Assembly: GCA_000196815.1 (NCBI GenBank)
Contig: FP929003.1
Coordinates: 3,743,501-3,807,500, forward strand
Length of the DNA: 64,000 nt
Origin: Nitrospira defluvii
GTDB lineage: Bacteria > Nitrospirota > Nitrospiria > Nitrospirales > Nitrospiraceae
Reading direction: 5' to 3'
Made by a program: the position numbers and the translations under genes. Shown in pieces: positions 1 through 64,000 of the stretch. The notes under the pieces were generated by a model. It was not told the origin of the DNA. It saw only the letters and a program-made list of their open reading frames with translations, and searched no databases. Positions within the stretch are counted from its first letter, which is position 1. Each line of letters opens with the position of its first letter.

Positions 1-234
1 CCACAATCCGGACCGTATCCTCCGCCCGGCGACGACACCATAGATTCGACGTTGAGTCTTCACTGGTTGGCCTCCCACATGGGTACCGGAAAAGTCCACT
101 CACTCCCTGCGCAGGTCATCATGAAGAACCGTACCATGTGGTTGCCGATCCGCCAAAAGAGAATTACATTTGAGACGCACCGTCGATCGGAGTCAGATAC
201 AGAAGACCGATCAAATTAATGAGGCCAGGAAATC

Positions 235-699
235 ATGCCGCAACATCACGACATAGGACGGGTAGAACTGACCGACTGGACCACCACAGGGTCGGCCATC
301 AGAGCGATTCGTGAAACGGTGTTTATCCACGAGCAGGGAGTGCCGGTGGAACTGGAGTGGGATGGGCTCGATTCAGCTTGCGCCCATGTGCTGGCATGGA
401 ACAACCGAGGAGAGGCCATCGGCACGGCACGCATGCAACAGAATGGCACCATCGGCAGGATGGCAGTCCTCAAGGACTGGCGCGGCCGCGGCGTCGGACG
501 GGCCCTTCTCCGGACGTTACTGGATCTGGCGACGAGACGAGGGCTCTCCCGCGTGACCTTGTCCGCACAGACCCATGCGCTTGGATTCTACGAACGAGCG
601 GGGTTCGATGTGGTCGGCGAGCCTTTCATCGACGCCGGCATTCCGCATCGGAAGATGGTGAAAGAACTATACGGTGTCGCCGATACCGTCCAACCTTGA
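235..699 (+). CDS. GNAT family N-acetyltransferase (YjcF/ElaA-like)
   Basis: A 154-aa single-domain acetyl-CoA-dependent acyltransferase; the substrate cannot be told from sequence. The N-terminal half carries the FIHEQGVP...E-D-D...H signature typical of YjcF/ElaA-like GNATs, and motif A is visible as RMAVLKDWRGRGVGRALL (RGRGVG pyrophosphate loop, about residues 79-96). The C-terminal ARNATHALGFYERAGF-type block is also present as SAQTHALGFYERAGF. The ATG is preceded by AGGA at 4 nt. It stands alone, downstream of 234 bases in which I recognise nothing, and next to the AT-rich insert that begins at about 720. Family assignment is firm, function open. Confidence 0.85.
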   Translation: MPQHHDIGRVELTDWTTTGSAIRAIRETVFIHEQGVPVELEWDGLDSACAHVLAWNNRGEAIGTARMQQNGTIGRMAVLKDWRGRGVGRALLRTLLDLATRRGLSRVTLSAQTHALGFYERAGFDVVGEPFIDAGIPHRKMVKELYGVADTVQP

Positions 700-780
700 C
701 CCAATAGCTTCCCACGATAGGAGGACCGGCCAAAGTTCGTTCAGCCGAAAGTGCAAGCTATTGCATTCACCGCCATCCCT

Positions 781-1233
781 CTAAACGTGCTGAGCATTTG
801 GGAGCAAGTTCATACTCGATGACTTAGCCTTAAGCACTTCATCAGCCCGCAAATACCTAAAAGATTGGGGCGGTGAAAACCCGATCCAAGAGCTCCTCAA
901 TGCTACGAGTGACATCGGCTTTCCCAGCCTCCAGACTGTCTCAATGCAGATGCCGAAGCCCAAAGACGACCCGGAATAGTATTGCTGGAATTGGGTTTTG
1001 GTGAGGCCAGATTCATCGCCAACCAGTTTCCATAACTTTTTAGGCTGCGCAGCAATAACTCTATTCACCGCAAATCCACCGACCAGCGCCATGATGGGGC
1101 GTGGGGTATAGATTAGAACAATATCGCCTCTCTCTAGCCTGGGGCGTATTCTTCTAAGTTCTACTTTCTTTGTGCCCTTGAGAATATCCTGGGCGTGTCT
1201 CTCCTTGATAGAAAGCACCAGAACCGTCTTCAT
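781..1233 (-). CDS. ASCH-domain protein (PUA-like fold)
   Basis: A 150-aa protein beginning VLVLSIKERHAQDILKGTKK and continuing with VELRR, the classic start of ASCH domains (PUA-like fold, proposed to bind RNA or act on modified nucleosides). The IYTPRPIMALVGGF segment matches the second conserved ASCH strand block. Its ATG shares one base with the TAA stop of the upstream gene (TAATG at 1231-1235) and has GGAG just before, so the two are translationally coupled. The C-terminal tail after about residue 120 is unremarkable. Domain call is confident; biological role is not known. Confidence 0.8.
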   Translation of the reverse strand: MKTVLVLSIKERHAQDILKGTKKVELRRIRPRLERGDIVLIYTPRPIMALVGGFAVNRVIAAQPKKLWKLVGDESGLTKTQFQQYYSGSSLGFGICIETVWRLGKPMSLVALRSSWIGFSPPQSFRYLRADEVLKAKSSSMNLLPNAQHV

Positions 1234-3317
1234 TAATTCTCCTCACAGCCCGTTCCTTGCCTGTAAAGCTTCGCAAACACCTTTGATGGTATCGACTGAG
1301 GAGACTGGAGCTGTGTGCGCACACCAGCATCCCGAAGCACTGACTGGAAACTATCCCAGGGAATTGGATTCAGCATCAACTGCGTATCACTATATCTAAT
1401 AGCCATTATCCGTTGATCCTCATTACCGTTGGCAAGCTCAATGAGATTCTTCCATGTATATATCCCCAGCCTATCAAAGCGGCGAAATAGCTCCTTGGGA
1501 CGCCCAACCACAACTTCGTCAAGAAATGAACAGCCTCTAATTTGCTTCGCGCCCTGATACCTTTTATCATCACTGACATACCACAGAATCCTACCGGGAG
1601 CAGTAAGACCTCCCGTGAATTTAGTCGAACGATAATACACACCTTCTCTGTTCAAACTTAGCTTGGTTCTAGCCCCAAAAAGATCCTGGTTTGCAAGCTC
1701 ATCATCAAAGAGTTCTGCCGCCCACCGTGGCTGGATCGCAATTATGTAGCTGGGTATAGGAGCGTCGATAATTTTTAGTGGCCAATACGCACGCTCTAGC
1801 CTGGAAGCAACCAGCGCATCGGATCTTATGATGTCAGATCGACCTGGCCTTGCTGGGGCAACGCTGGGAGTCACATCTTGAGCATGTAACGAGTTAATCT
1901 CTTCGACAAAACCCTTAGCGTTCACAATTTTTGGCATCGTATATTTGACCCAATCTCTACTCTCCAGATAAAAGCCATCCTTCCTTAGTTCTTCTTCAAC
2001 AAGCTGCGCACGGTACTGGTCAGCAATCACAATCTTTGCTCTATTTTCTAGCGCCGCTTCTTTCACCACTCGAAGCAGTAGATTTCGAAGAATCGTGATC
2101 GCTTCAGGCCCACGTGCGACTCGCAAGAATGGCAGTTGCAACTCTGACATGCTGGAGCGGTCATACACAATTAAAGCGGCCGGTTTACCCCCATCCCCAA
2201 ATAGTCCCAGTGACTGACAACTTTTTGGCATAGCCAGATACTTACAGAGACGCTCCTTGAACTTTGACTTCCTTTCTCTCTTTTCCTGGACTTGTAGCGC
2301 GGCAAAAAATCCATCACCCGGAACCTTTCGCAATAGCCTAAACACGAATCCACCTGCGACTCGTGCCGGGCTATATTTTGAGCGCTCGTGCAGCTCGTCC
2401 AGCTGGACGATGAGATCGGAAGGTCGGATCGGCGACACCCCAAACTCTCGATACAATTGATGAGAGAGATTGAGAATCTTATTGTCCCTGGTCACAAAGA
2501 ACCGGTAACCGCTAGCTATAGCCCACGCGAGCTGCCGTACATCTGAGGCATCGCTTTCAGACAGCGGATGCCCAAAAATTTTCCGAACCTTTCTTTCGAC
2601 AGCAACGAAAGCTATGTGCTGTGCTCTTAAGACTGTAAACTGCGCGACTCGCTGCCTATTCCTTAATCGCTGATTCGGCATGGCATGCCGATCGATCTCA
2701 TTCAAAGTTTCCGGCGTAATTCGAAGTTCAACTGCTGAGTGCAGCCAGTCAGCTAAGAGCGCCTTGGATTCATGTGTATCCGGAGCTGTGGGATTATCAA
2801 GGTCATAAAATATGTTGGCATCGATTACGACAAGAAGCTTTTCTCCAACGTCCGCGTTCTGGGAGAATGAGAACAGGTCAGGATTCCCACAATCAAGACA
2901 CCATTCCGTCAAAACGGTGTTTTGAGATCCCCGGCCTCTTTTTTCTCCAACCGCTATGAAGCCTAATTTGGGCCAAAGTGTTGAGGCACTAAAATCTCGC
3001 CTGCACAAGACACTAATTCTTCGATATGATATTGACCTTGCAAACAATCCATCGAAAAGCGCCCTTGCTATGCCCCGCCCTCTCATCTCGCTCTGAATGC
3101 ATAAATGCACGATCACTACTCGGTCCCCGCTCCTCCGGAAAAGGAGATATCCCGCCAGACCGTCTACTTCGTTGCTCGCAACCAGGATACAACTCTTGGA
3201 GGCATACTCATCAAAGGCGCCCTCAGGGAAAAAGCCAAGTGTTGCTGCATTGGCACGCCAAAGTTTTTTTACCTGAGTAAGTTGCGATGATGCTCCTCTT
3301 AGAATTTCTACTCTCAT
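1233..3317 (-). CDS. GNAT-PIN multidomain protein with C-terminal PUA/ASCH-like region
   Basis: A 694-aa multidomain protein. Residues 1-130 form a GNAT domain (acetyl-CoA loop MRGRGIA at 78-84). Residues 160-310 look like a PIN nuclease: D166 in VIDANIF, E203/E207 in TPETLNEID, D256/D259 in SESDASD, and D278 in VTRDNK give the usual acidic site. Residues 325-465 resemble a second degenerate GNAT fold, and 520-660 (IAIQPRWAAELF...GRILWYVS...) resemble an ASCH/EVE-type PUA-like domain. The ATG at 3317 has only a weak ribosome site. It is coupled to the ASCH gene at 781-1233. The composition is AT-richer than neighbours, suggesting transfer. Domains 1 and 2 are seen with good confidence; 3 and 4 are inference. 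Confidence 0.72.
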   Translation of the reverse strand: MRVEILRGASSQLTQVKKLWRANAATLGFFPEGAFDEYASKSCILVASNEVDGLAGYLLFRRSGDRVVIVHLCIQSEMRGRGIARALFDGLFARSISYRRISVLCRRDFSASTLWPKLGFIAVGEKRGRGSQNTVLTEWCLDCGNPDLFSFSQNADVGEKLLVVIDANIFYDLDNPTAPDTHESKALLADWLHSAVELRITPETLNEIDRHAMPNQRLRNRQRVAQFTVLRAQHIAFVAVERKVRKIFGHPLSESDASDVRQLAWAIASGYRFFVTRDNKILNLSHQLYREFGVSPIRPSDLIVQLDELHERSKYSPARVAGGFVFRLLRKVPGDGFFAALQVQEKRERKSKFKERLCKYLAMPKSCQSLGLFGDGGKPAALIVYDRSSMSELQLPFLRVARGPEAITILRNLLLRVVKEAALENRAKIVIADQYRAQLVEEELRKDGFYLESRDWVKYTMPKIVNAKGFVEEINSLHAQDVTPSVAPARPGRSDIIRSDALVASRLERAYWPLKIIDAPIPSYIIAIQPRWAAELFDDELANQDLFGARTKLSLNREGVYYRSTKFTGGLTAPGRILWYVSDDKRYQGAKQIRGCSFLDEVVVGRPKELFRRFDRLGIYTWKNLIELANGNEDQRIMAIRYSDTQLMLNPIPWDSFQSVLRDAGVRTQLQSPQSIPSKVFAKLYRQGTGCEEN

Positions 3318-3499
3318 TCGACAATCTCAAGTAAACCAGAATGACCTGCACTTGCAGTCAAAAGCGGATCTTCTAGCCACGAGTTTCTTTAACTGCAGTC
3401 ACAGGCGACCGAAGTTCCTCTATTACCTACTCTATTGAGAGACGATCTAATCTTAGGTGCTGAGCTAACCTTCTGAATGTAATGGGAGCGGTACGACGT

Positions 3500-3517
3500 C
3501 CCCCCGTCTTGAGTAGC
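3500..3517 (+). repeat. IS left terminal inverted repeat
   Basis: Reads CCCCCC then GTC then TTGAGTAGC; pairs with 4595-4612 on the other strand. The orfB stop codon lies just inside it. Confidence 0.65.
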
Positions 3518-3519
3518 AG

Positions 3520-4296
3520 CTACGTTTGGAGACCGGGTGCGACTGTAACCGATTTTCTCACCAAACGCCTGGCATAAGCGGCAGGTGTCAGTCCCCCCAA
3601 TGCTTTTTTCGGACGCTCCTCGTTGTATTCGCGCCGCCACGCTTCAATGACGACTTGGGCATGCGCGAGGGTCAGGAACCAATGCTCGTTCAGGCACTCA
3701 TCACGCAAGCGCCCGTTGAATGACTCGATGTAGGAATTTTGATTGGGCTTGTCCGGTTCGATCAGGCGTAGCGTCACGGTGTGCGCGTGGGTCCATGTCA
3801 GGATGGTGCGCCCACAAAACTCTTTGCCATTGTCGGTTCGAATCACCTGGGGCAAGCCGCGGGTCGCGGCCAAGTGATCGAGTATCCACGTGACGTATGG
3901 CCGGCCTTCCGCACTGTGGTGAAATACGAAATCCATGGACCAGACGTGGTTCGCGTCCGCAGACCTTACCAGTGGCAGACGCTCGCCTCCCGGCACCTTC
4001 TTGCGGGTGCGGCGCCGCACCTGCAACTGGGCTTCGGCATAGAGCCGTTCAATCCGCTTGTGATTCACCAGTCTACCCTGCTGACGCACCTTCAGATAAA
4101 TCATGCCGGCCCCGTACCGCCGATGGCCATGCGCGAGTGCGACAATGGTCTGTCGTAGATCGGCATTCCGGTCCGGCGCGGGGCGGTATCGCAAGCTGCT
4201 GGCACTCAGGCCGATTACCGTCAACGCATGGCGCTCCATCAGGCCTCGGCCACAGATCCAGCGCACCACCTCCCGACGAGCTGGTGCGCCTACCAC
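3520..4296 (-). pseudogene. IS3-family transposase orfB, internally deleted
   Basis: A 258-aa open frame matching IS3/IS407-type integrase cores: RYG..MIYLKVRQQGRLVNHKRIERLY, then the catalytic D122 (WSMDFV), D155 (RTDNG) and E191 (YIESFNGRLRDE); D155 to E191 has the expected 35-residue spacing. D122 and D155 are only 33 residues apart; the segment that normally follows (the TVVDD...AI strand block, about 25 residues) is missing between AEGRP and VTWILDHLAATRG. All three acidic residues remain, but loss of a core strand should inactivate the enzyme. The frame is otherwise intact to a normal C-terminus (EERPKKALGGLTPAAYA). Confidence 0.8.
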
Positions 4297-4550
4297 TTCT
4301 TTCGGCGCACCACTCGGGTTACGGCCTGCTCCAGCAGTACCTCCGCCAGTAGCGCTTCAGCCGGGCATTCTCCAGCCCAACGCCTTCAGCCGCTTGGCGT
4401 CGACACCTCCAGGCCACCGAACTTGCTCCGCCAGAGGTAGTGCCTCGCTTCTGAGAACCCATGCCGCCGACACAGATCCTTCACTGCCATCCCCGCCTCC
4501 GCCTCTCGCAAAAACCCGATAATCCGTGCCTCTGAAAACCGCTGCTCCAT
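4297..4550 (-). pseudogene. IS3-family orfA, frameshifted
   Basis: From ATG at 4550 the reading frame gives MEQRFSEARIIGFLREAEAG and then a helix-turn-helix typical of IS407-type orfA (DLCRRHGFSEARHYLWRSKF). After GGLEVS it runs into a stop at 4386; the expected continuation DAKRLKAL is found one frame over, and a further shift follows before the VVRRKKW end near 4300. At least two indels have therefore destroyed it. With orfB deleted as well, the element cannot supply its own transposase. Confidence 0.75.
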
Positions 4551-4594
4551 ATCCAATCTCCTTCCAGTTGAGGGATTGGACTCTAAATCGCCGC

Positions 4595-4612
4595 GCTACT
4601 CAATCAGGGGGT
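4595..4612 (-). repeat. IS right terminal inverted repeat
   Basis: Complement reads ACCCCCTGA then TTGAGTAGC, matching the left end at 3500-3517 with 4 mismatches. Confidence 0.65.
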
Positions 4613-4923
4613 GACGTCGGGTATATCCTAATAGACGAGGAAAGTGAAGCTGCCCAGTTACACGTGACTGAACTGGCTCGCGAATGACCATTCTGAATGC
4701 TGAGAGCATCAGACAGCCGAGAGAAAAGGCAAACAATGTGCTTCGGGTTACACAGAATGCACTAATAATCGTCCGCTATTCAGGCACTTCTCCGCACAAG
4801 TTCTGATGCCAAACCTCTCCCCCCTCTTATTCCGACAAGCTTAATTTCTCATTTAGGACTTGCGTTCTGCGAGCAAGAGGATCACCAGGCCTCCGACTCC
4901 TCTTTTTGAGTTATAGTGAGCCC
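4613..4923. other. Intergenic, no gene seen
   Basis: AT-richer sequence between the IS remnant and the transglycosylase gene. It begins with the GACGTC that flanks the element. I see no open frame with a ribosome site, no hairpin terminator and no recognisable repeat; it is probably the distal part of the inserted DNA. Confidence 0.5.
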
Positions 4924-5811
4924 ATGCCTTCCCGTTCGCATCCGCAGGCTGTGATCCGTCGAAGGAGGCGCGGACGCAGGAGCACGGTCGTAGCCGTTCG
5001 CCGGCGCGGGCGCGTCTGGCGACACAGATATCGAGCCCTGCTCGCCGCCTTGCGGCGCTTGCCTGTCACGGCCAGGCTTGTGGTGGGCCTGTCCGCCATT
5101 CTCCTGATTGGCGCGGGTGTGAACTGGGTGTACCACACGATCCACAAGCCGACGGAAATGTTCTTTGCGCTCGACGACGCACTGGATAAGCACCCCTACG
5201 AAACGTGGAAAGAATACGGTCCGCTCTTCCGCACCCATTCCACTGCTGTCATGACACCGGATCTGCTGGCCGCGCTGGCGCAAATCGAAAGCGCAGGCAA
5301 TCCGATCGCGCGTACTTACTGGCGCTGGCGACTCACCTGGAATCCGCTGGAACTGTATCGTCCGGCGTCGAGCGCAGTCGGCATGTTCCAGATCACCGAC
5401 GCGACATTTCAGGAAGGAAAGCGGTACTGCATTCATGACCACCGTGTCGTCCAGGAGGGCCTCTGGAACGATCCTCACTCCTGCTGGTTCAATTCCTTTT
5501 ACAGCCGCGTCCTGCCGAGCCATGCCATCGAATTGACCGCCGCCCTGCTCGACCGCGCCGTGGCGAACGCAATCGGGTCGCATCGAAGGCCTCACCCCAC
5601 GTTCCAGCAGAAGCAGGATCTGGCCGCCCTGATTCATCTCTGCGGCGCCGGCGCCGGCCACGCGTACGTCGCCCGCGGCTTTCGACTGGCCCCGCAGCAA
5701 CGGTGCGGCGATCACAGCGCAAAAACCTACCTTGACCGGGTGAATGAGTTGAAGCGGAAATTTTCCCGCCTGGCTGCAGGCGAGAACCTGCTCCGGTTCG
5801 TGCGGCCCTAG
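4924..5811 (+). CDS. Membrane-anchored lytic transglycosylase (SLT domain)
   Basis: A 295-aa protein likely to cleave peptidoglycan glycan strands in the periplasm. A very basic cytoplasmic tail (RRRRRGRR at about 12-19) precedes one membrane anchor (about 50-70, RLVVGLSAILLIGAGVNWVY), then an SLT lysozyme-like domain: LLAALAQIESAGNP (catalytic Glu about 122) and SAVGMFQIT (about 151-158), the two diagnostic SLT motifs. I chose the ATG at 4924; a TTG at 4906 in the same frame has no ribosome site, though the site before 4924 (GTGAG) is also weak. The gene stands alone. Family is firm; whether it remodels wall for growth or for a secretion machine is unknown. Confidence 0.82.
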   Translation: MPSRSHPQAVIRRRRRGRRSTVVAVRRRGRVWRHRYRALLAALRRLPVTARLVVGLSAILLIGAGVNWVYHTIHKPTEMFFALDDALDKHPYETWKEYGPLFRTHSTAVMTPDLLAALAQIESAGNPIARTYWRWRLTWNPLELYRPASSAVGMFQITDATFQEGKRYCIHDHRVVQEGLWNDPHSCWFNSFYSRVLPSHAIELTAALLDRAVANAIGSHRRPHPTFQQKQDLAALIHLCGAGAGHAYVARGFRLAPQQRCGDHSAKTYLDRVNELKRKFSRLAAGENLLRFVRP

Positions 5812-5982
5812 CCCGCATTGTTCGCGAGGGTTCGCGCCAAAACCGCCGAGACGCCAAGCGAGACGGGCGCGCGGAGCCGCGAGGGAGGGACGCATACTTG
5901 AAACAGTATATTGACCGATCGAGCAGGAGCCCGCCCGCCGTCAGACCTGTCGGAGCGGCGTATCGGCGGTTGCAGTAGAAGC

Positions 5983-6004
5983 CTTCGTGAATCATGCGGG
6001 CTGG
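5983..6004 (+). repeat. Short repeat motif M, copy 1
   Basis: CTTCGTGAATCATGCGGGCT; related to 27647-27669 and 53768-53791 (consensus TTCxTGAATxATxCxGGxTA). It follows a GC-rich intergenic stretch after the transglycosylase gene. These look like the ends of degenerate copies of one dispersed element. Confidence 0.5.
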
Positions 6005-6070
6005 CAACCGTCTCGCTGACCTTTTAATTTTTCATTGGCAGCGCCGGGAGGGTGAGCGAGACTGATTCCT

Positions 6071-6922
6071 ATGGACACGACCACTCCGGCGAGATCCCGA
6101 TCCGCCTGCGAACTGGAGGATTCGCCACCAGGCCTGCAGCCGCCATCACCCCGCTACTCACTCGGGCAACGGTGCCGGTCGCTCTATCATGCGTTGTGGT
6201 TCCGCCTTTCGGAACGGATACACTGGTCGAGAAAGCCTTATCACGAAGTGCCGATCGGCCGTCTTACAGATCTCGCAACCTGGCAGTCGGCTTGTATCGA
6301 ATCCCTGCAGGCTCGCTATGGTCTCTGCTTCGAATCCCGCTACGGACGACACACGTCTCTGGCGAACTACGCCTACCTCGATCTGCTGGACCAGGCCTGG
6401 ACGGCAGCGGCCTGGCCCGTTCCCACGGGCGGTCTTGTCACGGATGTGGGCTGTGCCAACTTCTGGTACGCGCAGACGCTGCACCGGTTTTTCCGACCGG
6501 CCAAACTGACCGGCGTAGATGTCGAAGGATTCCGCCTCTATCCGACCGGCTACAGCCGTTACGACGCGGCCGCCGGATACGTCGCGAATCTTCCGCAGAC
6601 CTCGTTTGTGACCGCCGACTATTGCGAGATGGACGAACAGATGGATGTCATCACGGCCTGGTTTCCGTTTGTCACGCCGGCACCCGTTCTAGCCTGGCGG
6701 CTCCCGTTAACGATGTTTTCTCCGGAACGGCTCCTTGCCCGCATCGCACGCAATCTTGCGGCGGGAGGGACCCTGTTCATGGTGAATCAAGGCACAGATG
6801 AAGCGGATGTCGCTGCCGGATACTGCCGACAGGCGGGGCTTCGTTCACAAGGCCGGTGGGTTCATCCGCGGCCATTGCGTCCGCGGCCCCATCCTCCGGT
6901 CGCCTCCTGGTGGACGACCTGA
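6071..6922 (+). CDS. Class I SAM-dependent methyltransferase
   Basis: A 283-aa cytoplasmic protein. The glycine-rich SAM-binding motif I is TGGLVTDVGCANFWYA (about 119-134), followed by an acidic motif (LTGVDVEGFRLYPTG), and a NLAAGGTLFMVNQG block matching the post-III strand of class I methyltransferases. The substrate is not evident and the N-terminal 60 residues have no recognisable domain. The ribosome site is weak (GAGACTGATTCCT). The C-terminus is Arg/Pro-rich and its stop codon lies in the first bases of the MITE-like repeat at 6919, so the original C-terminus may have been altered by that insertion. It has no obvious operon partner. Confidence 0.75.
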   Translation: MDTTTPARSRSACELEDSPPGLQPPSPRYSLGQRCRSLYHALWFRLSERIHWSRKPYHEVPIGRLTDLATWQSACIESLQARYGLCFESRYGRHTSLANYAYLDLLDQAWTAAAWPVPTGGLVTDVGCANFWYAQTLHRFFRPAKLTGVDVEGFRLYPTGYSRYDAAAGYVANLPQTSFVTADYCEMDEQMDVITAWFPFVTPAPVLAWRLPLTMFSPERLLARIARNLAAGGTLFMVNQGTDEADVAAGYCRQAGLRSQGRWVHPRPLRPRPHPPVASWWTT

Positions 6923-7150
6923 CGGGATGCGGAAACAACCCGCCGGCGGCCTGCTCGACGTCCGTGAATCGTGAACCGTATCTCGTCGGGGTCAGAGCTG
7001 AGAGTCACAACGCCCACTCTCGATTTCCGTCCATACGCCATGAGCTCTATGCCATGGGCTCTTTTCTGCGGGCGAGAGACGAACGACGTTTCACAAACGA
7101 CAGACTATGAGGACAGCCGTTTTGCGCATCCTGCGAGGCGATCCTGACCA
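6919..7150. repeat. MITE-like repeat R, degenerate copy 1
   Basis: Starts CTGACGGGATGCGGAAAC, close to the left end of the complete copy at 52172, and shares with the copy at 27666 the CCGCCGGCGGCCTGCTCGAC block and the CTCGATTTCCGTCCATACGC block. Near its right side, 7112-7149 resembles an internal block of the 52-kb copy (TTTGCGCATCCTGCG). The right inverted repeat is not recognisable. It provides the stop codon of the methyltransferase gene and approaches the 3' end of the convergent gene at 7172. Confidence 0.6.
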
Positions 7151-7171
7151 CTCACACAAACCTGCCGCTCC

Positions 7172-7489
7172 TCATCTGCGACGTGACATCTGTCGATCGG
7201 GCTCGGCTCTCCGATCCACCTTCACAATGTTCACAATCTGGTCGTCGAGATCGACTTCGATGCTGACGAGATCCCCTTTACTCAGCCACTCACGCCGCAT
7301 CGCCAACGAATCGGCCACGCGCAACATCCGCAATTGGCCGTCCTGGGTCTTGAAGGTCAGCAAGTGATTGCGAAGATCCACGTGCTCGACCCGGCTCACG
7401 GGGAACACGGCGGCGGTCTGAAATCCGAGAACCGGGGCGACCATTCCCACCCAGATCAGCGTGACAAACATTAGACTACGCATGTTCAT
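7172..7489 (-). CDS. Small secreted protein, unknown function
   Basis: A 105-aa protein I do not recognise. The ATG at 7489 has a near-perfect ribosome site (AGGAGG, 5 nt upstream), which decides the start against a longer upstream frame. Residues 1-21 (MNMRSLMFVTLIWVGMVAPV...) are a clear signal peptide. The mature part (VEHVDLRNHLLTFKTQDGQLRMLRVADS...LSKGDLVSIEVDL) looks like a small beta-barrel of about 65 residues, with charged strand-turn-strand spacing as in small periplasmic DUF-type proteins. The basic tail DRRAEPDRQMSRRR approaches the neighbouring repeat and may be derived from it. Confidence 0.7.
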   Translation of the reverse strand: MNMRSLMFVTLIWVGMVAPVLGFQTAAVFPVSRVEHVDLRNHLLTFKTQDGQLRMLRVADSLAMRREWLSKGDLVSIEVDLDDQIVNIVKVDRRAEPDRQMSRRR

Positions 7490-7744
7490 CGTGACCTCCT
7501 CTCGATGACAGATATGCGGTCGAACATGAACGGCGTGTCGCGCACATCGAGACTCTACGCCCCATCGCACCGGCAGTCTGTCGCTCCTGCTGCCATTTTG
7601 TAGCGGAGATACGACCTCAGCCTGCAGTCTTCCGCTCTACGAAGAATTCTTGTGGCGCGCACAGGCGACGGGTTCGTTAAGAGCAGGCCTGCAGACTCGG
7701 TGAAGAGAACACAGGAAGATGCGGGGAAGGGAAACCGGAGGACA

Positions 7745-9655
7745 CTAACGCGCAAATATCAGCATACTATTGGCAGGGAGCACCACCGCGGCCGAGTAGG
7801 CGAAGCCGTGCAGGGGTTGCGGACCGGCGGTCACGCGCCCGCTGTTGCCGGCCACGCCGGCGTTGATCCAGTTTTCATAGGCATCGCTGTTGAACACTTC
7901 GCGCCAGTCTCCACCTGCTGGAAACCCGAGTCGATACCCGACACGGGTGAAATCGGCCAGGTGCACCACCACCAACAGGTCGTGCCCTTGGCCTTCCACC
8001 CAGCGATGAAACGTCAGAACCCGGTTTTGATCGTGTACATGCGCCGCACGAAACCCCTGTCCACGCAACGCCGGCAATCGGCGGCGCACCTGCAACAGGT
8101 CCCGCGTGAACCGCAGATGGTCGATCATCTGCCGGTCGCCCTGTTCGAGACCGGCCCAATGGAGCAGCAGCTCGCGGTGCGTCGCGAAGTCGTCCGCCCA
8201 CTGCTTGTCCTCCAGAAATTCCTGTCCCATGAACAGCATGGGAATGCCGGGGGCCGTGAGGCTGAGGCCGGTCGCGACCCGCGCACGGCTGCGCGCAAAC
8301 CAGGATCGGGGATGGTCCGGATCGCCGAGCCGGGCAATGCGCTGTTCACGACCCCGGTAAACGATGTCGTGATTCTCCGGCCCCTGCACAAAACGCCACG
8401 GCTCGTGGAACCCCTCGGGCCACAAGCTTCTTGCCAGCCCTGTCATATTCAGTGGGCGCTCGTCGGGCGCACTCGCGTTGCCGATGACATCGCGAATCGC
8501 AATCCGCAGGCCGTCGGTCAAGGTGGTGTCGAAACCGGCCCCGACCGGAGGCGGCGCGACGATGAACGGATTCACATCCCAATATTCCGCATGGTGCACC
8601 GTCTCCGGCCGCTGCGCATGCACCGTCGAGGTCAGGTCCTGGCAAAAGCGCCAGCCCTCGGGCGCCCCGTCGTGATCGATCACGCTCACCTGGTCGTACC
8701 GGAAGCCATCGACCCGGTATTCCGTGAGGAAGAATTTGGCATTCTGAATCAGGAAGTCGCGCACCTCAGGCTTGGCAAAGTCGAACACCAGACCGCCGGC
8801 ATGGCCTGTATCGGTGAAGTACAGCGAGTTGCGCTGCCCGCCGGCCGGATGTTGTCGATCGAAGAAATACAGGCTCTGGTCCCCGAAGTCTCCGCCCGCA
8901 TGGTTGTAGACCACATCGAGCAGCACCGCCAGGCCATAGACATGGGCGAGATCGATCAGCGCCTTGAGCTGATTCATTTCTCCCCTGAGCTCCTTCACCT
9001 GGTACGGGCGCAATCCTTTCTCCTCGAGCAGCCGGTTGACTGCCGCAACATAGGGAGCCAGATCGGCATCCGACACGGCAAAGTCCATTTCGGGAGAAAA
9101 ATAGTCGGTGCCGTTGTAGCCCAGGCTGAAGCTGGTCTGAAACTCCTGAATGGGCATCAGTTGCAGCGCATTCACCCCGAGGTCGGCGAGATAGGGCAGC
9201 TTGCGAGCCACATCGAGGAAGGTGCCGCCCTTCCGCGGGAGATTCGGGGTGAAGAACGTTCCCACATGGAGCTGATAGATGACGTATTCATGAAAACGCG
9301 GCGTGACATAGCCGCACTCGTGCCAGGGAAAGTCCGGGTGACGAATGATGCATTGGCTGGGGAAGGGCGACTCCAACTCGCGGGCATAGGGATCCCGCTT
9401 GAGCCCCTCACTGCCCTCGCCGACCACGTAGAACATGTAGCGCTGGCGATCTTTCACCCCCGGGATAAACCCACGCCAATGCCCCTGCGCGTCCCGCGTC
9501 AGCAAACTCGCTTCGTTCCGTCCCTGATGGTTGAAATCGCCGACCACGTGGACGGACTTGGCATGCGGAGCCCAGCAACGGAACGTCGCGCCGCCGGCAA
9601 TCAGATTGGCCCCCATCGGGGTACCGGGATGAATGTGGTTGAGTGACGCGGGCAT
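7745..9655 (-). CDS. GH13 alpha-glucan enzyme, branching-enzyme-like, with CBM48
   Basis: A 636-aa cytoplasmic enzyme acting on alpha-glucans. Residues about 10-100 are a CBM48/isoamylase-N module (ATFRCWAPHAKSVHVVGDFN). The TIM barrel follows with conserved regions I DVVYNH (247-252), II GFRYD (nucleophile D321), III HHAEYW (acid/base E357) and IV ENHD (D430). The order CBM48-GH13 and length fit 1,4-alpha-glucan branching enzymes or related trehalohydrolase-type enzymes; the exact reaction cannot be fixed from sequence alone. The ATG at 9655 has GTGAGG upstream; an in-frame GTG at 9667 is less likely. It stands alone, so its role in glycogen-like storage is inferred. Confidence 0.82.
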   Translation of the reverse strand: MPASLNHIHPGTPMGANLIAGGATFRCWAPHAKSVHVVGDFNHQGRNEASLLTRDAQGHWRGFIPGVKDRQRYMFYVVGEGSEGLKRDPYARELESPFPSQCIIRHPDFPWHECGYVTPRFHEYVIYQLHVGTFFTPNLPRKGGTFLDVARKLPYLADLGVNALQLMPIQEFQTSFSLGYNGTDYFSPEMDFAVSDADLAPYVAAVNRLLEEKGLRPYQVKELRGEMNQLKALIDLAHVYGLAVLLDVVYNHAGGDFGDQSLYFFDRQHPAGGQRNSLYFTDTGHAGGLVFDFAKPEVRDFLIQNAKFFLTEYRVDGFRYDQVSVIDHDGAPEGWRFCQDLTSTVHAQRPETVHHAEYWDVNPFIVAPPPVGAGFDTTLTDGLRIAIRDVIGNASAPDERPLNMTGLARSLWPEGFHEPWRFVQGPENHDIVYRGREQRIARLGDPDHPRSWFARSRARVATGLSLTAPGIPMLFMGQEFLEDKQWADDFATHRELLLHWAGLEQGDRQMIDHLRFTRDLLQVRRRLPALRGQGFRAAHVHDQNRVLTFHRWVEGQGHDLLVVVHLADFTRVGYRLGFPAGGDWREVFNSDAYENWINAGVAGNSGRVTAGPQPLHGFAYSAAVVLPANSMLIFAR

Positions 9656-9816
9656 GGATGCCCTCACGGTAAGGAGCTCGACAGCAGCCTCATCCTATAG
9701 AAGGCCGCCGAACTCGGCAAGAGGCGGCTGAAGTGCCGACGGCGGAAGGCCGATCGCCTATCGCAGTGAGACGCCGAAGATAACTGAGCCGGGGCACGGA
9801 ACAACAGAATCCACAC

Positions 9817-10356
9817 TCACGATCGAAGAGGAGATCGGATCAATTCGAGAATCCGTTCAGCTGCAGCGTCCGGAGAGACGACCGTGGTGTCGATGGCCAG
9901 AGCCGGCGAGACCGGTGCCTCGTAGGGGGCCTGCAACCCGGGTACGGTGGATGACCCGCCTTCCAACCCTCGCTTGTAGGTTCCTTTCTTATCGCGCTGC
10001 ATGCACACCTCCAGCGGACACTCGATGGAGATTTCCAAGAGACGTGGAATCAGGCTGCGCGCAAACTCCCGATACTCCCGCCGGCTTGCCGTCGCGTCGA
10101 AGATCACACTCACCCCATGCGCAACCAGTCGCGATCCCATGAACGCCAAGGCGCGGTAGAACAGGTCGCGTTCTTCGTGTGAATAACTGGCCTCAGGCGT
10201 CAACATACGCCGGACTGCATCGGACTCCAGGACTTCCACCGGCGATCCCAACGATTCAAGCCTGGGTACCAACCGCGCGACAATCGAGCTTTTTCCGGAA
10301 GCGGGAAGACCGGTGAGCCAGATGGCGAAGGGGGTGCGGGTCATCACATCACTCAT
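9817..10356 (-). CDS. APS-kinase-like P-loop kinase
   Basis: A 179-aa P-loop kinase resembling adenylylsulfate kinase (CysC). The Walker A is GLPASGKSS (16-24), and QRDKKGTYKRG matches the RDxKGxY element of APS kinases. However, no sulfate-assimilation genes are adjacent. The ATG at 10356 overlaps the TGA of the phosphotransferase gene by 4 nt (ATGA), so the pair is coupled. The pairing of an APH-type phosphotransferase with a small P-loop ATPase resembles the fused COG2187-COG0645 proteins of other bacteria. It could phosphorylate APS or serve as the ATPase half of that pair; I cannot decide. Confidence 0.72.
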   Translation of the reverse strand: MSDVMTRTPFAIWLTGLPASGKSSIVARLVPRLESLGSPVEVLESDAVRRMLTPEASYSHEERDLFYRALAFMGSRLVAHGVSVIFDATASRREYREFARSLIPRLLEISIECPLEVCMQRDKKGTYKRGLEGGSSTVPGLQAPYEAPVSPALAIDTTVVSPDAAAERILELIRSPLRS

Positions 10357-11438
10357 TCGCAATAACGGTTCACATCCGCCGGGTCGAAGCGCGCCGTCGC
10401 CAGGACATTCTCGATGAACCGGAAGATTTTCCGCCGCACGGTCACGGTGAGTTTTGGATACCAGAGCGGACTCGCCAGCACCAACCCGCGAAACGCGAAA
10501 AACGGCGCCGTCGCCTCCAACACCTCGTGATCGCGGCTCTTGGCAAGGTAGGTCTCCCAGAATGAATGGAACGCCACTTCCAGCGCGCCCTTCAACGTCC
10601 CATGCCGGCACAGTGAGAAGAACAGATAGTTGATCGACATCGACGTCACGTCGTCCGCCGGCTCACCCCACTCCCCGCGTGACCGGTCCAATACGGAAAA
10701 ATCCGTCCCGTGGCGAAACAGCACATTCCAGGGATGGAAATCCCCATGCACTTGCGACAGGCGCGCATGGCGGCTGCGCAATCGCCATCGCCACACGTTG
10801 CAGGCCACCTCGATGCGTTGCAGAAGGTCTTCCGTGATGAAGGCAAACCGGTCGGGGTAACTATCGGTGAGGCCCATGATACATTCGCCATGGCCGAGCA
10901 ATTCCCGCAACCGCCGCCGATAGAGTTGCGGATCGGCCTGTTTCACCCGGTGAATGTCGGCCAGATATCCGGCTAACGCTCCGGTTCGTTTCCGGTCGAG
11001 CGCAGTCGGCTTGGTGGCCCCTGCCATGCGTTCGAGATCTCTGTGATAGGTCGCTCCCTCCGACCATTCGGTGAGTAAAAAGAACTCCTTGGCGGCCGCT
11101 ACGGACATCAACTCGCCACGCGCGGTGAAGGCCCCCACATCCAGCGCATCGATATGTCCCGGCAGACGGCCGTAGCAGTCATAGTCCCACAACATCGCCT
11201 GAGCCCGGTCGGCCGGATGTTCATGGCCGAATGGACCGGGGCTCATGGTGCCCAACACCACCCGGCGGGTCTTGCCCCCCTGGCGGAAGGTCAGCCGGAC
11301 AGGCGCGCCATAGCCGTATTGCTTATACCGCGCACCGCTCGTCTCCTTGCCGATCGGTCCATAGGCAAGCAATTCCGCGCTTGGCCCGAACCGGACCTGG
11401 AGGTAGGTCTCCAGGGCAGATTTCTTCAGCACCGGCAT
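10353..11438 (-). CDS. APH/choline-kinase-like phosphotransferase
   Basis: A 361-aa protein of the aminoglycoside/choline phosphotransferase superfamily. The Brenner motif is QVHGDFHPWNVLF with catalytic Asp, followed by FSVLDRSRGEWGEPADDV, the metal-binding D-x-x-x-G-E/P-x-D-D region. The start chosen is the ATG at 11438 (GGACAG upstream); an upstream ATG at 11513 in frame lacks a ribosome site. The stop overlaps the APS-kinase-like gene by 4 nt. Real substrates of such chromosomal APH-like proteins vary (sugars, amines, unknown), so antibiotic resistance should not be assumed. Confidence 0.75.
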   Translation of the reverse strand: MPVLKKSALETYLQVRFGPSAELLAYGPIGKETSGARYKQYGYGAPVRLTFRQGGKTRRVVLGTMSPGPFGHEHPADRAQAMLWDYDCYGRLPGHIDALDVGAFTARGELMSVAAAKEFFLLTEWSEGATYHRDLERMAGATKPTALDRKRTGALAGYLADIHRVKQADPQLYRRRLRELLGHGECIMGLTDSYPDRFAFITEDLLQRIEVACNVWRWRLRSRHARLSQVHGDFHPWNVLFRHGTDFSVLDRSRGEWGEPADDVTSMSINYLFFSLCRHGTLKGALEVAFHSFWETYLAKSRDHEVLEATAPFFAFRGLVLASPLWYPKLTVTVRRKIFRFIENVLATARFDPADVNRYCE

Positions 11439-11722
11439 ACCGCTGTCCGACGCAAGACATGTTCCTGAAAATATGCCCGCTTCAGCCCGCAATGGAACCA
11501 GCAACTGGCGCATTGAGCTTCAGCGCATCCGGAGGCAGTGAGGAATTATGCGCCAGTGCCCCGAAAGGCCACCATCATCCGGCCGGTTGAAGTCGCGCAA
11601 ATGCCCCACTTTCAGCCGGTTCAGCTCCATCCCGGCCTCGCATTCCCACCTGTGGCAGGGGCATGTGCTTTGCTGAGACAGCTGGTGCGCAGACTATTCA
11701 TCATGAGACGAGAGGAGGCCGC

Positions 11723-12268
11723 ATGAACCTGGAAGTTGAGAGCCGCAATATCGACATGACCCCGCGCTGGAAAACCGAGATCGAAGAGCGGATGGCCACC
11801 TTGCAGCGTGGCCACGACGACATTATTCATGGACGCGTCACCCTGACAAAGAATCGCCATCATAAAAAACTGGACAACGTGGCAGAAGCGCTGGTGCTGG
11901 TCACCGTGCCGACCCGGCACACCATCACCTCCCGCAAGGAGGATAAAACATTCGAGGAAGCGATCCGGGCCGCCTTCGACGCCGTGGCGATCGAACTGCG
12001 GAAATATCGCGAGAAACGGGCCGACAAAGTGGTGCGCATCGAACCGCTGCCCCAACTCCGCGGCGTGGTGAGCAAAGTATTCCCTCATCTCGGCTATGGC
12101 TTCATCCTGAAGGACGGCGGCGGGGAAGTGTATTTCCACAAGAATGCCGTGAAGGGCATCCCGTTCAACGACATGGAGGACGGACAGGAGGTGATCTTCG
12201 AGAGCGAACCGGGCGAAAAGGGCCTGCACGCCACCATCGTTCAACCACCCCACGCGCTGGAAGTGTAG
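11723..12268 (+). CDS. Ribosome hibernation factor-like/cold-shock domain fusion
   Basis: A 181-aa fusion. Residues 1-105 are an HPF/RaiA-like domain (MNLEVESRNIDMTPRWKTEI start and ...TSRKEDKTFEEAIRAAFDAV), which in the family binds the ribosomal decoding region during starvation. Residues 113-180 are a cold-shock (CSD) RNA-binding domain with RNP1-like GYGFI and RNP2-like VYFHKN. In long HPF the C-terminal part is a dimerisation domain; here it is a CSD instead. The ATG at 11723 has GAGAGGAGG upstream. It lies 11 nt ahead of a Lon-family protease gene and probably shares its transcript, which suggests a translation/proteostasis stress unit. Confidence 0.85.
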   Translation: MNLEVESRNIDMTPRWKTEIEERMATLQRGHDDIIHGRVTLTKNRHHKKLDNVAEALVLVTVPTRHTITSRKEDKTFEEAIRAAFDAVAIELRKYREKRADKVVRIEPLPQLRGVVSKVFPHLGYGFILKDGGGEVYFHKNAVKGIPFNDMEDGQEVIFESEPGEKGLHATIVQPPHALEV

Positions 12269-12279
12269 GAGCCCCGACG

Positions 12280-14694
12280 ATGTCGGACAAACAGAAGATT
12301 CCCGCCAGTCTGTTGGCTCCGCAGGTGGACCCCGACCGCCTGGGGTTCGATGATACGAGCGAGGTCGAACCGCTCGATGACACGATCGGGCAAGAGCGGG
12401 CGGTCGAGGCCTTGGACTTCGGCCTTCAAATGAAGAGCCCCGGCTTCAACATCTTCGTCTCCGGGCCGGTCGGGACCGGGAAGGGCACACTCGTGAGGCA
12501 AATGGTGAAGCGGCTGGCCCAAACGGCACCGGCTCCATCCGACTGGTGTTACGTCCATAACTTTCAAGACGCGTCGCGCCCGACCTGTCTCTCGTTTCCG
12601 GCCGGGCAGGGCGCGTCGTTTAAACGCGAGATGAGCACCTTCATCGAGGGCCTCCGCCGGGACATTCCCGCGGCCTTCGAAGGCAAGAAGTACCTCGATG
12701 CCAAGGCGAAAATCATCGAGGAGACGGAAGGAAAAAAGAAGGCCCTCTTCCACGACCTCACCGCGCTCTGCCACCAGCGCGGATTCGGATTCGAAGAAAC
12801 GCCGGTCGGTTTCGGGCTGGTGCCGCTGAAAGACGACCGCCCGATGACGGAAAAGGAAATGGAAGCACTCTCTGAACAGGTGCAGCAGGAACTCACCGAC
12901 CGACGACAGTCGCTGGAGAGCGACCTGCGGGAGTTTCACGTCCGGATGCACACCCTCGAACGGGAGGCCGAGCAGGCCCTGCATCATCTCGACCACCAGA
13001 TCGTCGCGAACGTCATGCAAGGGGCCTACGAAACGTTGCAGCGGGCCTATCAAGATCTACGACCCGTGACGACGTACCTGCAGCGGGTCCATCACGACAT
13101 CATTCACCAATACAAAGACTTCCTGCCTCACAGCGGTCCGGTGTTGCCGATCCCCGGCCTGGAACAAACCCGTCGCCCGGACATGACCCGGTTCGCCGTG
13201 AATCTCATCGTGGCCAGGGAAGCCGCCGCCGGAGCACCGGTGGTGGATGAATCCCACCCGACCTACAGCAACCTCATCGGAAAAATCGAGCGCCGGGCGC
13301 ACCTCGGCGTGATGTATACCGATTTCACCGAAATCCGGGCCGGGGCCATGTTGCAGGCCAACGGCGGCTACCTGATTCTGCAGGCGCTGGACCTCCTCCG
13401 CCAGCCGTTTTCCTGGGAAGCCTTGAAGCGCGTCATCAAGACCGGCGCCGTCACCATCGAAGACCCGGCCGAGTTCTATGGTTTCGCCACGGCGGGCCTG
13501 CGGCCGGAACCGATTCCCGTCTCGGTCAAGGTGATCCTGGTCGGCACAGCGGGCATCTATCACTTGCTGCAAGCCTACGAGGAGGATTTCTCCAAACTCT
13601 TCAAGGTGAAAGCCGATTTCGATGTGGAGGTCCCGCACGATGAACGGCAGGAGCGGCAATATGCGCGCTTCGTCGCCAAATTGTGCAAAGAGGAAGGACT
13701 GCCGCATTTCGGCGCCGACGCCGTGGCGGAAGTCATCCGCCAGGGGTTTCGTTATGCCGATCGGCACGATCGGCTGTCCTTGCGATTCAGCCTGGTCAGC
13801 GACCTCATTCGCGAAGCCGGATACTGGGCCAGGAAAGACGGGCACTCCTTCGTAACACGCGCGGATGTCGAATCGGCCCTGGCGCACCAGCGACACCGTG
13901 CCGATCTGCCTGAGCAATGGATCCAGGATGAAATCCGCGAAGGCACCCTGATGGTGGATCTGCAGGGCGAGGTCGTCGGTCAGGTCAACGGGCTGTCCGT
14001 CTATGAGCTGGGCGACTATGCGTTCGGCCGCCCCACCAGGATCACCGCCCGCACCTATGTCGGCACCAAGGGCGTGATCGATATTCAACGCGAGGTTGAA
14101 CTCGCGGGCAACATCCACAGCAAGGGGGTCATGACGCTGGCCGGCTTCCTGGCGGGGAAATTCGCGGGGATGCAGCCGTTCGCGCTCAGCGCCACCCTCA
14201 CCTTCGAACAGACCTACTCGGAAATCGAGGGAGACAGTGCCGCCGTGGCCGAACTCACGGCCGTCCTCTCAAGCCTCGCCAACCTTCCCGTCCGGCAATC
14301 GCTGGCCGTCACCGGCTCGGTGAACCAACTCGGTGAAATCCAACCAATCGGCGGGGTCAACGAGAAAATCGAAGGGTTCTTCGAGTCGTGCAAGCGGCAC
14401 GGCCTGACCGGCGGGCAAGGGGTGATCATCCCCGCTCGAAACACGAAACACCTGGCGCTGAACCGGGAAGTCGTCGCGGCCGTGGAAGAGGGAAAGTTTG
14501 CCGTGTATGGCGTGGACCACGTCGAGCAGGCGCTTGAGTTGCTCATCGGCGTCCCCGCCGGGGAACGCGGACCGGAGGGAACCTTCCCGCCTGAGAGCAT
14601 TTACGGTCGAACCGCCGCGCGCCTGGAGGAGATGGCGCAGATTGTCGCGAATTGGGGAGAAGGCGAAGAAGAGCCTGAAAAGGTCAAGGGGTAA
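12280..14694 (+). CDS. Lon-family AAA+ ATP-dependent protease (LonB/AAA_32 type)
   Basis: An 804-aa soluble protease of the Lon superfamily lacking the LonA N-domain. Residues about 30-130 carry a Walker A (GPVGTGKGT, about 62-70); a long insertion of helical sequence follows (about 190-290, with ERDEAEQ-type heptads). The C-terminal Lon protease domain shows the Ser-Lys dyad S653 (EGDSAAVAE) and K696 (GGVNEKIEGFF). Such proteins are annotated as AAA_32/LonB-like. It follows the HPF-CSD gene by 11 nt, with TAGGAG before the ATG, and precedes a zinc-ribbon gene, forming a likely three-gene stress operon. Confidence 0.88.
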   Translation: MSDKQKIPASLLAPQVDPDRLGFDDTSEVEPLDDTIGQERAVEALDFGLQMKSPGFNIFVSGPVGTGKGTLVRQMVKRLAQTAPAPSDWCYVHNFQDASRPTCLSFPAGQGASFKREMSTFIEGLRRDIPAAFEGKKYLDAKAKIIEETEGKKKALFHDLTALCHQRGFGFEETPVGFGLVPLKDDRPMTEKEMEALSEQVQQELTDRRQSLESDLREFHVRMHTLEREAEQALHHLDHQIVANVMQGAYETLQRAYQDLRPVTTYLQRVHHDIIHQYKDFLPHSGPVLPIPGLEQTRRPDMTRFAVNLIVAREAAAGAPVVDESHPTYSNLIGKIERRAHLGVMYTDFTEIRAGAMLQANGGYLILQALDLLRQPFSWEALKRVIKTGAVTIEDPAEFYGFATAGLRPEPIPVSVKVILVGTAGIYHLLQAYEEDFSKLFKVKADFDVEVPHDERQERQYARFVAKLCKEEGLPHFGADAVAEVIRQGFRYADRHDRLSLRFSLVSDLIREAGYWARKDGHSFVTRADVESALAHQRHRADLPEQWIQDEIREGTLMVDLQGEVVGQVNGLSVYELGDYAFGRPTRITARTYVGTKGVIDIQREVELAGNIHSKGVMTLAGFLAGKFAGMQPFALSATLTFEQTYSEIEGDSAAVAELTAVLSSLANLPVRQSLAVTGSVNQLGEIQPIGGVNEKIEGFFESCKRHGLTGGQGVIIPARNTKHLALNREVVAAVEEGKFAVYGVDHVEQALELLIGVPAGERGPEGTFPPESIYGRTAARLEEMAQIVANWGEGEEEPEKVKG

Positions 14695-14710
14695 ACAGAA
14701 CGAGGTCCCT

Positions 14711-14875
14711 ATGCCCATGTACGACTACACCTGTCTGGACTGCGGGAAAGAATCGCTGATCATCGTAACGTTGAAGCAACATGAAAAAGGCGAGGTACAA
14801 TGTCCCGCCTGCGGCAGCACCAAACTGCAGCAACACTTTTCGTCGTTCATCGCGCACACGACCAAGAAAAGCTGA
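14711..14875 (+). CDS. FmdB-type zinc-ribbon protein
   Basis: A 54-aa protein starting MPMYDYTC, the hallmark of the FmdB/CxxC_CxxC_SSSS regulatory-protein family. Two Cys pairs (CLDCG about 8-12 and CPACG about 31-35) form one zinc ribbon. The function of the family is not settled; some members are thought to be regulators. It starts 16 nt after the Lon-like gene on the same strand and has AGGT upstream. The C-terminal QHFSSFIAHTTKKS tail is short. Confidence 0.82.
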   Translation: MPMYDYTCLDCGKESLIIVTLKQHEKGEVQCPACGSTKLQQHFSSFIAHTTKKS

Positions 14876-14892
14876 GGGAGACACAGAGACTC

Positions 14893-15273
14893 ATGCAGAT
14901 CGTCATGACCGCCGGCACCCGCTATTCCTTCGTCGTCTCAGTTCTCGTAAGCCTGGCAGCCGCCTGTGGCTCAGCGACGGCACAGGACTTTCCGCCGGAC
15001 GTCACCCGAGGAAAAGCGGTCTACGAGCGTCATTGCCTGACCTGTCACGGCCGTGGCGGATGGGGCGACGGCCCCGATGCCGCCGCATTCACGGTTCCGC
15101 CGGCCAATTTCCACCGATTCAAGTCCTTCCTCAAGTCCGACGAGGAGTTGCTCAGAACGATCGAGCACGGCATCGTCTTCAGCCCGATGCATTCCTGGCA
15201 GGGGCAACTGACCGAAACGGAAAGGCAGGACGTGCTGGCCTACATCCGCCTGCTCGTGCAACAGGGCCGATAG
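14893..15273 (+). CDS. Periplasmic mono-haem c-type cytochrome
   Basis: A 126-aa exported cytochrome. A signal peptide (about 1-31, ending near SATAQ) precedes one CxxCH haem site (CLTCH, about 48-52) within a KAVYERHCLTCHGRGGWGDG context typical of class I cytochromes; a distal Met is available in VFSPMHSW. The end LTETERQDVLAYIRLL matches the usual C-terminal helix. Likely role is periplasmic electron transfer, partner unknown. The ATG at 14893 is preceded by GAGGGAG at a somewhat long 12 nt. It follows the zinc-ribbon gene and precedes pncA by 36 nt. Confidence 0.85.
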   Translation: MQIVMTAGTRYSFVVSVLVSLAAACGSATAQDFPPDVTRGKAVYERHCLTCHGRGGWGDGPDAAAFTVPPANFHRFKSFLKSDEELLRTIEHGIVFSPMHSWQGQLTETERQDVLAYIRLLVQQGR

Positions 15274-15309
15274 GATGCCGGGCGGACGAGTTCCGCGAAG
15301 GGACTCCGT

Positions 15310-15891
15310 ATGAAATCTCTTCTGCCAGGCGATGCGCTCCTCATTGTGGACGTTCAGAACGATTTTGTCGCGAATGGTGCACTGGCGGTGCCCGGGGGCC
15401 GAGAAGTGATTCCTGTATTGCGGCGGTATCTGGCCCTGTTTGCCGAGCATGGCCTACCGGTGTTCGCCACGCGGGACTGGCACCCGCCCGACCACTGCTC
15501 TTTCCACACACAGGGAGGGCCTTGGCCGCCGCACTGCGTCGCGCACACGCCAGGGGCACAATTTCCTGACGACCTCCGGCTTCCTCCATCCGTCATGGTG
15601 ATCTCGAAAGGCGCCGACCCCGCGCGCGAGGCCTACTCCGGCTTCCAGGGCACGTCGTTGCACGAGCGTCTCCGGGCAGCCCGTATCGGCCGGCTGTTCA
15701 TCGGCGGACTGGCCACGGACTATTGCGTGCTCGAAACCGTGCGGGATGCCCGGGCACTCGGGTATGAGGTCTTCTTGTTGGTCGATGCCATCCGGCCGGT
15801 CAATGTGCTTCCCGATGACGGCCGGCGCGCCGAAGAAGCGATGGTGCAGGCCGGCGCGATTCCCCTTTGCCTGGAGCGATTGGCCGCATGA
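15310..15891 (+). CDS. pncA: Nicotinamidase (NAD salvage)
   Basis: A 193-aa isochorismatase-fold amidase converting nicotinamide to nicotinate. The Asp-Lys-Cys triad is visible: D14 (LLIVDVQNDF), K100 (VISKGAD) and C139 (LATDYCVLET); the metal site is D57-x-H59...H66 (RDWHPPDHCSFH). Its TGA overlaps the ATG of the nicotinate phosphoribosyltransferase by 4 nt, so the two enzymes act in sequence and are translated together. The length and motif order match known PncA proteins. Confidence 0.92.
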   Translation: MKSLLPGDALLIVDVQNDFVANGALAVPGGREVIPVLRRYLALFAEHGLPVFATRDWHPPDHCSFHTQGGPWPPHCVAHTPGAQFPDDLRLPPSVMVISKGADPAREAYSGFQGTSLHERLRAARIGRLFIGGLATDYCVLETVRDARALGYEVFLLVDAIRPVNVLPDDGRRAEEAMVQAGAIPLCLERLAA

Positions 15892-17222
15892 ACATCACCT
15901 CGGACGCGCTGCTCACGGACCTCTACGAACTCACGATGGCGCAGGCCTATCTCGCCCAGGGCATGACGGACATCGCCGTCTTTGAATTCTTTGTCCGGAA
16001 ATTACCGCCGCAACGCAACTTCTTCATGGCCGCAGGACTCGAACAGGTCTTGAGTTACCTGGAAGCATTTCAGTTCTCAGACGCCGACATCGCCTGGCTC
16101 GATCAGACCGGCGGATTCAGCCCGGCGTCGCTCAGCGCGCTCCGCGCGATGCGCTTTACCGGCGAGGTCCACGCGATGCCGGAGGGGAGCCTCTTTTTTC
16201 CGCACGAGCCGATCCTCCGCGTGACCGCGCCGCTGCCGCAGGCGCAACTCGTGGAAACCAGGGTCATGAATCTCCTGAACTTCCAAACGATGGTGGCCTC
16301 CAAGGCCTGCCGGTCGGTCTTGGTTGCCGGCGACAAACCCCTGATCGATTTCGGCCTCCGCCGCGCGCATGGGGCGGAAGCAGGCCTCCTCGCCGCCCGC
16401 GCCGCATACCTCGCCGGACTCGCGGGCACGTCGAACGTCTCGGCAGGCGCCCGCTTCGGCATCCCGATCTACGGGACGATGGCCCATTCGTTTGTCCAGG
16501 CCCATCTCGATGAGGCGGAGGCCTTCACCCACATCGCGGAGGCGCAACCGCGCAACGTCGTGCTCCTCATCGACACCTATGACACGGAAGCGGCGGCGGA
16601 GAAGGTGGTCTCCCTGGCGGGTCGCTTGAACGCACGAGGTATCTCGATCCACGGCGTCCGACTCGATAGCGGAGACCTGGCCGACCATGCGCGCAAGGTT
16701 CGGCACATTCTCGATCGCGGAGGCCTCACCGCCACTCAAATCCTCGCCAGCGGTAATCTTGACGAGGAACGCATCCAGGTGCTGGTGGCAGGACAGGCAC
16801 CGATCGACAGTTTTGCGATCGGCACGGCCATGACCACATCGGCCGATGCCCCCTACCTGGACTGTGCGTACAAACTCCAGGAATATGCCGGCAGACCCTG
16901 CCGCAAACGTTCCGAAGGCAAAGCCACCTGGCCGGGTCGAAAGCAGGTCTATCGCCGGATCGGAACCGACGGCCGCCTGAACGGTGATATCATCACGGTC
17001 GAGGGCGACTGCCGGGAAGGCCAGCCCCTGCTGGACCAGGTGATGCAGGGAGGTCAACGCGTCGCATCCCCTCCATCGCTGGAAGACGTTCGACGATATG
17101 CCCGGCTCTCTTTGACACAACTGCCGGCCCCGTTGCGGCGGATCGACCGCGCCGATCCTTACGACGTCCGGATCGCGCCGGCTCTCACCGAATTGGCGGA
17201 AGAGGTCGATTTGCACACATGA
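15888..17222 (+). CDS. pncB: Nicotinate phosphoribosyltransferase (NAD salvage)
   Basis: A 444-aa enzyme joining nicotinate to PRPP to give nicotinate mononucleotide, the step after PncA. The start MNITSDALLTDLYELTMAQA and later LIDFGLRRAHGAEAG, YGTMAHSFVQ and GVRLDSGDLADHARKVR are all characteristic NAPRTase blocks. The ATG at 15888 overlaps the pncA stop as ATGA. Gene order pncA-pncB gives a two-step salvage module; no other NAD gene is adjacent. Length is normal for the family. Confidence 0.93.
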   Translation: MNITSDALLTDLYELTMAQAYLAQGMTDIAVFEFFVRKLPPQRNFFMAAGLEQVLSYLEAFQFSDADIAWLDQTGGFSPASLSALRAMRFTGEVHAMPEGSLFFPHEPILRVTAPLPQAQLVETRVMNLLNFQTMVASKACRSVLVAGDKPLIDFGLRRAHGAEAGLLAARAAYLAGLAGTSNVSAGARFGIPIYGTMAHSFVQAHLDEAEAFTHIAEAQPRNVVLLIDTYDTEAAAEKVVSLAGRLNARGISIHGVRLDSGDLADHARKVRHILDRGGLTATQILASGNLDEERIQVLVAGQAPIDSFAIGTAMTTSADAPYLDCAYKLQEYAGRPCRKRSEGKATWPGRKQVYRRIGTDGRLNGDIITVEGDCREGQPLLDQVMQGGQRVASPPSLEDVRRYARLSLTQLPAPLRRIDRADPYDVRIAPALTELAEEVDLHT

Positions 17223-17289
17223 GCCGCATGATGCTCCCGGAACCATGCCATTCACCGCAGCACCGAATCTTCTTGAAGGAGGCCCGTTC

Positions 17290-18720
17290 ATGAACCAGCA
17301 TCCCGTTCCCCGCACCATCGTCGCAGGTTGGGTGGTGGCCGCGTTACTCTCCCTGCCGACCGGTGCTGACGCCACGCCCAAGCCGGCGCCCAAACCCTCC
17401 TCAGGTACCGCCTGCGAGAGCGCCTTCAAGCAGACCCGTCCGGCGTCAAAAATTCTGGACAAAGTGCTCCAGTCCCATGCCCGCTGGCTGGAAGACCGGG
17501 ACTCCCCCGACGGCCGCCGGGCCAATCTCTGCCGAACCGATCTTCGACAACTGCGACTGGTAGGTGCCAACCTCGAACGGATCAATCTCGAAGGGGCGAT
17601 CCTGAAAGGCTCGAATCTTCGCACCGCGAGTCTCGTGCAGGCGCACCTCAAAGGCGCGGACTTCTCCCAGGCTGTACTGGACGATGCCAATCTTGAAGGC
17701 GCCGATCTGCGCAAGGCCCTGCTGGTGAAGGCCCATCTCAACCGCATCGCCGCCGACGAAGCCGCGTTCTACGGAGCCAACCTGCAAGGCGCGCTCTTCC
17801 GGGAAGCGCTGCTGGAGCGGGCTCATTTTGAGGATGCGGATCTGCAGGGCGCGGACCTCAGCAACGCCACCCTCCTGGACGGCTATTTTTATGGGGCGAA
17901 TCTGTCGAAGACCAATCTCACCGACGCCGACCTCGCCGGCACCGACCTCCGCCGGACCAATTTACGCCAGGCCAATTTGCGCCGGGCCAATCTGCAAGGC
18001 GCCTTGTTGGACAGCGCCAACCTCGACGGGGCGTCTCTCATCGAAGCCGATCTGGAGAGCGCCTATTTGGACGATGCCTCGCTGGCGAACGCCGATCTTC
18101 ATGAGGCCAGTCTCCGTGGAGCAGATTTTCGCTTTACGCATCTTGGCGGCGCCAACCTGCAGCGAGTCAATCTGGAGAATGCGAACATGGAGGGAGCCAC
18201 TCTCGTGAAGTCCAGGCTGGACTCGGCGACACTCACGATGACCGTGCTGTACAAGGCCAACCTGTCGGCCGCCAATCTGCACGGGGCCAACCTGCATCAT
18301 GCCGTCCTCATCGGGACGCAACTCGCGCGGGCCGATCTCCGGAAAGCCGACCTCACCGAAATCTACGGCCCGAACGCCCATCTACAGCAGGCCCGGCTCA
18401 GCGAAGCCAATCTGGAATTGGCGAATCTGGTGGCGGCCGATCTGAGTCAGGCGGACATCAGCCACGCCGTCGTGGTCCAGACGAATCTCCAGGAAACCAA
18501 TCTGCGCGGAGCCAATCTCAGTGCGTCCGATTTGACGGGAGCCCTGCTGAACAACGCCGATCTTGGCCAGGCCGACTTGCGAGGCGCGAACCTGAGCGGC
18601 GCACTGGGGCTGGTTCAAGCACAGCTGGATCAGGCCTGCCTCGATGAGGCGACCAGGATTCCGTCCGAGCTCCAGAGACCGAAGCCCTGCGCACAACCAC
18701 GCCCGCGGCTGCGAAAATAG
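17290..18720 (+). CDS. Secreted pentapeptide-repeat protein
   Basis: A 476-aa protein with a signal peptide (about 1-29, VVAALLSLPTGADA) and then, from about residue 79 to 460, continuous A(D/N)LxX pentapeptide repeats (for example ANLERINLEGAILKGSNLRT) predicted to fold as a right-handed quadrilateral beta-helix. The ATG at 17290 has AAGGAGG 7 nt upstream, which fixes the start. Most pentapeptide-repeat proteins in databases lack a known partner; because this one is exported, a DNA-gyrase mimic role is unlikely. Two Cys residues near the end (DQACLDEA, KPCAQP) could form a disulfide. Confidence 0.88.
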   Translation: MNQHPVPRTIVAGWVVAALLSLPTGADATPKPAPKPSSGTACESAFKQTRPASKILDKVLQSHARWLEDRDSPDGRRANLCRTDLRQLRLVGANLERINLEGAILKGSNLRTASLVQAHLKGADFSQAVLDDANLEGADLRKALLVKAHLNRIAADEAAFYGANLQGALFREALLERAHFEDADLQGADLSNATLLDGYFYGANLSKTNLTDADLAGTDLRRTNLRQANLRRANLQGALLDSANLDGASLIEADLESAYLDDASLANADLHEASLRGADFRFTHLGGANLQRVNLENANMEGATLVKSRLDSATLTMTVLYKANLSAANLHGANLHHAVLIGTQLARADLRKADLTEIYGPNAHLQQARLSEANLELANLVAADLSQADISHAVVVQTNLQETNLRGANLSASDLTGALLNNADLGQADLRGANLSGALGLVQAQLDQACLDEATRIPSELQRPKPCAQPRPRLRK

Positions 18721-19217
18721 GGCCATCAGCGACCCATCAGTGTAAGGATCGCCGGCCCGGCCGTGCGGACGCAGCCTCAGGCAGAATGTTCATCACTCGC
18801 TCGTTGCTGTGGGGCTGCGGCGCGAACGGTACCGGGCCGGCTCGATTCGATGTCGTGGGAGCAGTGCGCTGCCTCATCGGCATGGTAGTCATCCTGTACA
18901 GGCCTCGTCCCCCGATGGATGCCATCGATCAGCATTCCTGGCCACGCAATCCTACCGCTCCACCCGGACAAGGGACATTTCCTCGCTGACCGGTCACTCG
19001 TCAACCGATCTCAGGGCAGGGGCTCGCTGCCATATCAACTAGATACATCATTACTCCGTTCACCCAGGACCTACCACTCCTGCCTCAACCTTAGGGTTGC
19101 CAGCGCCTTTAACTAGGCAGATCTCCAGGGGCTCCCCTCCACTGCGCCGCGCCAAGATTGGATATACAGAGCATCGCGCGCACCGCCGCCGCTCTGGCGG
19201 TTGAAGGGAGGGATCCC
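18721..19217. other. Intergenic, no gene seen
   Basis: About 500 bases between the pentapeptide-repeat gene and the next exported protein. No frame has both a ribosome site and a recognisable product, and I see no strong hairpin terminator. A short AT-rich stretch near 19020-19160 (with GATATAC at about 19158) could contain the promoter of the following gene. Confidence 0.4.
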
Positions 19218-19628
19218 ATGAACACGACGATACAGACGATAGGCCTCTTCGCCCTGCTGACGTTTTGTCCGGCCTGGCCGGGTACGTCTCACGCCGATTC
19301 ATCACTTCCCAATGAGCCAAGTGAAGAGTTGTTAGTCGCGCAATCGTCCGACACGATCATCGGATTGCTCTTTCGCGACTACTCGCTTCGCGGCAACGGC
19401 CGGGTGGACTACCGTACGGCTCGCCACATCCTGGGGATTTCCTATGACGACCCAGCGTCTGAGGAACCCGATGTCGCCTTGTTTCCATTGTTGTACTGGT
19501 ACGACGCCAATCAGGATGGACAGTGGGACATGTGGGTCGACCGCGACGAAACCGGCCGGCTCACCGATGCGGTGCGTTACGACTGGAGACAGGGGCAGGA
19601 ACTGATCACATCTTCCAAGACCTGGTGA
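19218..19628 (+). CDS. Small exported protein with Asp-rich, EF-hand-like loop
   Basis: A 136-aa protein I do not recognise by family. The ATG at 19218 has GGGAGGG upstream. A signal peptide covers about 1-27 (TIGLFALLTFCPAWPGTSHA). The segment YDANQDGQWDMWVDRDETG has the D-x-N-x-D-G spacing of a calcium-binding EF-hand or dockerin-like loop, and an earlier GNGRVDYRTAR segment echoes it. It precedes an MFS gene by about 90 nt but no link is evident. Confidence 0.7.
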   Translation: MNTTIQTIGLFALLTFCPAWPGTSHADSSLPNEPSEELLVAQSSDTIIGLLFRDYSLRGNGRVDYRTARHILGISYDDPASEEPDVALFPLLYWYDANQDGQWDMWVDRDETGRLTDAVRYDWRQGQELITSSKTW

Positions 19629-19720
19629 CTGTGACATGACAGCTCTGAGTAGCGTCCCTATAATCCGTCAGGTAGCAGGACGCCCGGGAGCCGTATCATC
19701 GTCTCGACTTGTCGGCCGTG

Positions 19721-20923
19721 ATGGACACATTTCCGCCCCATTCGCTTCGCCGGATGCCCTCCGGCATCTGGATACTGGGCCTCGTCAGCCTGCTGATGGA
19801 CATTTCCTCGGAAATGATTCACAGCCTGCTGCCGCTGTTCATGGTCACGACACTCGGCGCCGGCACGGTCGCAGTCGGCATCGTGGAAGGGCTGGCCGAG
19901 TCCCTGGCACTCGTGGTCAAAGTCTTTTCCGGGACATTGAGCGACTATCTCGGTAGACGGAAGGGGCTGGCCCTATTCGGCTATGCCGTAGGCGCGTTGA
20001 CCAAACCGCTCTTCGCCATCGCGCCGGACATCGAAACATTATTGACCGCCCGCTTGCTGGATCGAGTGGGAAAAGGCGTGCGAGGCGCACCCCGCGATGC
20101 GTTAGTGGCGGACATTGCGCCGGCGCATCTCCGTGGCGCAGCGTTCGGCTTGCGGCAATCGCTCGATACGGTGGGAGCCTTTCTCGGCCCCCTGGTCGCG
20201 GTCGGATTGATGCTGCTCTGGGCCGATGATTTTCGTGCGGTCTTCTGGGTGGCCGTCGTGCCGGGCATGATGGCCGTCGTACTCCTGCTGTTCGGCATAC
20301 AGGAGCCTGAGTCCCGCCAGACGACAAACAGGGCCAATCCGATTACCCGGGACAATTTCGCACGCCTAGGCTCGGCCTACTGGCGGGTCGTGGGAATCGG
20401 CTCCGTGTTTACGCTCGCGCGCTTTAGCGAAGCCTTTCTGGTCCTGCGCGCCCAACAAGGCGGGATTCCCATCGCGTTCATTCCCCTCGTCATGGTCGCC
20501 ATGAACCTGGTGTATGCGGCTTCGGCCTATCCGTTCGGCAAGCTCTCAGACAGGATGCACCACCAGACGCTGCTTACGCTCGGTCTGTCGGTGCTGGTTG
20601 CGGCCGATCTGGTGCTGGCCATGAACGATCACTGGAGCGCGATTCTGGCAGGCGTGGCGCTGTGGGGCATTCACATGGGGATGACACAAGGCTTGCTGGC
20701 CACCATGGTCGCAGATGTGGCACCGACCGATCTGCGCGGGACAGCCTACGGCTGCTTCAACCTCGCCTGCGGGCTCGCGATGCTCATCGCCAGCCTCCTC
20801 GCAGGATTCTTGTGGGATCGACTCGGCGCAGCATTCGCGTTTTACGCAGGCGCGTGCTTCGCTCTGCTCGCAATCATCGGAACCCTGTCCTCTCCGGTGG
20901 CACAACGCCGGCACATCGGTTAA
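19721..20923 (+). CDS. MFS transporter
   Basis: A 400-aa, twelve-helix-like major facilitator. The conserved loop 2-3 motif appears as GTLSDYLGRRKGLALFGYAV, repeated in the second half as PFGKLSDRMHHQTLL; SIWxxGLVSLLMDISSEMIHSLLPLF is typical of the bacterial MFS group sometimes annotated as YfcJ-like or drug-efflux. The substrate is not predictable. The start is uncertain: ATG at 19721 lacks a good ribosome site, and a TTG at 19709 in frame is an alternative. Confidence 0.85.
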   Translation: MDTFPPHSLRRMPSGIWILGLVSLLMDISSEMIHSLLPLFMVTTLGAGTVAVGIVEGLAESLALVVKVFSGTLSDYLGRRKGLALFGYAVGALTKPLFAIAPDIETLLTARLLDRVGKGVRGAPRDALVADIAPAHLRGAAFGLRQSLDTVGAFLGPLVAVGLMLLWADDFRAVFWVAVVPGMMAVVLLLFGIQEPESRQTTNRANPITRDNFARLGSAYWRVVGIGSVFTLARFSEAFLVLRAQQGGIPIAFIPLVMVAMNLVYAASAYPFGKLSDRMHHQTLLTLGLSVLVAADLVLAMNDHWSAILAGVALWGIHMGMTQGLLATMVADVAPTDLRGTAYGCFNLACGLAMLIASLLAGFLWDRLGAAFAFYAGACFALLAIIGTLSSPVAQRRHIG

Positions 20924-20994
20924 GAACAGGAGTTTGGCTCCCCGGGAGCGATCGGAAAGGACAATCTCAGATCACAGCCTGTTCCGGCATCATG

Positions 20995-21429
20995 CTATGA
21001 CCAATATGCCGAGGCCTTCATATAGCCGTGCAACACATCCCGCCTCGCAACGATGCCGACGAGCTGCTTGCCCCGGACCACCGGCAGGCGCGTCACGTAC
21101 CGGTCTTGGAACAGGTTCGCGACCTCCTCCAACGTCATGTTCTCCTGAGCCGCCAGGGGCTGCGTCGTCATGATTTCCGAAGCCAGCACCTTGTGCAAAT
21201 CCCGTCCTTCGATCATGGCTTGCAGGAGATCGTATTCCGTCACGAGCCCGACCAGAGAGCCGTCCTCTGCCACGACAGGCAAGCCGCCGAAATTCTGCTT
21301 GGTCATCAGCCGGCCGATCGTCAGCGCATCCGTCCGTGCCGTACAGGTAAACAAGGCATCCTGCATCAGCTGGCCCACCGTCAACGTTTTCGGATCACAG
21401 GCCTGAGTGATCAAGTCGATACGGCGCAT
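20995..21429 (-). CDS. Two-CBS-domain protein
   Basis: A 144-aa protein made of two CBS motifs (about 14-70 and 76-135), a Bateman pair that usually binds adenosine nucleotides: LMQDALFTCTARTDALTIGRLM... and SEIMTTQPLAAQENMTLEEVANL. It shares the ACDPKTLxVxQxMxDA start and overall length with the protein at 37918, so the two are paralogues. The ATG at 21429 has AAGGGGG upstream. It is 38 nt from the next CBS gene on the same strand, possibly one transcript. Confidence 0.85.
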   Translation of the reverse strand: MRRIDLITQACDPKTLTVGQLMQDALFTCTARTDALTIGRLMTKQNFGGLPVVAEDGSLVGLVTEYDLLQAMIEGRDLHKVLASEIMTTQPLAAQENMTLEEVANLFQDRYVTRLPVVRGKQLVGIVARRDVLHGYMKASAYWS

Positions 21430-21467
21430 AGGTCGCCCCCTTCTCCTCGTACACAATCGGTCGTTGT

Positions 21468-21941
21468 TTATCTCCCTGTCGCCCGTCGTTTCACTCCGGG
21501 ACGGAGCGCGGCACGCACCACATCACGACGTGTCACGACACCCACGAGTCGATTCTGCGCAGTTACGACCGGCACCGACATGAGATCGCTTTCCGTCAGA
21601 ACATGTATCAGGGTGGACAAACTAGTTTCCGGCGGCACCGAGTAGGGATTTTCGGTCATGAGATCTTTGGCCGTCTGAGCACTCCAGGCCTGCCCCTCAT
21701 CGAGCGCCGACAACAGATCATGTTCACTCACGACCCCCGCGAGCTGTTTCGCCTGATCCACGACGGGCACATGACTGCCCTCTTTCAGCAGCAACTTCGC
21801 CACGCGGTCGCCTTTCATGTCGAGACGCGCGGCTTGCACGCGCTTGTTCACGATGTCGCCGACCGTGAGCTCTTCGAATGCCACGCGTCTGCGCCCCGCA
21901 CCGGCCGGTCGTCTCGCCGGGGCTTTCCGCTTCTTCACCAT
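21468..21941 (-). CDS. Two-CBS-domain protein with basic N-terminus
   Basis: A 157-aa protein: a Lys/Arg-rich head (MVKKRKAPARRPAGAGRRR) followed by two CBS domains (VGDIVNKRVQAARLDMKGDRVAKLL and AKDLMTENPYSVPPETSLSTLI, with VVSEHDLLSAL and VVTRRDVVRAAL ends). The basic head could bind nucleic acid. The start at 21941 is decided by AAGGAGG 8 nt upstream. It lies just upstream of the CBS gene at 20995-21429 on the same strand. Confidence 0.82.
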   Translation of the reverse strand: MVKKRKAPARRPAGAGRRRVAFEELTVGDIVNKRVQAARLDMKGDRVAKLLLKEGSHVPVVDQAKQLAGVVSEHDLLSALDEGQAWSAQTAKDLMTENPYSVPPETSLSTLIHVLTESDLMSVPVVTAQNRLVGVVTRRDVVRAALRPGVKRRATGR

Positions 21942-21984
21942 ACCGATTCCTCCTTGTCTACCCATGCTGTCGCAACTACCCCGC

Positions 21985-22518
21985 TCACTCCGCCTCTGCA
22001 GGCAGGACAGGACTCCGGTCCTCGGCCCAGCGAACATGTTGCGTGGTGACATGTCCGCGACGGACTTTAATCCCTTTCACTTGCTGCATCTGGCCACCCA
22101 ACGTGGCCGCCACCTCGTACGTCCCATCGGGCAGATCGATAAAGAGCCAGGGGCCCGTCACCTGCCCCCGCGGAACCGTCAACAGCACCGCACCCTTGCC
22201 ATGACGAAGCACGACCTCCACCCCCGTCACGAACGGCTTCCCGCCTGCTGTAAACACGAGTTTCAAGGGAAACGGAGGGTACGCCGCGTCACGCTCGACC
22301 TGGCCGATGCCGGCGCTGAAATAGTGGATCTTCCCGCTCTGATAAAGCGGAAGGGTTTCTTTCTGCGTGCCGACGTCGGTTGGGATTTCCAGTTCGATCG
22401 CGTCACCGCTCGGAACCACACGGGTCGTCACCCCCGCAGCAACCGGCTCCACCCAGGCCAGCCACAGCCCCAGCGCGACCATCCCGATCATCACCGCAAT
22501 GACTCGTCTCTCAAACAT
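21985..22518 (-). CDS. Exported beta-sandwich protein, unknown function
   Basis: A 177-aa protein. A signal peptide (about 1-27) is followed by beta-rich sequence with a probable carboxypeptidase-regulatory-like or Ig-like half (DLPDGTYEVAATLGGQMQQVKGIKVRRG), which typically ends a small periplasmic or surface domain. The ATG at 22518 has GGGAGGG upstream. It is on the same strand as the CBS genes downstream (44 nt), so transcription with them is plausible. I cannot give a function. Confidence 0.68.
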   Translation of the reverse strand: MFERRVIAVMIGMVALGLWLAWVEPVAAGVTTRVVPSGDAIELEIPTDVGTQKETLPLYQSGKIHYFSAGIGQVERDAAYPPFPLKLVFTAGGKPFVTGVEVVLRHGKGAVLLTVPRGQVTGPWLFIDLPDGTYEVAATLGGQMQQVKGIKVRRGHVTTQHVRWAEDRSPVLPAEAE

Positions 22519-22824
22519 TGCGCATCCCTCCCCCCGGTCGTCTCACGCAATCGCGATGCCTGAACGCCGATCGATCAGCCGGCCTGCGCAGACGCATGTG
22601 CTCCGACCCGTTGCCGCTCGAATCTCCCCTCTCACTGATGCCAATTACCCCAATATCGTCCCACCGACTGCTGCAAAACGCCGCAACTGCCCACCACGAC
22701 CGACCGGAAAACCTGCCAATCGCCTGGCATCGCACACGATTGCCGCTTCATGATCGGACCACATTCAGGCATACCCGATGCAGACCCTATTCCGGAGCGG
22801 TACGGTAACCTGGGAGACACGCAC

Positions 22825-23730
22825 ATGAAGATCATGATCGCCGTGGATGGATCGGAGTTCGCCGAGTGGAGCGTGCAGATGCTGGAAGCAGTCGCCAGCC
22901 GCCCGCCCGACTCCGTCACGTTGGTCCACGTCGTGGACAGCACATCGTTGAAATCCGCCGCACGCAAACACGCGACTGTCTCGAAACAGGCTATCGCCGC
23001 CATGACGAAGGCCGGCGACCAGATTCTGCGGCGCTTCGAAGGTCTCGCGAAAATCGCGTTGAAGCAGGCCACCACGAAACCTCGCACAGCCATCGACACG
23101 ATCCTCGCCCATGGCCGCATAGCCGATACCATCACGAAGCTGGCCAAGCAGAAAAAAACCGATCTGCTTGTCCTCGGATCGCGCGGCCTGAGCGATGCAG
23201 AACATTACCTCCTGGGCAGTGTGTCCCGTACAGTCAGCGCCTTGGCTGCCTGCCCGGTGCTGGTGGTCAAACGGCCGCTCACGGCCCTCTCTCACGTGCT
23301 CTTTGCCGCGGATGCCTCGAAACACTCCCAAGGCGCCTGTCGCTTTCTCTGCCAGCGCCTTCTTCCTGAGTCCGCACACGTCACGGTGCTGTCGGTCGTC
23401 GAACCGGCCATGACGGAACTGGCGGCCAAGTACCTGTCGAAGGACCAGCTGGAGCAGATCGCGGTCCCGAAACGTCAGGCCGCCGAGCAGGTCGTAGAGA
23501 ACTTACGTGATCGGTTCCTGGCCGAAGGTTGCGCCGTCACGACGCAGGTGAAGGTCGATCATGTAACCGACACGATCATCCAACAGGCCACCTCCGGCAA
23601 GGTCGATCTGCTCGTGGCAGGCTCACGAGGCTTGACGGGGTCCGAACGGCTTCAGTTGGGCAGCGTCTCGGAAACGCTGCTGAAGTATGCCCCCTGCTCG
23701 GTGCTCATCGTACGAGGATGGCGTGCCTGA
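22825..23730 (+). CDS. Tandem universal stress protein
   Basis: A 301-aa protein of two UspA domains in tandem (about 1-147 and 148-301). Each ends with the nucleotide-binding signature: GSRGLSDAEHYLLGSVSRTV (domain 1) and GSRGLTGSERLQLGSVSETL (domain 2), with the G-2x-G-9x-G-S pattern that goes with ATP binding. The ATG at 22825 has GGGAG upstream. Its last eight bases overlap the GTG start of the P-type ATPase gene, so it is translationally coupled to that pump and may regulate it. Confidence 0.9.
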   Translation: MKIMIAVDGSEFAEWSVQMLEAVASRPPDSVTLVHVVDSTSLKSAARKHATVSKQAIAAMTKAGDQILRRFEGLAKIALKQATTKPRTAIDTILAHGRIADTITKLAKQKKTDLLVLGSRGLSDAEHYLLGSVSRTVSALAACPVLVVKRPLTALSHVLFAADASKHSQGACRFLCQRLLPESAHVTVLSVVEPAMTELAAKYLSKDQLEQIAVPKRQAAEQVVENLRDRFLAEGCAVTTQVKVDHVTDTIIQQATSGKVDLLVAGSRGLTGSERLQLGSVSETLLKYAPCSVLIVRGWRA

Positions 23731-26521
23731 ACTGACTGCGCTAGAAGTCTGCCGCCTGGCTCCGAGCCAGGTGTACCGCGCACTCGCCACCACCCCGCAG
23801 GGCCTCGCGTCGGACGACGTCCGGCGACGAACCCTGCGGTACGGACCGAATAGTCTGCAGGCGTTGCACGGGATGCCGCTCATCAGCCGTTTTGCGCGTC
23901 AATTCACGCATTTCCTCGCGCTGCTCCTGTGGCTGGCGGCCGGCCTGGCGTTCCTCGCCGACGCCCTCCACTCCGGCGAAGGCATGGCGACATTGGGGTG
24001 GGCCATCCTCGGCGTGATTCTCATCAATGCCATTTTCGCCTTCCTGCAAGAATACAAGGCCGAACGCGCGGTTCAAGCATTACGCAGCATGCTGCCGGCC
24101 CAAGCCTGGGTCCTTCGTGACGGGCAACAGCAACAGATTGCCCGCAGCGAACTGGTACCGGGCGATGTGCTCGTGCTGGAAGAAGGCGAACAGATTCCCG
24201 CCGATGCGAGACTCACCGAAGCCGTCGGCATGCGCGTCGATAACTCCTCGCTCACCGGCGAATCCAAACCGCAGCGACGGTCGGCCGATCCCATCACCGA
24301 CGGCCATCCGCTCGACATTGCGAATCTGGCTTTCGCCGGAACCACGGTCCTCTCCGGCCATGGTCAGGGAGTCGTCTTTGCCACCGGGCTCAACACCGAA
24401 TTCGGAAAAATCGCGCATCTGACGACAACGGTACACACCGGGTTGAGCCCGCTCCAACAGGAGATCGTGAAGGTCACGCACCTCGTCGCCGCACTCTCCT
24501 TCCTGATGGGGCTGGTCTTTTTCATCATCGGTCTGGGAATGGGATTGAGCTTCTGGACCAGCGCCATTTTCGGCATCGGCATCATCGTCGCCAATGTGCC
24601 CGAAGGGCTCCTGCCCACCGTCACCCTCGCCCTCGCGATAGGCAGTCAGCGCATGGCCGCGCGCAAGGCGCTCGTCAAACACCTCGCGTCCGTCGAAACG
24701 CTGGGGTGCACGACTGTTATCTGTACCGACAAGACCGGGACACTGACGGAAAACCGGATGCGGCTCGACAGGCTCTACGTGGATGACCTCGTCGTCGAAT
24801 CGCGAGAAGGCTGTTTGTTCACCAGGAATCGCCTCATCACCGCTCCCGAATCGGAACGATGGCGTCCCCTGTTCGACGCCATCGTTCATTGCAACAACGC
24901 CAAGCGCACGCGCCACCCGGACGGGCGTAGCCGCACCACCGGCGACCCCACTGAGACGGCGCTGCTGGACTTTGCCGCGGACCACGGACTCCTCCATCGC
25001 CCGCCGCTCCGAAGAATGGGCGAAATCCCCTTCGATGCCGATCGCAAACGGATGACGACGCTGCACTGGAGCGAAGGTCGGCTGCTCGCCTTCACCAAAG
25101 GCGCGCCGGAATCGGTCCTGCCCCTCTGCACCAGGCAGCAGGGATCGTCGACACCCGCCGAGCTGACCGTCGACGGCCGCAAAAAAGTGCTGGCCCAGAG
25201 TCAGGCCTTCGCTCAGCAGGCGTACCGGGTGCTGGCCGTGGCGATGCGTGAAGTGGAGCGCGGGGTGGAGCAGTTGGATGCCGACACGGTAGAGCAGGGC
25301 CTGACGTTTCTCGGACTCGTCGCCATGATGGACCCGCCACACCGTGAAGTGCCGGACGCGATCAAACAATGCCGGCGGGCCGGGGTCCGCGTCATGATGA
25401 TTACCGGCGACCATCCCTTGACGGCATTGGCCGTCGCACGCAAGGTCGGGCTGGCTCCGGAAACGACAGCCACGCCGCTGGGCCATTTCGTCCCGGTCAT
25501 CGAAGGCGCACACATCGACACATTCAGCGACGATCAGCTGCGCCAACTGCTCACCCCGACCACTCCCGGCGAACCGGATCCGATCTTTGCCCGCATGGCG
25601 CCCCGCCATAAAATGCGCATCGTCTCGGCACTCAAGGACATGCGCGAGGTGGTCGCCGTGACGGGCGACGGGGTCAATGACGCGCCGGCGTTGAAAACTG
25701 CCGACATCGGCATCGCCATGGGGATCGCCGGAACGGACGTGGCCAAAGAGACGGCCTCCATGATTCTGCTCGACGACAATTTCGCCACCATTGTCCACGC
25801 CATCGAAGAAGGACGGGCCGTCTATACCAATATTCGCAAGTTCGTCACGTATGTGTTGGCCAGCAACATCCCGGAGATCGTGCCGTATCTGGGATTCGGA
25901 CTCTCGTCGATGCCGCTCGCCCTCACGATCCCGCAAATTCTGGCCGTCGATTTGGGAACAGACATGGTCCCGGCACTGGCCCTGGCCGCAGAACCGCCGG
26001 AGGGCGGGGTGATGGACGACCCCCCGCGACCCCGCACCGAACGGCTCCTCAGCTGGGATGTGCTGTTGAGAGCCTATGCCTTTCTGGGATTGATCGAAGC
26101 CGGCATTGCCATGGGAGGGTTTTTTCTCTATTTGTATAGCCAGGGGTGGAGCTGGGGGGCCCCCCTCGACTGGGCCTCGCCTTTGTACAAGGAGGCCACG
26201 ACCGTCACCTTTGCCGGGATCGTGGCGGCACAGGTCGCGAATGTCTTTGCCTGCCGCTCCGATCGCATCTCGACGTTCCGGCTCGGCTGGTTCAGCAATC
26301 CCTTGATCCTGGCGGGTATTGCCGTCGAACTGACCATCCTGCTCGTCATGACCTACAGCCCGGTCGGACATCTGGTCTTGGGCACCGCCTCGCTCCCGGC
26401 CTGGATCTTCGGACCGCTGGCGCTCGGGGCCGTCGGCCTGCTCCTGGCGGACGAACTTCAGAAATTCGTCCGCGGGCGAATGGGCGCGCGACTCCCGCTG
26501 CAAGCAGGCGGGGGGATCTGA
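23723..26521 (+). CDS. Na,K-ATPase-type (P2C/IIC) cation P-type ATPase
   Basis: A 932-aa integral membrane pump. Phosphorylation motif DKTGTLTEN has D336; SLTGES and GDGVNDAP are present. The membrane cation site looks like that of Na,K-ATPase alpha: NVPEGLLPT (E294), SNIPEIVPY (E718) and DLGTDMVPALALA (D743, D747); the M5 residue before NIPE is Ser as in Na,K- rather than Lys as in H,K-ATPase, but the M8 Asp of site III is Asn here (QVANVF). The N-terminal cation-ATPase domain and C-terminal six-helix bundle are complete. The GTG at 23723 (GAGG 5 nt before) overlaps the Usp gene by 8 nt. The ion cannot be fixed from sequence; Na+ or K+ is the family expectation. Confidence 0.9.
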   Translation: MPELTALEVCRLAPSQVYRALATTPQGLASDDVRRRTLRYGPNSLQALHGMPLISRFARQFTHFLALLLWLAAGLAFLADALHSGEGMATLGWAILGVILINAIFAFLQEYKAERAVQALRSMLPAQAWVLRDGQQQQIARSELVPGDVLVLEEGEQIPADARLTEAVGMRVDNSSLTGESKPQRRSADPITDGHPLDIANLAFAGTTVLSGHGQGVVFATGLNTEFGKIAHLTTTVHTGLSPLQQEIVKVTHLVAALSFLMGLVFFIIGLGMGLSFWTSAIFGIGIIVANVPEGLLPTVTLALAIGSQRMAARKALVKHLASVETLGCTTVICTDKTGTLTENRMRLDRLYVDDLVVESREGCLFTRNRLITAPESERWRPLFDAIVHCNNAKRTRHPDGRSRTTGDPTETALLDFAADHGLLHRPPLRRMGEIPFDADRKRMTTLHWSEGRLLAFTKGAPESVLPLCTRQQGSSTPAELTVDGRKKVLAQSQAFAQQAYRVLAVAMREVERGVEQLDADTVEQGLTFLGLVAMMDPPHREVPDAIKQCRRAGVRVMMITGDHPLTALAVARKVGLAPETTATPLGHFVPVIEGAHIDTFSDDQLRQLLTPTTPGEPDPIFARMAPRHKMRIVSALKDMREVVAVTGDGVNDAPALKTADIGIAMGIAGTDVAKETASMILLDDNFATIVHAIEEGRAVYTNIRKFVTYVLASNIPEIVPYLGFGLSSMPLALTIPQILAVDLGTDMVPALALAAEPPEGGVMDDPPRPRTERLLSWDVLLRAYAFLGLIEAGIAMGGFFLYLYSQGWSWGAPLDWASPLYKEATTVTFAGIVAAQVANVFACRSDRISTFRLGWFSNPLILAGIAVELTILLVMTYSPVGHLVLGTASLPAWIFGPLALGAVGLLLADELQKFVRGRMGARLPLQAGGGI

Positions 26522-26618
26522 TGTGACGTATGCCTGGATCAATTGAAACCGATGAGAGACAATCGCGCATGTTCGCAATGCCAGCCGGAAGACTTCATGT
26601 TGAAGAAAAGGAGCTCCT

Positions 26619-27473
26619 ATGACGACCGTATCGGGCCAGCACGTCAGCGACTATATGCATCGCCAATTGGAGGTCGTTCCCCAGGACACCTCCGTCGTCA
26701 CCGTCGCCACCAGAATGCGGACGCACAGCATCGGCTCGGTGCTGATCGAATGCTTCGACCGTCCGCACAACGATTGCCGGATCGCGGGCATCGTCACCGA
26801 AACGGATCTTGTCGCCAAAGTGCTGGCGCCGGGCCGCGTTCCCTCTCGAACCAGCATGGCGGACATCATGAGCAGTCCGCTCATCACAATCGCACCGGAT
26901 CGTCCGATGGTCGATGCCAGTCATTTGATGCAAAACAAAAACATACGGCACCTCGTGGTGACCGAAGGCACGGATGTGCTCGGCATCATTTCGATGCGCG
27001 ACCTGGTGAGACACTTCGTTGATGCAGACGGCGGACCGGTGCAGGCGCTCACGAATGTCTACCGGCCGTTGAGCGTCCTCATGAAAACAGCCATCGAAAC
27101 GATCGGCAGCGACGAAACGGCCCTCGACGCGGCGCAACGGATGGCGGACAAACACATCGGGGCGCTGTTCGTCATGGAAGCCGACGAACTCGTAGGCATC
27201 ATCACCGAAGGCGACCTGGTGCGCAAACTGCTGGCCTATCAACTCGATCCGCAAACCTTGCGCGTGGGTGCGCTCATGAATTCGCCGTTGCTCGACATCG
27301 ACATCAATCGCACCATCCGTGATGCCAGCGAACGGATGTCCGCGAAACGAATCCGCCACCTGGCTGTGACGGAACATGAAAAGGTCGTCGGAGTCCTGTC
27401 GATCCGCGACCTGGTGAAGATGGTCGCCATCCGGGATCGCCCGGACTTTTTGAAGCGGGAATCGACCGCGTAA
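26619..27473 (+). CDS. Four-CBS-domain protein
   Basis: A 284-aa protein of four CBS motifs in two Bateman pairs (about 8-70, 80-135, 149-205, 212-270): VSDYMHRQLEVVPQ, MADIMSSPLITIAP, LSVLMKTAIETIGS, VGALMNSPLLDIDI each open one motif. Such arrays sense adenosine nucleotides or SAM and often regulate a partner. The ATG at 26619 has AAGGAG upstream. It lies 97 nt downstream of the P-type ATPase on the same strand, which makes a regulatory link to the pump plausible but unproven. Confidence 0.87.
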   Translation: MTTVSGQHVSDYMHRQLEVVPQDTSVVTVATRMRTHSIGSVLIECFDRPHNDCRIAGIVTETDLVAKVLAPGRVPSRTSMADIMSSPLITIAPDRPMVDASHLMQNKNIRHLVVTEGTDVLGIISMRDLVRHFVDADGGPVQALTNVYRPLSVLMKTAIETIGSDETALDAAQRMADKHIGALFVMEADELVGIITEGDLVRKLLAYQLDPQTLRVGALMNSPLLDIDINRTIRDASERMSAKRIRHLAVTEHEKVVGVLSIRDLVKMVAIRDRPDFLKRESTA

Positions 27474-27646
27474 CCGAGTCAGGGCGACCTGGCCCGGACC
27501 ATTCATGAATACCTGCTCCGGCGTCCGGGCCTCTCGCCCGGCGAGGCTGTTCTCGTTCAGCCTCCTCGACGGACTGCCAGTACGCCTGCCTCGGACTCAC
27601 GTGCGAGCAGCGTCGGCGGGCTTCCGTCCCGAATACCTCGCGACGG

Positions 27647-27669
27647 CATTCGTGAATAGCCCGGGCTAA
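27647..27669 (+). repeat. Short repeat motif M, copy 2
   Basis: CATTCGTGAATAGCCCGGGC then TAA; same family as 5983-6004 and 53768-53791. Its last bases are also the first bases of repeat R copy 2, so the two modules abut. Confidence 0.5.
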
Positions 27670-27800
27670 CAGGATGGGGGAACAGTCCGCCGGCGGCCTG
27701 CTCGACATCCGTGACGCGTATTTCGTCAGGGACAGAGCGATGGCTGGTGGCTCTCGCTGAGAGTAGAGACGCCCACCCTCGATTTCCGGCCATACGCTGT
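27666..27800. repeat. MITE-like repeat R, copy 2 (left part)
   Basis: Begins CTAACAGGATGGGGGAACAG, followed by TCCGCCGGCGGCCTGCTCG shared with copy 1 at 6919, and includes the CTCGATTTCCGGCCATACGC block also found in copy 1. The right half and right inverted repeat of the complete copy at 52172 are missing. Confidence 0.6.
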
Positions 27801-28108
27801 TATCTGCGCACGTGCGCCGTCATCCCTCGGCCTCGCCTGGTCCTGCCGCCGTCGAGATCGGTGTCCTCCCGTCCAGTGCCGGATTCATCAACCGTTCATC
27901 CGCCCTTCATGCCCGCTTCATTTTTCTTCGGTACGCTCGATGACAGGATGTCTGCATCCTTCAGGCAGGGAGATCACTTATCCTCGCCAGGCCTCATGCC
28001 CTGTTGCCGTAACATAGAGGGTCCCGGGCAGGAAGTCCTGCCGGAGCAGGCACCGTACTGATTGCATGCGTGCGTCCCGATCGACATCCCTTTCGGCAGA
28101 CATCGTTC

Positions 28109-29173
28109 ATGACGCGAATGGCGACCGTGCCGGCGAACACAGATCAATCGTATCGAACCCACCCAGGCATCCTTGCTTGCTGTCTGCTACTCACGCTGAT
28201 GCAGGGCTGCGCCGGCGGACTTCATGTCCGGGCAGCCGATGACGATGACGACATCACGGAAAGCCATTGCGTCCCCGCAACCGGTCCGCCGACCCACATC
28301 GTGGCCCTGCCGGCCACGGGTGCGACCTATCGAATCGAAGGTCTCACACACTCTTCGTTCAGCGAACCCGTCACCCCTTCACGGTTCTCGCCACGGGCGA
28401 GGGAAATGGCCGCCATCATCGGCGTCCATGACCTCCTGGTGGAGTTCCAATTGCTGGAAGATGAGACGGCAGGAGGAATGGACGGCGCGTTGCTGCACTC
28501 CCTGGCGGTACGACAGGAATTGTCCGACCGCCTGCTCCTCGCGCTCTTCGAAGCCAACAGCATCGCCGCCGAATTGGAATGCGAGAAGGCGCGGACCGAG
28601 GATCTGGCGTCGCAGCTGGAGGAAGTTCGCAACGACATCCAGCAGGGCCGGACCATCATGGCCATTCTGGCCGACTCCATTTCCGGCGTCTTTGCGGGAA
28701 CGTTCCTGCTGCTGGGGTCTGAGATTCTCTCCGGCCTGATCGATCTGTCCGGAAGCGTCGCGGCCTTAGGGTTCGGCGTGGCCGCGTTGGGCGGAGACCA
28801 GGCCTATGAGTTCAAGCACGGGCGAAATCTCATGGCAGACGTGTGGCAAGGCGACCCCATCAGCCGGCAGTTCCCGCAGCCGGTCTGGGAATATCTGAAC
28901 GGGCCCGTCCGCCCGAACGGCAAACGGAGCCGTCGAGACAATATCATCGGGACCTGGCGCAGCCGTCTGGGAAAACCGGGCTCGAAAGAAGAGCAACGGC
29001 TGACCGGCCTGTATTTCGGCAGAGGCGGGATCTATCGAATCAACGAGCTGCGTCATCGCGGCGAGATGCTGGGACTGCTCAAGACCCACGTCAACCTGAT
29101 GACCCAGGACCTGAACCTGCTGTTTCTCGAAACGCTTCAACACCGCGCTTCCCGTCCCGAACGGCCGATCTAG
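28109..29173 (+). CDS. Lipoprotein with coiled coil and two membrane segments
   Basis: A 354-aa protein I do not recognise. The lipobox is LTLMQGC (lipidated Cys about 34), after a hydrophobic stretch ILACCLLLTL. A coiled-coil-rich middle (about 130-190, ANSIAAELECEKARTEDLASQLEEVRND) precedes two hydrophobic segments (TIMAILADSISGVFAGTFLL and LIDLSGSVAALGFGVAALGG). The start at 28109 lacks a strong ribosome site; ATG at 28118 is an alternative. No neighbour gives a clue to its role. Confidence 0.65.
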   Translation: MTRMATVPANTDQSYRTHPGILACCLLLTLMQGCAGGLHVRAADDDDDITESHCVPATGPPTHIVALPATGATYRIEGLTHSSFSEPVTPSRFSPRAREMAAIIGVHDLLVEFQLLEDETAGGMDGALLHSLAVRQELSDRLLLALFEANSIAAELECEKARTEDLASQLEEVRNDIQQGRTIMAILADSISGVFAGTFLLLGSEILSGLIDLSGSVAALGFGVAALGGDQAYEFKHGRNLMADVWQGDPISRQFPQPVWEYLNGPVRPNGKRSRRDNIIGTWRSRLGKPGSKEEQRLTGLYFGRGGIYRINELRHRGEMLGLLKTHVNLMTQDLNLLFLETLQHRASRPERPI

Positions 29174-29306
29174 CCAGCACGCCTCCGATTCTTCCTGACA
29201 GAACGCCGTTCCCGCAGCCACCCCCGCGGTCGATCCATTCGTTCGTGACCTACCGCCTATCGACTGGTTTTGATTGCGCAGACCCGCCTGGAACGGTAGA
29301 CTTCCT

Positions 29307-29318
29307 CGATACGTATCG
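29307..29318. promoter_or_regulatory. Perfect 12-bp palindrome upstream of terC-like gene
   Basis: CGATACGTATCG reads the same on both strands and is followed at once by a TATGCT sequence that could act as a -10 box for the gene starting at 29384. It could be an operator; a chance occurrence is not excluded. Confidence 0.25.
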
Positions 29319-29383
29319 TATGCTACACATCCTCGCATGACAGAGCGACCCGCTCGCCCTCTCTTTCACGAATGGAGCCGCTG

Positions 29384-30133
29384 ATGTTGGACTGGCTTGC
29401 CGATCCTGAAATATGGATCGCCCTGGGAACCTTGACCGCGCTGGAAATCGTGCTGGGGATCGACAACATTATCTTTCTCTCCGTCCTCGTCGGTCGACTC
29501 CCCGAGCATCAGCGCGCCGTCGCACGCCAAGTGGGCCTGGGCCTGGCCATGATGGCGCGCCTGGGACTCCTGTTTTCCATTTCCTGGGTTATGGGACTCA
29601 CCCATCCCTGGGTGACGATCTTGGGCCACGGCGTGTCCGGGCGTGATCTGATTCTGGTCGGCGGCGGCCTGTTCCTCATGGCCAAGGCCACGCACGAAAT
29701 CCACAACAGCCTGGAGGGGATCGAAGGCGGCGAGACCACGGCCGCCGCTGCCAGCCTGGGGATGGTGCTCGTTCAGATCGCGCTCCTGGATATCGTCTTT
29801 TCGTTGGATTCGGTAATTACGGCGGTCGGCCTGGTCGAACATGTCTCGATCATGGCGGTCGCCATCATTCTCGCCGTGGTGGTGATGTTGATGGCGGCCA
29901 AAGCCATCGGGGATTTTGTGGATGAACACCCCACGATCAAAATTCTGGCCCTCTCGTTTCTGATTCTCGTGGGTGTGACCTTGATGGTCGAAGGGTTCGA
30001 CGTGCATGTGCCGAAGGGCTACATCTACTTCTCCATGGCCTTCTCCGTCACGGTCGAAATGCTCAACATTCGCATGCGAAAAAAGCGAGCGGCGCCGGTC
30101 AAACTCCACAGCCGTTATGCAGGCGAGCGGTAA
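29384..30133 (+). CDS. TerC-family integral membrane protein
   Basis: A 249-aa membrane protein with about seven hydrophobic segments. The start MLDWLADPEIWIALGTLTAL with VLGIDNIIFLSVLVGRLP is the TerC signature; the Asp residues of GIDN and of SLDSVITAVG lie within membrane segments and may bind metal. TerC-type proteins are implicated in tellurite resistance and metal (Mn, Ca) homeostasis or in metalation of exported proteins. The ATG at 29384 has GGAG upstream; an in-frame ATG at 29372 lacks one. The gene is isolated from other ter genes. Confidence 0.9.
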   Translation: MLDWLADPEIWIALGTLTALEIVLGIDNIIFLSVLVGRLPEHQRAVARQVGLGLAMMARLGLLFSISWVMGLTHPWVTILGHGVSGRDLILVGGGLFLMAKATHEIHNSLEGIEGGETTAAAASLGMVLVQIALLDIVFSLDSVITAVGLVEHVSIMAVAIILAVVVMLMAAKAIGDFVDEHPTIKILALSFLILVGVTLMVEGFDVHVPKGYIYFSMAFSVTVEMLNIRMRKKRAAPVKLHSRYAGER

Positions 30134-30149
30134 CCGTTCCTCTGAGGGA

Positions 30150-30956
30150 TCACCGCTCACTAGTCGATACCCGTTTCCAGCCGGCCAGCACGCATCGCCG
30201 GGCGATCAACGGAGTCATGCTCTTAAGGTCCAGGGACACCTGCGTCATCACCTCTTCCGCCAGCCGCTGATCGTCGAAACATTCATAGGCATCGTCGAGA
30301 AACCCGCCCCGTAGGAGCGGATGTTGGAGAAATCGTTGTCCGAAGCCGCTGACCACCTCCAACGGCTGCTCGACGACGGCGATCCGTTCCATATCCAGCC
30401 GCTCCAGCCATCCACGCGCGTCGGCCGCCGACGGCCGCTCCGCCACATGGGCGGCCAATCGTTCCCGCTCGATGACAAGTCCGTATCGCCCCATTTCCTG
30501 ATCGATCCGTTGCCAGATGGAGTCGAACGTGCCGAGGGAGGGAAAGGTCAACACCAACTGACCGCCCGGTTCCAGATGGTCGAGCAATCCGCGCATCGCC
30601 TCAAAGCGGTTCGGGCGCAGGAACATGACGGAGAGATTGCCGGTGAGACGTTGAAATGCGGGGAGCGATGCGGGCATGGCACGCATATCCTGGCATTCGA
30701 ACCGGAGCCAGGGAAGTTCGCCCCGCTGAATCGCGCGCGCACTCGCAACCTGACTCCGGCTGGCATCGATGCCGACGACGGTACCGGTCGGACCGACCTG
30801 TTCCGCCAGATAAAAAGCTGGAATGCCGTGACCGGACGCAATGTCGAGGATGCTCAATCCTGGACGCAGATCCAGCTGCCCCAGCAAGACCTCGGCAAAC
30901 GGAGTCGACCAGTCATCCTGCGCGGGGAGGGACCATGTCTTCGTCTGAATCTTCAT
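30150..30956 (-). CDS. Class I SAM-dependent methyltransferase (UbiE-like)
   Basis: A 268-aa cytoplasmic enzyme. Motif I is LSILDIASGHGIPAFYLA (about 33-50), followed by the acidic VVGIDASRSQVA, and the FRLTGNLSVMFLRPNRFEAM/LDHLEPGGQLVLTFP block matches motifs IV-VI. The fold resembles small-molecule methyltransferases of the UbiE/quinone type, but the substrate is unknown. The ATG at 30956 was chosen over an in-frame TTG at 30989. It is convergent with the terC-like gene, ending 16 nt away. Confidence 0.75.
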   Translation of the reverse strand: MKIQTKTWSLPAQDDWSTPFAEVLLGQLDLRPGLSILDIASGHGIPAFYLAEQVGPTGTVVGIDASRSQVASARAIQRGELPWLRFECQDMRAMPASLPAFQRLTGNLSVMFLRPNRFEAMRGLLDHLEPGGQLVLTFPSLGTFDSIWQRIDQEMGRYGLVIERERLAAHVAERPSAADARGWLERLDMERIAVVEQPLEVVSGFGQRFLQHPLLRGGFLDDAYECFDDQRLAEEVMTQVSLDLKSMTPLIARRCVLAGWKRVSTSER

Positions 30957-31044
30957 GCCCCGGCATCTTACTCGAAGAGGCCCAAGCAAGTCAGAATTCT
31001 CTCCGGCCTGGTCGATCGCGAATCCTGGAGAGAGCCCGTCCCTG

Positions 31045-31851
31045 TCACAGCCGATCTAATAGCTGCTGTTTCTTCAGGCGATACTCCTCTTCCGTAATCA
31101 GTCCCCGGTCGTGAAGACCCTTGAGCACAGCAAGCCGTTCTTCCAACGAAGACGCGGAGGAAACCGTTGGCGTTCCCTCCGGTGCAGCGGGCACCGCCGC
31201 CTCATTGCGCTTGGAATCGTCGATCACCAGTTCCACCGGATCGGGGCGAAACACCCCACCGCCACCGGACGGCTTACTCACCAAGGCCTGGCGATTCCCC
31301 GGCACCAGTTCATAGAATGTTCCAGCCTGCGCAAAGAGCGGATCGATCCAGATTTGCGTTCGTATGGATGGCATGGTTACGGCGATGCGACAGTTGGACA
31401 ACCGTAGATGGATTCGGCCGTCCTCGACAAACCAGGCGCCTGAAGTCACTTGCGCTGGCCCCTCATCCGTCGCCCGCGCCGTCGCGAAGACAACCGCCTC
31501 TTGCTCCGTTGCCTGTTGAAACGCCTGCCGGAGTGAGGATCCCAGAGCGCGAACCTCTGTATCCAGAAACACCGGTTCCGTGGCACCCTGGTACGACGGC
31601 CCCAACAAAGGGCTGTGCGTACTGCGTACCATCACACCCCGTAGGAGTGTCTCCCACTCTGCCTGCGACAGATTCACCGGATGCTGAAATCGCCTCCCCT
31701 GATCGTTCGACCGGAGCTTTGCCATCGGGACAATTCTCACCACCCGCTGGTCGTCGCAGAAGAAGCAGGGAGGCTCGGCTTGAGGCGTCGCAGTCGCGCA
31801 ACCGACCAATACCAGGCACAGCCAAGGCCATCCCGCCTTACCCCGTCGCAT
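31045..31851 (-). CDS. Lipoprotein with C-terminal SHOCT domain
   Basis: A 268-aa protein. The N-terminus MRRGKAGWPWLCLVLVGCAT carries a lipobox (VLVGC). The central part is a globular domain of unknown type, and the last 35 residues (SLEERLAVLKGLHDRGLITEEEYRLKK) are a classic SHOCT helix-turn-helix, an oligomerisation module. I prefer the ATG at 31851 because GGAGGG lies 6 nt upstream; ATG at 31857 is immediately adjacent to that sequence. It is the last gene of a minus-strand run with the outer-membrane cytochrome. Confidence 0.78.
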   Translation of the reverse strand: MRRGKAGWPWLCLVLVGCATATPQAEPPCFFCDDQRVVRIVPMAKLRSNDQGRRFQHPVNLSQAEWETLLRGVMVRSTHSPLLGPSYQGATEPVFLDTEVRALGSSLRQAFQQATEQEAVVFATARATDEGPAQVTSGAWFVEDGRIHLRLSNCRIAVTMPSIRTQIWIDPLFAQAGTFYELVPGNRQALVSKPSGGGGVFRPDPVELVIDDSKRNEAAVPAAPEGTPTVSSASSLEERLAVLKGLHDRGLITEEEYRLKKQQLLDRL

Positions 31852-31895
31852 GAACATCCCTCCCCTCAGTGACCATTGTTCCCCTGTCGCAGCAT

Positions 31896-33362
31896 TCAGT
31901 ACGCAAAATCGAACCCGACCAACATCGTCTGACCGAGAAGATCGCCGCCGTTCGTTCCCACGCCGGTCGTGCGATAACTATTGTACTCCGCATGGAGAGC
32001 CAGATCGGTCCTGGTCGAATGATGAATGAAGTAGCGGACCAAGACCGTATGTGAATCGACGTTATTATAATTCTTGGCGAACGTCGGGTCGCCCTGCCGA
32101 TTGTTGCGAATGAGATCGTACCGGTAGGCGAAAAACCAATCCGGCATCTCGAAAAACGGCAACAGCGCCGGCGCATAGTCAAGTTCGACAAAGGCGCCGT
32201 TCCATGAGGCGTTCTGCGCATCGGCAATGCCTTGGGAGACGAACATGTTTTTGCTGTCGTTGCCCCACATCCAGGCACCGAACAGGTTCCATTCCCCGTT
32301 CAACGTCAGACTGACATCGACGCCTAAACGACTGAACGGTTGCCCACTCCCGGCCACGGCCTGGCAGGTCGGGCAGGTCGGATTGACCAACGTCGGTGCC
32401 GTACCGTAGGCGCCGAAGAGGCCGATTCGCTGTCCCGTCACGATGCCGTACCCGCCGAACGATTGCGTCACATGGCCGTAAAAGTTGACGTTCCTCCCGC
32501 CCGTTCCGCAGGTGGTTCCGGACGCGCAGCCGCTCAAGGGGCCGGAAAAACTGTTGGTCGCCAGGGCGGAAAAGGAGTAACGAAAATACCCGTCGGTCCC
32601 TGTCGTCTTCTTGATGCCCGACAATTCCGCACCTGGTTGATTCTCACCGATGGCAAAGGTATTCGGATTGAGATAGGAACTGGTGGAGGTACCGCCGATC
32701 GTCGCCGTGTAGGGCGTCCCCGGCATGTAGTGGTACATCGCAAACGTCGTGTTCAACGTCGGGCTGCGCTTTTCGCTGAACGGAAGGTCGAGTTCAAATT
32801 TGCCGACCTTGAGGTTCAACAGGTAGTCGCCGCTCGCGCTCTTCACCCCCAGGAACCGTTCGAGCCGCATGAGCCGAACAAATGCCGCTTCCAAGTCGCC
32901 ATCCGACGCGCCTGTCCCGAAGCCTGCGCTGCCGAGTCCGGGCGTGAAGACGACACCGAAAGCCAGATTGCGATCCAGCGTGCCGAAACTCAACAGGTCC
33001 AGTCCGGTAAACCCGAACCCGCCGGTCGTCACGCCGCTCCCGTCCGTTCGCACATTCGCCGCCTGATACCCGACGGTGGTGCGGAGCGACACCGGCCAAT
33101 AGCCCATCCCGATGCCTTCATACACCGGCGAGTCCGCATCCGAACCCAACTGATAGCCACGATCCCTGAACAGGTTGCCGAAGTCGTTCAGTTTCGGGAA
33201 ACCCGGCACATGGCAGACATTACACTTGAAGTCGTATTTGCGGGCAAATGCCGGAATAGCCTCGGCCCTCTGCACGAAGCCGCTCAATTCGTAGCTGACC
33301 ATCGCGAACAAGACGAGCAGCGCCGCGATCCCAGCCCTGACATGACCTATCGAGTACTTCAT
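31896..33362 (-). CDS. Outer-membrane beta-barrel with N-terminal haem c site
   Basis: A 488-aa exported protein. After a signal peptide (about 1-36), a single CxxCH (C47-NV-C50-H51, in YDFKCNVCHVPGFPKLNDFGN) is followed by a long beta-rich sequence with alternating hydrophobic strands, Gly/Asn-rich turns and a C-terminal aromatic residue in a ...MLVGFDFAY end typical of outer-membrane barrels. The N-terminal haem site plus barrel suggests a porin-like electron-transfer protein. It lies 72 nt downstream of a cupredoxin-like gene. Two CPTC/CASGTTC clusters in the barrel (about 280, about 340) could form disulfides in loops. Architecture is seen; function is inferred. Confidence 0.78.
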   Translation of the reverse strand: MKYSIGHVRAGIAALLVLFAMVSYELSGFVQRAEAIPAFARKYDFKCNVCHVPGFPKLNDFGNLFRDRGYQLGSDADSPVYEGIGMGYWPVSLRTTVGYQAANVRTDGSGVTTGGFGFTGLDLLSFGTLDRNLAFGVVFTPGLGSAGFGTGASDGDLEAAFVRLMRLERFLGVKSASGDYLLNLKVGKFELDLPFSEKRSPTLNTTFAMYHYMPGTPYTATIGGTSTSSYLNPNTFAIGENQPGAELSGIKKTTGTDGYFRYSFSALATNSFSGPLSGCASGTTCGTGGRNVNFYGHVTQSFGGYGIVTGQRIGLFGAYGTAPTLVNPTCPTCQAVAGSGQPFSRLGVDVSLTLNGEWNLFGAWMWGNDSKNMFVSQGIADAQNASWNGAFVELDYAPALLPFFEMPDWFFAYRYDLIRNNRQGDPTFAKNYNNVDSHTVLVRYFIHHSTRTDLALHAEYNSYRTTGVGTNGGDLLGQTMLVGFDFAY

Positions 33363-33434
33363 CGCTCTCTCCCACGACACACCGTGTCGTCATAAAATCC
33401 GGCGGTCCCGGCGTCAGCCTGGCCCGGCGGTTGG

Positions 33435-34298
33435 TTATTCAGGCAGACGGTCCTCTCCACCGGCAATGTTCCAATCGACGTCGACCGGACGGACAGGAAA
33501 TTCAAATTGTGATTCGACCAGAGCCCGCGGTGCGATCGTCACCGTCTTCCGAGTGACATGGGGCTCGTCGTAGACCGGACGAGAGGCGTTGAACTTGACG
33601 ATGTTATAGCCGGAATGCCAGGCCATCACGGTGTACGATCCCGGCGGGATGCCGCTGATTTCAAACCGCCCCTCTGAATCGGTCACGGCGAAATAGGGGT
33701 GATCGAACGCCGCCGCCCAGGCGTTCATGTGCACATGCACATCGCATTGCAGCCGCAGCCCGACCCCTCGGGCTCTGGACAACGTGGTCGTGATTTCTCG
33801 ATCGGGAGTCGGCAAGGCGAGGTTAAACAGGCTGGCCTGTTTCTCAGTGAAAAAATGGGGATTGTGCAGCACCGGTTCGAGATTGATCAGCCCGACCTGT
33901 GACGTCCGCACAAAGGGAAAGACCGGATGGTGAAACTGGCAGGTCTGCGCTGTTGACGCCGCTGCTCCTTTCCCCATGGGAAGGCGATAGATGGCCTCGG
34001 CCGCCTTTCCTCGTTCCACCCGCTCAACATACACCAGCACATCCTGGATGCCGTTCGTAGCCGGGTCGATGCGCAAGACAGGCGACGGCACCTGCGTGCC
34101 GCAGGCATCAAGATCAGCGAACACTCTGAGCGGCGGAACCTTAGGGATGGCCCCCTTCCACACGGCCTGACCCTTGATCGTTCCTCCGTCGGGCACCTCG
34201 ATGACGTCATAGTCCGCCCAGGCCGGAGCAGCCCCTCCCAGACAGAACAGCCCCAGAAATAACAGAAGGCAATAAATGCGTGAATCGCGTCCGGACAT
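33435..34298 (-). CDS. Exported cupredoxin-like/carboxypeptidase-regulatory-domain protein
   Basis: A 287-aa protein with a signal peptide (about 1-28). The C-terminal half contains LQCDVHVHMNAWAAAFDHPY followed by FAVTDSEGRFEISGIPPGSY, a cupredoxin-like block with Cys and His residues that could bind copper, merged with a carboxypeptidase regulatory-like fold. The N-terminal part is GTIKGQAVWKG...ACGTQ, another beta-rich domain. The ATG at 34298 has GGGAGG 6 nt upstream. It is immediately upstream of the haem-barrel gene and may act with it in extracellular or periplasmic redox chemistry. Metal content is inferred. Confidence 0.75.
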   Translation of the reverse strand: MSGRDSRIYCLLLFLGLFCLGGAAPAWADYDVIEVPDGGTIKGQAVWKGAIPKVPPLRVFADLDACGTQVPSPVLRIDPATNGIQDVLVYVERVERGKAAEAIYRLPMGKGAAASTAQTCQFHHPVFPFVRTSQVGLINLEPVLHNPHFFTEKQASLFNLALPTPDREITTTLSRARGVGLRLQCDVHVHMNAWAAAFDHPYFAVTDSEGRFEISGIPPGSYTVMAWHSGYNIVKFNASRPVYDEPHVTRKTVTIAPRALVESQFEFPVRPVDVDWNIAGGEDRLPE

Positions 34299-34349
34299 GA
34301 AACACCTCCCGCACAGGCCGGGGTGCGGGCTACCCCGGCAGTAGACAAC

Positions 34350-34388
34350 AAAAAAGCCCGAACCACCCAGTTACGGGTCGTTCGGGCT
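34350..34388 (-). terminator. Intrinsic terminator
   Basis: On the minus strand the sequence reads GCCCGAA, an 18-base loop region, TTCGGGC and then T6 (stem at 34356-34362 and 34381-34387, T-run at 34350-34355). It lies between the O-methyltransferase gene (stop 34522) and the cupredoxin-like gene (start 34298), both on the minus strand; it may terminate the former or attenuate the latter. Confidence 0.7.
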
Positions 34389-34521
34389 CGGAGCGGTACG
34401 CTCTATGGCCTCGCAGTATGTCGAAACGAAGAAAACGCTACGCTTGTTGGTTCCTCCTTGTCAAGATCTCGGTGCGGGGATTCTCGCGGCGCGCTGACGG
34501 CTGCCCTTCAATCTCCGGACG

Positions 34522-35535
34522 TTATTTGATTGCGATCACCATCGAATCCGGCCCCGTCAGTTTTTCCACCTTCGTTCGCTTGAAGCCGGCTTTCTTCATC
34601 CACTGGATGCAATCTGCGCCGGTGAAGTCGAATCCGCCGGGCGTCTCGATCAGCATATTCAGACTCATCAACAATCCGAACGCATTCTGTTTGCGGGCAT
34701 CGTCGATCAGCGCTTCATGGACGATCAAGGCCCCGCCGGACGGCAGCGCCTCATAGGCCTTGCGCAACAGCATCATTTTCTCGTTGAGATCCCAGTCATG
34801 GAGGATGTGCCCCATGATGAGGACATCGGCCTTCGGAAGCGCATCGTTGAAGAAATCTCCCGCATGAAACGTGAGCCGCTTCTCCAGTGTCCTGGACTTT
34901 GCATAGGCCTCGAAGATCGGGCGCACGACCGGGAGATCCATCCCCTGCCCGGACAGATGCTTGTGAGCCAGCGCGATCTCCGCCGCCACACCACCCTGCG
35001 CGCAGCCGATATCGACGAAGGAACGATGCCGCGTCCACGGGAACTTCGCCGCGATGGCCCGCGCCGTGCCTTGACTGAGTCCGGTCATGGCTTTGAGAAA
35101 CCCTTCCAGCCGCTGCGGATCGGCGTACAACGTGCCGAAGAAATCCTCTCCCGTCTTTACCTCATTCTGCGGCTTCCCGGTCCGGAGCCCTTCCGTGAGC
35201 GATCCCCAGAACGGATAGAGCCTGACGTTGGCCATTTCGAGTATGCCCCCGACATAGGATGGTTTGGCGCGATCCAGAAACAGCGCGCTCTCAGAGGTGT
35301 TGGCATAGCGTGTCCCCACCCGCTTCAGCATCCCGAGAGCGACCAATGCGTCGAAAAAATCCCTCGCGCTTCGCGGATGCAGTTCCAGCCGCTTCGCAAG
35401 CGCCTTGGCATCAAGCGACCGTTTGGCGAGTTCCGTGAACAGACCCAGCTCGACGGCGCTCAACAAGGTTTTCGATCCCCAAAACCCAAACCCGAGTTGC
35501 ATGATCCGATCAGGGCTCAATTGCCGAGTAGCCAT
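34522..35535 (-). CDS. Family 2 O-methyltransferase
   Basis: A 337-aa enzyme. The N-terminal 100 residues are a winged-helix dimerisation domain ([21 protein letters not shown]), and the C-terminal domain carries [17 protein letters not shown] (SAM loop), a MDLP acidic motif and [10 protein letters not shown], where the His before the Asp-Trp is the usual catalytic base of the hydroxyneurosporene/acetylserotonin-type O-methyltransferases. The acceptor is unknown; no carotenoid or polyketide gene is adjacent. The ATG at 35535 has AAAGGA upstream. An intrinsic terminator follows at 34350-34388. Confidence 0.82.
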
Positions 35536-35980
35536 GAGGTTATCCTTTCGATGATTGAAGAAATGAAAAGAAGCTACGCGGGGACGCAGGCGCTGTCAAC
35601 CAGGCAGCAGGGCGGACCGGCTCCGGCGTATCTCTCTTGGCGTCGGCGCCAACAATCTTACCGAACGGCCTTCCACGGGTTACAGGCTTGTGGTAGACGG
35701 GAAGATCCCGGCGGAAGAAGTACGGATCGAACAGATCACAAACTGGGTGGATTTGTATTTCAGCCGGACTATCGACTCAAGAATGCTGCGCACCTCGGGG
35801 AGATGTCACACCGTAGTTCACGCGGAACCATCGTCACCTCCCAAGATCGTTCGCTTCATGTGGCAGGACCGGCCACACAGCGATAGCCGTGTGGCAGATC
35901 ATGCGCAACGATATCTTGATTGGAAGGCCGACAGGGTTCAAGGCCGACAGGGCGCAGGGAACGCTCATGGAGAGGGTCGA
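35536..35980. other. Intergenic, possible gene remnant
   Basis: 445 bases with no intact gene. One plus-strand frame from about 35620 to 35800 reads RRISLGVGANNLTERPSTGY then RLVVDGKIPAEEVRIEQITN, which has a coding look and a faint resemblance to the N-terminal part of VWA/YfbK-type proteins (..GxLPPxDAVRxEExINYF), but it has no start or ribosome site. It may be a decayed fragment. Confidence 0.3.
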
Positions 35981-36616
35981 TTACGCAAACAACCGGCGAA
36001 AGGCCGTCTTGATCTGCTCCAACCCGTCCCGCAAGTCGATTTCAAACGTATCCGCCCGAGCGCGTACCATCTGCCGCTTCACTCGCAGATCGTCACGATA
36101 GGCGCGCAATTTCTGTAGCAGCTCTTGTTTGGTTGCCTCGACGACCGTGAGTTGCTGCCTGCTCTCCACTGACAACCGATGTTTGAGAGCCTCGAACTCG
36201 GCTTCGAGCCTATTCGACCGTTCCACAAGCTGTTCCCACAACCGCCCCGAGTCGAATGCAATCCCCGTCAACTTCTGATCGGCAACGGCCTCAAACTCAG
36301 TCAGAGCTTTAAAAATCTTTTCCCGCTGTTCGTCGAACGCATCGCGAGCATCGGCCTTGCCCAGCGCCAACTGCACCTGAAGGTGGTCCAGTTTAGCCTG
36401 CACCTCCACCCTGACATGATCGGCCACGTCCTTCGACCGTCTCAGGTCGGCCTGCACCGACGTGACCACGTCGTGCAATTGCTGTTTGCCCTGCTCCAGC
36501 CGCTGGATCGCCTGCTCCTTGCTCTGCGTGAGCTGCGCCTCAAGCGCCTGTGCCTGCTGCTCCAACGCATCGATTTTGCTCTCGATCGACGCTCTGAGTT
36601 CTTTGATCCGCGACAT
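35981..36616 (-). CDS. Coiled-coil protein, unknown function
   Basis: A 211-aa, highly helical, Gln/Glu/Arg-rich protein with almost continuous heptads (RASIESKIDALEQQAQALEA, LEQGKQQLHDVVTSVQADLR). No signal peptide or membrane segment is visible, so it is probably cytoplasmic. The ATG at 36616 has AGGAGG 4 nt upstream. It lies downstream of the quinone reductase gene on the same strand (55 nt). I know no specific family for it. Confidence 0.65.
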   Translation of the reverse strand: MSRIKELRASIESKIDALEQQAQALEAQLTQSKEQAIQRLEQGKQQLHDVVTSVQADLRRSKDVADHVRVEVQAKLDHLQVQLALGKADARDAFDEQREKIFKALTEFEAVADQKLTGIAFDSGRLWEQLVERSNRLEAEFEALKHRLSVESRQQLTVVEATKQELLQKLRAYRDDLRVKRQMVRARADTFEIDLRDGLEQIKTAFRRLFA

Positions 36617-36671
36617 GAATCCTCCTCCATCCTGGACACAAGCTCGAACCCGGCATGTCAACGGAGCCGGC

Positions 36672-37259
36672 TCACTTCCCTACATCGCCCAAGCCCCTCA
36701 TCTCATCCAACCAGCTCGCCCGTTGCCGCTCATTCATGCCTTCCACCTGACCGATCAAGGTTGCTCTCGCCGGCTTGATCCCGCAGAAGCCGAGAATGTT
36801 CCGTTCGAGGCTCTTCACGCTGTGAGCCAGAAAAAACCATCGATATACGAATGCCGGCATACCCATGGTCACCACAATACGAGCCGACTTTCCCGTGAAA
36901 AGTTGCTTCGCCATCATGCCCTGCGCTTGATACTGAAACGCCACGCCGGGACGAAAGACCTGTTCCAGAAACGCTTTGAGGAGCGCCGGCATCGACCCCA
37001 ACCAAAGCGGATAGAAGATGACGAGATGATCCGCCCACCGGATGGCATCCTGAGCCTGCTTGATCGAATCAGGCGGTGTGCCCTTTTCAAACTCGTCTTT
37101 CGTCCGCAACAAAGGAAACTCCAGCCGGGCGACCTCGATACGTCGCACTTCATGCCCGCCGTCTTCGCAACCCTTGGCGTATTCGTCCGCTAAGGCATGG
37201 CAAAAATGCCGCGTCTGCGCATCGGGATGGCCCTGAATGATGGTGATGAATTTGCCCAT
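36672..37259 (-). CDS. NAD(P)H quinone oxidoreductase, flavodoxin fold
   Basis: A 195-aa flavoprotein of the NQO1/KefF (MdaB) family. GKFITIIQGHPDAQTRHFCHALADEY at the N-terminus and WADHLVIFYPLWLGSMPALLKAFLEQVFRPG are the two diagnostic FMN/FAD-binding blocks; MTMGMP-like VVTMGMPAFVYRW also fits. It probably reduces quinones or other electrophiles at the cytoplasm. The ATG at 37259 has GAGGGG upstream. Confidence 0.85.
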   Translation of the reverse strand: MGKFITIIQGHPDAQTRHFCHALADEYAKGCEDGGHEVRRIEVARLEFPLLRTKDEFEKGTPPDSIKQAQDAIRWADHLVIFYPLWLGSMPALLKAFLEQVFRPGVAFQYQAQGMMAKQLFTGKSARIVVTMGMPAFVYRWFFLAHSVKSLERNILGFCGIKPARATLIGQVEGMNERQRASWLDEMRGLGDVGK

Positions 37260-37287
37260 GGCCCCTCGATCGTACCCCTCAACCGTC

Positions 37288-37461
37288 CTACACCATCGGA
37301 TGAAATGACCGATCCTGCTGGCGAACCGGCGCAATCGGTTCCCGCTCGATCATGGGTGGCGCAACCGATGGGGTGACTTTCGGGGTCGGCGGGGCACAGG
37401 CAGCCACCGACCATCCTCCCATAAACACGACTAGCACAACGATGTTCCCTGCGACGCTCAT
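37288..37461 (-). CDS. Small exported protein, possible lipoprotein
   Basis: A 57-aa protein: MSVAGNIVVLVVFMGGWSVAACAPP looks like a signal peptide with a lipobox-like Cys (VAAC), and the mature tail is Pro-rich (PPTPKVTPSVAPPMIEREPI). I chose the ATG at 37461 because GGAGG lies 5 nt upstream; further in-frame ATGs at 37464 and 37476 exist. No function can be given. Confidence 0.45.
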   Translation of the reverse strand: MSVAGNIVVLVVFMGGWSVAACAPPTPKVTPSVAPPMIEREPIAPVRQQDRSFHPMV

Positions 37462-37917
37462 CATGTCCTCCAACATGCGTCGATTTGCTGTTCGGACCCC
37501 GCCCCCATCAGGCGCAACAGGCGTGCCAACATTCCTCCCGTCGTGATCAGCACAACACAGGGGGCTTCAGAGGTCGATGCAGGCTTCCGTGCTGAGTACG
37601 ACTGCGGAGAATTTCCGCAGCACCGGGGCTGAACGCTGGCGCAAATGTCCACAACACCTGCCTGCCCACCAGGATGAACGCAACCGCCTTCCTACCCTGG
37701 TACCGCTCGCCACCCGCGCATTTCCGACAGGACTGCCATGCTTTCAAACAGTTCGCGCACAGCTTCCAGGATCAAAGCGGTTCATTCCTCGCCCGCCTTG
37801 GTGGTGTTGAGGAGACAGGCAGTGGCACTAAGCTTGCTCTCTTGCGAGACGGGAAACTTTCACCTCGATCATAGAGTCCTGTCACTTCACTCCACAGTGG
37901 AACGGAAGGAGGGTCCT
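37462..37917. other. Intergenic, no gene seen
   Basis: 456 bases between divergent genes. No frame with a ribosome site is evident. It presumably holds the promoters for the small minus-strand gene and the plus-strand CBS gene; I could not identify a convincing pair of boxes. Confidence 0.4.
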
Positions 37918-38355
37918 ATGAGAGCCACAGAATATTTCGTCCACGCCTGCGACCCCAAAACACTCATCGTCCGTCAGATCATGGAGGATGCCGTCGTCAC
38001 GGTCAGCCCGTCATCCAGCGCCATGGTCGTGGCAGAACTCTTGAGCGAGCACAATTTCGGGAGTGTCCCGGTCACTGAAACGGATGGTACCTTGCGAGGG
38101 CTGGTCACGGAGTTCGATCTGCTGAAGGCCGTCGAGCAGGGGAGGGATCTTCGCGAAGTATCAGTCTCGGAGATCATGACCCGCGACGTCATCACCACCA
38201 CCGAAGAGATGCCGCTGATGAACCTGATTCATGTCCTTCAGGAACGGCATCTGATCCGTCTCCCGGTCGTAAAAGACCGGAAGCTCATCGGCATGGTCGC
38301 GCGACGTGATATCGTCTTTGCCTACGTCAAGGCACGCGCCAACTATTGGCCGTAA
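37918..38355 (+). CDS. Two-CBS-domain protein, paralogue of 20995
   Basis: A 145-aa Bateman pair: MRATEYFVHACDPKTLIVRQ opens CBS1 (QIMEDAVVTVSPSSSAMVVA) and SEIMTRDVITTTEEMPLMNL opens CBS2. It shares ACDPKTL and length with the minus-strand protein at 20995-21429, indicating duplication. The ATG at 37918 has AAGGAGGG upstream. Ligand and partner are unknown. Confidence 0.87.
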   Translation: MRATEYFVHACDPKTLIVRQIMEDAVVTVSPSSSAMVVAELLSEHNFGSVPVTETDGTLRGLVTEFDLLKAVEQGRDLREVSVSEIMTRDVITTTEEMPLMNLIHVLQERHLIRLPVVKDRKLIGMVARRDIVFAYVKARANYWP

Positions 38356-38470
38356 CAATGAGCAGGCCGACGGAACCACGGATGTCTTTGAGCATGGCCG
38401 GGAAGGGCCTGAATTCGCGGAGACTCAGAGGACGTGACGATTTCCTGCGACGAAGCCAGCGGGGAAACAC

Positions 38471-38644
38471 TTACCTCGCCGATGCAGGAATCGGATCGGG
38501 AATGATGGCGCCGCACTCCAAACAGCGGACGGTGCCGGTTTCTTCGCCTGTGTCCGTGAGGACGCGATCAACGAGGCGGCTATGGAGGCAGCGGGAGGCA
38601 GGTGCGGGAGTCTCGGGCGGCAGATCGAGTCGTGGACTATTCAT
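38471..38644 (-). CDS. Tiny Cys-pair (rubredoxin-knuckle-like) protein, paralogue of 42735
   Basis: A 57-aa protein with MNSPRLDLPP, a CLHSRLVDRV block and GTVRCLECGAIIPDP. The single CLECG pair plus the upstream Cys of CLH gives a possible half zinc ribbon. It is recognisably related to the 56-aa protein at 42735-42905 (same C-L-H-x-R-L/I-x-D-R and RCLECGAxIxDP spacing). The ATG at 38644 has GGAGGG upstream, supporting real translation. No family name is known to me. Confidence 0.65.
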   Translation of the reverse strand: MNSPRLDLPPETPAPASRCLHSRLVDRVLTDTGEETGTVRCLECGAIIPDPIPASAR

Positions 38645-38725
38645 GGCGCCCTCCGTCGTGAGCCTGAGCCGTATCTTTGACCCAAATCTGCTCCGGATCA
38701 TAACAGAATCATTCGAGTGATTCCA

Positions 38726-39367
38726 TTAGGTAGAGAACCGTTCATCCCGACGCAGGACCATCGTGCCGGCGATAGTTAGGAGCGCACCGACGAACGCGGC
38801 CGCCATGTCCTTCTGCGCATCCCATTCGTCGCCTTGCGTCCCCAGATACAGACTGCCGAGTTCAGGGCTGACGATCATCGCGACGATCGCCTCGATCACT
38901 TCGAAGAATCCGCTCTGCGCCAGAATCCCGCTGATCGCCAGATAGCTCACCCACATCCCCCGCGCGCCCGCCAGACGCATAAGCACTTCCCGCAGCGGAT
39001 AGACCAGGAGCAACCCATAGGCGAAGTGGACGAGGCGATCGAACGGGTTTCGACTCAACGCCAGCGTATCTTTCAACCAAAACCCGAAGGGAACTTCAGA
39101 ATAGGTGTAATGGGCGCCGATCGCGTGGAGCAGCAGAAACGCCAGGATCAGATAATAGGAAGGGAGGGAAAACGCGAACCGCCGATAGGTCAGGACGAGC
39201 ACCGCCACGAGCGCGACCGCGAGCAGATTCTCCAGAAACCAATCCTGCCGATTCACCGGCGCAATGGCCAGCCCGATCCAGAACAGCCCATAGGTGATAA
39301 GCAGCCCCGTCACGATCGGGCGATCGTTCAGCCTCACTCCGCTCTGGTCCCTCGCCCTCACACCCAT
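38726..39367 (-). CDS. DUF2238 membrane protein
   Basis: A 213-aa membrane protein with about six hydrophobic helices and the DUF2238 (YjdF-like) hallmarks HAIGAHYTYSEVPFG, FDRLVHFAYGLLLVYP and GTQGDEWDAQKDMAAAFVGA. It is 10 nt downstream of a homologous gene at 39378, so the two are a tandem duplication transcribed together. The conserved His/Asp residues in membrane segments hint at a catalytic or metal role, but the function of the family is unknown. Confidence 0.85.
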   Translation of the reverse strand: MGVRARDQSGVRLNDRPIVTGLLITYGLFWIGLAIAPVNRQDWFLENLLAVALVAVLVLTYRRFAFSLPSYYLILAFLLLHAIGAHYTYSEVPFGFWLKDTLALSRNPFDRLVHFAYGLLLVYPLREVLMRLAGARGMWVSYLAISGILAQSGFFEVIEAIVAMIVSPELGSLYLGTQGDEWDAQKDMAAAFVGALLTIAGTMVLRRDERFST

Positions 39368-39377
39368 GCCATACCGT

Positions 39378-40016
39378 CTACTCGGAAAGCGCCGCTTCGG
39401 ATTCCAACGCCGACTCCGCCCCGCGCAGGGCGCGCACCACCAGGAGCAGCGTCATGCACAACAATGAGCCGTAGAGCGCGGCCGCCATGTCTTTCTGCGC
39501 ATCCCAGATATCTCCCTGCGAACCCAAATACGTCACCCCCAATTCCGGATGCACGGCGCGCGCCACCCAGGATTCAATGATTTCCCAGAGTCCGCTCAGT
39601 CCAAGCACCGTCATCACGGGAAGGTAGTACACCACCCACCCTTGGATGCTCGCGCTCAGACGAAACAGCTCTTCCATCGGATAGGCCAGCAAAAACCCGA
39701 AACTGAAGTGCACGATCCGGTCGAAGTGATTCCGCCCGAGATGCAGCACCTGGTCCATCCACACCCCGATCGGTACCTCGGCGTAGGTGTAATGCACGCC
39801 GATCGTGTGGAGCGTGAGAAAGGCCGTAATGAGCGCATGGGAGGTATGGGACAAGGGAAGATATCGATGGGTCACAATCAACAGCACGACAAACAAGGCC
39901 GGCAGAATGCTCGCCAGCAACCAGAACTGCGGATCCACCGGCGCCTGCGCCATCCAGACGGACACAGCCAGATACCACAGGAGCAGCCCGATCGAAATCA
40001 GTTTATTACAACCCAC
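39378..40016 (-). CDS. DUF2238 membrane protein, tandem paralogue
   Basis: A 212-aa protein clearly related to the downstream gene (HTIGVHYTYAEVPIG, FDRIVHFSFGFLLAYP, GSQGDIWDAQKDMAAALYGS). The start is a GTG at 40016 with GGGAG upstream. Hydrophobic segments predict several transmembrane helices. The two copies have diverged moderately, so the duplication is not recent. Confidence 0.85.
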   Translation of the reverse strand: MGCNKLISIGLLLWYLAVSVWMAQAPVDPQFWLLASILPALFVVLLIVTHRYLPLSHTSHALITAFLTLHTIGVHYTYAEVPIGVWMDQVLHLGRNHFDRIVHFSFGFLLAYPMEELFRLSASIQGWVVYYLPVMTVLGLSGLWEIIESWVARAVHPELGVTYLGSQGDIWDAQKDMAAALYGSLLCMTLLLVVRALRGAESALESEAALSE

Positions 40017-40325
40017 CGTTGTTTCTCCCGATAAGTGGTGTGAGAAGAGGGGGCTCCGGCCACAGGCGTGGCGAAGCAGGTTAAATTACTCTACTGGATG
40101 GCCGTCATTGCTGCAACCGCTCCGACGGGCCTGCCGCAGGCCTTGTTACTGGCGAGATCAATTGAACTCAGCAGCGGGTTTCTTCCTGCGCCCACACGCG
40201 CCCCCCCGAACATATTCCACGGCAGTCTGTAGCCCCCCCCTGGCGCACTCGGCAGTCAGAATTGACGATGAGCTACTCGAGGGGCCACTGAACTTAGGTG
40301 GCTGCTACTCACTGACCACCTCGCG
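40017..40325. other. Intergenic with inverted repeats
   Basis: 309 bases without a gene. It contains a perfect inverted repeat GGCCTGCCGCAGGCC (about 40131-40146) and, at 40300-40322, AGGTGG...CCACCT, which could form the 3' hairpin of the gene ending at 40326, although there is no T-run for an intrinsic terminator. Confidence 0.35.
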
Positions 40326-40715
40326 CTACCGCAATGGCGTCAGGAAACAGGGGTCTTCAAAATCGTAACAGATCCAACATGATTCGTCCTCCGGCGGCTC
40401 GTCGATATGCACCCAATGACACTTCCCGTAAAAGCCCCAGCCCCTTGCTTTGTTCAGGCGTTTTTTCGTTGGCATGCGAAACAAGACTTTCACGCCGTTC
40501 ACCTTTCTCCCATCACCTTCCAGTACGCGCCGAATGAAGTCCGCCGGGTTGGCCGCGAACTCCTGCAAGGGCTTGCCGAAAAGCCCTAACGTGATGGTAC
40601 CGCTCGAGATCTTGAGATCCTTTCCCTTTTTGCCGGAAAAATATTGCACGAGCTTGTCTGCTTTCGGATAAGTCTCGACAACGTCGTACCACGATTGGTT
40701 GGTGCCGGTCTCCAT
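40326..40715 (-). CDS. Hypothetical soluble protein
   Basis: A 129-aa protein that I do not recognise. It is soluble-looking, with VQYFSGKKGKDLKISSGTIT and CHWVHIDEPPEDESCWICYD, the latter with three Cys residues and two Asp/Glu runs that might bind metal. The ATG at 40715 has AAGGAGG 6 nt upstream, which strongly supports translation. No neighbour suggests a function. Confidence 0.65.
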   Translation of the reverse strand: METGTNQSWYDVVETYPKADKLVQYFSGKKGKDLKISSGTITLGLFGKPLQEFAANPADFIRRVLEGDGRKVNGVKVLFRMPTKKRLNKARGWGFYGKCHWVHIDEPPEDESCWICYDFEDPCFLTPLR

Positions 40716-41049
40716 AGGCTACCTCCTTGTTGTGCTGATGCGGAATGAACGTGCGATATCGACCATGGTTTGCGTCCAGACGCGCAACAATAGACTCAAC
40801 AGACGCAACGATAGTGCCATGACCTCCGATGTTGAGAAGTCCCTCGCGAGCCGCACCAGCCACTCTTCCCAACCCATTGCGTAAGACCCGTTCATCTCTC
40901 GAGCTGAGGAGTAACTCCCCAGCAGACCTGACCGCCCTGCCGCAAAAGGCGACGCTCACCGACCTGTCGACGGCCGGGAGGCCATCGTTTCACAGCTACA
41001 GCACAGGCACAGCTGATGCACTCCGGTCCCGGTCAATGACGGCGCGGCT
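40716..41049. other. Intergenic, no gene seen
   Basis: 334 bases between divergently oriented genes (the hypothetical on the minus strand and sufC-like on the plus). I see no clear promoter boxes or repeats. Confidence 0.4.
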
Positions 41050-41778
41050 ATGCCCATTCCCTTGCTGGACATTCAGGGGTTGACCTTTGAGGTCGATCAT
41101 CATTCGATTCTCGATCGGCTGGACCTCGCGGTCCAAGCCGGGCACATCCATGCCCTGCTCGGCGCCAACGGTTCCGGCAAAACCACACTCGCCTACGTGC
41201 TGATGGGTTGCGAGGGATATAGACCGAGCGCCGGGCGGGTACGATTGGGCGGGACGGAACTGCTGCCCCTCAAGATGCATGAGCGCGCCCGGTTGGGCCT
41301 GACGCTCGCCTGGCAGGAGCCGGCCCGATTCGAAGGCGTGACGGTGCGCGAATATCTCAGCCTGGGCAAGCCGGAATCCAATCCCGAACCGGCACTCAAA
41401 CAAGTGGGGCTCGATCCGGACCGCTACCTGACACGTCGCCTGGACAAGGCGCTGAGCGGCGGTGAACGCCATCGGATCGAGCTTGCGTCCGTTCTCTCGA
41501 TGAAACCCAAACTGGCGATCCTCGATGAGCCGGCGGCGGGCATCGATATGCTCTCGATCAATCACATCATCGGCATTATCCGCGCGCTGAAGGATGCCGG
41601 CGGATCGGTTCTGCTCATCACGCACCAGGAGGAAGTAGCCCTCATCGCCGATCGAGCGTCCCAACTCTGCGCCGGACGCATTGTCTTTTCCGGCAATCCA
41701 CGCGAGGCCGTGGATCATTTCCGAGGACGAACCTGTGTGCGATGCGACGGGGAGGTCTGTGGGTATGTCCGACCTTGA
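41050..41778 (+). CDS. SufC-like ABC ATPase of a minimal SUF (SMS) system
   Basis: A 242-aa ABC ATPase. Walker A GANGSGKT (about 37-44), signature LSGGERHRIE, Walker B KLAILDEPAAGID and H-switch THQEE identify it, and the length and pairing with a SufB-type gene place it as SufC/SmsC. It is expected to energise Fe-S cluster assembly on the partner. The tail TCVRCDGEVCGY adds three Cys not needed for the ABC fold. It overlaps the SufB-like gene by 14 nt. The minimal two-gene form is known from archaea and anaerobic bacteria. Confidence 0.85.
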   Translation: MPIPLLDIQGLTFEVDHHSILDRLDLAVQAGHIHALLGANGSGKTTLAYVLMGCEGYRPSAGRVRLGGTELLPLKMHERARLGLTLAWQEPARFEGVTVREYLSLGKPESNPEPALKQVGLDPDRYLTRRLDKALSGGERHRIELASVLSMKPKLAILDEPAAGIDMLSINHIIGIIRALKDAGGSVLLITHQEEVALIADRASQLCAGRIVFSGNPREAVDHFRGRTCVRCDGEVCGYVRP

Positions 41779-42700
41779 GCAACTCATGCGTGTCTTGCCC
41801 ATGGTGGGCGCCGAGCCGTCGATCCTCGACGACACAGGCATCGCCCATGTCGTCGCGCAAGGGCACCACATCCTGAGCCGTCGGACGGTCCCGGGCCTGC
41901 GCGTCGAACTGGAGGAAACCCCGGGCGCCCTTATCGGGCACATCGTCGTTGAGGCGGGCGTCGCCATCGCTCAGCCGATTCACCTGTGCTTCGGCCTGAC
42001 CCACCCCACAGGGGTACAGCAGATCGCCATCGACGTGCAGGTGCAGGAAGGGGCGCAGGCGCGAGTCCTCTCCCATTGCCTCTTCCCCGTCGCCCAATCG
42101 GCCCAACATCGCATGCAGGCGGTGATGACGATCGGTCCCGGCGCGTCGCTGACCTATACCGAGGGCCACTACCATGGCCCGCACGGGGGCATGCAGGTCC
42201 TGCCCCATGCCACAATCAAGATCGGCAAGGGCGCCCGCTATTTCTCGGATTTCTCCCTGCTCTCCGGCTCCGTGGGAAATCTGGACATCGACTACCTCGT
42301 CGAAGTGGAGGAGGAGGGTCTCGCCGAGCTCAGCGCGAAAATCTTCGGGCACAAGACCGATCGCATCACGTTGAAAGAATCCGTGATCCTTCGAGGCCAA
42401 CGATCACGGAGCCTCATCAAAACACGCGTGGTGCTGGAGGGCGACGCCTCCGCCGAGATTACCGGCATCACCGAGGCTCACGCCAAAGGAGCCCGCGGCC
42501 ACGTGGATTGCATGGAAATCGTGCAGGGCCGGGCCCATGCCAGCGCCGTACCGATTGTGAAAGTCTTTCACCCGGAAGCGAAAGTCACCCACGAGGCGGC
42601 GATCGGAAGCGTGGACAAGAAGGAATTGGAAACGCTGATGGCACGCGGGTTGAATCCTGAGCAGGCAGTCGAACTGATCGTGAGCGGAATTCTTCGTTAG
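41765..42700 (+). CDS. SufB/SufD-type scaffold of a minimal SUF (SMS) system
   Basis: A 311-aa protein of the SufBD superfamily, shorter than E. coli SufB (about 495) and SufD (about 420), as in the minimal SmsB form. KVTHEAAIGSVDKKELETLMARGLNPEQAVELIVSG at the end and HYHGPHGGMQVLPHATIKIGKGARYFSDFS mark the beta-helix core. Cys of HVDCMEIVQGRA is a candidate cluster ligand. The ATG at 41765 (GGAGG 9 nt before) overlaps the SufC-like gene by 14 nt, so the pair is coupled. No SufS, SufU or SufE gene lies in the window. Confidence 0.87.
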   Translation: MSDLEQLMRVLPMVGAEPSILDDTGIAHVVAQGHHILSRRTVPGLRVELEETPGALIGHIVVEAGVAIAQPIHLCFGLTHPTGVQQIAIDVQVQEGAQARVLSHCLFPVAQSAQHRMQAVMTIGPGASLTYTEGHYHGPHGGMQVLPHATIKIGKGARYFSDFSLLSGSVGNLDIDYLVEVEEEGLAELSAKIFGHKTDRITLKESVILRGQRSRSLIKTRVVLEGDASAEITGITEAHAKGARGHVDCMEIVQGRAHASAVPIVKVFHPEAKVTHEAAIGSVDKKELETLMARGLNPEQAVELIVSGILR

Positions 42701-42734
42701 GCGGAGGCCTGCGCAAATCGCCTGACCGGCACGG

Positions 42735-42905
42735 TCACGAGGACGCCTTCGCGGCAGTATGTGGATCTTGGATGACGGCTCCGCATTCGAGGCATCGATA
42801 GAGAGGACGCTCTGTTTCATCCTCGCAACGGATACGATCGATGAGTCGCATGTGAAGGCAGGTGAGTGTCCGTGTCGTGGTGGGCTCGAGTTGAGGACTA
42901 CGCAT
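42735..42905 (-). CDS. Tiny Cys-pair protein, paralogue of 38471
   Basis: A 56-aa frame, MRSPQLEPTTTRTLTCLHMR then LIDRIRCEDETERPLYRCLE and CGAVIQDPHTAAKASS, closely resembling the 57-aa protein at 38471. The ATG at 42905 has GGGAGGT 6 nt upstream. It lies 34 nt from the end of the convergent SufB-like gene. It is too short for many gene callers and may have been missed elsewhere; its length, ribosome site and paralogue support it. Confidence 0.6.
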   Translation of the reverse strand: MRSPQLEPTTTRTLTCLHMRLIDRIRCEDETERPLYRCLECGAVIQDPHTAAKASS

Positions 42906-43165
42906 AGTGACCTCCCCGAATCGCAGCGGACAATAGCTGAGCTATTTCTACCCGAATGCGGCCCAACCCTATCAGATCTGTGCAGACTTCACACTAGGAA
43001 TTTGTCTGATACGATCAAGGAAAAGGTCCGACACAACACTTGGGGCTCACCTAGTCCGTACCGCTACCTATAGGCGTCATCGCGGGGTCAAGGATCCGCC
43101 GTTCAGCCTGACTCAAAGCACAGCAAACGTTGTTGGAAGCTGGTGAGAGAGGGCCGCTCAGGCGA

Positions 43166-44224
43166 TCATTCTGCCAGTGCTCGAGAACCCGACTCGGCCA
43201 TGCCCGCAGGACACCTGGTTGCAAAAGATTGAGAATCCCGCACGGTCATCGAATCAGCCGTGAGCGGGAAGGAGCAACTGGCGGCTTCAGAAAGAGTGAC
43301 AAACCCGATGCCGGCCTTCAGTGCGAGGTGAAAAAACGTGTTCAGGTTTCTCATAAACGTCTGCTCGTCTGATTGAGAACGAACGAACGGTCCACATCCT
43401 CCCATGAGCGCAGACGAATGGAACACGAGATTCAGAACCTCATAGCCCTGATACCTCATCTGCCGCACGAGTTGCATCATCCTAGCCGGTGTTTCCATTT
43501 CCGGAGAGAGCCAGACCTTCCGCAAGAGGTGCAGGCGCGACAGCAGACCGCCGAGCTTCAGCCGGCGCAGCGAGCCACTGCTGAGCCTTTCCGCCAGCTT
43601 CGCACAGGCCTGAAACTCGCCATGGAGGTAGCCGATGCTGACCGGAATTTCCGCAAGAGCGCCGCTCGGATTCCGGTCAGTGGGAGACTCCTCCATGAAC
43701 GTATAGGGTTGAGGAGAGACGTACGAAAAGTCCGGCCCAGACGTTTGTGCCCACGAGGTATACGGTGTGATCGACGTGTCGATGCGATAACCAAGCCGGA
43801 CGATGTTCCTGGCCACTTCCGCATCGAATCCCCAACGCCCGCTCCGAAACGCGATGGGAGTCATCTCAAATTTGTCCTGAATGGCTTCGTGCAACCGCTG
43901 CACCTTTTCGAGCTGGAGAGTCGACGGCAGGTTACAGAGCATGCTGTTGTACTTATTCAGACTTTCTTCATGCGGCGGTGTATTCCAGGGGTGACAATGT
44001 GTCCCGATCTCACAGCCGCCCCTATCCAGGGTTTCTCGCAAGATTGCGACCGCCTGCCGGTCACTCACCACGGGATAGGTCAGAAGGTAAGTCGGAACGA
44101 TTCCGAACTCACTGAACAACTTCTGGAGGGCCGGAAGGCGGTACACGTTGTGCACCGTCGCGTATCGAGGCGGTGTGATTCCCCATTGATCCTCTTCGAC
44201 ATCCACCGTGACGACCAGCTTCAC
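43166..44224 (-). CDS. Polysaccharide deacetylase (exosortase-associated)
   Basis: A 352-aa carbohydrate esterase family 4-like protein. MKLVVTVDVEEDQWG with D8 and D/E neighbours, and CEIGTHCHPWN (H76, H78), are the NodB metal site of polysaccharide deacetylases; the fold resembles the PEP-CTERM-associated deacetylase family. The start is a GTG at 44224 with GGGGAGG 9 nt upstream. It is the last of a five-gene minus-strand exosortase run, so it probably modifies the polysaccharide surrounding the sorted protein. Cytoplasmic location is assumed because no signal peptide is visible. Confidence 0.82.
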   Translation of the reverse strand: MKLVVTVDVEEDQWGITPPRYATVHNVYRLPALQKLFSEFGIVPTYLLTYPVVSDRQAVAILRETLDRGGCEIGTHCHPWNTPPHEESLNKYNSMLCNLPSTLQLEKVQRLHEAIQDKFEMTPIAFRSGRWGFDAEVARNIVRLGYRIDTSITPYTSWAQTSGPDFSYVSPQPYTFMEESPTDRNPSGALAEIPVSIGYLHGEFQACAKLAERLSSGSLRRLKLGGLLSRLHLLRKVWLSPEMETPARMMQLVRQMRYQGYEVLNLVFHSSALMGGCGPFVRSQSDEQTFMRNLNTFFHLALKAGIGFVTLSEAASCSFPLTADSMTVRDSQSFATRCPAGMAESGSRALAE

Positions 44225-44269
44225 GACTCAGTCCTCCCCACCGGTACTCCATTCCGACGAACTCTTACG

Positions 44270-45394
44270 CTACCTCACCAGAATCTTGACTGCCTGCTTG
44301 GCACTTTCCAACAGCTTGAGAGCCAGAGCACGAGCGTGCCGATTGTAGTATCGCCATGTCACCGACCTTCGGAGATCGTTGGACCATTCACGCTTGTATG
44401 GTTGTGCACCCTGCAACAGATCGACCGTCCGTTCGCCGGCACGGATTGACTGCTCAATGCGGTGATACAGCAAGAGCAGACCAGGACTGGCCTTTGGAAG
44501 GGCTGCCGGATCGAAGCCGGGCAGGTAGAAGTAATAACAGCCCTCGTAGACAAATCCGTAGATTGCCGCGATCGGTCGCCCATTCAGCGCCAGCAGATCG
44601 AGACTGACCCGGCCTCGCTCGCTGAGAACCTGAACGACCTCCCGGTGAAATCGTCGGGAGACGTCATCGGCAAACACGCCTCCATTCGCACTCGTGCTCC
44701 ATCGCTGTTGGTGGAGAGTGACCAACGACTCGAAGGCGGCATCAACCTCGGCTGGGCTCGTGGCACGGGAGTACTCTACTTGCCCGGCTCCTTCGAGGCA
44801 CTTGATCTTTCGCTGCAAGGTGTACCGTCTGTTTCGTCCGAGGCCGGCTCGATAGGTCTCGATAGCTCCCGGCAGCCGGATCACAGGACAGCCGGTTCTA
44901 CTCACCACCTCTCCGACCTTGCCTGCCTCCTCGAATAACTCGTTCCACAGATCGAGAGTGGAAGACTCAGCAGGGACCTCGGAGAGGGTGAGGATATCCC
45001 ACTCACCCCGTGCCTCATTGAACAGGTAGCGGTAGAGGCTCTGGAGCAGGGCCGGCTTGTGCTGCTCGTCCACGATCACATCGAGATAGGACGAACAGAC
45101 GGCTTCGCTGCCAAGAAACCTCAATTCTCGGAAAGAGATCACGCCTTGAGCCTTCGCCCTGCGAAGGTAGAGGGGCGCAATGCCGACCAACCGTTCGCGC
45201 TCGTCGAACGCCAGGAGAATCCGAAGCTGATTGGATCCCAGATAGTGCTTCGACCAATAGTACAGCCACTCCCAGGTAATAAAGATGCTGTGCCCTGGCA
45301 CGGTGCGGAGCAACCGATCCCATTCACAAGTCAGCCCCTTGAATTCCTCAAGGGACGTCACTGCGCGGATGGTGAGTGGCGCACTCATCTTCAT
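44270..45394 (-). CDS. GNAT/FemAB-CelD-type acyltransferase (exosortase-associated)
   Basis: A 374-aa protein with two GNAT-like halves of the BioF2/CelD (FemAB-related) type: ...TWEWLYYWSKHYLGSNQLRI and LGRNRRYTLQRKIKCLEGAG / ESLVTLHQQRWSTSANGGVF, then GRVSLDLLALNGRPIAAIYGFVYEGCYYFYLPGF. Such proteins occur with PEP-CTERM/exosortase loci. The ATG at 45394 overlaps the TGA of the exosortase gene, so it is coupled. It may add an amino acid or acyl group to a cell-surface glycan or peptide. Activity is inferred. Confidence 0.8.
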   Translation of the reverse strand: MKMSAPLTIRAVTSLEEFKGLTCEWDRLLRTVPGHSIFITWEWLYYWSKHYLGSNQLRILLAFDERERLVGIAPLYLRRAKAQGVISFRELRFLGSEAVCSSYLDVIVDEQHKPALLQSLYRYLFNEARGEWDILTLSEVPAESSTLDLWNELFEEAGKVGEVVSRTGCPVIRLPGAIETYRAGLGRNRRYTLQRKIKCLEGAGQVEYSRATSPAEVDAAFESLVTLHQQRWSTSANGGVFADDVSRRFHREVVQVLSERGRVSLDLLALNGRPIAAIYGFVYEGCYYFYLPGFDPAALPKASPGLLLLYHRIEQSIRAGERTVDLLQGAQPYKREWSNDLRRSVTWRYYNRHARALALKLLESAKQAVKILVR

Positions 45395-46980
45395 GGGAGA
45401 TACTCTTGTATGAGAGGAAAGACGGCGGCGGAAAACTCTTCCTGCGCCTTCCAGGGTTCTTCGCTCCCCCCGCTTCGAAGGTCAGCAGACACCAGCACGA
45501 GCGCACCGTCGGTCCGCCCACGCAGAACGGCCTGTTTGATGGTCGCCAGCTTTGCCAGATTGCGATCGGCGTAGCTCGTCCCGTTGATGTGATACCAGAA
45601 CGTCACCGGGACGGGCCTGCGGCTTTTATCCAAGAAGGTGCGATTCGCCGGGACCGAACCCTCCCCGACCCGCAGAACCGTGGCGTTGGCCTTCTCGTGA
45701 AGCGGGGCAGTTTCCATCCCCACCAGTTCTTTCCCCTGACGTTGCGTTTTCGTATACGCAACGTACAGATTCACTCTTCGGCCGTCCGGCGCTCGATAGG
45801 TCCGCGCAAGGGATTCGTCAGCATCCGGTAGGCCCACGAGTGATTCATCGTTCGGCTGGTGGTCGATGACCCAATCGCCGATGACAGTCGGGAATGTGGC
45901 CAGCTCTTTCTTCAATTCCGTCGTTCCGCCATCAACCGCATACAACGCAACCGTCGCTACCGCAAGCATGGCACAAGCCATCCACCAGGCGCGATTCGAG
46001 GCCGGACCATGAGAGACGGGTCCCCAAAAGGATCCCTTCCCGTCCCCGTGCAAAGCCGTTGGTGGCGCATCATGTTCCATCCTGCCCAGCAACCAGGCCC
46101 CGACAAACAGGAAGACAAACGCCACCCAATCGACAAACAAGCCCTGCAGAATATGGTACGGCCCGTGAAGATCTTTCCCTCCAGCTTGAGCGTAGATCCC
46201 CATCACTGCCACGCGCACCCAATTCGCCACGATCGCAATCACGACTGACGACAGCACCAGGGTGATCCGGCTCCACCAAGCCTGCAACGTGAGGGAGGCC
46301 AGCGGCAATCCGATGGCCAGAACGGCGATGAGCAATCCGGCCCCGCTACATTCGCGCACCACTTCCAACGTGACAGTGGGAAGGATGATGGAAGTACTGT
46401 TCTCCAGCAATACAGGAATGCCGAGCGCCTGCAAAACGGCCACCGACATGTTCGCGGTCAGGAGTTGAAAGGGCCACACAAGAGGCTCGGTCAAGCCGTC
46501 GAGAACGGGCGTCATGAAGACCAAATAGGCGAGCGGAAATGCCAGCGCCTTCAGATAGGCATATCCGCACAGAAGCAGCACAAGCCCTGCGAGAACCAGA
46601 ATCAGGGCCAGGCTCCCGGTCGTCAGGACACCGGCGACTTCGCTCGCCAAGAGCAACACTGTCGCGACCACCAGCCAGAGCAATCCCGGCACGAATGCCG
46701 GTTCAACAGGGATCTGTCTCAGCGTGGGCCATCGAAGCCAGACAAGATAAAGACTGACCAGGGGCACCAGGAACCCATGTGAAAATCCGTATCGGTTCCA
46801 CCACAAGTTCCAGAGGTCGCCGAAGATGGGAGCGCAGAGCAGGACGAGGAGAACGCAGAGTCCAATGGTTCGCAACAGGAATGGATCATCGCCGAACAAT
46901 CTCGCCTTCGCGCGCGCGAAAGGACGCAATGACTCCGGGGCGCCCACCGACTCAGGCGTATTGACGAGCGAGTTTTCCAT
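45391..46980 (-). CDS. Exosortase-EpsI fusion (XrtA-like)
   Basis: A 529-aa integral membrane protein. Residues 40-320 form an exosortase with about eight hydrophobic helices and the catalytic triad C211 (VVRECSGAGL), R256 (ANWVRVAVMG) and H276 (LHGPYHILQG). Residues about 330-529 are an EpsI-type domain (TFPTVIGDWVIDHQ, VNLYVAYTKTQRQGKELVGMETAPLHEKANATV). The protein should cleave and anchor PEP-CTERM proteins, the nearby 49244 gene being the obvious substrate. Overlaps the acyltransferase gene by 4 nt; AGAG precedes the ATG. In some bacteria XrtA and EpsI are separate genes; here they are fused. Confidence 0.88.
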   Translation of the reverse strand: MENSLVNTPESVGAPESLRPFARAKARLFGDDPFLLRTIGLCVLLVLLCAPIFGDLWNLWWNRYGFSHGFLVPLVSLYLVWLRWPTLRQIPVEPAFVPGLLWLVVATVLLLASEVAGVLTTGSLALILVLAGLVLLLCGYAYLKALAFPLAYLVFMTPVLDGLTEPLVWPFQLLTANMSVAVLQALGIPVLLENSTSIILPTVTLEVVRECSGAGLLIAVLAIGLPLASLTLQAWWSRITLVLSSVVIAIVANWVRVAVMGIYAQAGGKDLHGPYHILQGLFVDWVAFVFLFVGAWLLGRMEHDAPPTALHGDGKGSFWGPVSHGPASNRAWWMACAMLAVATVALYAVDGGTTELKKELATFPTVIGDWVIDHQPNDESLVGLPDADESLARTYRAPDGRRVNLYVAYTKTQRQGKELVGMETAPLHEKANATVLRVGEGSVPANRTFLDKSRRPVPVTFWYHINGTSYADRNLAKLATIKQAVLRGRTDGALVLVSADLRSGGSEEPWKAQEEFSAAVFPLIQEYLP

Positions 46981-47020
46981 GACGCGGGCTCTCTATCCCC
47001 GGTACCGGACGACTCAGATT

Positions 47021-49192
47021 CTAGTCTTCGACCTTATTCGCCGCCACCATCTGCGCCGCCCGGTCCGATTCCGGGAAATGGCCGGGAAGCTGCAAGGCCT
47101 TCTTCAACTCGGACAGCGCCTCTTCCTGCTTGCCGATCTTGGCAAGAGCCACCGCGTGGTGATAACGAACCACCGGGTGTTGAGGAAGAGCCGCCGAGGC
47201 TTCTGCGATGAACGGATAGGCCTTCTCGAACCGGCCTTGCTTGTAATAGATCCATCCGAGCGTATCTTTGATCGCAGGGTTGGAAGGAGCCACGGCGAGA
47301 GCATCTCTCGCAAACCCGAGGGCGTCGTCCCAATCGCGTTGTTCGCTGAGAAGAGCGGCAAGATTGTTGGCAGCCACCGCGTTCTGAGGGTTCAACTGGA
47401 AGGCCCGCCTGTACTGCGTGCTCGCTTCATCGACACGCCCCTGCGAAGCCAACACCAGACCCAACGCCGTGTGAACCTCTGAATTGGTTTCTTCCTTCTT
47501 GAGGGCAGCCTGAAACGCCGACTCAGCCGCAGGCAGCTTACGCTCCAAGAGATACAATTGGCCCAGCTCGTAGTGGACCAGCGCAACATCCGGCGCGAGT
47601 TCGAGCGCCTTCTTGAAGGCCTTCTCCGCCTGGTCCGTCTTGCGCTGAGAGACGTACAGCCGCCCCGCGAGTCTCCATAGATTCGGATCACGCGAGGCTT
47701 TTGAGAGGTACTCCTTAAGAACCGCATCTGCTCGTGGCTCCTGCTTCGACTCCACAAGTGCCACGAGGTAGTCCTGCAGAATGACCAGATCATTTGGCGC
47801 GTACGAAAGGGCTTGGGAGAAGAGCTGCGCGGCCTCGGCCGACTGCCCCTGCACTTTGCGGAGAGTGGCCATCTTCACATAGCCAATCGGTTGACCAGGA
47901 AACTGCCTGACGATCGCGCCATACACCTCGTCGGCCTTGGCCCAGTTTTTCCCCAAGACGAACGCATCGCCATATAACACGGCAGCTTCCAGGTTCGCGG
48001 GGTTCAATCGCAACGCCTGCCACGCTTCTTTTTCTGCCTCAGCCTGCTTCTGTTGCGCAAGATACAGTTTCGCGAGAGTGAGGTGTGCGGCCTCGTTATC
48101 AGGCTGAAGCCGGATTGCCTCACGGAGTGCTTCTTGTGCTGAATCCACACGGCCCTGCGCCAAACGGGCCAACCCCAAATAGAGATGAGGTCCGGAGAGG
48201 GTCGCATTCCGACCAATGGATTCTTCGAACAGGCCGACTGCTTGGGGCACATCATTCTCCGCAAGGGCGATGCGCCCCTTGAGATAGATGCCCACCGGGT
48301 CATGCTCGTCGGCTTCGAGAATGGCGCTCACGACTGGTTTCGTCTCTGCCACCTGACCAGCGGCGAGCTTCAACTCAGCGAGGGCCTTGCGGGCCTTGTG
48401 GGAGTTCATGTCGGCAACGAGGCCGGACAACTCGCGCTCGGCCCCGTCCCGTCGGCCGAGCGCGACATACCGATCCGCGAGCACGAGCCGGACATGCTCC
48501 TGATCCGGACTCAGCTCGACCGCCTTTTGAAACTCCTTTCGCCCTTCCTCAGGAGTTCCTGTCGCAAAGAGGAAATGCCCCCGTGCAACGCGCACATCCG
48601 CAGAACTAGGAGCCACCTTAAGCGCTCGCTCGTACCACTCGGCAGCCTGCCTTAGCTCCTGCTGCGCAAAGTAGATGTTCGCGAGAGCGAGAAGTGGCCG
48701 CACCATGGTCGGGTCGAGCTCGGCTGCTTGTTTCAGCAGCCCGATCGCATCCGAGACCCGATCTGCCCCCAGGGCGAGACCAGCACGGAGGAGATAGCCG
48801 GCGGAGTGTTGAGGACGCGCAGCGAGTAAGCTCTCGGCGAGCTTCGCGGCTTCGTCGGTTTTGCCTGCGGCCAGATAAAAATCGCCGAGGGACCATTGGG
48901 CATCGAAATCAGTCGGGTCAAGTTGGACGACCCGACTGAGGGAGGTGAAGATCGTGGAAGGATCGCCCACCTGAGAAGCCGCCTTTGCGAGCTTCCAGTG
49001 AATGGCGGGATTATCCGGAGTCGCGCGCGCGGCGTTCTTATATTCGATCACCGCCTCGCGGAACTTCTCCTGCTGGACGTACCCGTCACCGCGGCTTTCG
49101 TGTTTGGCGGCTCGTTCTGACGGAGCCTCGGAGCACGAGACCAGGAAGGCACAAAAGCCAATGACATACACACGCAACAGCCATCTAGCCAT
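47021..49192 (-). CDS. prsT: PrsT-like TPR lipoprotein (exosortase system)
   Basis: A 723-aa protein with a signal peptide and lipobox (FCAFLVSCSE, Cys about 20) followed by about sixteen TPR repeats (for example AAKLAESLLAARPQHSAGYLL, AEKAFKKALELAPDVALVHYELGQLYL). The size, lipid anchor and position next to the exosortase match PrsT, a TPR protein of PEP-CTERM systems that is thought to tie surface-protein sorting to exopolysaccharide. Located 51 nt downstream of the PEP-CTERM gene and 40 nt upstream of the exosortase gene. Ribosome site is weak. Confidence 0.82.
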   Translation of the reverse strand: MARWLLRVYVIGFCAFLVSCSEAPSERAAKHESRGDGYVQQEKFREAVIEYKNAARATPDNPAIHWKLAKAASQVGDPSTIFTSLSRVVQLDPTDFDAQWSLGDFYLAAGKTDEAAKLAESLLAARPQHSAGYLLRAGLALGADRVSDAIGLLKQAAELDPTMVRPLLALANIYFAQQELRQAAEWYERALKVAPSSADVRVARGHFLFATGTPEEGRKEFQKAVELSPDQEHVRLVLADRYVALGRRDGAERELSGLVADMNSHKARKALAELKLAAGQVAETKPVVSAILEADEHDPVGIYLKGRIALAENDVPQAVGLFEESIGRNATLSGPHLYLGLARLAQGRVDSAQEALREAIRLQPDNEAAHLTLAKLYLAQQKQAEAEKEAWQALRLNPANLEAAVLYGDAFVLGKNWAKADEVYGAIVRQFPGQPIGYVKMATLRKVQGQSAEAAQLFSQALSYAPNDLVILQDYLVALVESKQEPRADAVLKEYLSKASRDPNLWRLAGRLYVSQRKTDQAEKAFKKALELAPDVALVHYELGQLYLLERKLPAAESAFQAALKKEETNSEVHTALGLVLASQGRVDEASTQYRRAFQLNPQNAVAANNLAALLSEQRDWDDALGFARDALAVAPSNPAIKDTLGWIYYKQGRFEKAYPFIAEASAALPQHPVVRYHHAVALAKIGKQEEALSELKKALQLPGHFPESDRAAQMVAANKVED

Positions 49193-49243
49193 GGGGATTG
49201 ATTCAGGCCCTTCCCCCTCAGTTGCACTGCGACAGCGTGACAG

Positions 49244-51196
49244 TTACAGAGCAGCAGACCTAGCCGAACTAGCCTCTATCTGTCTCCGCCGCCACCCTAC
49301 CAGCCCGACGAATCCGGCACCGACTAGCAGGAGAGTACCAGGCTCAGGAGCACCAGAGCCTGGGATTGGTGTCGAGACGACAGCCAGCTGCAATGTGCCG
49401 AGCCCGTCCACAAATCCCACGGACCAACCTAACCCCGATGCCAGCGTGGGCAACGATAGACTTCGTAGGCCTCCGCTCATGGTGCAGCCGGTGCAGGTCA
49501 GCACGCCAAAAGTGTTTCCCAAAGACGGCGAGAACCCGTTCAGCAGCCCCACCTTGAGACTGCCGCCCAACGTGACTGCAGCTCCTGTCCCTTGCACCGC
49601 GAGCAGACCGTAGGTCACGCCCTGACTCAGGCCTGCCAGGTTGACACCAAATGTCCCGCCAAACCCTTGGGCGTATTGCCCTTTAATGGTGAGCGTTCCC
49701 AGCCCATTGTTGCCCGGGAGAAGCAGCCCCCCGTAGTTCTGAACCGTTCCCTGAATCGTCCCGGTCCCCGTCAATGTGCCTGCCTGCAGAGTGACATTGT
49801 GCGCAAACGTCCCGTTGACGATCGTCTGCGCCGCCGCAGCATTTTGCACATAACTCCCGCTGCCCGTTACCTGGCCAGCAGCCGCGACTTCGAACGTTCC
49901 TGAATTCACGACACTGCCATGGTTGATGACGGCGCCCGGCCCGACAACACCCACCTGAAATGTTCCCGAGTTTGCCACGGCCCCGTAATTGGTGAACGTT
50001 CCTGCATTGATCACTGTGCTGCCCGCGTTGGCGAACGTCCCGCTGTTGACCGTCGTGGAGACCACCGGCACAAACTTATTAAACGCCTGGTGATACGTGC
50101 CCGTCGAACCGACGGTCATGCTACCGCCGTTTTCCACCTTGGCACCACCGACCTGAAACGTACCGTGAATGTGGGTGGTGCCACTGGCTTGCTGGATATA
50201 TTGCGCAACTGGTGGTGTCCGGTTGGAGAAATTGCCGAACGACGTGCCCTCGCCAATGCGCACCGTTCCCGCATTGGTAAAAGTGCCGCTGTTGTTCATC
50301 CCCGGATGGGAGGAACTGCCAGAGCTCACTTCTTGGACATACTGTCCTGCCGTGCCCACCGTGAAGGTGCCGGAATTCGCCACACTGCCCTGATTGGTGA
50401 ATCCCCCTGTCACAATGTTCGTCGTGCCGGTATTGGTAAAGGTGCCGGTGTTCACGGTGCTGCCGGGCAGGAAGCCTGGTATGGGACTTTCCTGGCGATA
50501 TTCGCCGGTTGCACCGATTGTGATCGCGCCCGCGTTGCGCACTGTACCGCCAATGTTCTGGAGGCGTGCGTCAATCTGAGTCGTGCCGGTGGAGGATTGG
50601 TCGTAAGTCGCCGAAACACCCCGAACACTAATTGGATCAATGATGAAGTCACCGGCAGCGATGTGTACGCGCCCCGCATTCGTAAACGGCGCGTCAGGGG
50701 TAATCGTGGTTGGCGTCACGGAGGAACCCAGACTCTGTCGCTGAATATATTCGCCTCGTTCTCCGACGGTAATGTGGCCAAGGCTGTGCGTCACGGCGCC
50801 TTCGTTGACAAAGGTGCCATTGATGCCGACGGAACCTTGGAAGCCGCTATAGAGGCCGGACGCCAGGTTATTGAATCGTGATCCCTCCTGTAGGGTGAAG
50901 ACTCTGTTGTTGATGAATACGTCTGCATTCGTGATCGTACCGGCGCTGAAGACCCCACCGGCGTTTTCAAAGCGGCTCGCGTTGGACAAAGAGGCAGACG
51001 GCTGGATATTGATGATGCCCGCATTGCTGAACGGAACTAAATTTTCGCCAGGTGTGGAAGGAGTGATCGTGATCGTATTGTTCTGTGGATTGGGATTGGG
51101 CTCGATTTGAACGGCGATAGCGGGTCCTGAAAAGACCACCAGCAGGGCAAGCATGCGAGATAACACTACACGCAGATAAGCTCTTGGTCCATTCAT
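49244..51196 (-). CDS. Repetitive PEP-CTERM surface protein
   Basis: A 650-aa exported protein. A signal peptide (about 1-29) is followed by tandem Gly/Thr/Asn-rich segments with GTFTNAGTxxIxxGTF-like repeats, reminiscent of beta-helical adhesins, and by the C-terminal PEP-CTERM anchor: PEPGTLLLVGAGFVGLVGWRRRQ starting at residue 617, with the Pro-Glu-Pro, hydrophobic helix and Arg cluster. It should be cleaved by the exosortase at 45391 and released or attached at the surface. The ATG at 51196 has GGAGGGG upstream. It heads the minus-strand exosortase run. Confidence 0.85.
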   Translation of the reverse strand: MNGPRAYLRVVLSRMLALLVVFSGPAIAVQIEPNPNPQNNTITITPSTPGENLVPFSNAGIINIQPSASLSNASRFENAGGVFSAGTITNADVFINNRVFTLQEGSRFNNLASGLYSGFQGSVGINGTFVNEGAVTHSLGHITVGERGEYIQRQSLGSSVTPTTITPDAPFTNAGRVHIAAGDFIIDPISVRGVSATYDQSSTGTTQIDARLQNIGGTVRNAGAITIGATGEYRQESPIPGFLPGSTVNTGTFTNTGTTNIVTGGFTNQGSVANSGTFTVGTAGQYVQEVSSGSSSHPGMNNSGTFTNAGTVRIGEGTSFGNFSNRTPPVAQYIQQASGTTHIHGTFQVGGAKVENGGSMTVGSTGTYHQAFNKFVPVVSTTVNSGTFANAGSTVINAGTFTNYGAVANSGTFQVGVVGPGAVINHGSVVNSGTFEVAAAGQVTGSGSYVQNAAAAQTIVNGTFAHNVTLQAGTLTGTGTIQGTVQNYGGLLLPGNNGLGTLTIKGQYAQGFGGTFGVNLAGLSQGVTYGLLAVQGTGAAVTLGGSLKVGLLNGFSPSLGNTFGVLTCTGCTMSGGLRSLSLPTLASGLGWSVGFVDGLGTLQLAVVSTPIPGSGAPEPGTLLLVGAGFVGLVGWRRRQIEASSARSAAL

Positions 51197-51723
51197 TCTA
51201 TCCCCTCCTTACCAAACCAGGTAACCGGACGAGGAAAGCACGCCTTTCGGGACAGCCGATCAAGGATCGTGCCCCTGACGCAGGGCCAACTTACAGCAAG
51301 CGGGGCCGGGCGTAAGTCGCCATTTACTTTACGTAGTAGCAATTTCATTGCCGAAAACCACCGTCACAACCTGACAGTGCCCTTGCCCTTTGTCGATGCG
51401 CATTTAGGGGAAATCAGGCTCATGGAAGGCGGGGAGGACGATGTTTCGGCTGTGGCAAGATTCTTCAGCAGGAGAGGCATGTATTGGGGCAATTCGGGGC
51501 ACGCTGCACGCATTCAAACGGAGTCAGGCAATTCACATATTCACGAAAATTGACGGGCTCACGAGACAAGAGTCCAATAACGCACAACCAGACAGTCAGC
51601 CCAGGCAGAATGCCCTCTCTGATTGTCTCGCCATTTTCCGCTGAAACCCTCGCTGGATCATCCGCCGAGCCCTCGCAGGTCAAGACTATTTCGGCAGAAT
51701 CGCAGAACAGGGGGCATCCACAT
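51197..51723. other. Intergenic upstream of the PEP-CTERM gene
   Basis: About 527 bases, probably containing the promoter of the minus-strand exosortase locus. I looked for a -24/-12 (sigma-54) pattern, which is common upstream of PEP-CTERM genes, and did not find a convincing TGGCAC-N5-TTGC match. No coding frame is credible. Confidence 0.35.
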
Positions 51724-52125
51724 TCAGCCTCCCCGTGAAGCCGACCGGCGTTGGGATTCTTCCAAGGCCGCCGTGATCTCTGCTTTCTTGCGCAGGCGCC
51801 CGGCTGCTGTAACCGTTCGCTCCAACGCTTCCGATGATCGTGCCTTCTTCGAAGTTCCGGCTTCCCGCTGCGATTCCTCCATGGCTTCGGCAACATTCTG
51901 CTTCTTACGCCGGAGCTTTGCGGCCTCGACGGTTCGAACCAACGCGGCAGAAATCCGTGACGGGCTCTCACTTGCTCCCTTTCGTTGTGAGTTCTCCATG
52001 GCAGCGGTGATTGCCTCCTTCTTTTTCTCGCGTTTTAACGCCAGGGCCTTACGGGCCAGTGGACTGGCAGACGGTTCCTTTTTCTGGTTCTTCCGGACCT
52101 TCGACAGGGTTCTCTTTGCTTTCAT
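51724..52125 (-). CDS. Basic three-repeat protein, unknown function
   Basis: A 133-aa Lys/Arg-rich protein made of three imperfect tandem repeats of about 38-40 residues: LARKALALKREKKKEAITAA..., ALVRTVEAAKLRRKKQNVAE... and ALERTVTAAGRLRKKAEITA..., each ending AM/ALEESQR-type (for example AAMENSQR, AMEESQR, ALEESQR). It should be helical and basic, and could bind nucleic acid or ribosomes. The ATG at 52125 has GGGAGG 6 nt upstream. No homologous family is known to me. Confidence 0.65.
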   Translation of the reverse strand: MKAKRTLSKVRKNQKKEPSASPLARKALALKREKKKEAITAAMENSQRKGASESPSRISAALVRTVEAAKLRRKKQNVAEAMEESQREAGTSKKARSSEALERTVTAAGRLRKKAEITAALEESQRRSASRGG

Positions 52126-52171
52126 AACGCCTCCCTCCCAATGGCAATTCAGTTTCGCGCCTTCTATTCGC

Positions 52172-52378
52172 CTAACAGGATGCGGAAAAAGTCCGCCAGC
52201 GGCGTTCTCGCATCGCTCAGCGGCTCACCGTACCGCAAGAGTACGATTCGCCCCTGTGCTCGCTGCGGCCTTGCTGGACGGCCTGTTTGCGCATCCTGCG
52301 GGCGATTCTGACGCGAGACAGCCCGTGTGCGAAATGCGACGTGTGACGCAATCGTCGAGTTTTTCCGCAACCTGCTAA
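52172..52378. repeat. MITE-like repeat R, complete copy with terminal inverted repeats
   Basis: 207 bp bounded by inverted ends: left CTAACAGGATGCGGAAAAA, right complement TTAGCAGGTTGCGGAAAAA; 18 of 22 positions match over the full ends. The interior contains GC-rich palindromic blocks, no open frame and no transposase. Copies at 6919 and 27666 share the left end and internal blocks, so this is a dispersed non-autonomous element or large REP-type repeat. Confidence 0.7.
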
Positions 52379-52741
52379 ATTCCTCGGCATGTTATCGACA
52401 ATGCGCCTTCATGTCCTCTCCGGAACCCAGGCCGCCGCCGCGCCTCCCGGCGACCGGGCTCAGTTTGGAAAAGTTCGGAACAAGCAGTCCCGCAGAATCG
52501 GCACAATTGTCTTCATGGTGGATCATTGTACCAAGACATCACGCTGGCGGCGCGCGATCAAATTCCGAGCTTGGGCAAGCCGCGCGCACGACAGCCAGCT
52601 GACGGCGGCGATAGAGCGATACCTTCGTGAGGAGCGACTCTCAACGATCACCCGACACCTATTCGACTCACACATTCCTCATGAAACTAGGGGACATCCC
52701 AGTGTCTCTGAATATGCTCTCCCTTTACAAAAAAGTGAGCG

Positions 52742-52769
52742 TTGCGTCCTGTTCGATACGCCATAATTA
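52742..52769 (+). promoter_or_regulatory. Candidate sigma-70 promoter
   Basis: TTGCGT (-35-like, 52742-52747), a 16-base spacer and TAATTA (-10-like, 52764-52769), in AT-rich sequence just upstream of the gene starting at 52797. Weak but positioned well. Confidence 0.3.
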
Positions 52770-52796
52770 TTTCGTTACTTATTTTGAGAGGACGGT

Positions 52797-53048
52797 ATGG
52801 ATCCGGCACATCCCCTCGAATCGGCTATCCATCGAGAACTCGCTCGTGTCGGCATCTGCACCCTCGCCGAACTCGGTGAGTTGTTGCCAGGTTACCCGCA
52901 GACCGACATCATGGCTGCTGTGGCCCGACTCACCCAAGAAGGCGCTCTCACCCACCGCCATGCGGGCTCGTTACATCCTCTTCTCTGGCTCCCGCCATGC
53001 CGTCCCAGCCGGCGCTCCGCTCCCGAAGCCATGACCTCCGCGGCATAA
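52797..53048 (+). CDS. Small winged-helix-like hypothetical protein
   Basis: An 83-aa protein; the first 60 residues (MDPAHPLESAIHRELARVGI, CTLAELGELLPGYPQTDIMA AVARLTQEGAL) have the spacing of a small winged helix (helix-helix-helix-wing). The C-terminal part is Pro-rich and less certain. GAGAGGAC lies 4-5 nt before the ATG, and a candidate promoter precedes it. Could be a DNA-binding regulator; I do not recognise a family. Confidence 0.5.
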   Translation: MDPAHPLESAIHRELARVGICTLAELGELLPGYPQTDIMAAVARLTQEGALTHRHAGSLHPLLWLPPCRPSRRSAPEAMTSAA

Positions 53049-53236
53049 CACGTCGCCTACACCACCCTCAGATGATGGGTTGGCCGGCGTCCCGGCCTGG
53101 CCTACCGAACAAAGCAGCGAGTACGATACACCCGTCCTTGCCCGCAGAGAGAATGAGAGACGAAGGAGATTCGACGACATTGTGTTATCGGGGGCATCTC
53201 GGCATACTGAGCTGACACTCAGGAGGGCACCGCACC

Positions 53237-53674
53237 ATGCACCGCCGACTTCTCCTTTCTGGAATCGTTCTCATCGCTTTCATGCACTCAGCTGAACACG
53301 TGAGCCGGGCCGAGCCCGGAGAGAAACTTCCGGCCTTGAAGGGGAATGCCACGCAGGGACAGACACTCTTCAACGGCAAGGGCATCTGTCACTACTGCCA
53401 CGGCGTGGATGGAGTGCTCGACAAGAAGCCTTCGCTCAAGCCTGACACTGCGGCCGCCATCGCAAGGCTGTCCGCTGGGGCTCCCGATCTTCGCAATCGC
53501 GCCGGGCTGACCTTGAAAGACAACAAAGCACGCTTCCGGGCCATTCGTGAAGGACATCCGGGAAGCGGCATGTTGCCGGACACCTCGTTGAGCGACCAGG
53601 ACATCACCGACCTGCTGGCTTATCTCGCCAGCCTCCGGCAAAGCCAGACCACTCCCGGCAAGAGCCCCTACTAA
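53237..53674 (+). CDS. Periplasmic mono-haem c-type cytochrome
   Basis: A 145-aa exported cytochrome with a signal peptide (about 1-25) and one CxxCH (CHYCH, in FNGKGICHYCHGVDG). LRNRAGLTLKDNKARFRAIR and a possible distal Met in GSGMLPDTSLSDQDITDLLAYL match small class I cytochromes. The ATG has GGAGGG 10 nt upstream. It is monocistronic by appearance; redox partner unknown. Confidence 0.85.
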   Translation: MHRRLLLSGIVLIAFMHSAEHVSRAEPGEKLPALKGNATQGQTLFNGKGICHYCHGVDGVLDKKPSLKPDTAAAIARLSAGAPDLRNRAGLTLKDNKARFRAIREGHPGSGMLPDTSLSDQDITDLLAYLASLRQSQTTPGKSPY

Positions 53675-53767
53675 GCGACCCGTCCTCTCCCGCACTGTGC
53701 TGTCAGCACCCCGCCGATTGCGTTTGCCCGGACTCCTGCGGGCGTGGGTCTCACACGCCTTGCAACG

Positions 53768-53791
53768 GCATTCATGAATAATTCTGGTTAC
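53768..53791 (+). repeat. Short repeat motif M, copy 3
   Basis: GCATTCATGAATAATTCTGG then TTAC; related to 5983-6004 and 27647-27669. It lies between the cytochrome gene and the convergent CapA-like gene. Confidence 0.5.
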
Positions 53792-53822
53792 GTCAGCCAT
53801 CTCTCGGAAAGGATGCGCGCAT

Positions 53823-54812
53823 TCATCCGATGGTCACTGAGCCAACGCCGTCGCGAAATGCGATGGACGTGCCCAGCGCGGCGCACTTGGCCTGCATGGT
53901 TTTCTGGAGAAAGAGGGCGTCCTGATTCCGGGCAAGCCTCACGCGGCAATGCTCAATGCGAACGGGATGGAGCCGAATGTGCGCGACACGGCCCGGCTCC
54001 ACGTCAAGGACGAACAGGAACGACAGATCGTTGCGTTCATTTTCATCCACCATATAGTCGTCGATGAAATCGCCGCTCGAATACAGAATCGCCTTCCCAC
54101 GGTAGAGTTCGATCCCTTGAGGAGTGTGATTGGAATGCCCCCAATAGAAATCGGCCCCCAGATCAAGCAGCTCACGAGCCAGCGCCCGCATCTCAACCGA
54201 CGGCGCACCCCAGTTGGGCCCGACGTGGGCGCTGACCAGGACAAGACCGGCTTGACGCCGGGCTCGTTTAATCGCCTCCGCCACACGCGCTCGATAGGGT
54301 TCCTTGAGCCCCCTACGGGCATACGCCACATAGACGACTCCCGGTTTGACATCGGCGGCTTCCCAATCCGGCTCATTGTCGGTCAGCGCCAGCACTGCCA
54401 CCACGTCCCGTGCGACTGGAAGGAACGCCGGCTCCAACGCTGCCGCCAGGTTCCGGCCGGCCCCCGCATGCGTGATGCCAGCCTGATCGAGCAGTCCAAG
54501 GCAATCGAGCAAGGCCTCCGCCCCGTAATCCAGGACATGGTTGTTGGCCAACGTCACCGCATCGATGCTTGCCGACTTGAGACAGTCGATCGCTCTCGGG
54601 TGTGCACGGAAATGGAACGCTTTCGATTGCGGATGCCATTCTCGCCCGCGTGCGCTGATGACGCATTCCAGGTTGATGACACGCAGGTCCGCCGCAAGCA
54701 GGATCGGCAACACATCGCCCCACAGAGCCTCAGGCCGGAGGGACTGGTTCCGGATCACCTCTTGATCCACCATTCGTCCCAGCATCACATCGCCCGTCAA
54801 TGCAATCTGCAT
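53823..54812 (-). CDS. CapA-family poly-gamma-glutamate-synthesis-like protein
   Basis: A 329-aa protein of the PGA_cap/CapA metallophosphatase-like family: QIALTGDVMLGRMVDQ, INLECVIS (Asn-Leu-Glu), VTLANNHVLDYG (metal-binding Asn-His) and VSAHVGPNWGAPSVEMRALARELLDLGADFYWGHSNHTPQG are its motifs. Unlike many CapA proteins it has no signal peptide or membrane anchor from the ATG at 54812; a GTG at 54821 is an alternative start. It is 19 nt downstream of the PH-domain gene on the same strand, suggesting co-transcription. Substrate is unknown. Confidence 0.82.
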   Translation of the reverse strand: MQIALTGDVMLGRMVDQEVIRNQSLRPEALWGDVLPILLAADLRVINLECVISARGREWHPQSKAFHFRAHPRAIDCLKSASIDAVTLANNHVLDYGAEALLDCLGLLDQAGITHAGAGRNLAAALEPAFLPVARDVVAVLALTDNEPDWEAADVKPGVVYVAYARRGLKEPYRARVAEAIKRARRQAGLVLVSAHVGPNWGAPSVEMRALARELLDLGADFYWGHSNHTPQGIELYRGKAILYSSGDFIDDYMVDENERNDLSFLFVLDVEPGRVAHIRLHPVRIEHCRVRLARNQDALFLQKTMQAKCAALGTSIAFRDGVGSVTIG

Positions 54813-54831
54813 CGGTCTCACCGATAAGTCC

Positions 54832-55287
54832 TCAGGCCGATCGCCCCGCCAGCGCAGCCTGGATCCGTTGTGTCACATCCTCCGGGTCAAACACGCCGCG
54901 GAACTGGATCACCGCGTCGTCCTGCCGGGATTGAATGACCACGGTCCCGATCCCCATCAGATCAGCCAGCGGCCCCTGCTTGATGGAGATCTCGCGGACC
55001 TCCCGGTACGCGATCGATTGAATGTCGCGTCCCGTCCAGCCGTTCCGCAGCACGACTCGTCGGCTTGTCACGACATACCGCCCCCACCGGCGCAATGCGG
55101 CGGCGGTTCCCAGCAGCGTGACCGCACCGACCAGCCACCCACTCCATCCTGACAGGGAAGACCTCACAAGGAGCGTAACCCGCAGCATCATGATACCCGC
55201 GATCAGATAGAGCCAGATGAATTGACTCCAGGCCGCACTGCCTTCCCAGAGGACCGGCTCTTTCCCTCCTGTGGCATTCTCATCCAT
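54832..55287 (-). CDS. Bacterial PH-domain membrane protein
   Basis: A 151-aa protein with two hydrophobic helices (about 21-44 and 48-64, SQFIWLYLIAGIMMLRVTLL and GWLVGAVTLLGTAAALRRWG) and a C-terminal bacterial PH (bPH2/DUF304) domain: RYVVTSRRVVLRNGWTGRDIQSIAYREVREI. The domain normally lies on the cytoplasmic side. It precedes the CapA-like gene by 19 nt. Ribosome site is weak; function is not known. Confidence 0.8.
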   Translation of the reverse strand: MDENATGGKEPVLWEGSAAWSQFIWLYLIAGIMMLRVTLLVRSSLSGWSGWLVGAVTLLGTAAALRRWGRYVVTSRRVVLRNGWTGRDIQSIAYREVREISIKQGPLADLMGIGTVVIQSRQDDAVIQFRGVFDPEDVTQRIQAALAGRSA

Positions 55288-55556
55288 GGCAGCGACCTGG
55301 GACTTTTCTCTACAGCCCGACTATCCGGGTCTGTCGCGGAGTTCCCCACACCTCCACCGGATCACAGAAACGGGACCAGAGGGCCTTGAGCGTTTATGGG
55401 CAGAGACCGCCACCAATCCTCCTCACTTGTGCTGGCCTCGCTTTTGCTTTTCACCGCCTATGAGTCGCCTTGCACTGTGTTGCAAGTTTCGGACAATCGA
55501 TTGTTGCCTCAGTGCCTCTCCGCTCGCTGACCACCACACTCAGTCAAAGGAACGTC

Positions 55557-56552
55557 ATGGATCAGCAACACCCATCGCCTTCTCGCTGGGCCATCGTCCT
55601 CGCGGGGGGCGAAGGCACCAGGATGCAGCCACTCGTTCATCGCTGGCTCGGATTCAACCGGCCCAAACAGTATTGCGCCTTCGTCGGCTCCCGCTCCATG
55701 TTTCAACATACCGTAGACCGCGCGGCTTTGGTGACAGCCCCGGAACGCATCGTCGCCGTGGTGGGACGTGATCATCGCGACGAAATCCAGACACAGCTAC
55801 AGGGGCGAACCATCGGACAGGTCATCTACCAGCCACGCAACTGCGAAACGGCGGCGGGACTCTTTCTCCCCTTGACCTACATTCATGCCCGGGCCCCCGG
55901 CGCGACGATCGTCGTCTTTCCCTCCGACCACTTCATCCATCCGGAAGACCGTTTTCTGGCGGCCGTAGGCCGCATTGCCGGCCTGGCGGAGACCATGCCC
56001 GATCGACTGGTGCTGCTGGGGGTACGACCGGATCGACTCGAAATGGAATACGGATGGATCCTGCCCGGCGCAGCGCTTTCCTCGCCGGAGGATGCGCCGG
56101 TATGCGAGGTCCATTCATTTATGGAAAAGCCCAACCGGATCCAGGCCGCCCAGGCGTTTCGCCACGGCGCGCTGTGGAACACCTTTGTGTTTGCCGCGCA
56201 AGCCGAATTGTTGTGGCAGGTGGGGACGCGTTGCTTCCCCGATGTGATGCGCCGCTTTGAACGGCTCAGAAGCGTGATCGGCCGGTCGCAGGAGGCAGCG
56301 GTTCTCGACGCCATTTACAAGGACATGCCCGCGTACAATGTGTCGACCACCCTGCTCCAGCAGACCGCCGAGTCCGCGGTCGTCGTTGAGCTGCAGGATG
56401 TGCTCTGGAGTGATTGGGGTCAACCAGCCAGGGTTGCGGAGACTCTCCATCGAATCGGTCGTCGGCCCGCCTTTCCGATGGAATGCCTCGACCCTCCTTG
56501 TTCCACGAGGCCTCAGACAGGCGCCGACCCCGCGCCGGTCGTACAGCCATGA
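55557..56552 (+). CDS. Mannose-1-phosphate guanylyltransferase-like nucleotidyltransferase
   Basis: A 331-aa sugar-nucleotide transferase. The nucleotide-binding loop LAGGEGTRMQPL (about 15-26) and FNRPKQYCAF (about 33-42), and VVFPSDHFIHPE (metal-binding Asp) identify it as a GDP-mannose pyrophosphorylase/ManC-type enzyme; the family normally has a longer C-terminal extension that is absent here. The ATG has AAAGGAA upstream. It probably supplies GDP-sugars to surface polysaccharide, but no adjacent glycosyltransferase is seen. Confidence 0.82.
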   Translation: MDQQHPSPSRWAIVLAGGEGTRMQPLVHRWLGFNRPKQYCAFVGSRSMFQHTVDRAALVTAPERIVAVVGRDHRDEIQTQLQGRTIGQVIYQPRNCETAAGLFLPLTYIHARAPGATIVVFPSDHFIHPEDRFLAAVGRIAGLAETMPDRLVLLGVRPDRLEMEYGWILPGAALSSPEDAPVCEVHSFMEKPNRIQAAQAFRHGALWNTFVFAAQAELLWQVGTRCFPDVMRRFERLRSVIGRSQEAAVLDAIYKDMPAYNVSTTLLQQTAESAVVVELQDVLWSDWGQPARVAETLHRIGRRPAFPMECLDPPCSTRPQTGADPAPVVQP

Positions 56553-56570
56553 GAAACCACCGGCGCGATC

Positions 56571-57032
56571 CTATCGCGCAAACCGTCCCATTAAGGACGC
56601 TTCGGCCAGTACGTGCCCCTGCATCGCATCGACGACCTGAGCTTTGGTGGCCGGCGATTTGAGCGCCAACTCACAATCCAACGCATACAACGTGAAGTAA
56701 TACCGGTGCGGCTTCCCCGGCGGTGGACATGGCCCGCCATAGCCGATTTCCCGGCTGTCGTTCAGGCCTTGCTGCGCCCCGTTCGGCAAGGTCTCCTGGG
56801 ACGGAATCCCTTCGGCCAGGCCACAGAGATCCAACGGGATGTTGTACAACACCCAATGCACCCATGTGCGACCCGGCGCATCGGGATCGTCGGCAATGAG
56901 TGCAAAACTCCGCGTGCCGGCCGGGGGATGGTTCCAGCGCAACGGGGGCGACAGGTCCTCGCCTTCACACGTGTGTTTCTTCGGAATGAGTTCCCCCTCC
57001 TTGAACGCGCTACAGTCGAGTTCGAACGGCAT
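56571..57032 (-). CDS. PEBP-family (YbhB/YbcL-like) protein
   Basis: A 153-aa phosphatidylethanolamine-binding-protein homologue of the Raf-kinase-inhibitor-like YbhB group: PFELDCSAFKEGELIPKKHT, SPPLRWNHPPAGTRSFALIA, DDPDAP and HWVLYNIP are its signature. The ATG at 57032 (preceded by GAAGGAG at 7 nt) was chosen over a GTG codon just upstream. No signal peptide is visible. Role in bacteria is not settled. Confidence 0.88.
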   Translation of the reverse strand: MPFELDCSAFKEGELIPKKHTCEGEDLSPPLRWNHPPAGTRSFALIADDPDAPGRTWVHWVLYNIPLDLCGLAEGIPSQETLPNGAQQGLNDSREIGYGGPCPPPGKPHRYYFTLYALDCELALKSPATKAQVVDAMQGHVLAEASLMGRFAR

Positions 57033-57086
57033 CACAGACTCCTTCGTGTTTCTTCGGGATTATGGCGTTGCCGCAGCCGCTCGGGT

Positions 57087-58022
57087 CTATAACCAGATTC
57101 GCTCGGCGGTTGGTGCCTGCTCTCCCCACAAGGCGCTCAGGGGCAGATCGAGAAGGGAATGCGCGCCGGGGCTCAACCCCGGTAACGCCCGGGCGGCAGC
57201 CAGCATCATGTGCGCCGTGAGAATAGCGTCGTCGAAGCGGGCTTCAAAGAGAAACCGCTGATGCCCCGCGCGCCCCGGCGCACTCCGCCGCTCAAGCGCG
57301 ACCCCGCGCCCTTCCTGTTCGAGCGCGGCGACACTGTCGACCGGAAATACCAGCGTCTCTTCTCCGAGGAAGAGCGGATCGGCGCGAATCTCAGCGGCCA
57401 CGCGATCCACATCGACCCCCTTCTCCAACTCGACATAGACATATCGTTGCCGCATCCCGTTTGCCGCACTCTGTTCCGTGCACAGCGCGTCCTTGACCCC
57501 GGCCACCCTGCGGGCCATCGCCGTATGATGAAGGCTCGCGGCCACACGATGCCTCATCTCGCTCTCGCCCTCCGGAGCGAGGAGCCCGAACAGGGAGCGC
57601 ATGACGGACAACGCGCCTGGATCCCATCCGGCACCCACAATGGCCGGAACATCGAAACGGGTGGCGAACCGGTCGATCGCTTCCCGATGTGCTTGAAACG
57701 CCTCCCCGTGCAAGAGCGCGCATTCGATGATCGGGAGACCGTGCTGGAGACAGTCGTGGGCTGCTGCACGGACCTGGTCGATCGGCACGCACAACAGGGC
57801 TGCATCCATCTGGTGCACCTGCGCCGTGTGCGACACGACCGGAATCTTGCTGAACACCTCCGGCAACGGCTGAGCGAGACTGTCGAGGCGTCGAACGATG
57901 GCCGCCAAGGCCACATCCTTGCTCGTGAGCAGCAATTCTGCGCAAGCCCGTCCTACTTTTCCGAATCCCACCACCCCGATGCGGATGGTGTTCTTTTCAT
58001 TCCGACCCTTCGGGATTACCAC
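57087..58022 (-). CDS. meso-Diaminopimelate dehydrogenase-like oxidoreductase
   Basis: A 311-aa Rossmann-fold enzyme resembling Ddh (NADPH-dependent meso-diaminopimelate dehydrogenase). IRIGVVGFGKVGRACAELLL is the nucleotide-binding loop; VGAGWDPGALSVMRSLFGL and the central RVAGVKDALCTEQ, PGLSPGAHSLLDLPLSALWG end match the family. If so it offers a one-step route to lysine/peptidoglycan precursors. The GTG at 58022 overlaps the upstream 75-aa gene's stop; an ATG at 58061 is an alternative. The exact substrate should be tested. Confidence 0.75.
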   Translation of the reverse strand: MVIPKGRNEKNTIRIGVVGFGKVGRACAELLLTSKDVALAAIVRRLDSLAQPLPEVFSKIPVVSHTAQVHQMDAALLCVPIDQVRAAAHDCLQHGLPIIECALLHGEAFQAHREAIDRFATRFDVPAIVGAGWDPGALSVMRSLFGLLAPEGESEMRHRVAASLHHTAMARRVAGVKDALCTEQSAANGMRQRYVYVELEKGVDVDRVAAEIRADPLFLGEETLVFPVDSVAALEQEGRGVALERRSAPGRAGHQRFLFEARFDDAILTAHMMLAAARALPGLSPGAHSLLDLPLSALWGEQAPTAERIWL

Positions 58023-58243
58023 AGTCCAAAACTCACATCCTTGAAGGGAATCGTTTCCCATTGTTCGCTTTCCAGGCCCAGAATTTCGATGTCGAGGTTT
58101 GACGGAACGACTCGCATCCCTTTGGGCCGGATCCAGCCATCCGACTTCAACGACTTCACGTACAGATGAGGTCTGGCTTGGGCATAGTCCCGTTGATGGA
58201 AGAGCTCGAGTAGCCGCATTGCATCCGGCATGGTCAACGTCAT
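58016..58243 (-). CDS. Small hypothetical protein
   Basis: A 75-aa protein, MTLTMPDAMRLLELFHQRDY then AQARPHLYVKSLKSDGWIRP. The ATG at 58243 has AGGAGG 6 nt upstream, which supports translation and fixes the start. Its stop overlaps the Ddh-like gene's likely GTG start by a few bases, so the two are probably coupled. I do not recognise a family; there is no membrane segment. Confidence 0.6.
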   Translation of the reverse strand: MTLTMPDAMRLLELFHQRDYAQARPHLYVKSLKSDGWIRPKGMRVVPSNLDIEILGLESEQWETIPFKDVSFGLW

Positions 58244-58543
58244 ACTGTCCTCCTCACAAGTTTCAATCACCCGTACCATGCACTTGAGTGAGCAATCGCG
58301 ATGCCTGCTGAGTCTCGCCTGTCCGGCGATCGGATCGACGGGCCGTTTGTTCAGCAAACATGCCGCTATTGAGCCTCCACACGAGTAGCGCCGCCGATGC
58401 AGGGTACCCCGGCATCCCTGCTATCGAGTTCATGCCTGTGCCCTTTCGCGGCACCTGCTCGGAAAGGCTTGTAGCGGATTTCCTCACATGGTCCCCTCAG
58501 GACCGGGAGCGATCATTGCATCTGTAGTGAGGCACTCACGGTG
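58244..58543. other. Intergenic, no gene seen
   Basis: 300 bases between divergent genes. No clear promoter or repeat; short open frames here lack ribosome sites. Confidence 0.4.
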
Positions 58544-59260
58544 ATGAACTCGCCAGTGCAAGAGAGGGGAACCGTCCGGGTGAGACGTATGGGGCAATCG
58601 GTCGTACGGGTGCTACTGCTCGCGGGATGTTTGTTTTCTGCCGGGTGTATCGGACCCCTGCAACAATGGGGCGAAGAAACGACATTCCGTCCCAGGGCCA
58701 CCTCCTTTGACCCGGCCACGCTGAAGCTCGAGCAGGTTGCCGTCCTGAACGCGGTGGTGGGATTCGGATTGGAAGGGTTTGCCCATCAGGTCTCCCGCTC
58801 ATTGTCGAGTGCCTTGGATCAGCGGTCGACGCTGATCACGGCTCTGCCTGTCCACGAAGCGTTGAACCGCATCAACCGGGGAGAGTTGGGGGAAGCGTAT
58901 GCCGCTCTGGTGGCCGACTATGTCAGAACCGGTATCCTGAATCGGGCGGGACTCCAGAAAATCGGACAAGCCCTCCACACCAACTACGTCTTTCAGCCCA
59001 GCCTCGCCTCGTTCAGCCAATCCATGTCCGGCCGCTTTTCCTTCTTCGGTCTGCGAGTCCTGCAAACCCGCGTCACCATGCTCCGCATGAGCCTGCAACT
59101 GTGGGACACCCGAACAGGCGAGATCGTCTGGGAATCTTCCGGTGAGGCTACTCTCGCCGGGGAGGACGTCCGCGAGTTCCGTATTCCCTTCGATGAGATC
59201 GCCCGCCGCTTATGGGCCCACATGCTCGACGACCTGTTCAAGGATGTACCGGCCGAATAA
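58544..59260 (+). CDS. Lipoprotein, unknown function
   Basis: A 238-aa protein. The lipobox is LFSAGCI (Cys about 35) within VVRVLLLAGCLFSAGCIGP. The mature part has helix and beta segments and ends with the LWDTRTGEIVWESSGEAT block common in outer-membrane assembly/secretion lipoproteins. The start is ambiguous: ATG at 58544 with GTGAGG at a longer spacing, or ATG at 58589 with GGGTGAG. Location is probably the outer-membrane inner leaflet or periplasm. Confidence 0.7.
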   Translation: MNSPVQERGTVRVRRMGQSVVRVLLLAGCLFSAGCIGPLQQWGEETTFRPRATSFDPATLKLEQVAVLNAVVGFGLEGFAHQVSRSLSSALDQRSTLITALPVHEALNRINRGELGEAYAALVADYVRTGILNRAGLQKIGQALHTNYVFQPSLASFSQSMSGRFSFFGLRVLQTRVTMLRMSLQLWDTRTGEIVWESSGEATLAGEDVREFRIPFDEIARRLWAHMLDDLFKDVPAE

Positions 59261-59540
59261 CAATCTCGGGACTGCTGCGCACTCACCGCTTGCTCTGGCT
59301 TCGCATACGACTGCCTCAATCCCGCCGACATCAGCTGTCGCCATTCGCACCAGCCCTCCGATACACCTGAGGAGTCTTCCCCCACACAAGCCACTGCCTC
59401 GGTGCATCTCGCTCTGACTAACCGCTTGTTGTTACACCCGGTCACGGGAAGAGTCTCGCCGGGGTATGCGACTTGCTCCACTCTCCACAGAGGTGGACGC
59501 GTAGCCAGCGATCACATTCAATATTGCAGGTGACTCTTCC

Positions 59541-62500
59541 ATGTCGTATGTCGGCATCAACATCGGCGCCCTCACAGTGAAGGTGGCGGCCATACGCGGC
59601 ACGGCCAGAAATGCCACGGTCGTGGCCCATCAAGGCCGTCCCCTGGAAGTTCTCCGTGAGATATTGGCCCGTCCGGAGTTTGCCGACGCCGAGTACTTCG
59701 GGGTCTCCGGCCAGCTCGGCCATGTCCCGGAAGTGGCGGCGATTCAGCGGGCGCTTCGCGAGGTGGAGGGCACGTTTGACGCGGTGGCCTCACTCGGCGG
59801 GGAATCCTTCCTGGTCTACCTGCTCGTCGACGGCAAACTCACCAATGTCTTGTCCCATAATAAGTGTGCGGCAGGAAGCGGCGAGTTTTTCGTGCAGCAG
59901 ATCGGCCGGATGGGGCTGGGCATGGAGGAGGCGGTTCGACGGTCGTTCGACGGAACAGTCGTGCCGCTGGCCTCACGCTGTTCAGTCCACTGCAAGTCGG
60001 ACATCACGCACAAGCTGAACCGCAACGAGGCCAGGCCCGAAGACATCCTGCATACACTCCACGACAGCATGGCCAATAAGGTGATCGCGTTGCTGGAGAA
60101 AGGCGTGCAGGCGCCGAAACGGGTGCTACTGATCGGTGGCGTCACACACAACGACGCAATGCTGGCCGCGCTACGCGCGAAGCTCCCGCACACCGAATTT
60201 GTGGTACTGCCGGAGAGTGCCTGGTTCGAGGCCTGGGGCACGGCCCTGCTTACCCGCGATCACCCGCAAGAGCGCGCGCCCAAGCTTGCCGCCCAGCCGG
60301 AGCTTGGGCATCTCCCCCCGCTCCGCCAGTACGGCGAACGAGTACACGTGATCGCCACCCCGCCCTTGCAGTCACCGCCAGAGGGACCGCTGATTCTCGG
60401 CGTCGATGCCGGCTCGACGACGACCAAGGCGATCCTGCTCGATCCATCGACACACAAGGTGGTGGCATCCCATTATGGACGCACCAAGGGAAATCCCGTG
60501 GCAGCCACACGAGAATGTCTTCACGCCCTCGTCAATGCGCTGGGGAACCGCCCGATCGGATTGGTCGGCACGACCGGCTCAGCCCGAGAACTCGCCGGCG
60601 CCTATCTCGGCACCGAGCATGTCTACAACGAGATTTCCGCCCATGCGGCGGGGGCCACCCATTTCGATCCGGATGTGGACACCATTTTTGAGATCGGCGG
60701 ACAGGATTCCAAATATATCTACCTGCGCAACGGCGTGCCCATCGACTACGCAATGAACAATGCCTGCTCGGCCGGCACCGGGTCGTTTCTGGAAGAAAGC
60801 GCCCAGAGCGATCTCGGGATTACCGTCGCCGACATCGCCGGCCTGGCGATCGCCGCACCCTCTCCTGTGCATTTTAAGGCGACCTGCGCCGCCTTCATCA
60901 ACTCCGACATTCGACTGGCCCAACAGAAGGGCCACCCCCGCGACAACATCGTGGCCGGACTGGTCTATGCCATCGCCGACAACTATCTCAACCGGGTGAA
61001 GGGACCACGCTACGTGGGCAAGAAAGTCTTCCTGCAGGGCGGCGTCGCACTGAACCACGCCGTCGGGCATGCCTTCGCCCACAGTGTCGGCCGCGATGTG
61101 GTCATCCCGCCCAGCCCTGAATTGCTCGGAGCGCTCGGAGTCGGGTTACTCGCGTTGAAGCGATCCGGCTCGCTGATGGCTCATACCGTCGACCTGCTCA
61201 CGCTGAGCCGGCCCGAGATGCAGCTGGTCGGCCGCTTCACCTGCGGAGCCTGCAAGATGTATTGCACCATCGACCGGTTCATGGTCGCGGGACGCCGCTT
61301 TCCCTTCGGCGGCCGCTGCAGCTTGTATGAGAATGTCTGGAAGCGAAAAGCGCGGACCGCTGGAGTGGTGGACCTGGTCGAGAACCGGGCCGAGGTCCTC
61401 TTTCAAGTCCCCCGCCTCCCGCCTGCCTCCACACCCAAACACGAGCGGGTGGAGCGTCAGCGCTGGGGAGTCGGACCGGCGTACGAAAGCGCGAAGGCCT
61501 TCGTGCAGGAATCGTTGGGCCGCCCCACAGCCACCGCAGTGGCCAACGGCACACGCATCGGCATTCCCAGGGCGCTGACCACCCACTCGCTGTTTCCGCT
61601 CTACTCCACCTTCTTTTCTCACATCGGAATGGAGGTGCTGCTCTCGGATGTGGACCCGCGCGGCGACCTCGCATCCAATTCCGGATTCTGCTTCCCAGCG
61701 CAAATTGCCCACGGCGCCGTGCTTGATCTGACCCGCCGGGGGGTCGAATTGATCTTTATCCCGCATGTCATGCGCATGCCCCATTCGAACCAGTGCCGGG
61801 AATCGTACCTCTGCCCCATCACGCAGGCGGAGCCCTACTTCCTGTCCAAAGCGTTTCCAAGCAGCCGCCTGCTTTCACCGGTCCTGGATTTCACGAACGG
61901 ATACGGCAGTTGCTCTGCGCTCATAGACACAGCCGTCCAGGAACTCAAGGTCGAGCGCGGGACGGCTGAAGAAGCCTGGGCGGCAGCCGTGCTGGCCCAG
62001 ACGACAGCCGAACGCACACTCAGCGAACTGGGAACACAGGCCTTGGCAACAGCCATCGCAGCAGGCAAACCGGCCATTCTCCTTGCCGGTCACAGCTACA
62101 ACGCCTTTACGCCGGAAGCCTCGCAGTCCGTGGGCAAGAAACTCTCCAGCATGGGCGTGCCGGTGATCCCCGCCGACTGTCTGTTACCGCTCGGCGAGGG
62201 GCCCACCTCCTGGCACTTTGCGAACCAGATTTTGAATGCCGTGGCGATCGCCAAGCAGCATCCCAATCTGTTCCTGTTGAGCGTCAGCAACTTCAGTTGC
62301 ACCATCGATGCCTTTACCCATGCCACCCTCGCCTCCGAAATGGGATCGAAACCCTATCTGATTCTGGAGATCGACGCGCACACCGCCGATGCCGGAGTCC
62401 AGACCAGGCTTGAGGCGTTTCTCGACATCATCGGCAACTACCAAGACAAGCACCATCGCCCCGGCGAGTCGTTCACCGCCTGCCGACTCCTCTCAGAGGG

Positions 62501-63794
62501 CCGAATTGTCCGATCCAACGGCAAACAGATCCACCTGACCGATCCTCAGGTCACGATTTATTTCCCGAATTTTTCGCCATACCACACCCAGGCCGTGACC
62601 ATGGCCTCCCGTTGGCTGGGCTTGCATCCCGGCGTCGTCCTTCCGCTGACCCGCGCGCAGCTCGACCGGGGCCTCCAATACACATCCGGCCGCGAATGTC
62701 TGCCGTTGCCGATCTGTATCGGGCAACTGCTTCAGGTCAGCGAGCAGCGACGGCCCGATGAGGTGGCGGGCTTCTACATGCTACGGGGCGGGGCCCCCTG
62801 CGTGAGCGATTCCTATATGGGCTACTTAGAGCGGTTTATCACCGAGCAGCGATTGGCAGACCTGTTCTTGTTCGACCCTCGTGAGGAGAATGGCTACCTG
62901 GGATTCGACAAGGAACGCCTGACGAAATCGTTCTCCCCCGCCATTGTGCTCGGGGATGTCCTGGTAGAAATTGATCAGGTGCTTCGGGTGGTGGGAGCCC
63001 CTGGGAGCATCGAGCGCCTGCATATCGAGTGGAACCAGTTCGTCGAGCGCACCCGAACGCTGGAGGACTTTCACACTAACTTGCCCGCATTCGTGGACAC
63101 CCTGGCCAAACTCCCACGTACCGAAGATCCACTGACCTGCCCCCGTGTCGTCGTGGCCGGCGATTTCTTTACCCGGTTCAGTTCCTTCTTCATGGACGGT
63201 GTCCGCGACCGCTATGCCGAGCGAGGCATCATCCTCAAGCCGGTCGATCTGAGCGATCTGTTTCTCTACTTTACCTATGACGAGATGGCCGCCACTGCGA
63301 AGCATTGGGGAGTGGAACCGGGCGGCTTCGCCATGGCCAAAGCCTGCACCAGAATCTTTGAACCGGAAGGGCGACAGTACCTGCAGCAATGGGCCGGCCA
63401 TCAGCTGTTACAGGGCGTGGAGGAACACTACCGCGGGCTGTTTCAGAAAACCGGCCTCTTGGTAGCCGGGCCGAACCCCGCCGCTACCGTCTTTCACAAG
63501 GGCGCCGAACATGTGTCCCGCGCGATCTGGGGCGAACTCCTGCCCACCATCGGCAAGGGACTCGATGCCGCTCGCGAAGGGTATGACGGACTGATCCTCA
63601 TCGGGCCGTTCAATTGTCTTCCTTTCCGAATTTCAGAGGCTATTCTCAAGCCGCTCAGCATCCAGGGTGGCATGCCCATTCTGACCTACGAAAGCGACGG
63701 GTATGCCGTCTCCCCTTCGGTACTCAGACAGGTGGATGTTCATATTCAGCAGGTGCTGGACCATGCGGCGAGATCACCGGTTACGCCGGCGTGA
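59541..63794 (+). CDS. Fused double acyl-CoA-dehydratase activase / HGD-D-like protein
   Basis: A 1417-aa protein. Two BadF/HgdC-type ATPase domains lie in tandem: the first (about 1-255) has C109 (NKCAAGSGE) and C147/C151; the second (about 285-560) has GVDAGSTTTKA (from 287), EIGGQDSKYI (from 384), C409 (NACSAGTGS) and C449 (ATCAAF), matching the two Cys that hold the [4Fe-4S] of HgdC. A DUF2229-like middle follows, then an HGD-D-like part from about 1030 with C1053, C1059, C1087 and C1359 as cluster-ligand candidates. It should couple ATP hydrolysis to low-potential electron transfer on an Fe-S cluster. The ATG has AGGTGA 7 nt before. Substrate unknown. Confidence 0.85.
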   Translation: MSYVGINIGALTVKVAAIRGTARNATVVAHQGRPLEVLREILARPEFADAEYFGVSGQLGHVPEVAAIQRALREVEGTFDAVASLGGESFLVYLLVDGKLTNVLSHNKCAAGSGEFFVQQIGRMGLGMEEAVRRSFDGTVVPLASRCSVHCKSDITHKLNRNEARPEDILHTLHDSMANKVIALLEKGVQAPKRVLLIGGVTHNDAMLAALRAKLPHTEFVVLPESAWFEAWGTALLTRDHPQERAPKLAAQPELGHLPPLRQYGERVHVIATPPLQSPPEGPLILGVDAGSTTTKAILLDPSTHKVVASHYGRTKGNPVAATRECLHALVNALGNRPIGLVGTTGSARELAGAYLGTEHVYNEISAHAAGATHFDPDVDTIFEIGGQDSKYIYLRNGVPIDYAMNNACSAGTGSFLEESAQSDLGITVADIAGLAIAAPSPVHFKATCAAFINSDIRLAQQKGHPRDNIVAGLVYAIADNYLNRVKGPRYVGKKVFLQGGVALNHAVGHAFAHSVGRDVVIPPSPELLGALGVGLLALKRSGSLMAHTVDLLTLSRPEMQLVGRFTCGACKMYCTIDRFMVAGRRFPFGGRCSLYENVWKRKARTAGVVDLVENRAEVLFQVPRLPPASTPKHERVERQRWGVGPAYESAKAFVQESLGRPTATAVANGTRIGIPRALTTHSLFPLYSTFFSHIGMEVLLSDVDPRGDLASNSGFCFPAQIAHGAVLDLTRRGVELIFIPHVMRMPHSNQCRESYLCPITQAEPYFLSKAFPSSRLLSPVLDFTNGYGSCSALIDTAVQELKVERGTAEEAWAAAVLAQTTAERTLSELGTQALATAIAAGKPAILLAGHSYNAFTPEASQSVGKKLSSMGVPVIPADCLLPLGEGPTSWHFANQILNAVAIAKQHPNLFLLSVSNFSCTIDAFTHATLASEMGSKPYLILEIDAHTADAGVQTRLEAFLDIIGNYQDKHHRPGESFTACRLLSEGRIVRSNGKQIHLTDPQVTIYFPNFSPYHTQAVTMASRWLGLHPGVVLPLTRAQLDRGLQYTSGRECLPLPICIGQLLQVSEQRRPDEVAGFYMLRGGAPCVSDSYMGYLERFITEQRLADLFLFDPREENGYLGFDKERLTKSFSPAIVLGDVLVEIDQVLRVVGAPGSIERLHIEWNQFVERTRTLEDFHTNLPAFVDTLAKLPRTEDPLTCPRVVVAGDFFTRFSSFFMDGVRDRYAERGIILKPVDLSDLFLYFTYDEMAATAKHWGVEPGGFAMAKACTRIFEPEGRQYLQQWAGHQLLQGVEEHYRGLFQKTGLLVAGPNPAATVFHKGAEHVSRAIWGELLPTIGKGLDAAREGYDGLILIGPFNCLPFRISEAILKPLSIQGGMPILTYESDGYAVSPSVLRQVDVHIQQVLDHAARSPVTPA

Positions 63795-63846
63795 ACAGCC
63801 GACGCGCATCCGAACGCGAACCGTGCAACCCTGAGAGGCCCGGATC

Positions 63847-64000
63847 ATGCGCCGACCAAGCTTCGTTCATCTCCTCTTTGCAGGACCGGCCCTCGCACTG
63901 CTGCTCGTGGCGCTGGTCGGGGCGACACTCGAAGGCGCCCCACCGACCGCCGTCGTCCGCGCAACACTCGATACGGTGTTTCACATTCTCGACGACCAGC
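63847..64000 (+). CDS. MlaC-like phospholipid-binding protein (partial, runs off the window)
   Basis: The window ends after 51 codons. The ATG at 63847 has GAGAGG upstream. A signal peptide (MRRPSFVHLLFAGPALALLL) is followed by APPTAVVRATLDTVFHILDD, which matches the MlaC/Ttg2D start (..PxxVVRxTxDxVxxILxD). In that case it would ferry phospholipids between membranes with an Mla ABC transporter presumably encoded beyond the window. Only the N-terminus is visible, so the call is moderate. Confidence 0.6.
   Translation, partial: MRRPSFVHLLFAGPALALLLVALVGATLEGAPPTAVVRATLDTVFHILDDQ

Follow-up and report, generated by a model that had tools for sequence, protein, structure and literature searches.

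A Cyc2-family cytochrome-porin and its copper-protein neighbor in Nitrospira defluvii: a probable outer-membrane electron-uptake module

Two adjoining genes of the nitrite-oxidizing bacterium Nitrospira defluvii, here called A and B, probably encode an outer-membrane electron-uptake module, in which a Cyc2 pore would be paired with a periplasmic copper protein acting as its electron acceptor. Both lie in a 64,000-nucleotide stretch of DNA (positions 3,743,501 to 3,807,500 of contig FP929003.1; this whole stretch is referred to as the window) from a genome consisting of a single contig of 4,317,083 bases. An earlier sequence-only reading had suggested that the pair could form either an outer-membrane redox conduit or a copper-handling system. 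The redox-conduit reading is preferred here, because gene A carries the signature and predicted fold of Cyc2, gene B carries a copper site, and in other phyla their homologs have diheme cytochrome and cytochrome oxidase genes as neighbors; copper handling, in contrast, is not favored.

All genes of the run are encoded on the minus strand, in the order B (34298–33435), A (33362–31896), and a third gene (31857–31045), with intergenic gaps of 72 bases between B and A and 38 bases between A and the third gene. Gene B encodes 287 amino acids and, given a signal peptide recognized by eye, is probably exported. Gene A encodes 488 amino acids as counted from its ATG, with a GTG start at 33380 likewise open. 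The third gene encodes a 270-amino-acid probable lipoprotein with a C-terminal SHOCT domain (36 bits) and a lipobox, LVGC, recognized by eye. The earlier description of a gene pair was thus correct in that both genes are real and adjoining, but it left out the SHOCT gene, which belongs to the same run and has relatives following A in 20/20 genus loci and in 20 of 24 other family loci. A probable terminator at 34354–34389 (minus strand), comprising a hairpin of −27.7 kcal/mol and a T run, parts the upstream O-methyltransferase gene from the run; the hairpin has a z-score of −5.15, with 0 of 200 shuffles equally good, and is absent from another hairpin scan restricted to loops of 3–8.

Gene A almost certainly belongs to the Cyc2 family, a placement based on published motifs and on the modeled fold. 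As described by Keffer et al. (2021, PMC8406198), the Cyc2 consensus consists of one N-terminal CXXCH, an upstream AXPXFAR[Q/K][T/Y] motif, termed unique to Cyc2, and a downstream PXL. The sole CxxCH of gene A was correctly placed by the sequence-only reading at C47/C50/H51, as numbered from the ATG (codons 33210–33224), within a predicted heme c domain of residues 33–69 (33156–33266, minus strand); by chance, this motif arose in 25 of 20,000 shuffles of gene A. The motif string of gene A reads AIPAFARKY, three residues, CNVCH, four residues (VPGF), and PKL, so the spacing between the upstream motif and the heme site is three residues, compared with the 5 amino acids given for Cyc2 in PMC8406198. 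The AxPxFAR[QK][TY] motif is present in gene A and in all 20 genus orthologs, and the full signature with exact spacing was found in gene A, 20/20 genus orthologs, and 40 of 45 family loci; a PxL four residues past the CxxCH is present in gene A and in 43 of the 45.

Conservation of the heme site, on which the earlier reading had staked its proposal, holds broadly. Exactly one CxxCH was found in each of 20 genus orthologs, which were inspected for additional heme sites, and among the best 80 of 567 relatives from a species-genome collection, 78 retain CxxCH. In the two exceptions (L132 and L178), the start of the open reading frame lies behind the motif, with separate pieces matching the N-terminus located just upstream. 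Within the same best 80 of 567, PxL lies four residues past CxxCH in 33 loci, three residues past it in 42, and at neither distance in 3, the remaining 2 being the open reading frames without CxxCH. This set was seeded on AIPAF[AS]R[KQ][YT] and not on CxxCH, so the conservation of the seed motif within it is by construction. The residues A35, P37, R41, C47, C50, H51, L58, G62, and G69 are invariant in both alignments of gene A (A1 and A3).

Neither Pfam nor NCBIfam returned a family for gene A; among 60 members of alignment A3, two matched the porin model BBP2 and none matched an NCBIfam model. PDB sequence matches to influenza hemagglutinin (E 0.06 and worse) were dismissed as chance. The nearest named plasmid match is a Caballeronia protein (42% identity over 52 residues, E 3e-3). 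Among the matches listed, the nearest named relatives are from Nitrospira, including a Nitrospira defluvii isolate with a 98% identical protein.

The barrel that the earlier reading considered probable is supported by the AlphaFold2 model of gene A (60 aligned sequences; mean pLDDT 82, pTM 0.81), in which 16 strands are predicted between residues 92 and 487; the barrel region as a whole spans residues 92–488 (31899–33089, minus strand). Its best PDB fold matches are OprP (2o4v; Z 24.3, 323 residues, rmsd 3.8) and OprO (4rjw; Z 24.1), with other porins tied within 1 Z of these two. The Cyc2 of Mariprofundus is likewise described as having 16 strands, with OprO/OprP nearest (Keffer et al. 2021, PMC8406198), and gene A, at 488 amino acids, lies above the 365-residue minimum that is combined with a 16-strand OprP/OprO-like porin to delimit Cyc2. 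The heme region is modeled at low confidence (10-residue means of 31–74 over residues 31–90); hence, the fold matches speak for the barrel, while the heme domain is too poorly modeled to be addressed by them. Among the charged and histidine strand residues conserved at ≥80%, 14 of 17 are on the predicted lumen side, which includes H457 (93%) and E459 (100%) on one strand, and one might speculate that such conserved lumen-side residues bind metal.

Gene B is, judging from its sequence and model, a type-1 copper cupredoxin of the plastocyanin/amicyanin fold, and we infer that its site is occupied by copper. In the AlphaFold2 model (pLDDT 86.7, pTM 0.82), residues 103–198 match plastocyanin 7pcy (Z 11.6, 89 residues, rmsd 2.2) and residues 101–198 match amicyanin 4p5r (Z 10.6); amicyanin is also the first match in Foldseek (E 4.5e-4). 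The earlier assignment of a cupredoxin-like region therefore stands, but the part described as Cys/His-rich in fact contains the ordinary ligands of a type-1 copper site. The cupredoxin part (residues ~101–199; 33702–33998, minus strand) contains the four ligands H145 (codon 33864–33866), C185 (33744–33746), H188 (33735–33737), and M191 (33726–33728), which, together with G43 and G210, are the sole invariant columns among 53 aligned sequences (alignment A4), and which are also invariant in 19/19 sequences of a second alignment. The C-x2-H-x2-M spacing of these ligands is as in amicyanin. When the ligand set was searched as a regular expression, 7 of 104 B-family matches escaped it, of which 2 are fragments and 5 are rows of alignment A4, where all four columns are invariant.

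The cupredoxin appears to be an insertion in a carboxypeptidase-regulatory-like (CPD-like) domain, with the flanking parts building one CPD-like sandwich in the model. Matches to such domains, both at Z 9.8, extend across the insertion (6hif_Y, 82 residues over 34..272; 2nsm, 79 residues over 39..270), and in Pfam, gene B scores 30.1 bits for CarboxypepD_reg, just below the cut-off of 32.3, and 24.9 bits for fn3_3 (cut-off 24.4). The NCBIfam model S_layer_anammox matches 29 of 53 family members, at 4.8e-7 at best, and does not match the window's own gene B; these matches are taken as reflecting the shared sandwich domain. The invariance of the four copper ligands led us to reject a purely structural role for B as a CPD-domain protein. 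In the window genome, the B family comprises seven genes, two of which adjoin the two A-family genes.

A complete copper ligand set would also suit copper acquisition or storage, with A as a copper-uptake pore and B as a copper chaperone. However, a plastocyanin/amicyanin fold with all type-1 ligands points, as far as sequence and model can tell, to electron transfer as the role of gene B, gene A keeps a c-type heme site that a copper pore would not need, and in sister genera a cytochrome c often occupies the position of B, making copper acquisition the least probable of the readings weighed here and a very improbable one.

Co-occurrence of the two genes, which the earlier reading had put forward as a check on the pair, is complete within the genus and frequent among distant relatives, but it breaks down elsewhere in the family. 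An ortholog of gene A is present in 23 of 28 genus genomes, and gene B is located directly upstream on the same strand in 23/23 of these (L054–L073, comprising 20 loci, L201, L202, and the window). Restricted to the 27 genus genomes that are ≥85% complete, the count is 22 with both genes and 5 with neither. One genome (G023) has a second copy of A, 52% identical, without B (L098). The window genome itself has a second Cyc2-like gene, 29% identical to A, with a diheme cytochrome and a B paralog behind it.

Outside the genus, B lies beside A in 2 of 24 family loci (L074–L097), upstream in L075 and 0.9 kb downstream in L083; a further copy at a contig end (L200) also has B upstream of A. Instead, 14 of the 24 have a same-strand gene for a monoheme cytochrome c no more than 500 bases upstream of A, a count that includes L083 and becomes 15 if the split gene A of L089 is included. 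In the tree of A (drawn with a midpoint root), the 20 genus loci and L075, which have B upstream, form a clade (support 100/99) nested among loci that carry the upstream cytochrome. The tree group of these cytochrome loci (cyt1_up) has 16 rows, which include L084, L089, and L095 beyond the 14 counted loci, while L083 forms its own group; the upstream cytochrome-like open reading frame has no CxxCH in L084 and L095, and gene A is split in L089. One locus (L127) carries both partners, in the order cytochrome, B, A. The plain reading of this pattern is that the copper protein took the place of the cytochrome, an exchange of the kind to be expected between one-electron carriers. Relatives of the linked cytochrome, 61% identical at best, persist in 28/28 genus genomes, so that neither its loss from the genus nor a strict replacement is established.

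Two further groups of family loci were considered. Among 16 more distant Cyc2-like family loci (L011 and L099–L113), the order A, diheme cytochrome, B was found in 7, and histidine-kinase cluster genes follow in those same 7 (two members checked by Pfam). Close B homologs are held by 9 non-genus family genomes, beside A in 3 (G121, G124, and G126); in the stretches fetched from the 6 others (L194–L199), no A was found near B. In L195, L196, and L198, the neighbor of B is an Alginate_exp barrel without CxxCH, and in the tree of B, the rows of L195–L198 nest in a clade whose other members adjoin Cyc2-like genes. Given these heme-free neighbors, B need not serve Cyc2 alone and may serve other barrels.

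Beyond the family, linkage was considered among the best 80 of 567 relatives from the species-genome collection, to which all counts in this paragraph refer; 34 of these loci are close to the Nitrospira type and 46 are distant. Gene B is near A in 15 of the 34 Nitrospira-type loci. Among the 46 distant loci, 31 have B on the strand of A at a distance of at most 1.5 kb (27 of the 33 with full flanks), shares that, being drawn from the best 80 of 567, are no census; in the other 15, some with short flanks, no B was found within 1.5 kb. The distant loci with B include those of Acidobacteriota, Gemmatimonadota, and Gammaproteobacteria, and in 26 of the 46 the order is A, diheme cytochrome, B (L152, with two intervening genes, would make 27). 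A COX1 or COX2 gene follows downstream within the fetched flank in 18 of the 46 distant loci, and the layout in Acidobacteriota and Gemmatimonadota, among the matches listed, is often A, diheme cytochrome, B, COX2, COX1, COX3 (one member of each COX assignment was checked by Pfam). The arrangement of the window, with B immediately upstream of A, recurs in L149 and L158 from Gammaproteobacteria and in L163, L167, and L178 from Acidobacteria. Six distant loci without B have a CCP_MauG-type diheme peroxidase upstream (one checked by Pfam); these are from Bacteroidota, Krumholzibacteria, Zixibacteria, Phycisphaerae, and an unplaced MAG. One distant locus, L146, is itself from a Nitrospirae MAG. 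Since B recurs beside A homologs that are only ~28–36% identical in other phyla, plain synteny of close relatives is insufficient to explain the adjacency of A and B.

These neighborhoods also bear on whether A and B instead serve metal sensing or protection, reporting or removing reactive Fe(II) or Cu(I) at the cell surface without feeding energy metabolism. Histidine kinases follow the second Cyc2-like locus of the window genome, kinase-cluster genes likewise follow in the six related loci that share this layout, some A loci (L122, for instance) have an RND efflux gene nearby, and an iron-sensing role for Cyc2 has been raised for Sideroxydans, as described in PMC12016527. The window locus, however, is adjoined by genes for an O-methyltransferase, a methyltransferase, and a TerC protein, with no kinase or efflux gene in the annotation of these neighbors, and the cytochrome oxidase genes following distant loci point to respiration, so that sensing or protection is considered unlikely.

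For the electron-uptake module, the following route is proposed. The N-terminal single-heme domain of A would plug the periplasmic mouth of the 16-strand porin, and a reduced donor, most likely Fe(II) and possibly Mn(II), would enter the pore from outside and give one electron to the heme, which we infer to be bound at the CxxCH. The heme would then reduce the type-1 copper of B, as the periplasmic acceptor, and B would hand the electron to the periplasmic cytochrome pool. That A and B exchange electrons is quite likely. The chances that the donor is Fe(II) or Mn(II) are about even; Fe(II) is favored because characterized Cyc2 proteins are described as Fe(II) oxidizers (PMC8406198), and Mn(II) is a possibility because Cyc2 is among the candidates in Ca. 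Manganitrophus (PMC9040806) and sand-filter Nitrospira MAGs are reported to encode both MnxG and Cyc2 (PMC12070406). The window genome gave no COX1 match (8 of 14 control genomes gave one), and the route taken downstream in the Acidobacteriota operons is therefore not applicable to it. We know of no iron oxidizer within Nitrospira.

A heme pore and a copper carrier could run either way, and sequence fixes no direction, so that, under oxygen shortage, A and B could also pass electrons out to an extracellular acceptor. The Fe(II)-oxidizing activity of characterized Cyc2 proteins and the cox genes that follow in relatives (among the best 80 of 567) argue against this, and the potential of type-1 copper, which is usually high, suits an outward drive poorly; outward release is therefore highly unlikely, and inward transfer is the direction assumed for the module.

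In its widest form, the proposal is that the CPD-inserted cupredoxin is an undescribed electron acceptor for a large Cyc2-type branch in at least four phyla (Nitrospirota, Acidobacteriota, Gemmatimonadota, and Pseudomonadota), that it has been swapped for cytochrome c within the Nitrospira family, and that it gives nitrite-oxidizing Nitrospira a second inlet for dissolved Fe(II)/Mn(II); this is put forward tentatively. Nitrospira are common nitrifiers in water treatment. A conserved, small, and probably soluble copper partner, amenable to purification, makes two matters directly testable, namely the electron exit from Cyc2 in species other than A. ferrooxidans and a possible oxidation of Fe(II) or Mn(II) on the surface of Nitrospira cells. 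In addition, the gene order A, cytochrome, B, cox offers a means of flagging genomes of Acidobacteriota and Gemmatimonadota for possible metal oxidation.

The sequence-only reading knew of no described system with this exact pair, which needs qualification: gene A fits Cyc2, Cyc2 homologs in Nitrospirales are already published (PMC9040806, PMC12070406), with vent Nitrospirae likewise reported to have them (PMC7329443), and the iron-oxidation chain of A. ferrooxidans, which joins Cyc2 to copper proteins, is known (PMC5982212, PMC10654088). The copper partner B, on the other hand, is apparently undescribed, as no description of it was found, among the matches listed, in titles, abstract openings, and selected passages of a literature with few subscription papers on Cyc2 together with copper proteins, cupredoxins, or these phyla; none was found that joins Acidoferr with Cyc2. 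Related reports concern Ca. Tenderia, where Cyc2 and a cupredoxin-domain protein are described in one expression cluster (PMC5371394), and Sideroxydans, where cupredoxins of the cluster Slit_1812-1818 are expressed on magnetite, one of them having polysaccharide-lyase-like domains (PMC12016527), which recall the fn3_3 match of gene B.

Among known systems, gene A resembles the Cyc2 proteins of Mariprofundus ferrooxydans PV-1 and Acidithiobacillus ferrooxidans and Cyt572 of Leptospirillum in having one N-terminal CxxCH, the AxPxFAR[QK][TY] and PxL motifs, a 16-strand OprP/OprO-like barrel, and a length above 365 amino acids, a likeness judged from published descriptions of motifs and fold; it differs in its nitrite-oxidizing host and in having gene B as its partner. 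Gene B shares with amicyanin and plastocyanin the fold and the H, C, H, and M ligands, but it has 287 amino acids, with the cupredoxin inserted in a second beta-sandwich. To our knowledge, rusticyanin and AcoP, unlike gene B, have no carboxypeptidase-regulatory-like part. The rus operon of A. ferrooxidans, with the layout cyc2-cyc1-cup-coxBACD-rus (PMC10654088), resembles the window pair in combining Cyc2 with a periplasmic copper protein, and it resembles the Acidobacteriota and Gemmatimonadota loci in their combination of a Cyc2-like A, a diheme cytochrome, B, and cox genes. In that species, Cyc2 is described as the primary acceptor, with rusticyanin and cytochrome c4 leading to cytochrome oxidase and AcoP as a further copper protein of the operon (PMC5982212, PMC10654088). 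The window locus differs from the rus operon in that no diheme cytochrome or cox genes (coxBACD) lie beside it and COX1 has no match in its genome. Likewise, the locus on plasmid pSBC1_3 of Caballeronia sp. SBC1 (HiPIP, Cyc2-like gene, diheme cytochrome) pairs a Cyc2-like protein with a small redox carrier, which is an iron-sulfur protein in Caballeronia and a copper protein in the window.

Across the family of gene A, the Cyc2-family fused monohaem cytochrome-porin of the window, the most constant neighbour is a gene for a SHOCT-domain probable lipoprotein (31045-31857 in the window), the N-terminal part of which matched no Pfam family. The window genome carries a second Cyc2-like gene (locus L011, 7443-10470 including its neighbours; 784.4-787.5 kb on the contig), with 29% identity to gene A across the matched part, followed in order by genes for a dihaem cytochrome c, a paralogue of the type-1 copper cupredoxin gene B, and two hybrid histidine kinases; this layout recurs in 6 of 15 other loci of this Cyc2-like type. 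At 3.27-3.28 Mb of the same contig (locus L012, 6680-16637), a multicopper oxidase of 1621 aa (Cu-oxidase_3) has three gene-B-family paralogues downstream inside ~5 kb; this enzyme may correspond to the oxidase of MnxG type that has been reported for Nitrospira.

Close gene-B relatives from other genera of Nitrospira's family are directly followed, at three loci (L195, L196, and L198), by an Alginate_exp outer-membrane barrel without CxxCH. Gene-B homologues were also found in 44 plasmid records, 33 of them from Sinorhizobium; on a Phyllobacterium zundukense plasmid (L205, 429-10579), SCO, hemA, and cbb3-type oxidase genes lie close to the homologue. On megaplasmid pSBC1_3 of Caballeronia sp. 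SBC1 (L204, 5936-8953), genes for a high-potential iron-sulfur protein (HiPIP), a Cyc2-like cytochrome, and a dihaem cytochrome are mutually adjacent. At six loci (L175, L181, L183, L189, L192, and L193), from hosts including Bacteroidota, Krumholzibacteria, Zixibacteria, and Phycisphaerae, no gene B accompanies the Cyc2-like gene, which is instead immediately preceded by a gene for a CCP_MauG-type dihaem protein.

Four Acidobacteriota loci contain extra gene-B-family copies upstream of the Cyc2-like gene on the opposite strand (L163, 3286-3996; L167, 3304-4137; L176, 1890-2888; L179, 847-1665), all retaining the four ligand columns of the 53-sequence family alignment. Among distant relatives in the range L147-L191, Acidobacteriota and Gemmatimonadota show the order Cyc2-like gene, dihaem cytochrome, gene B, COX2, COX1, and COX3 (e.g., L191, 7968-14610), an arrangement resembling the Acidithiobacillus rus operon.
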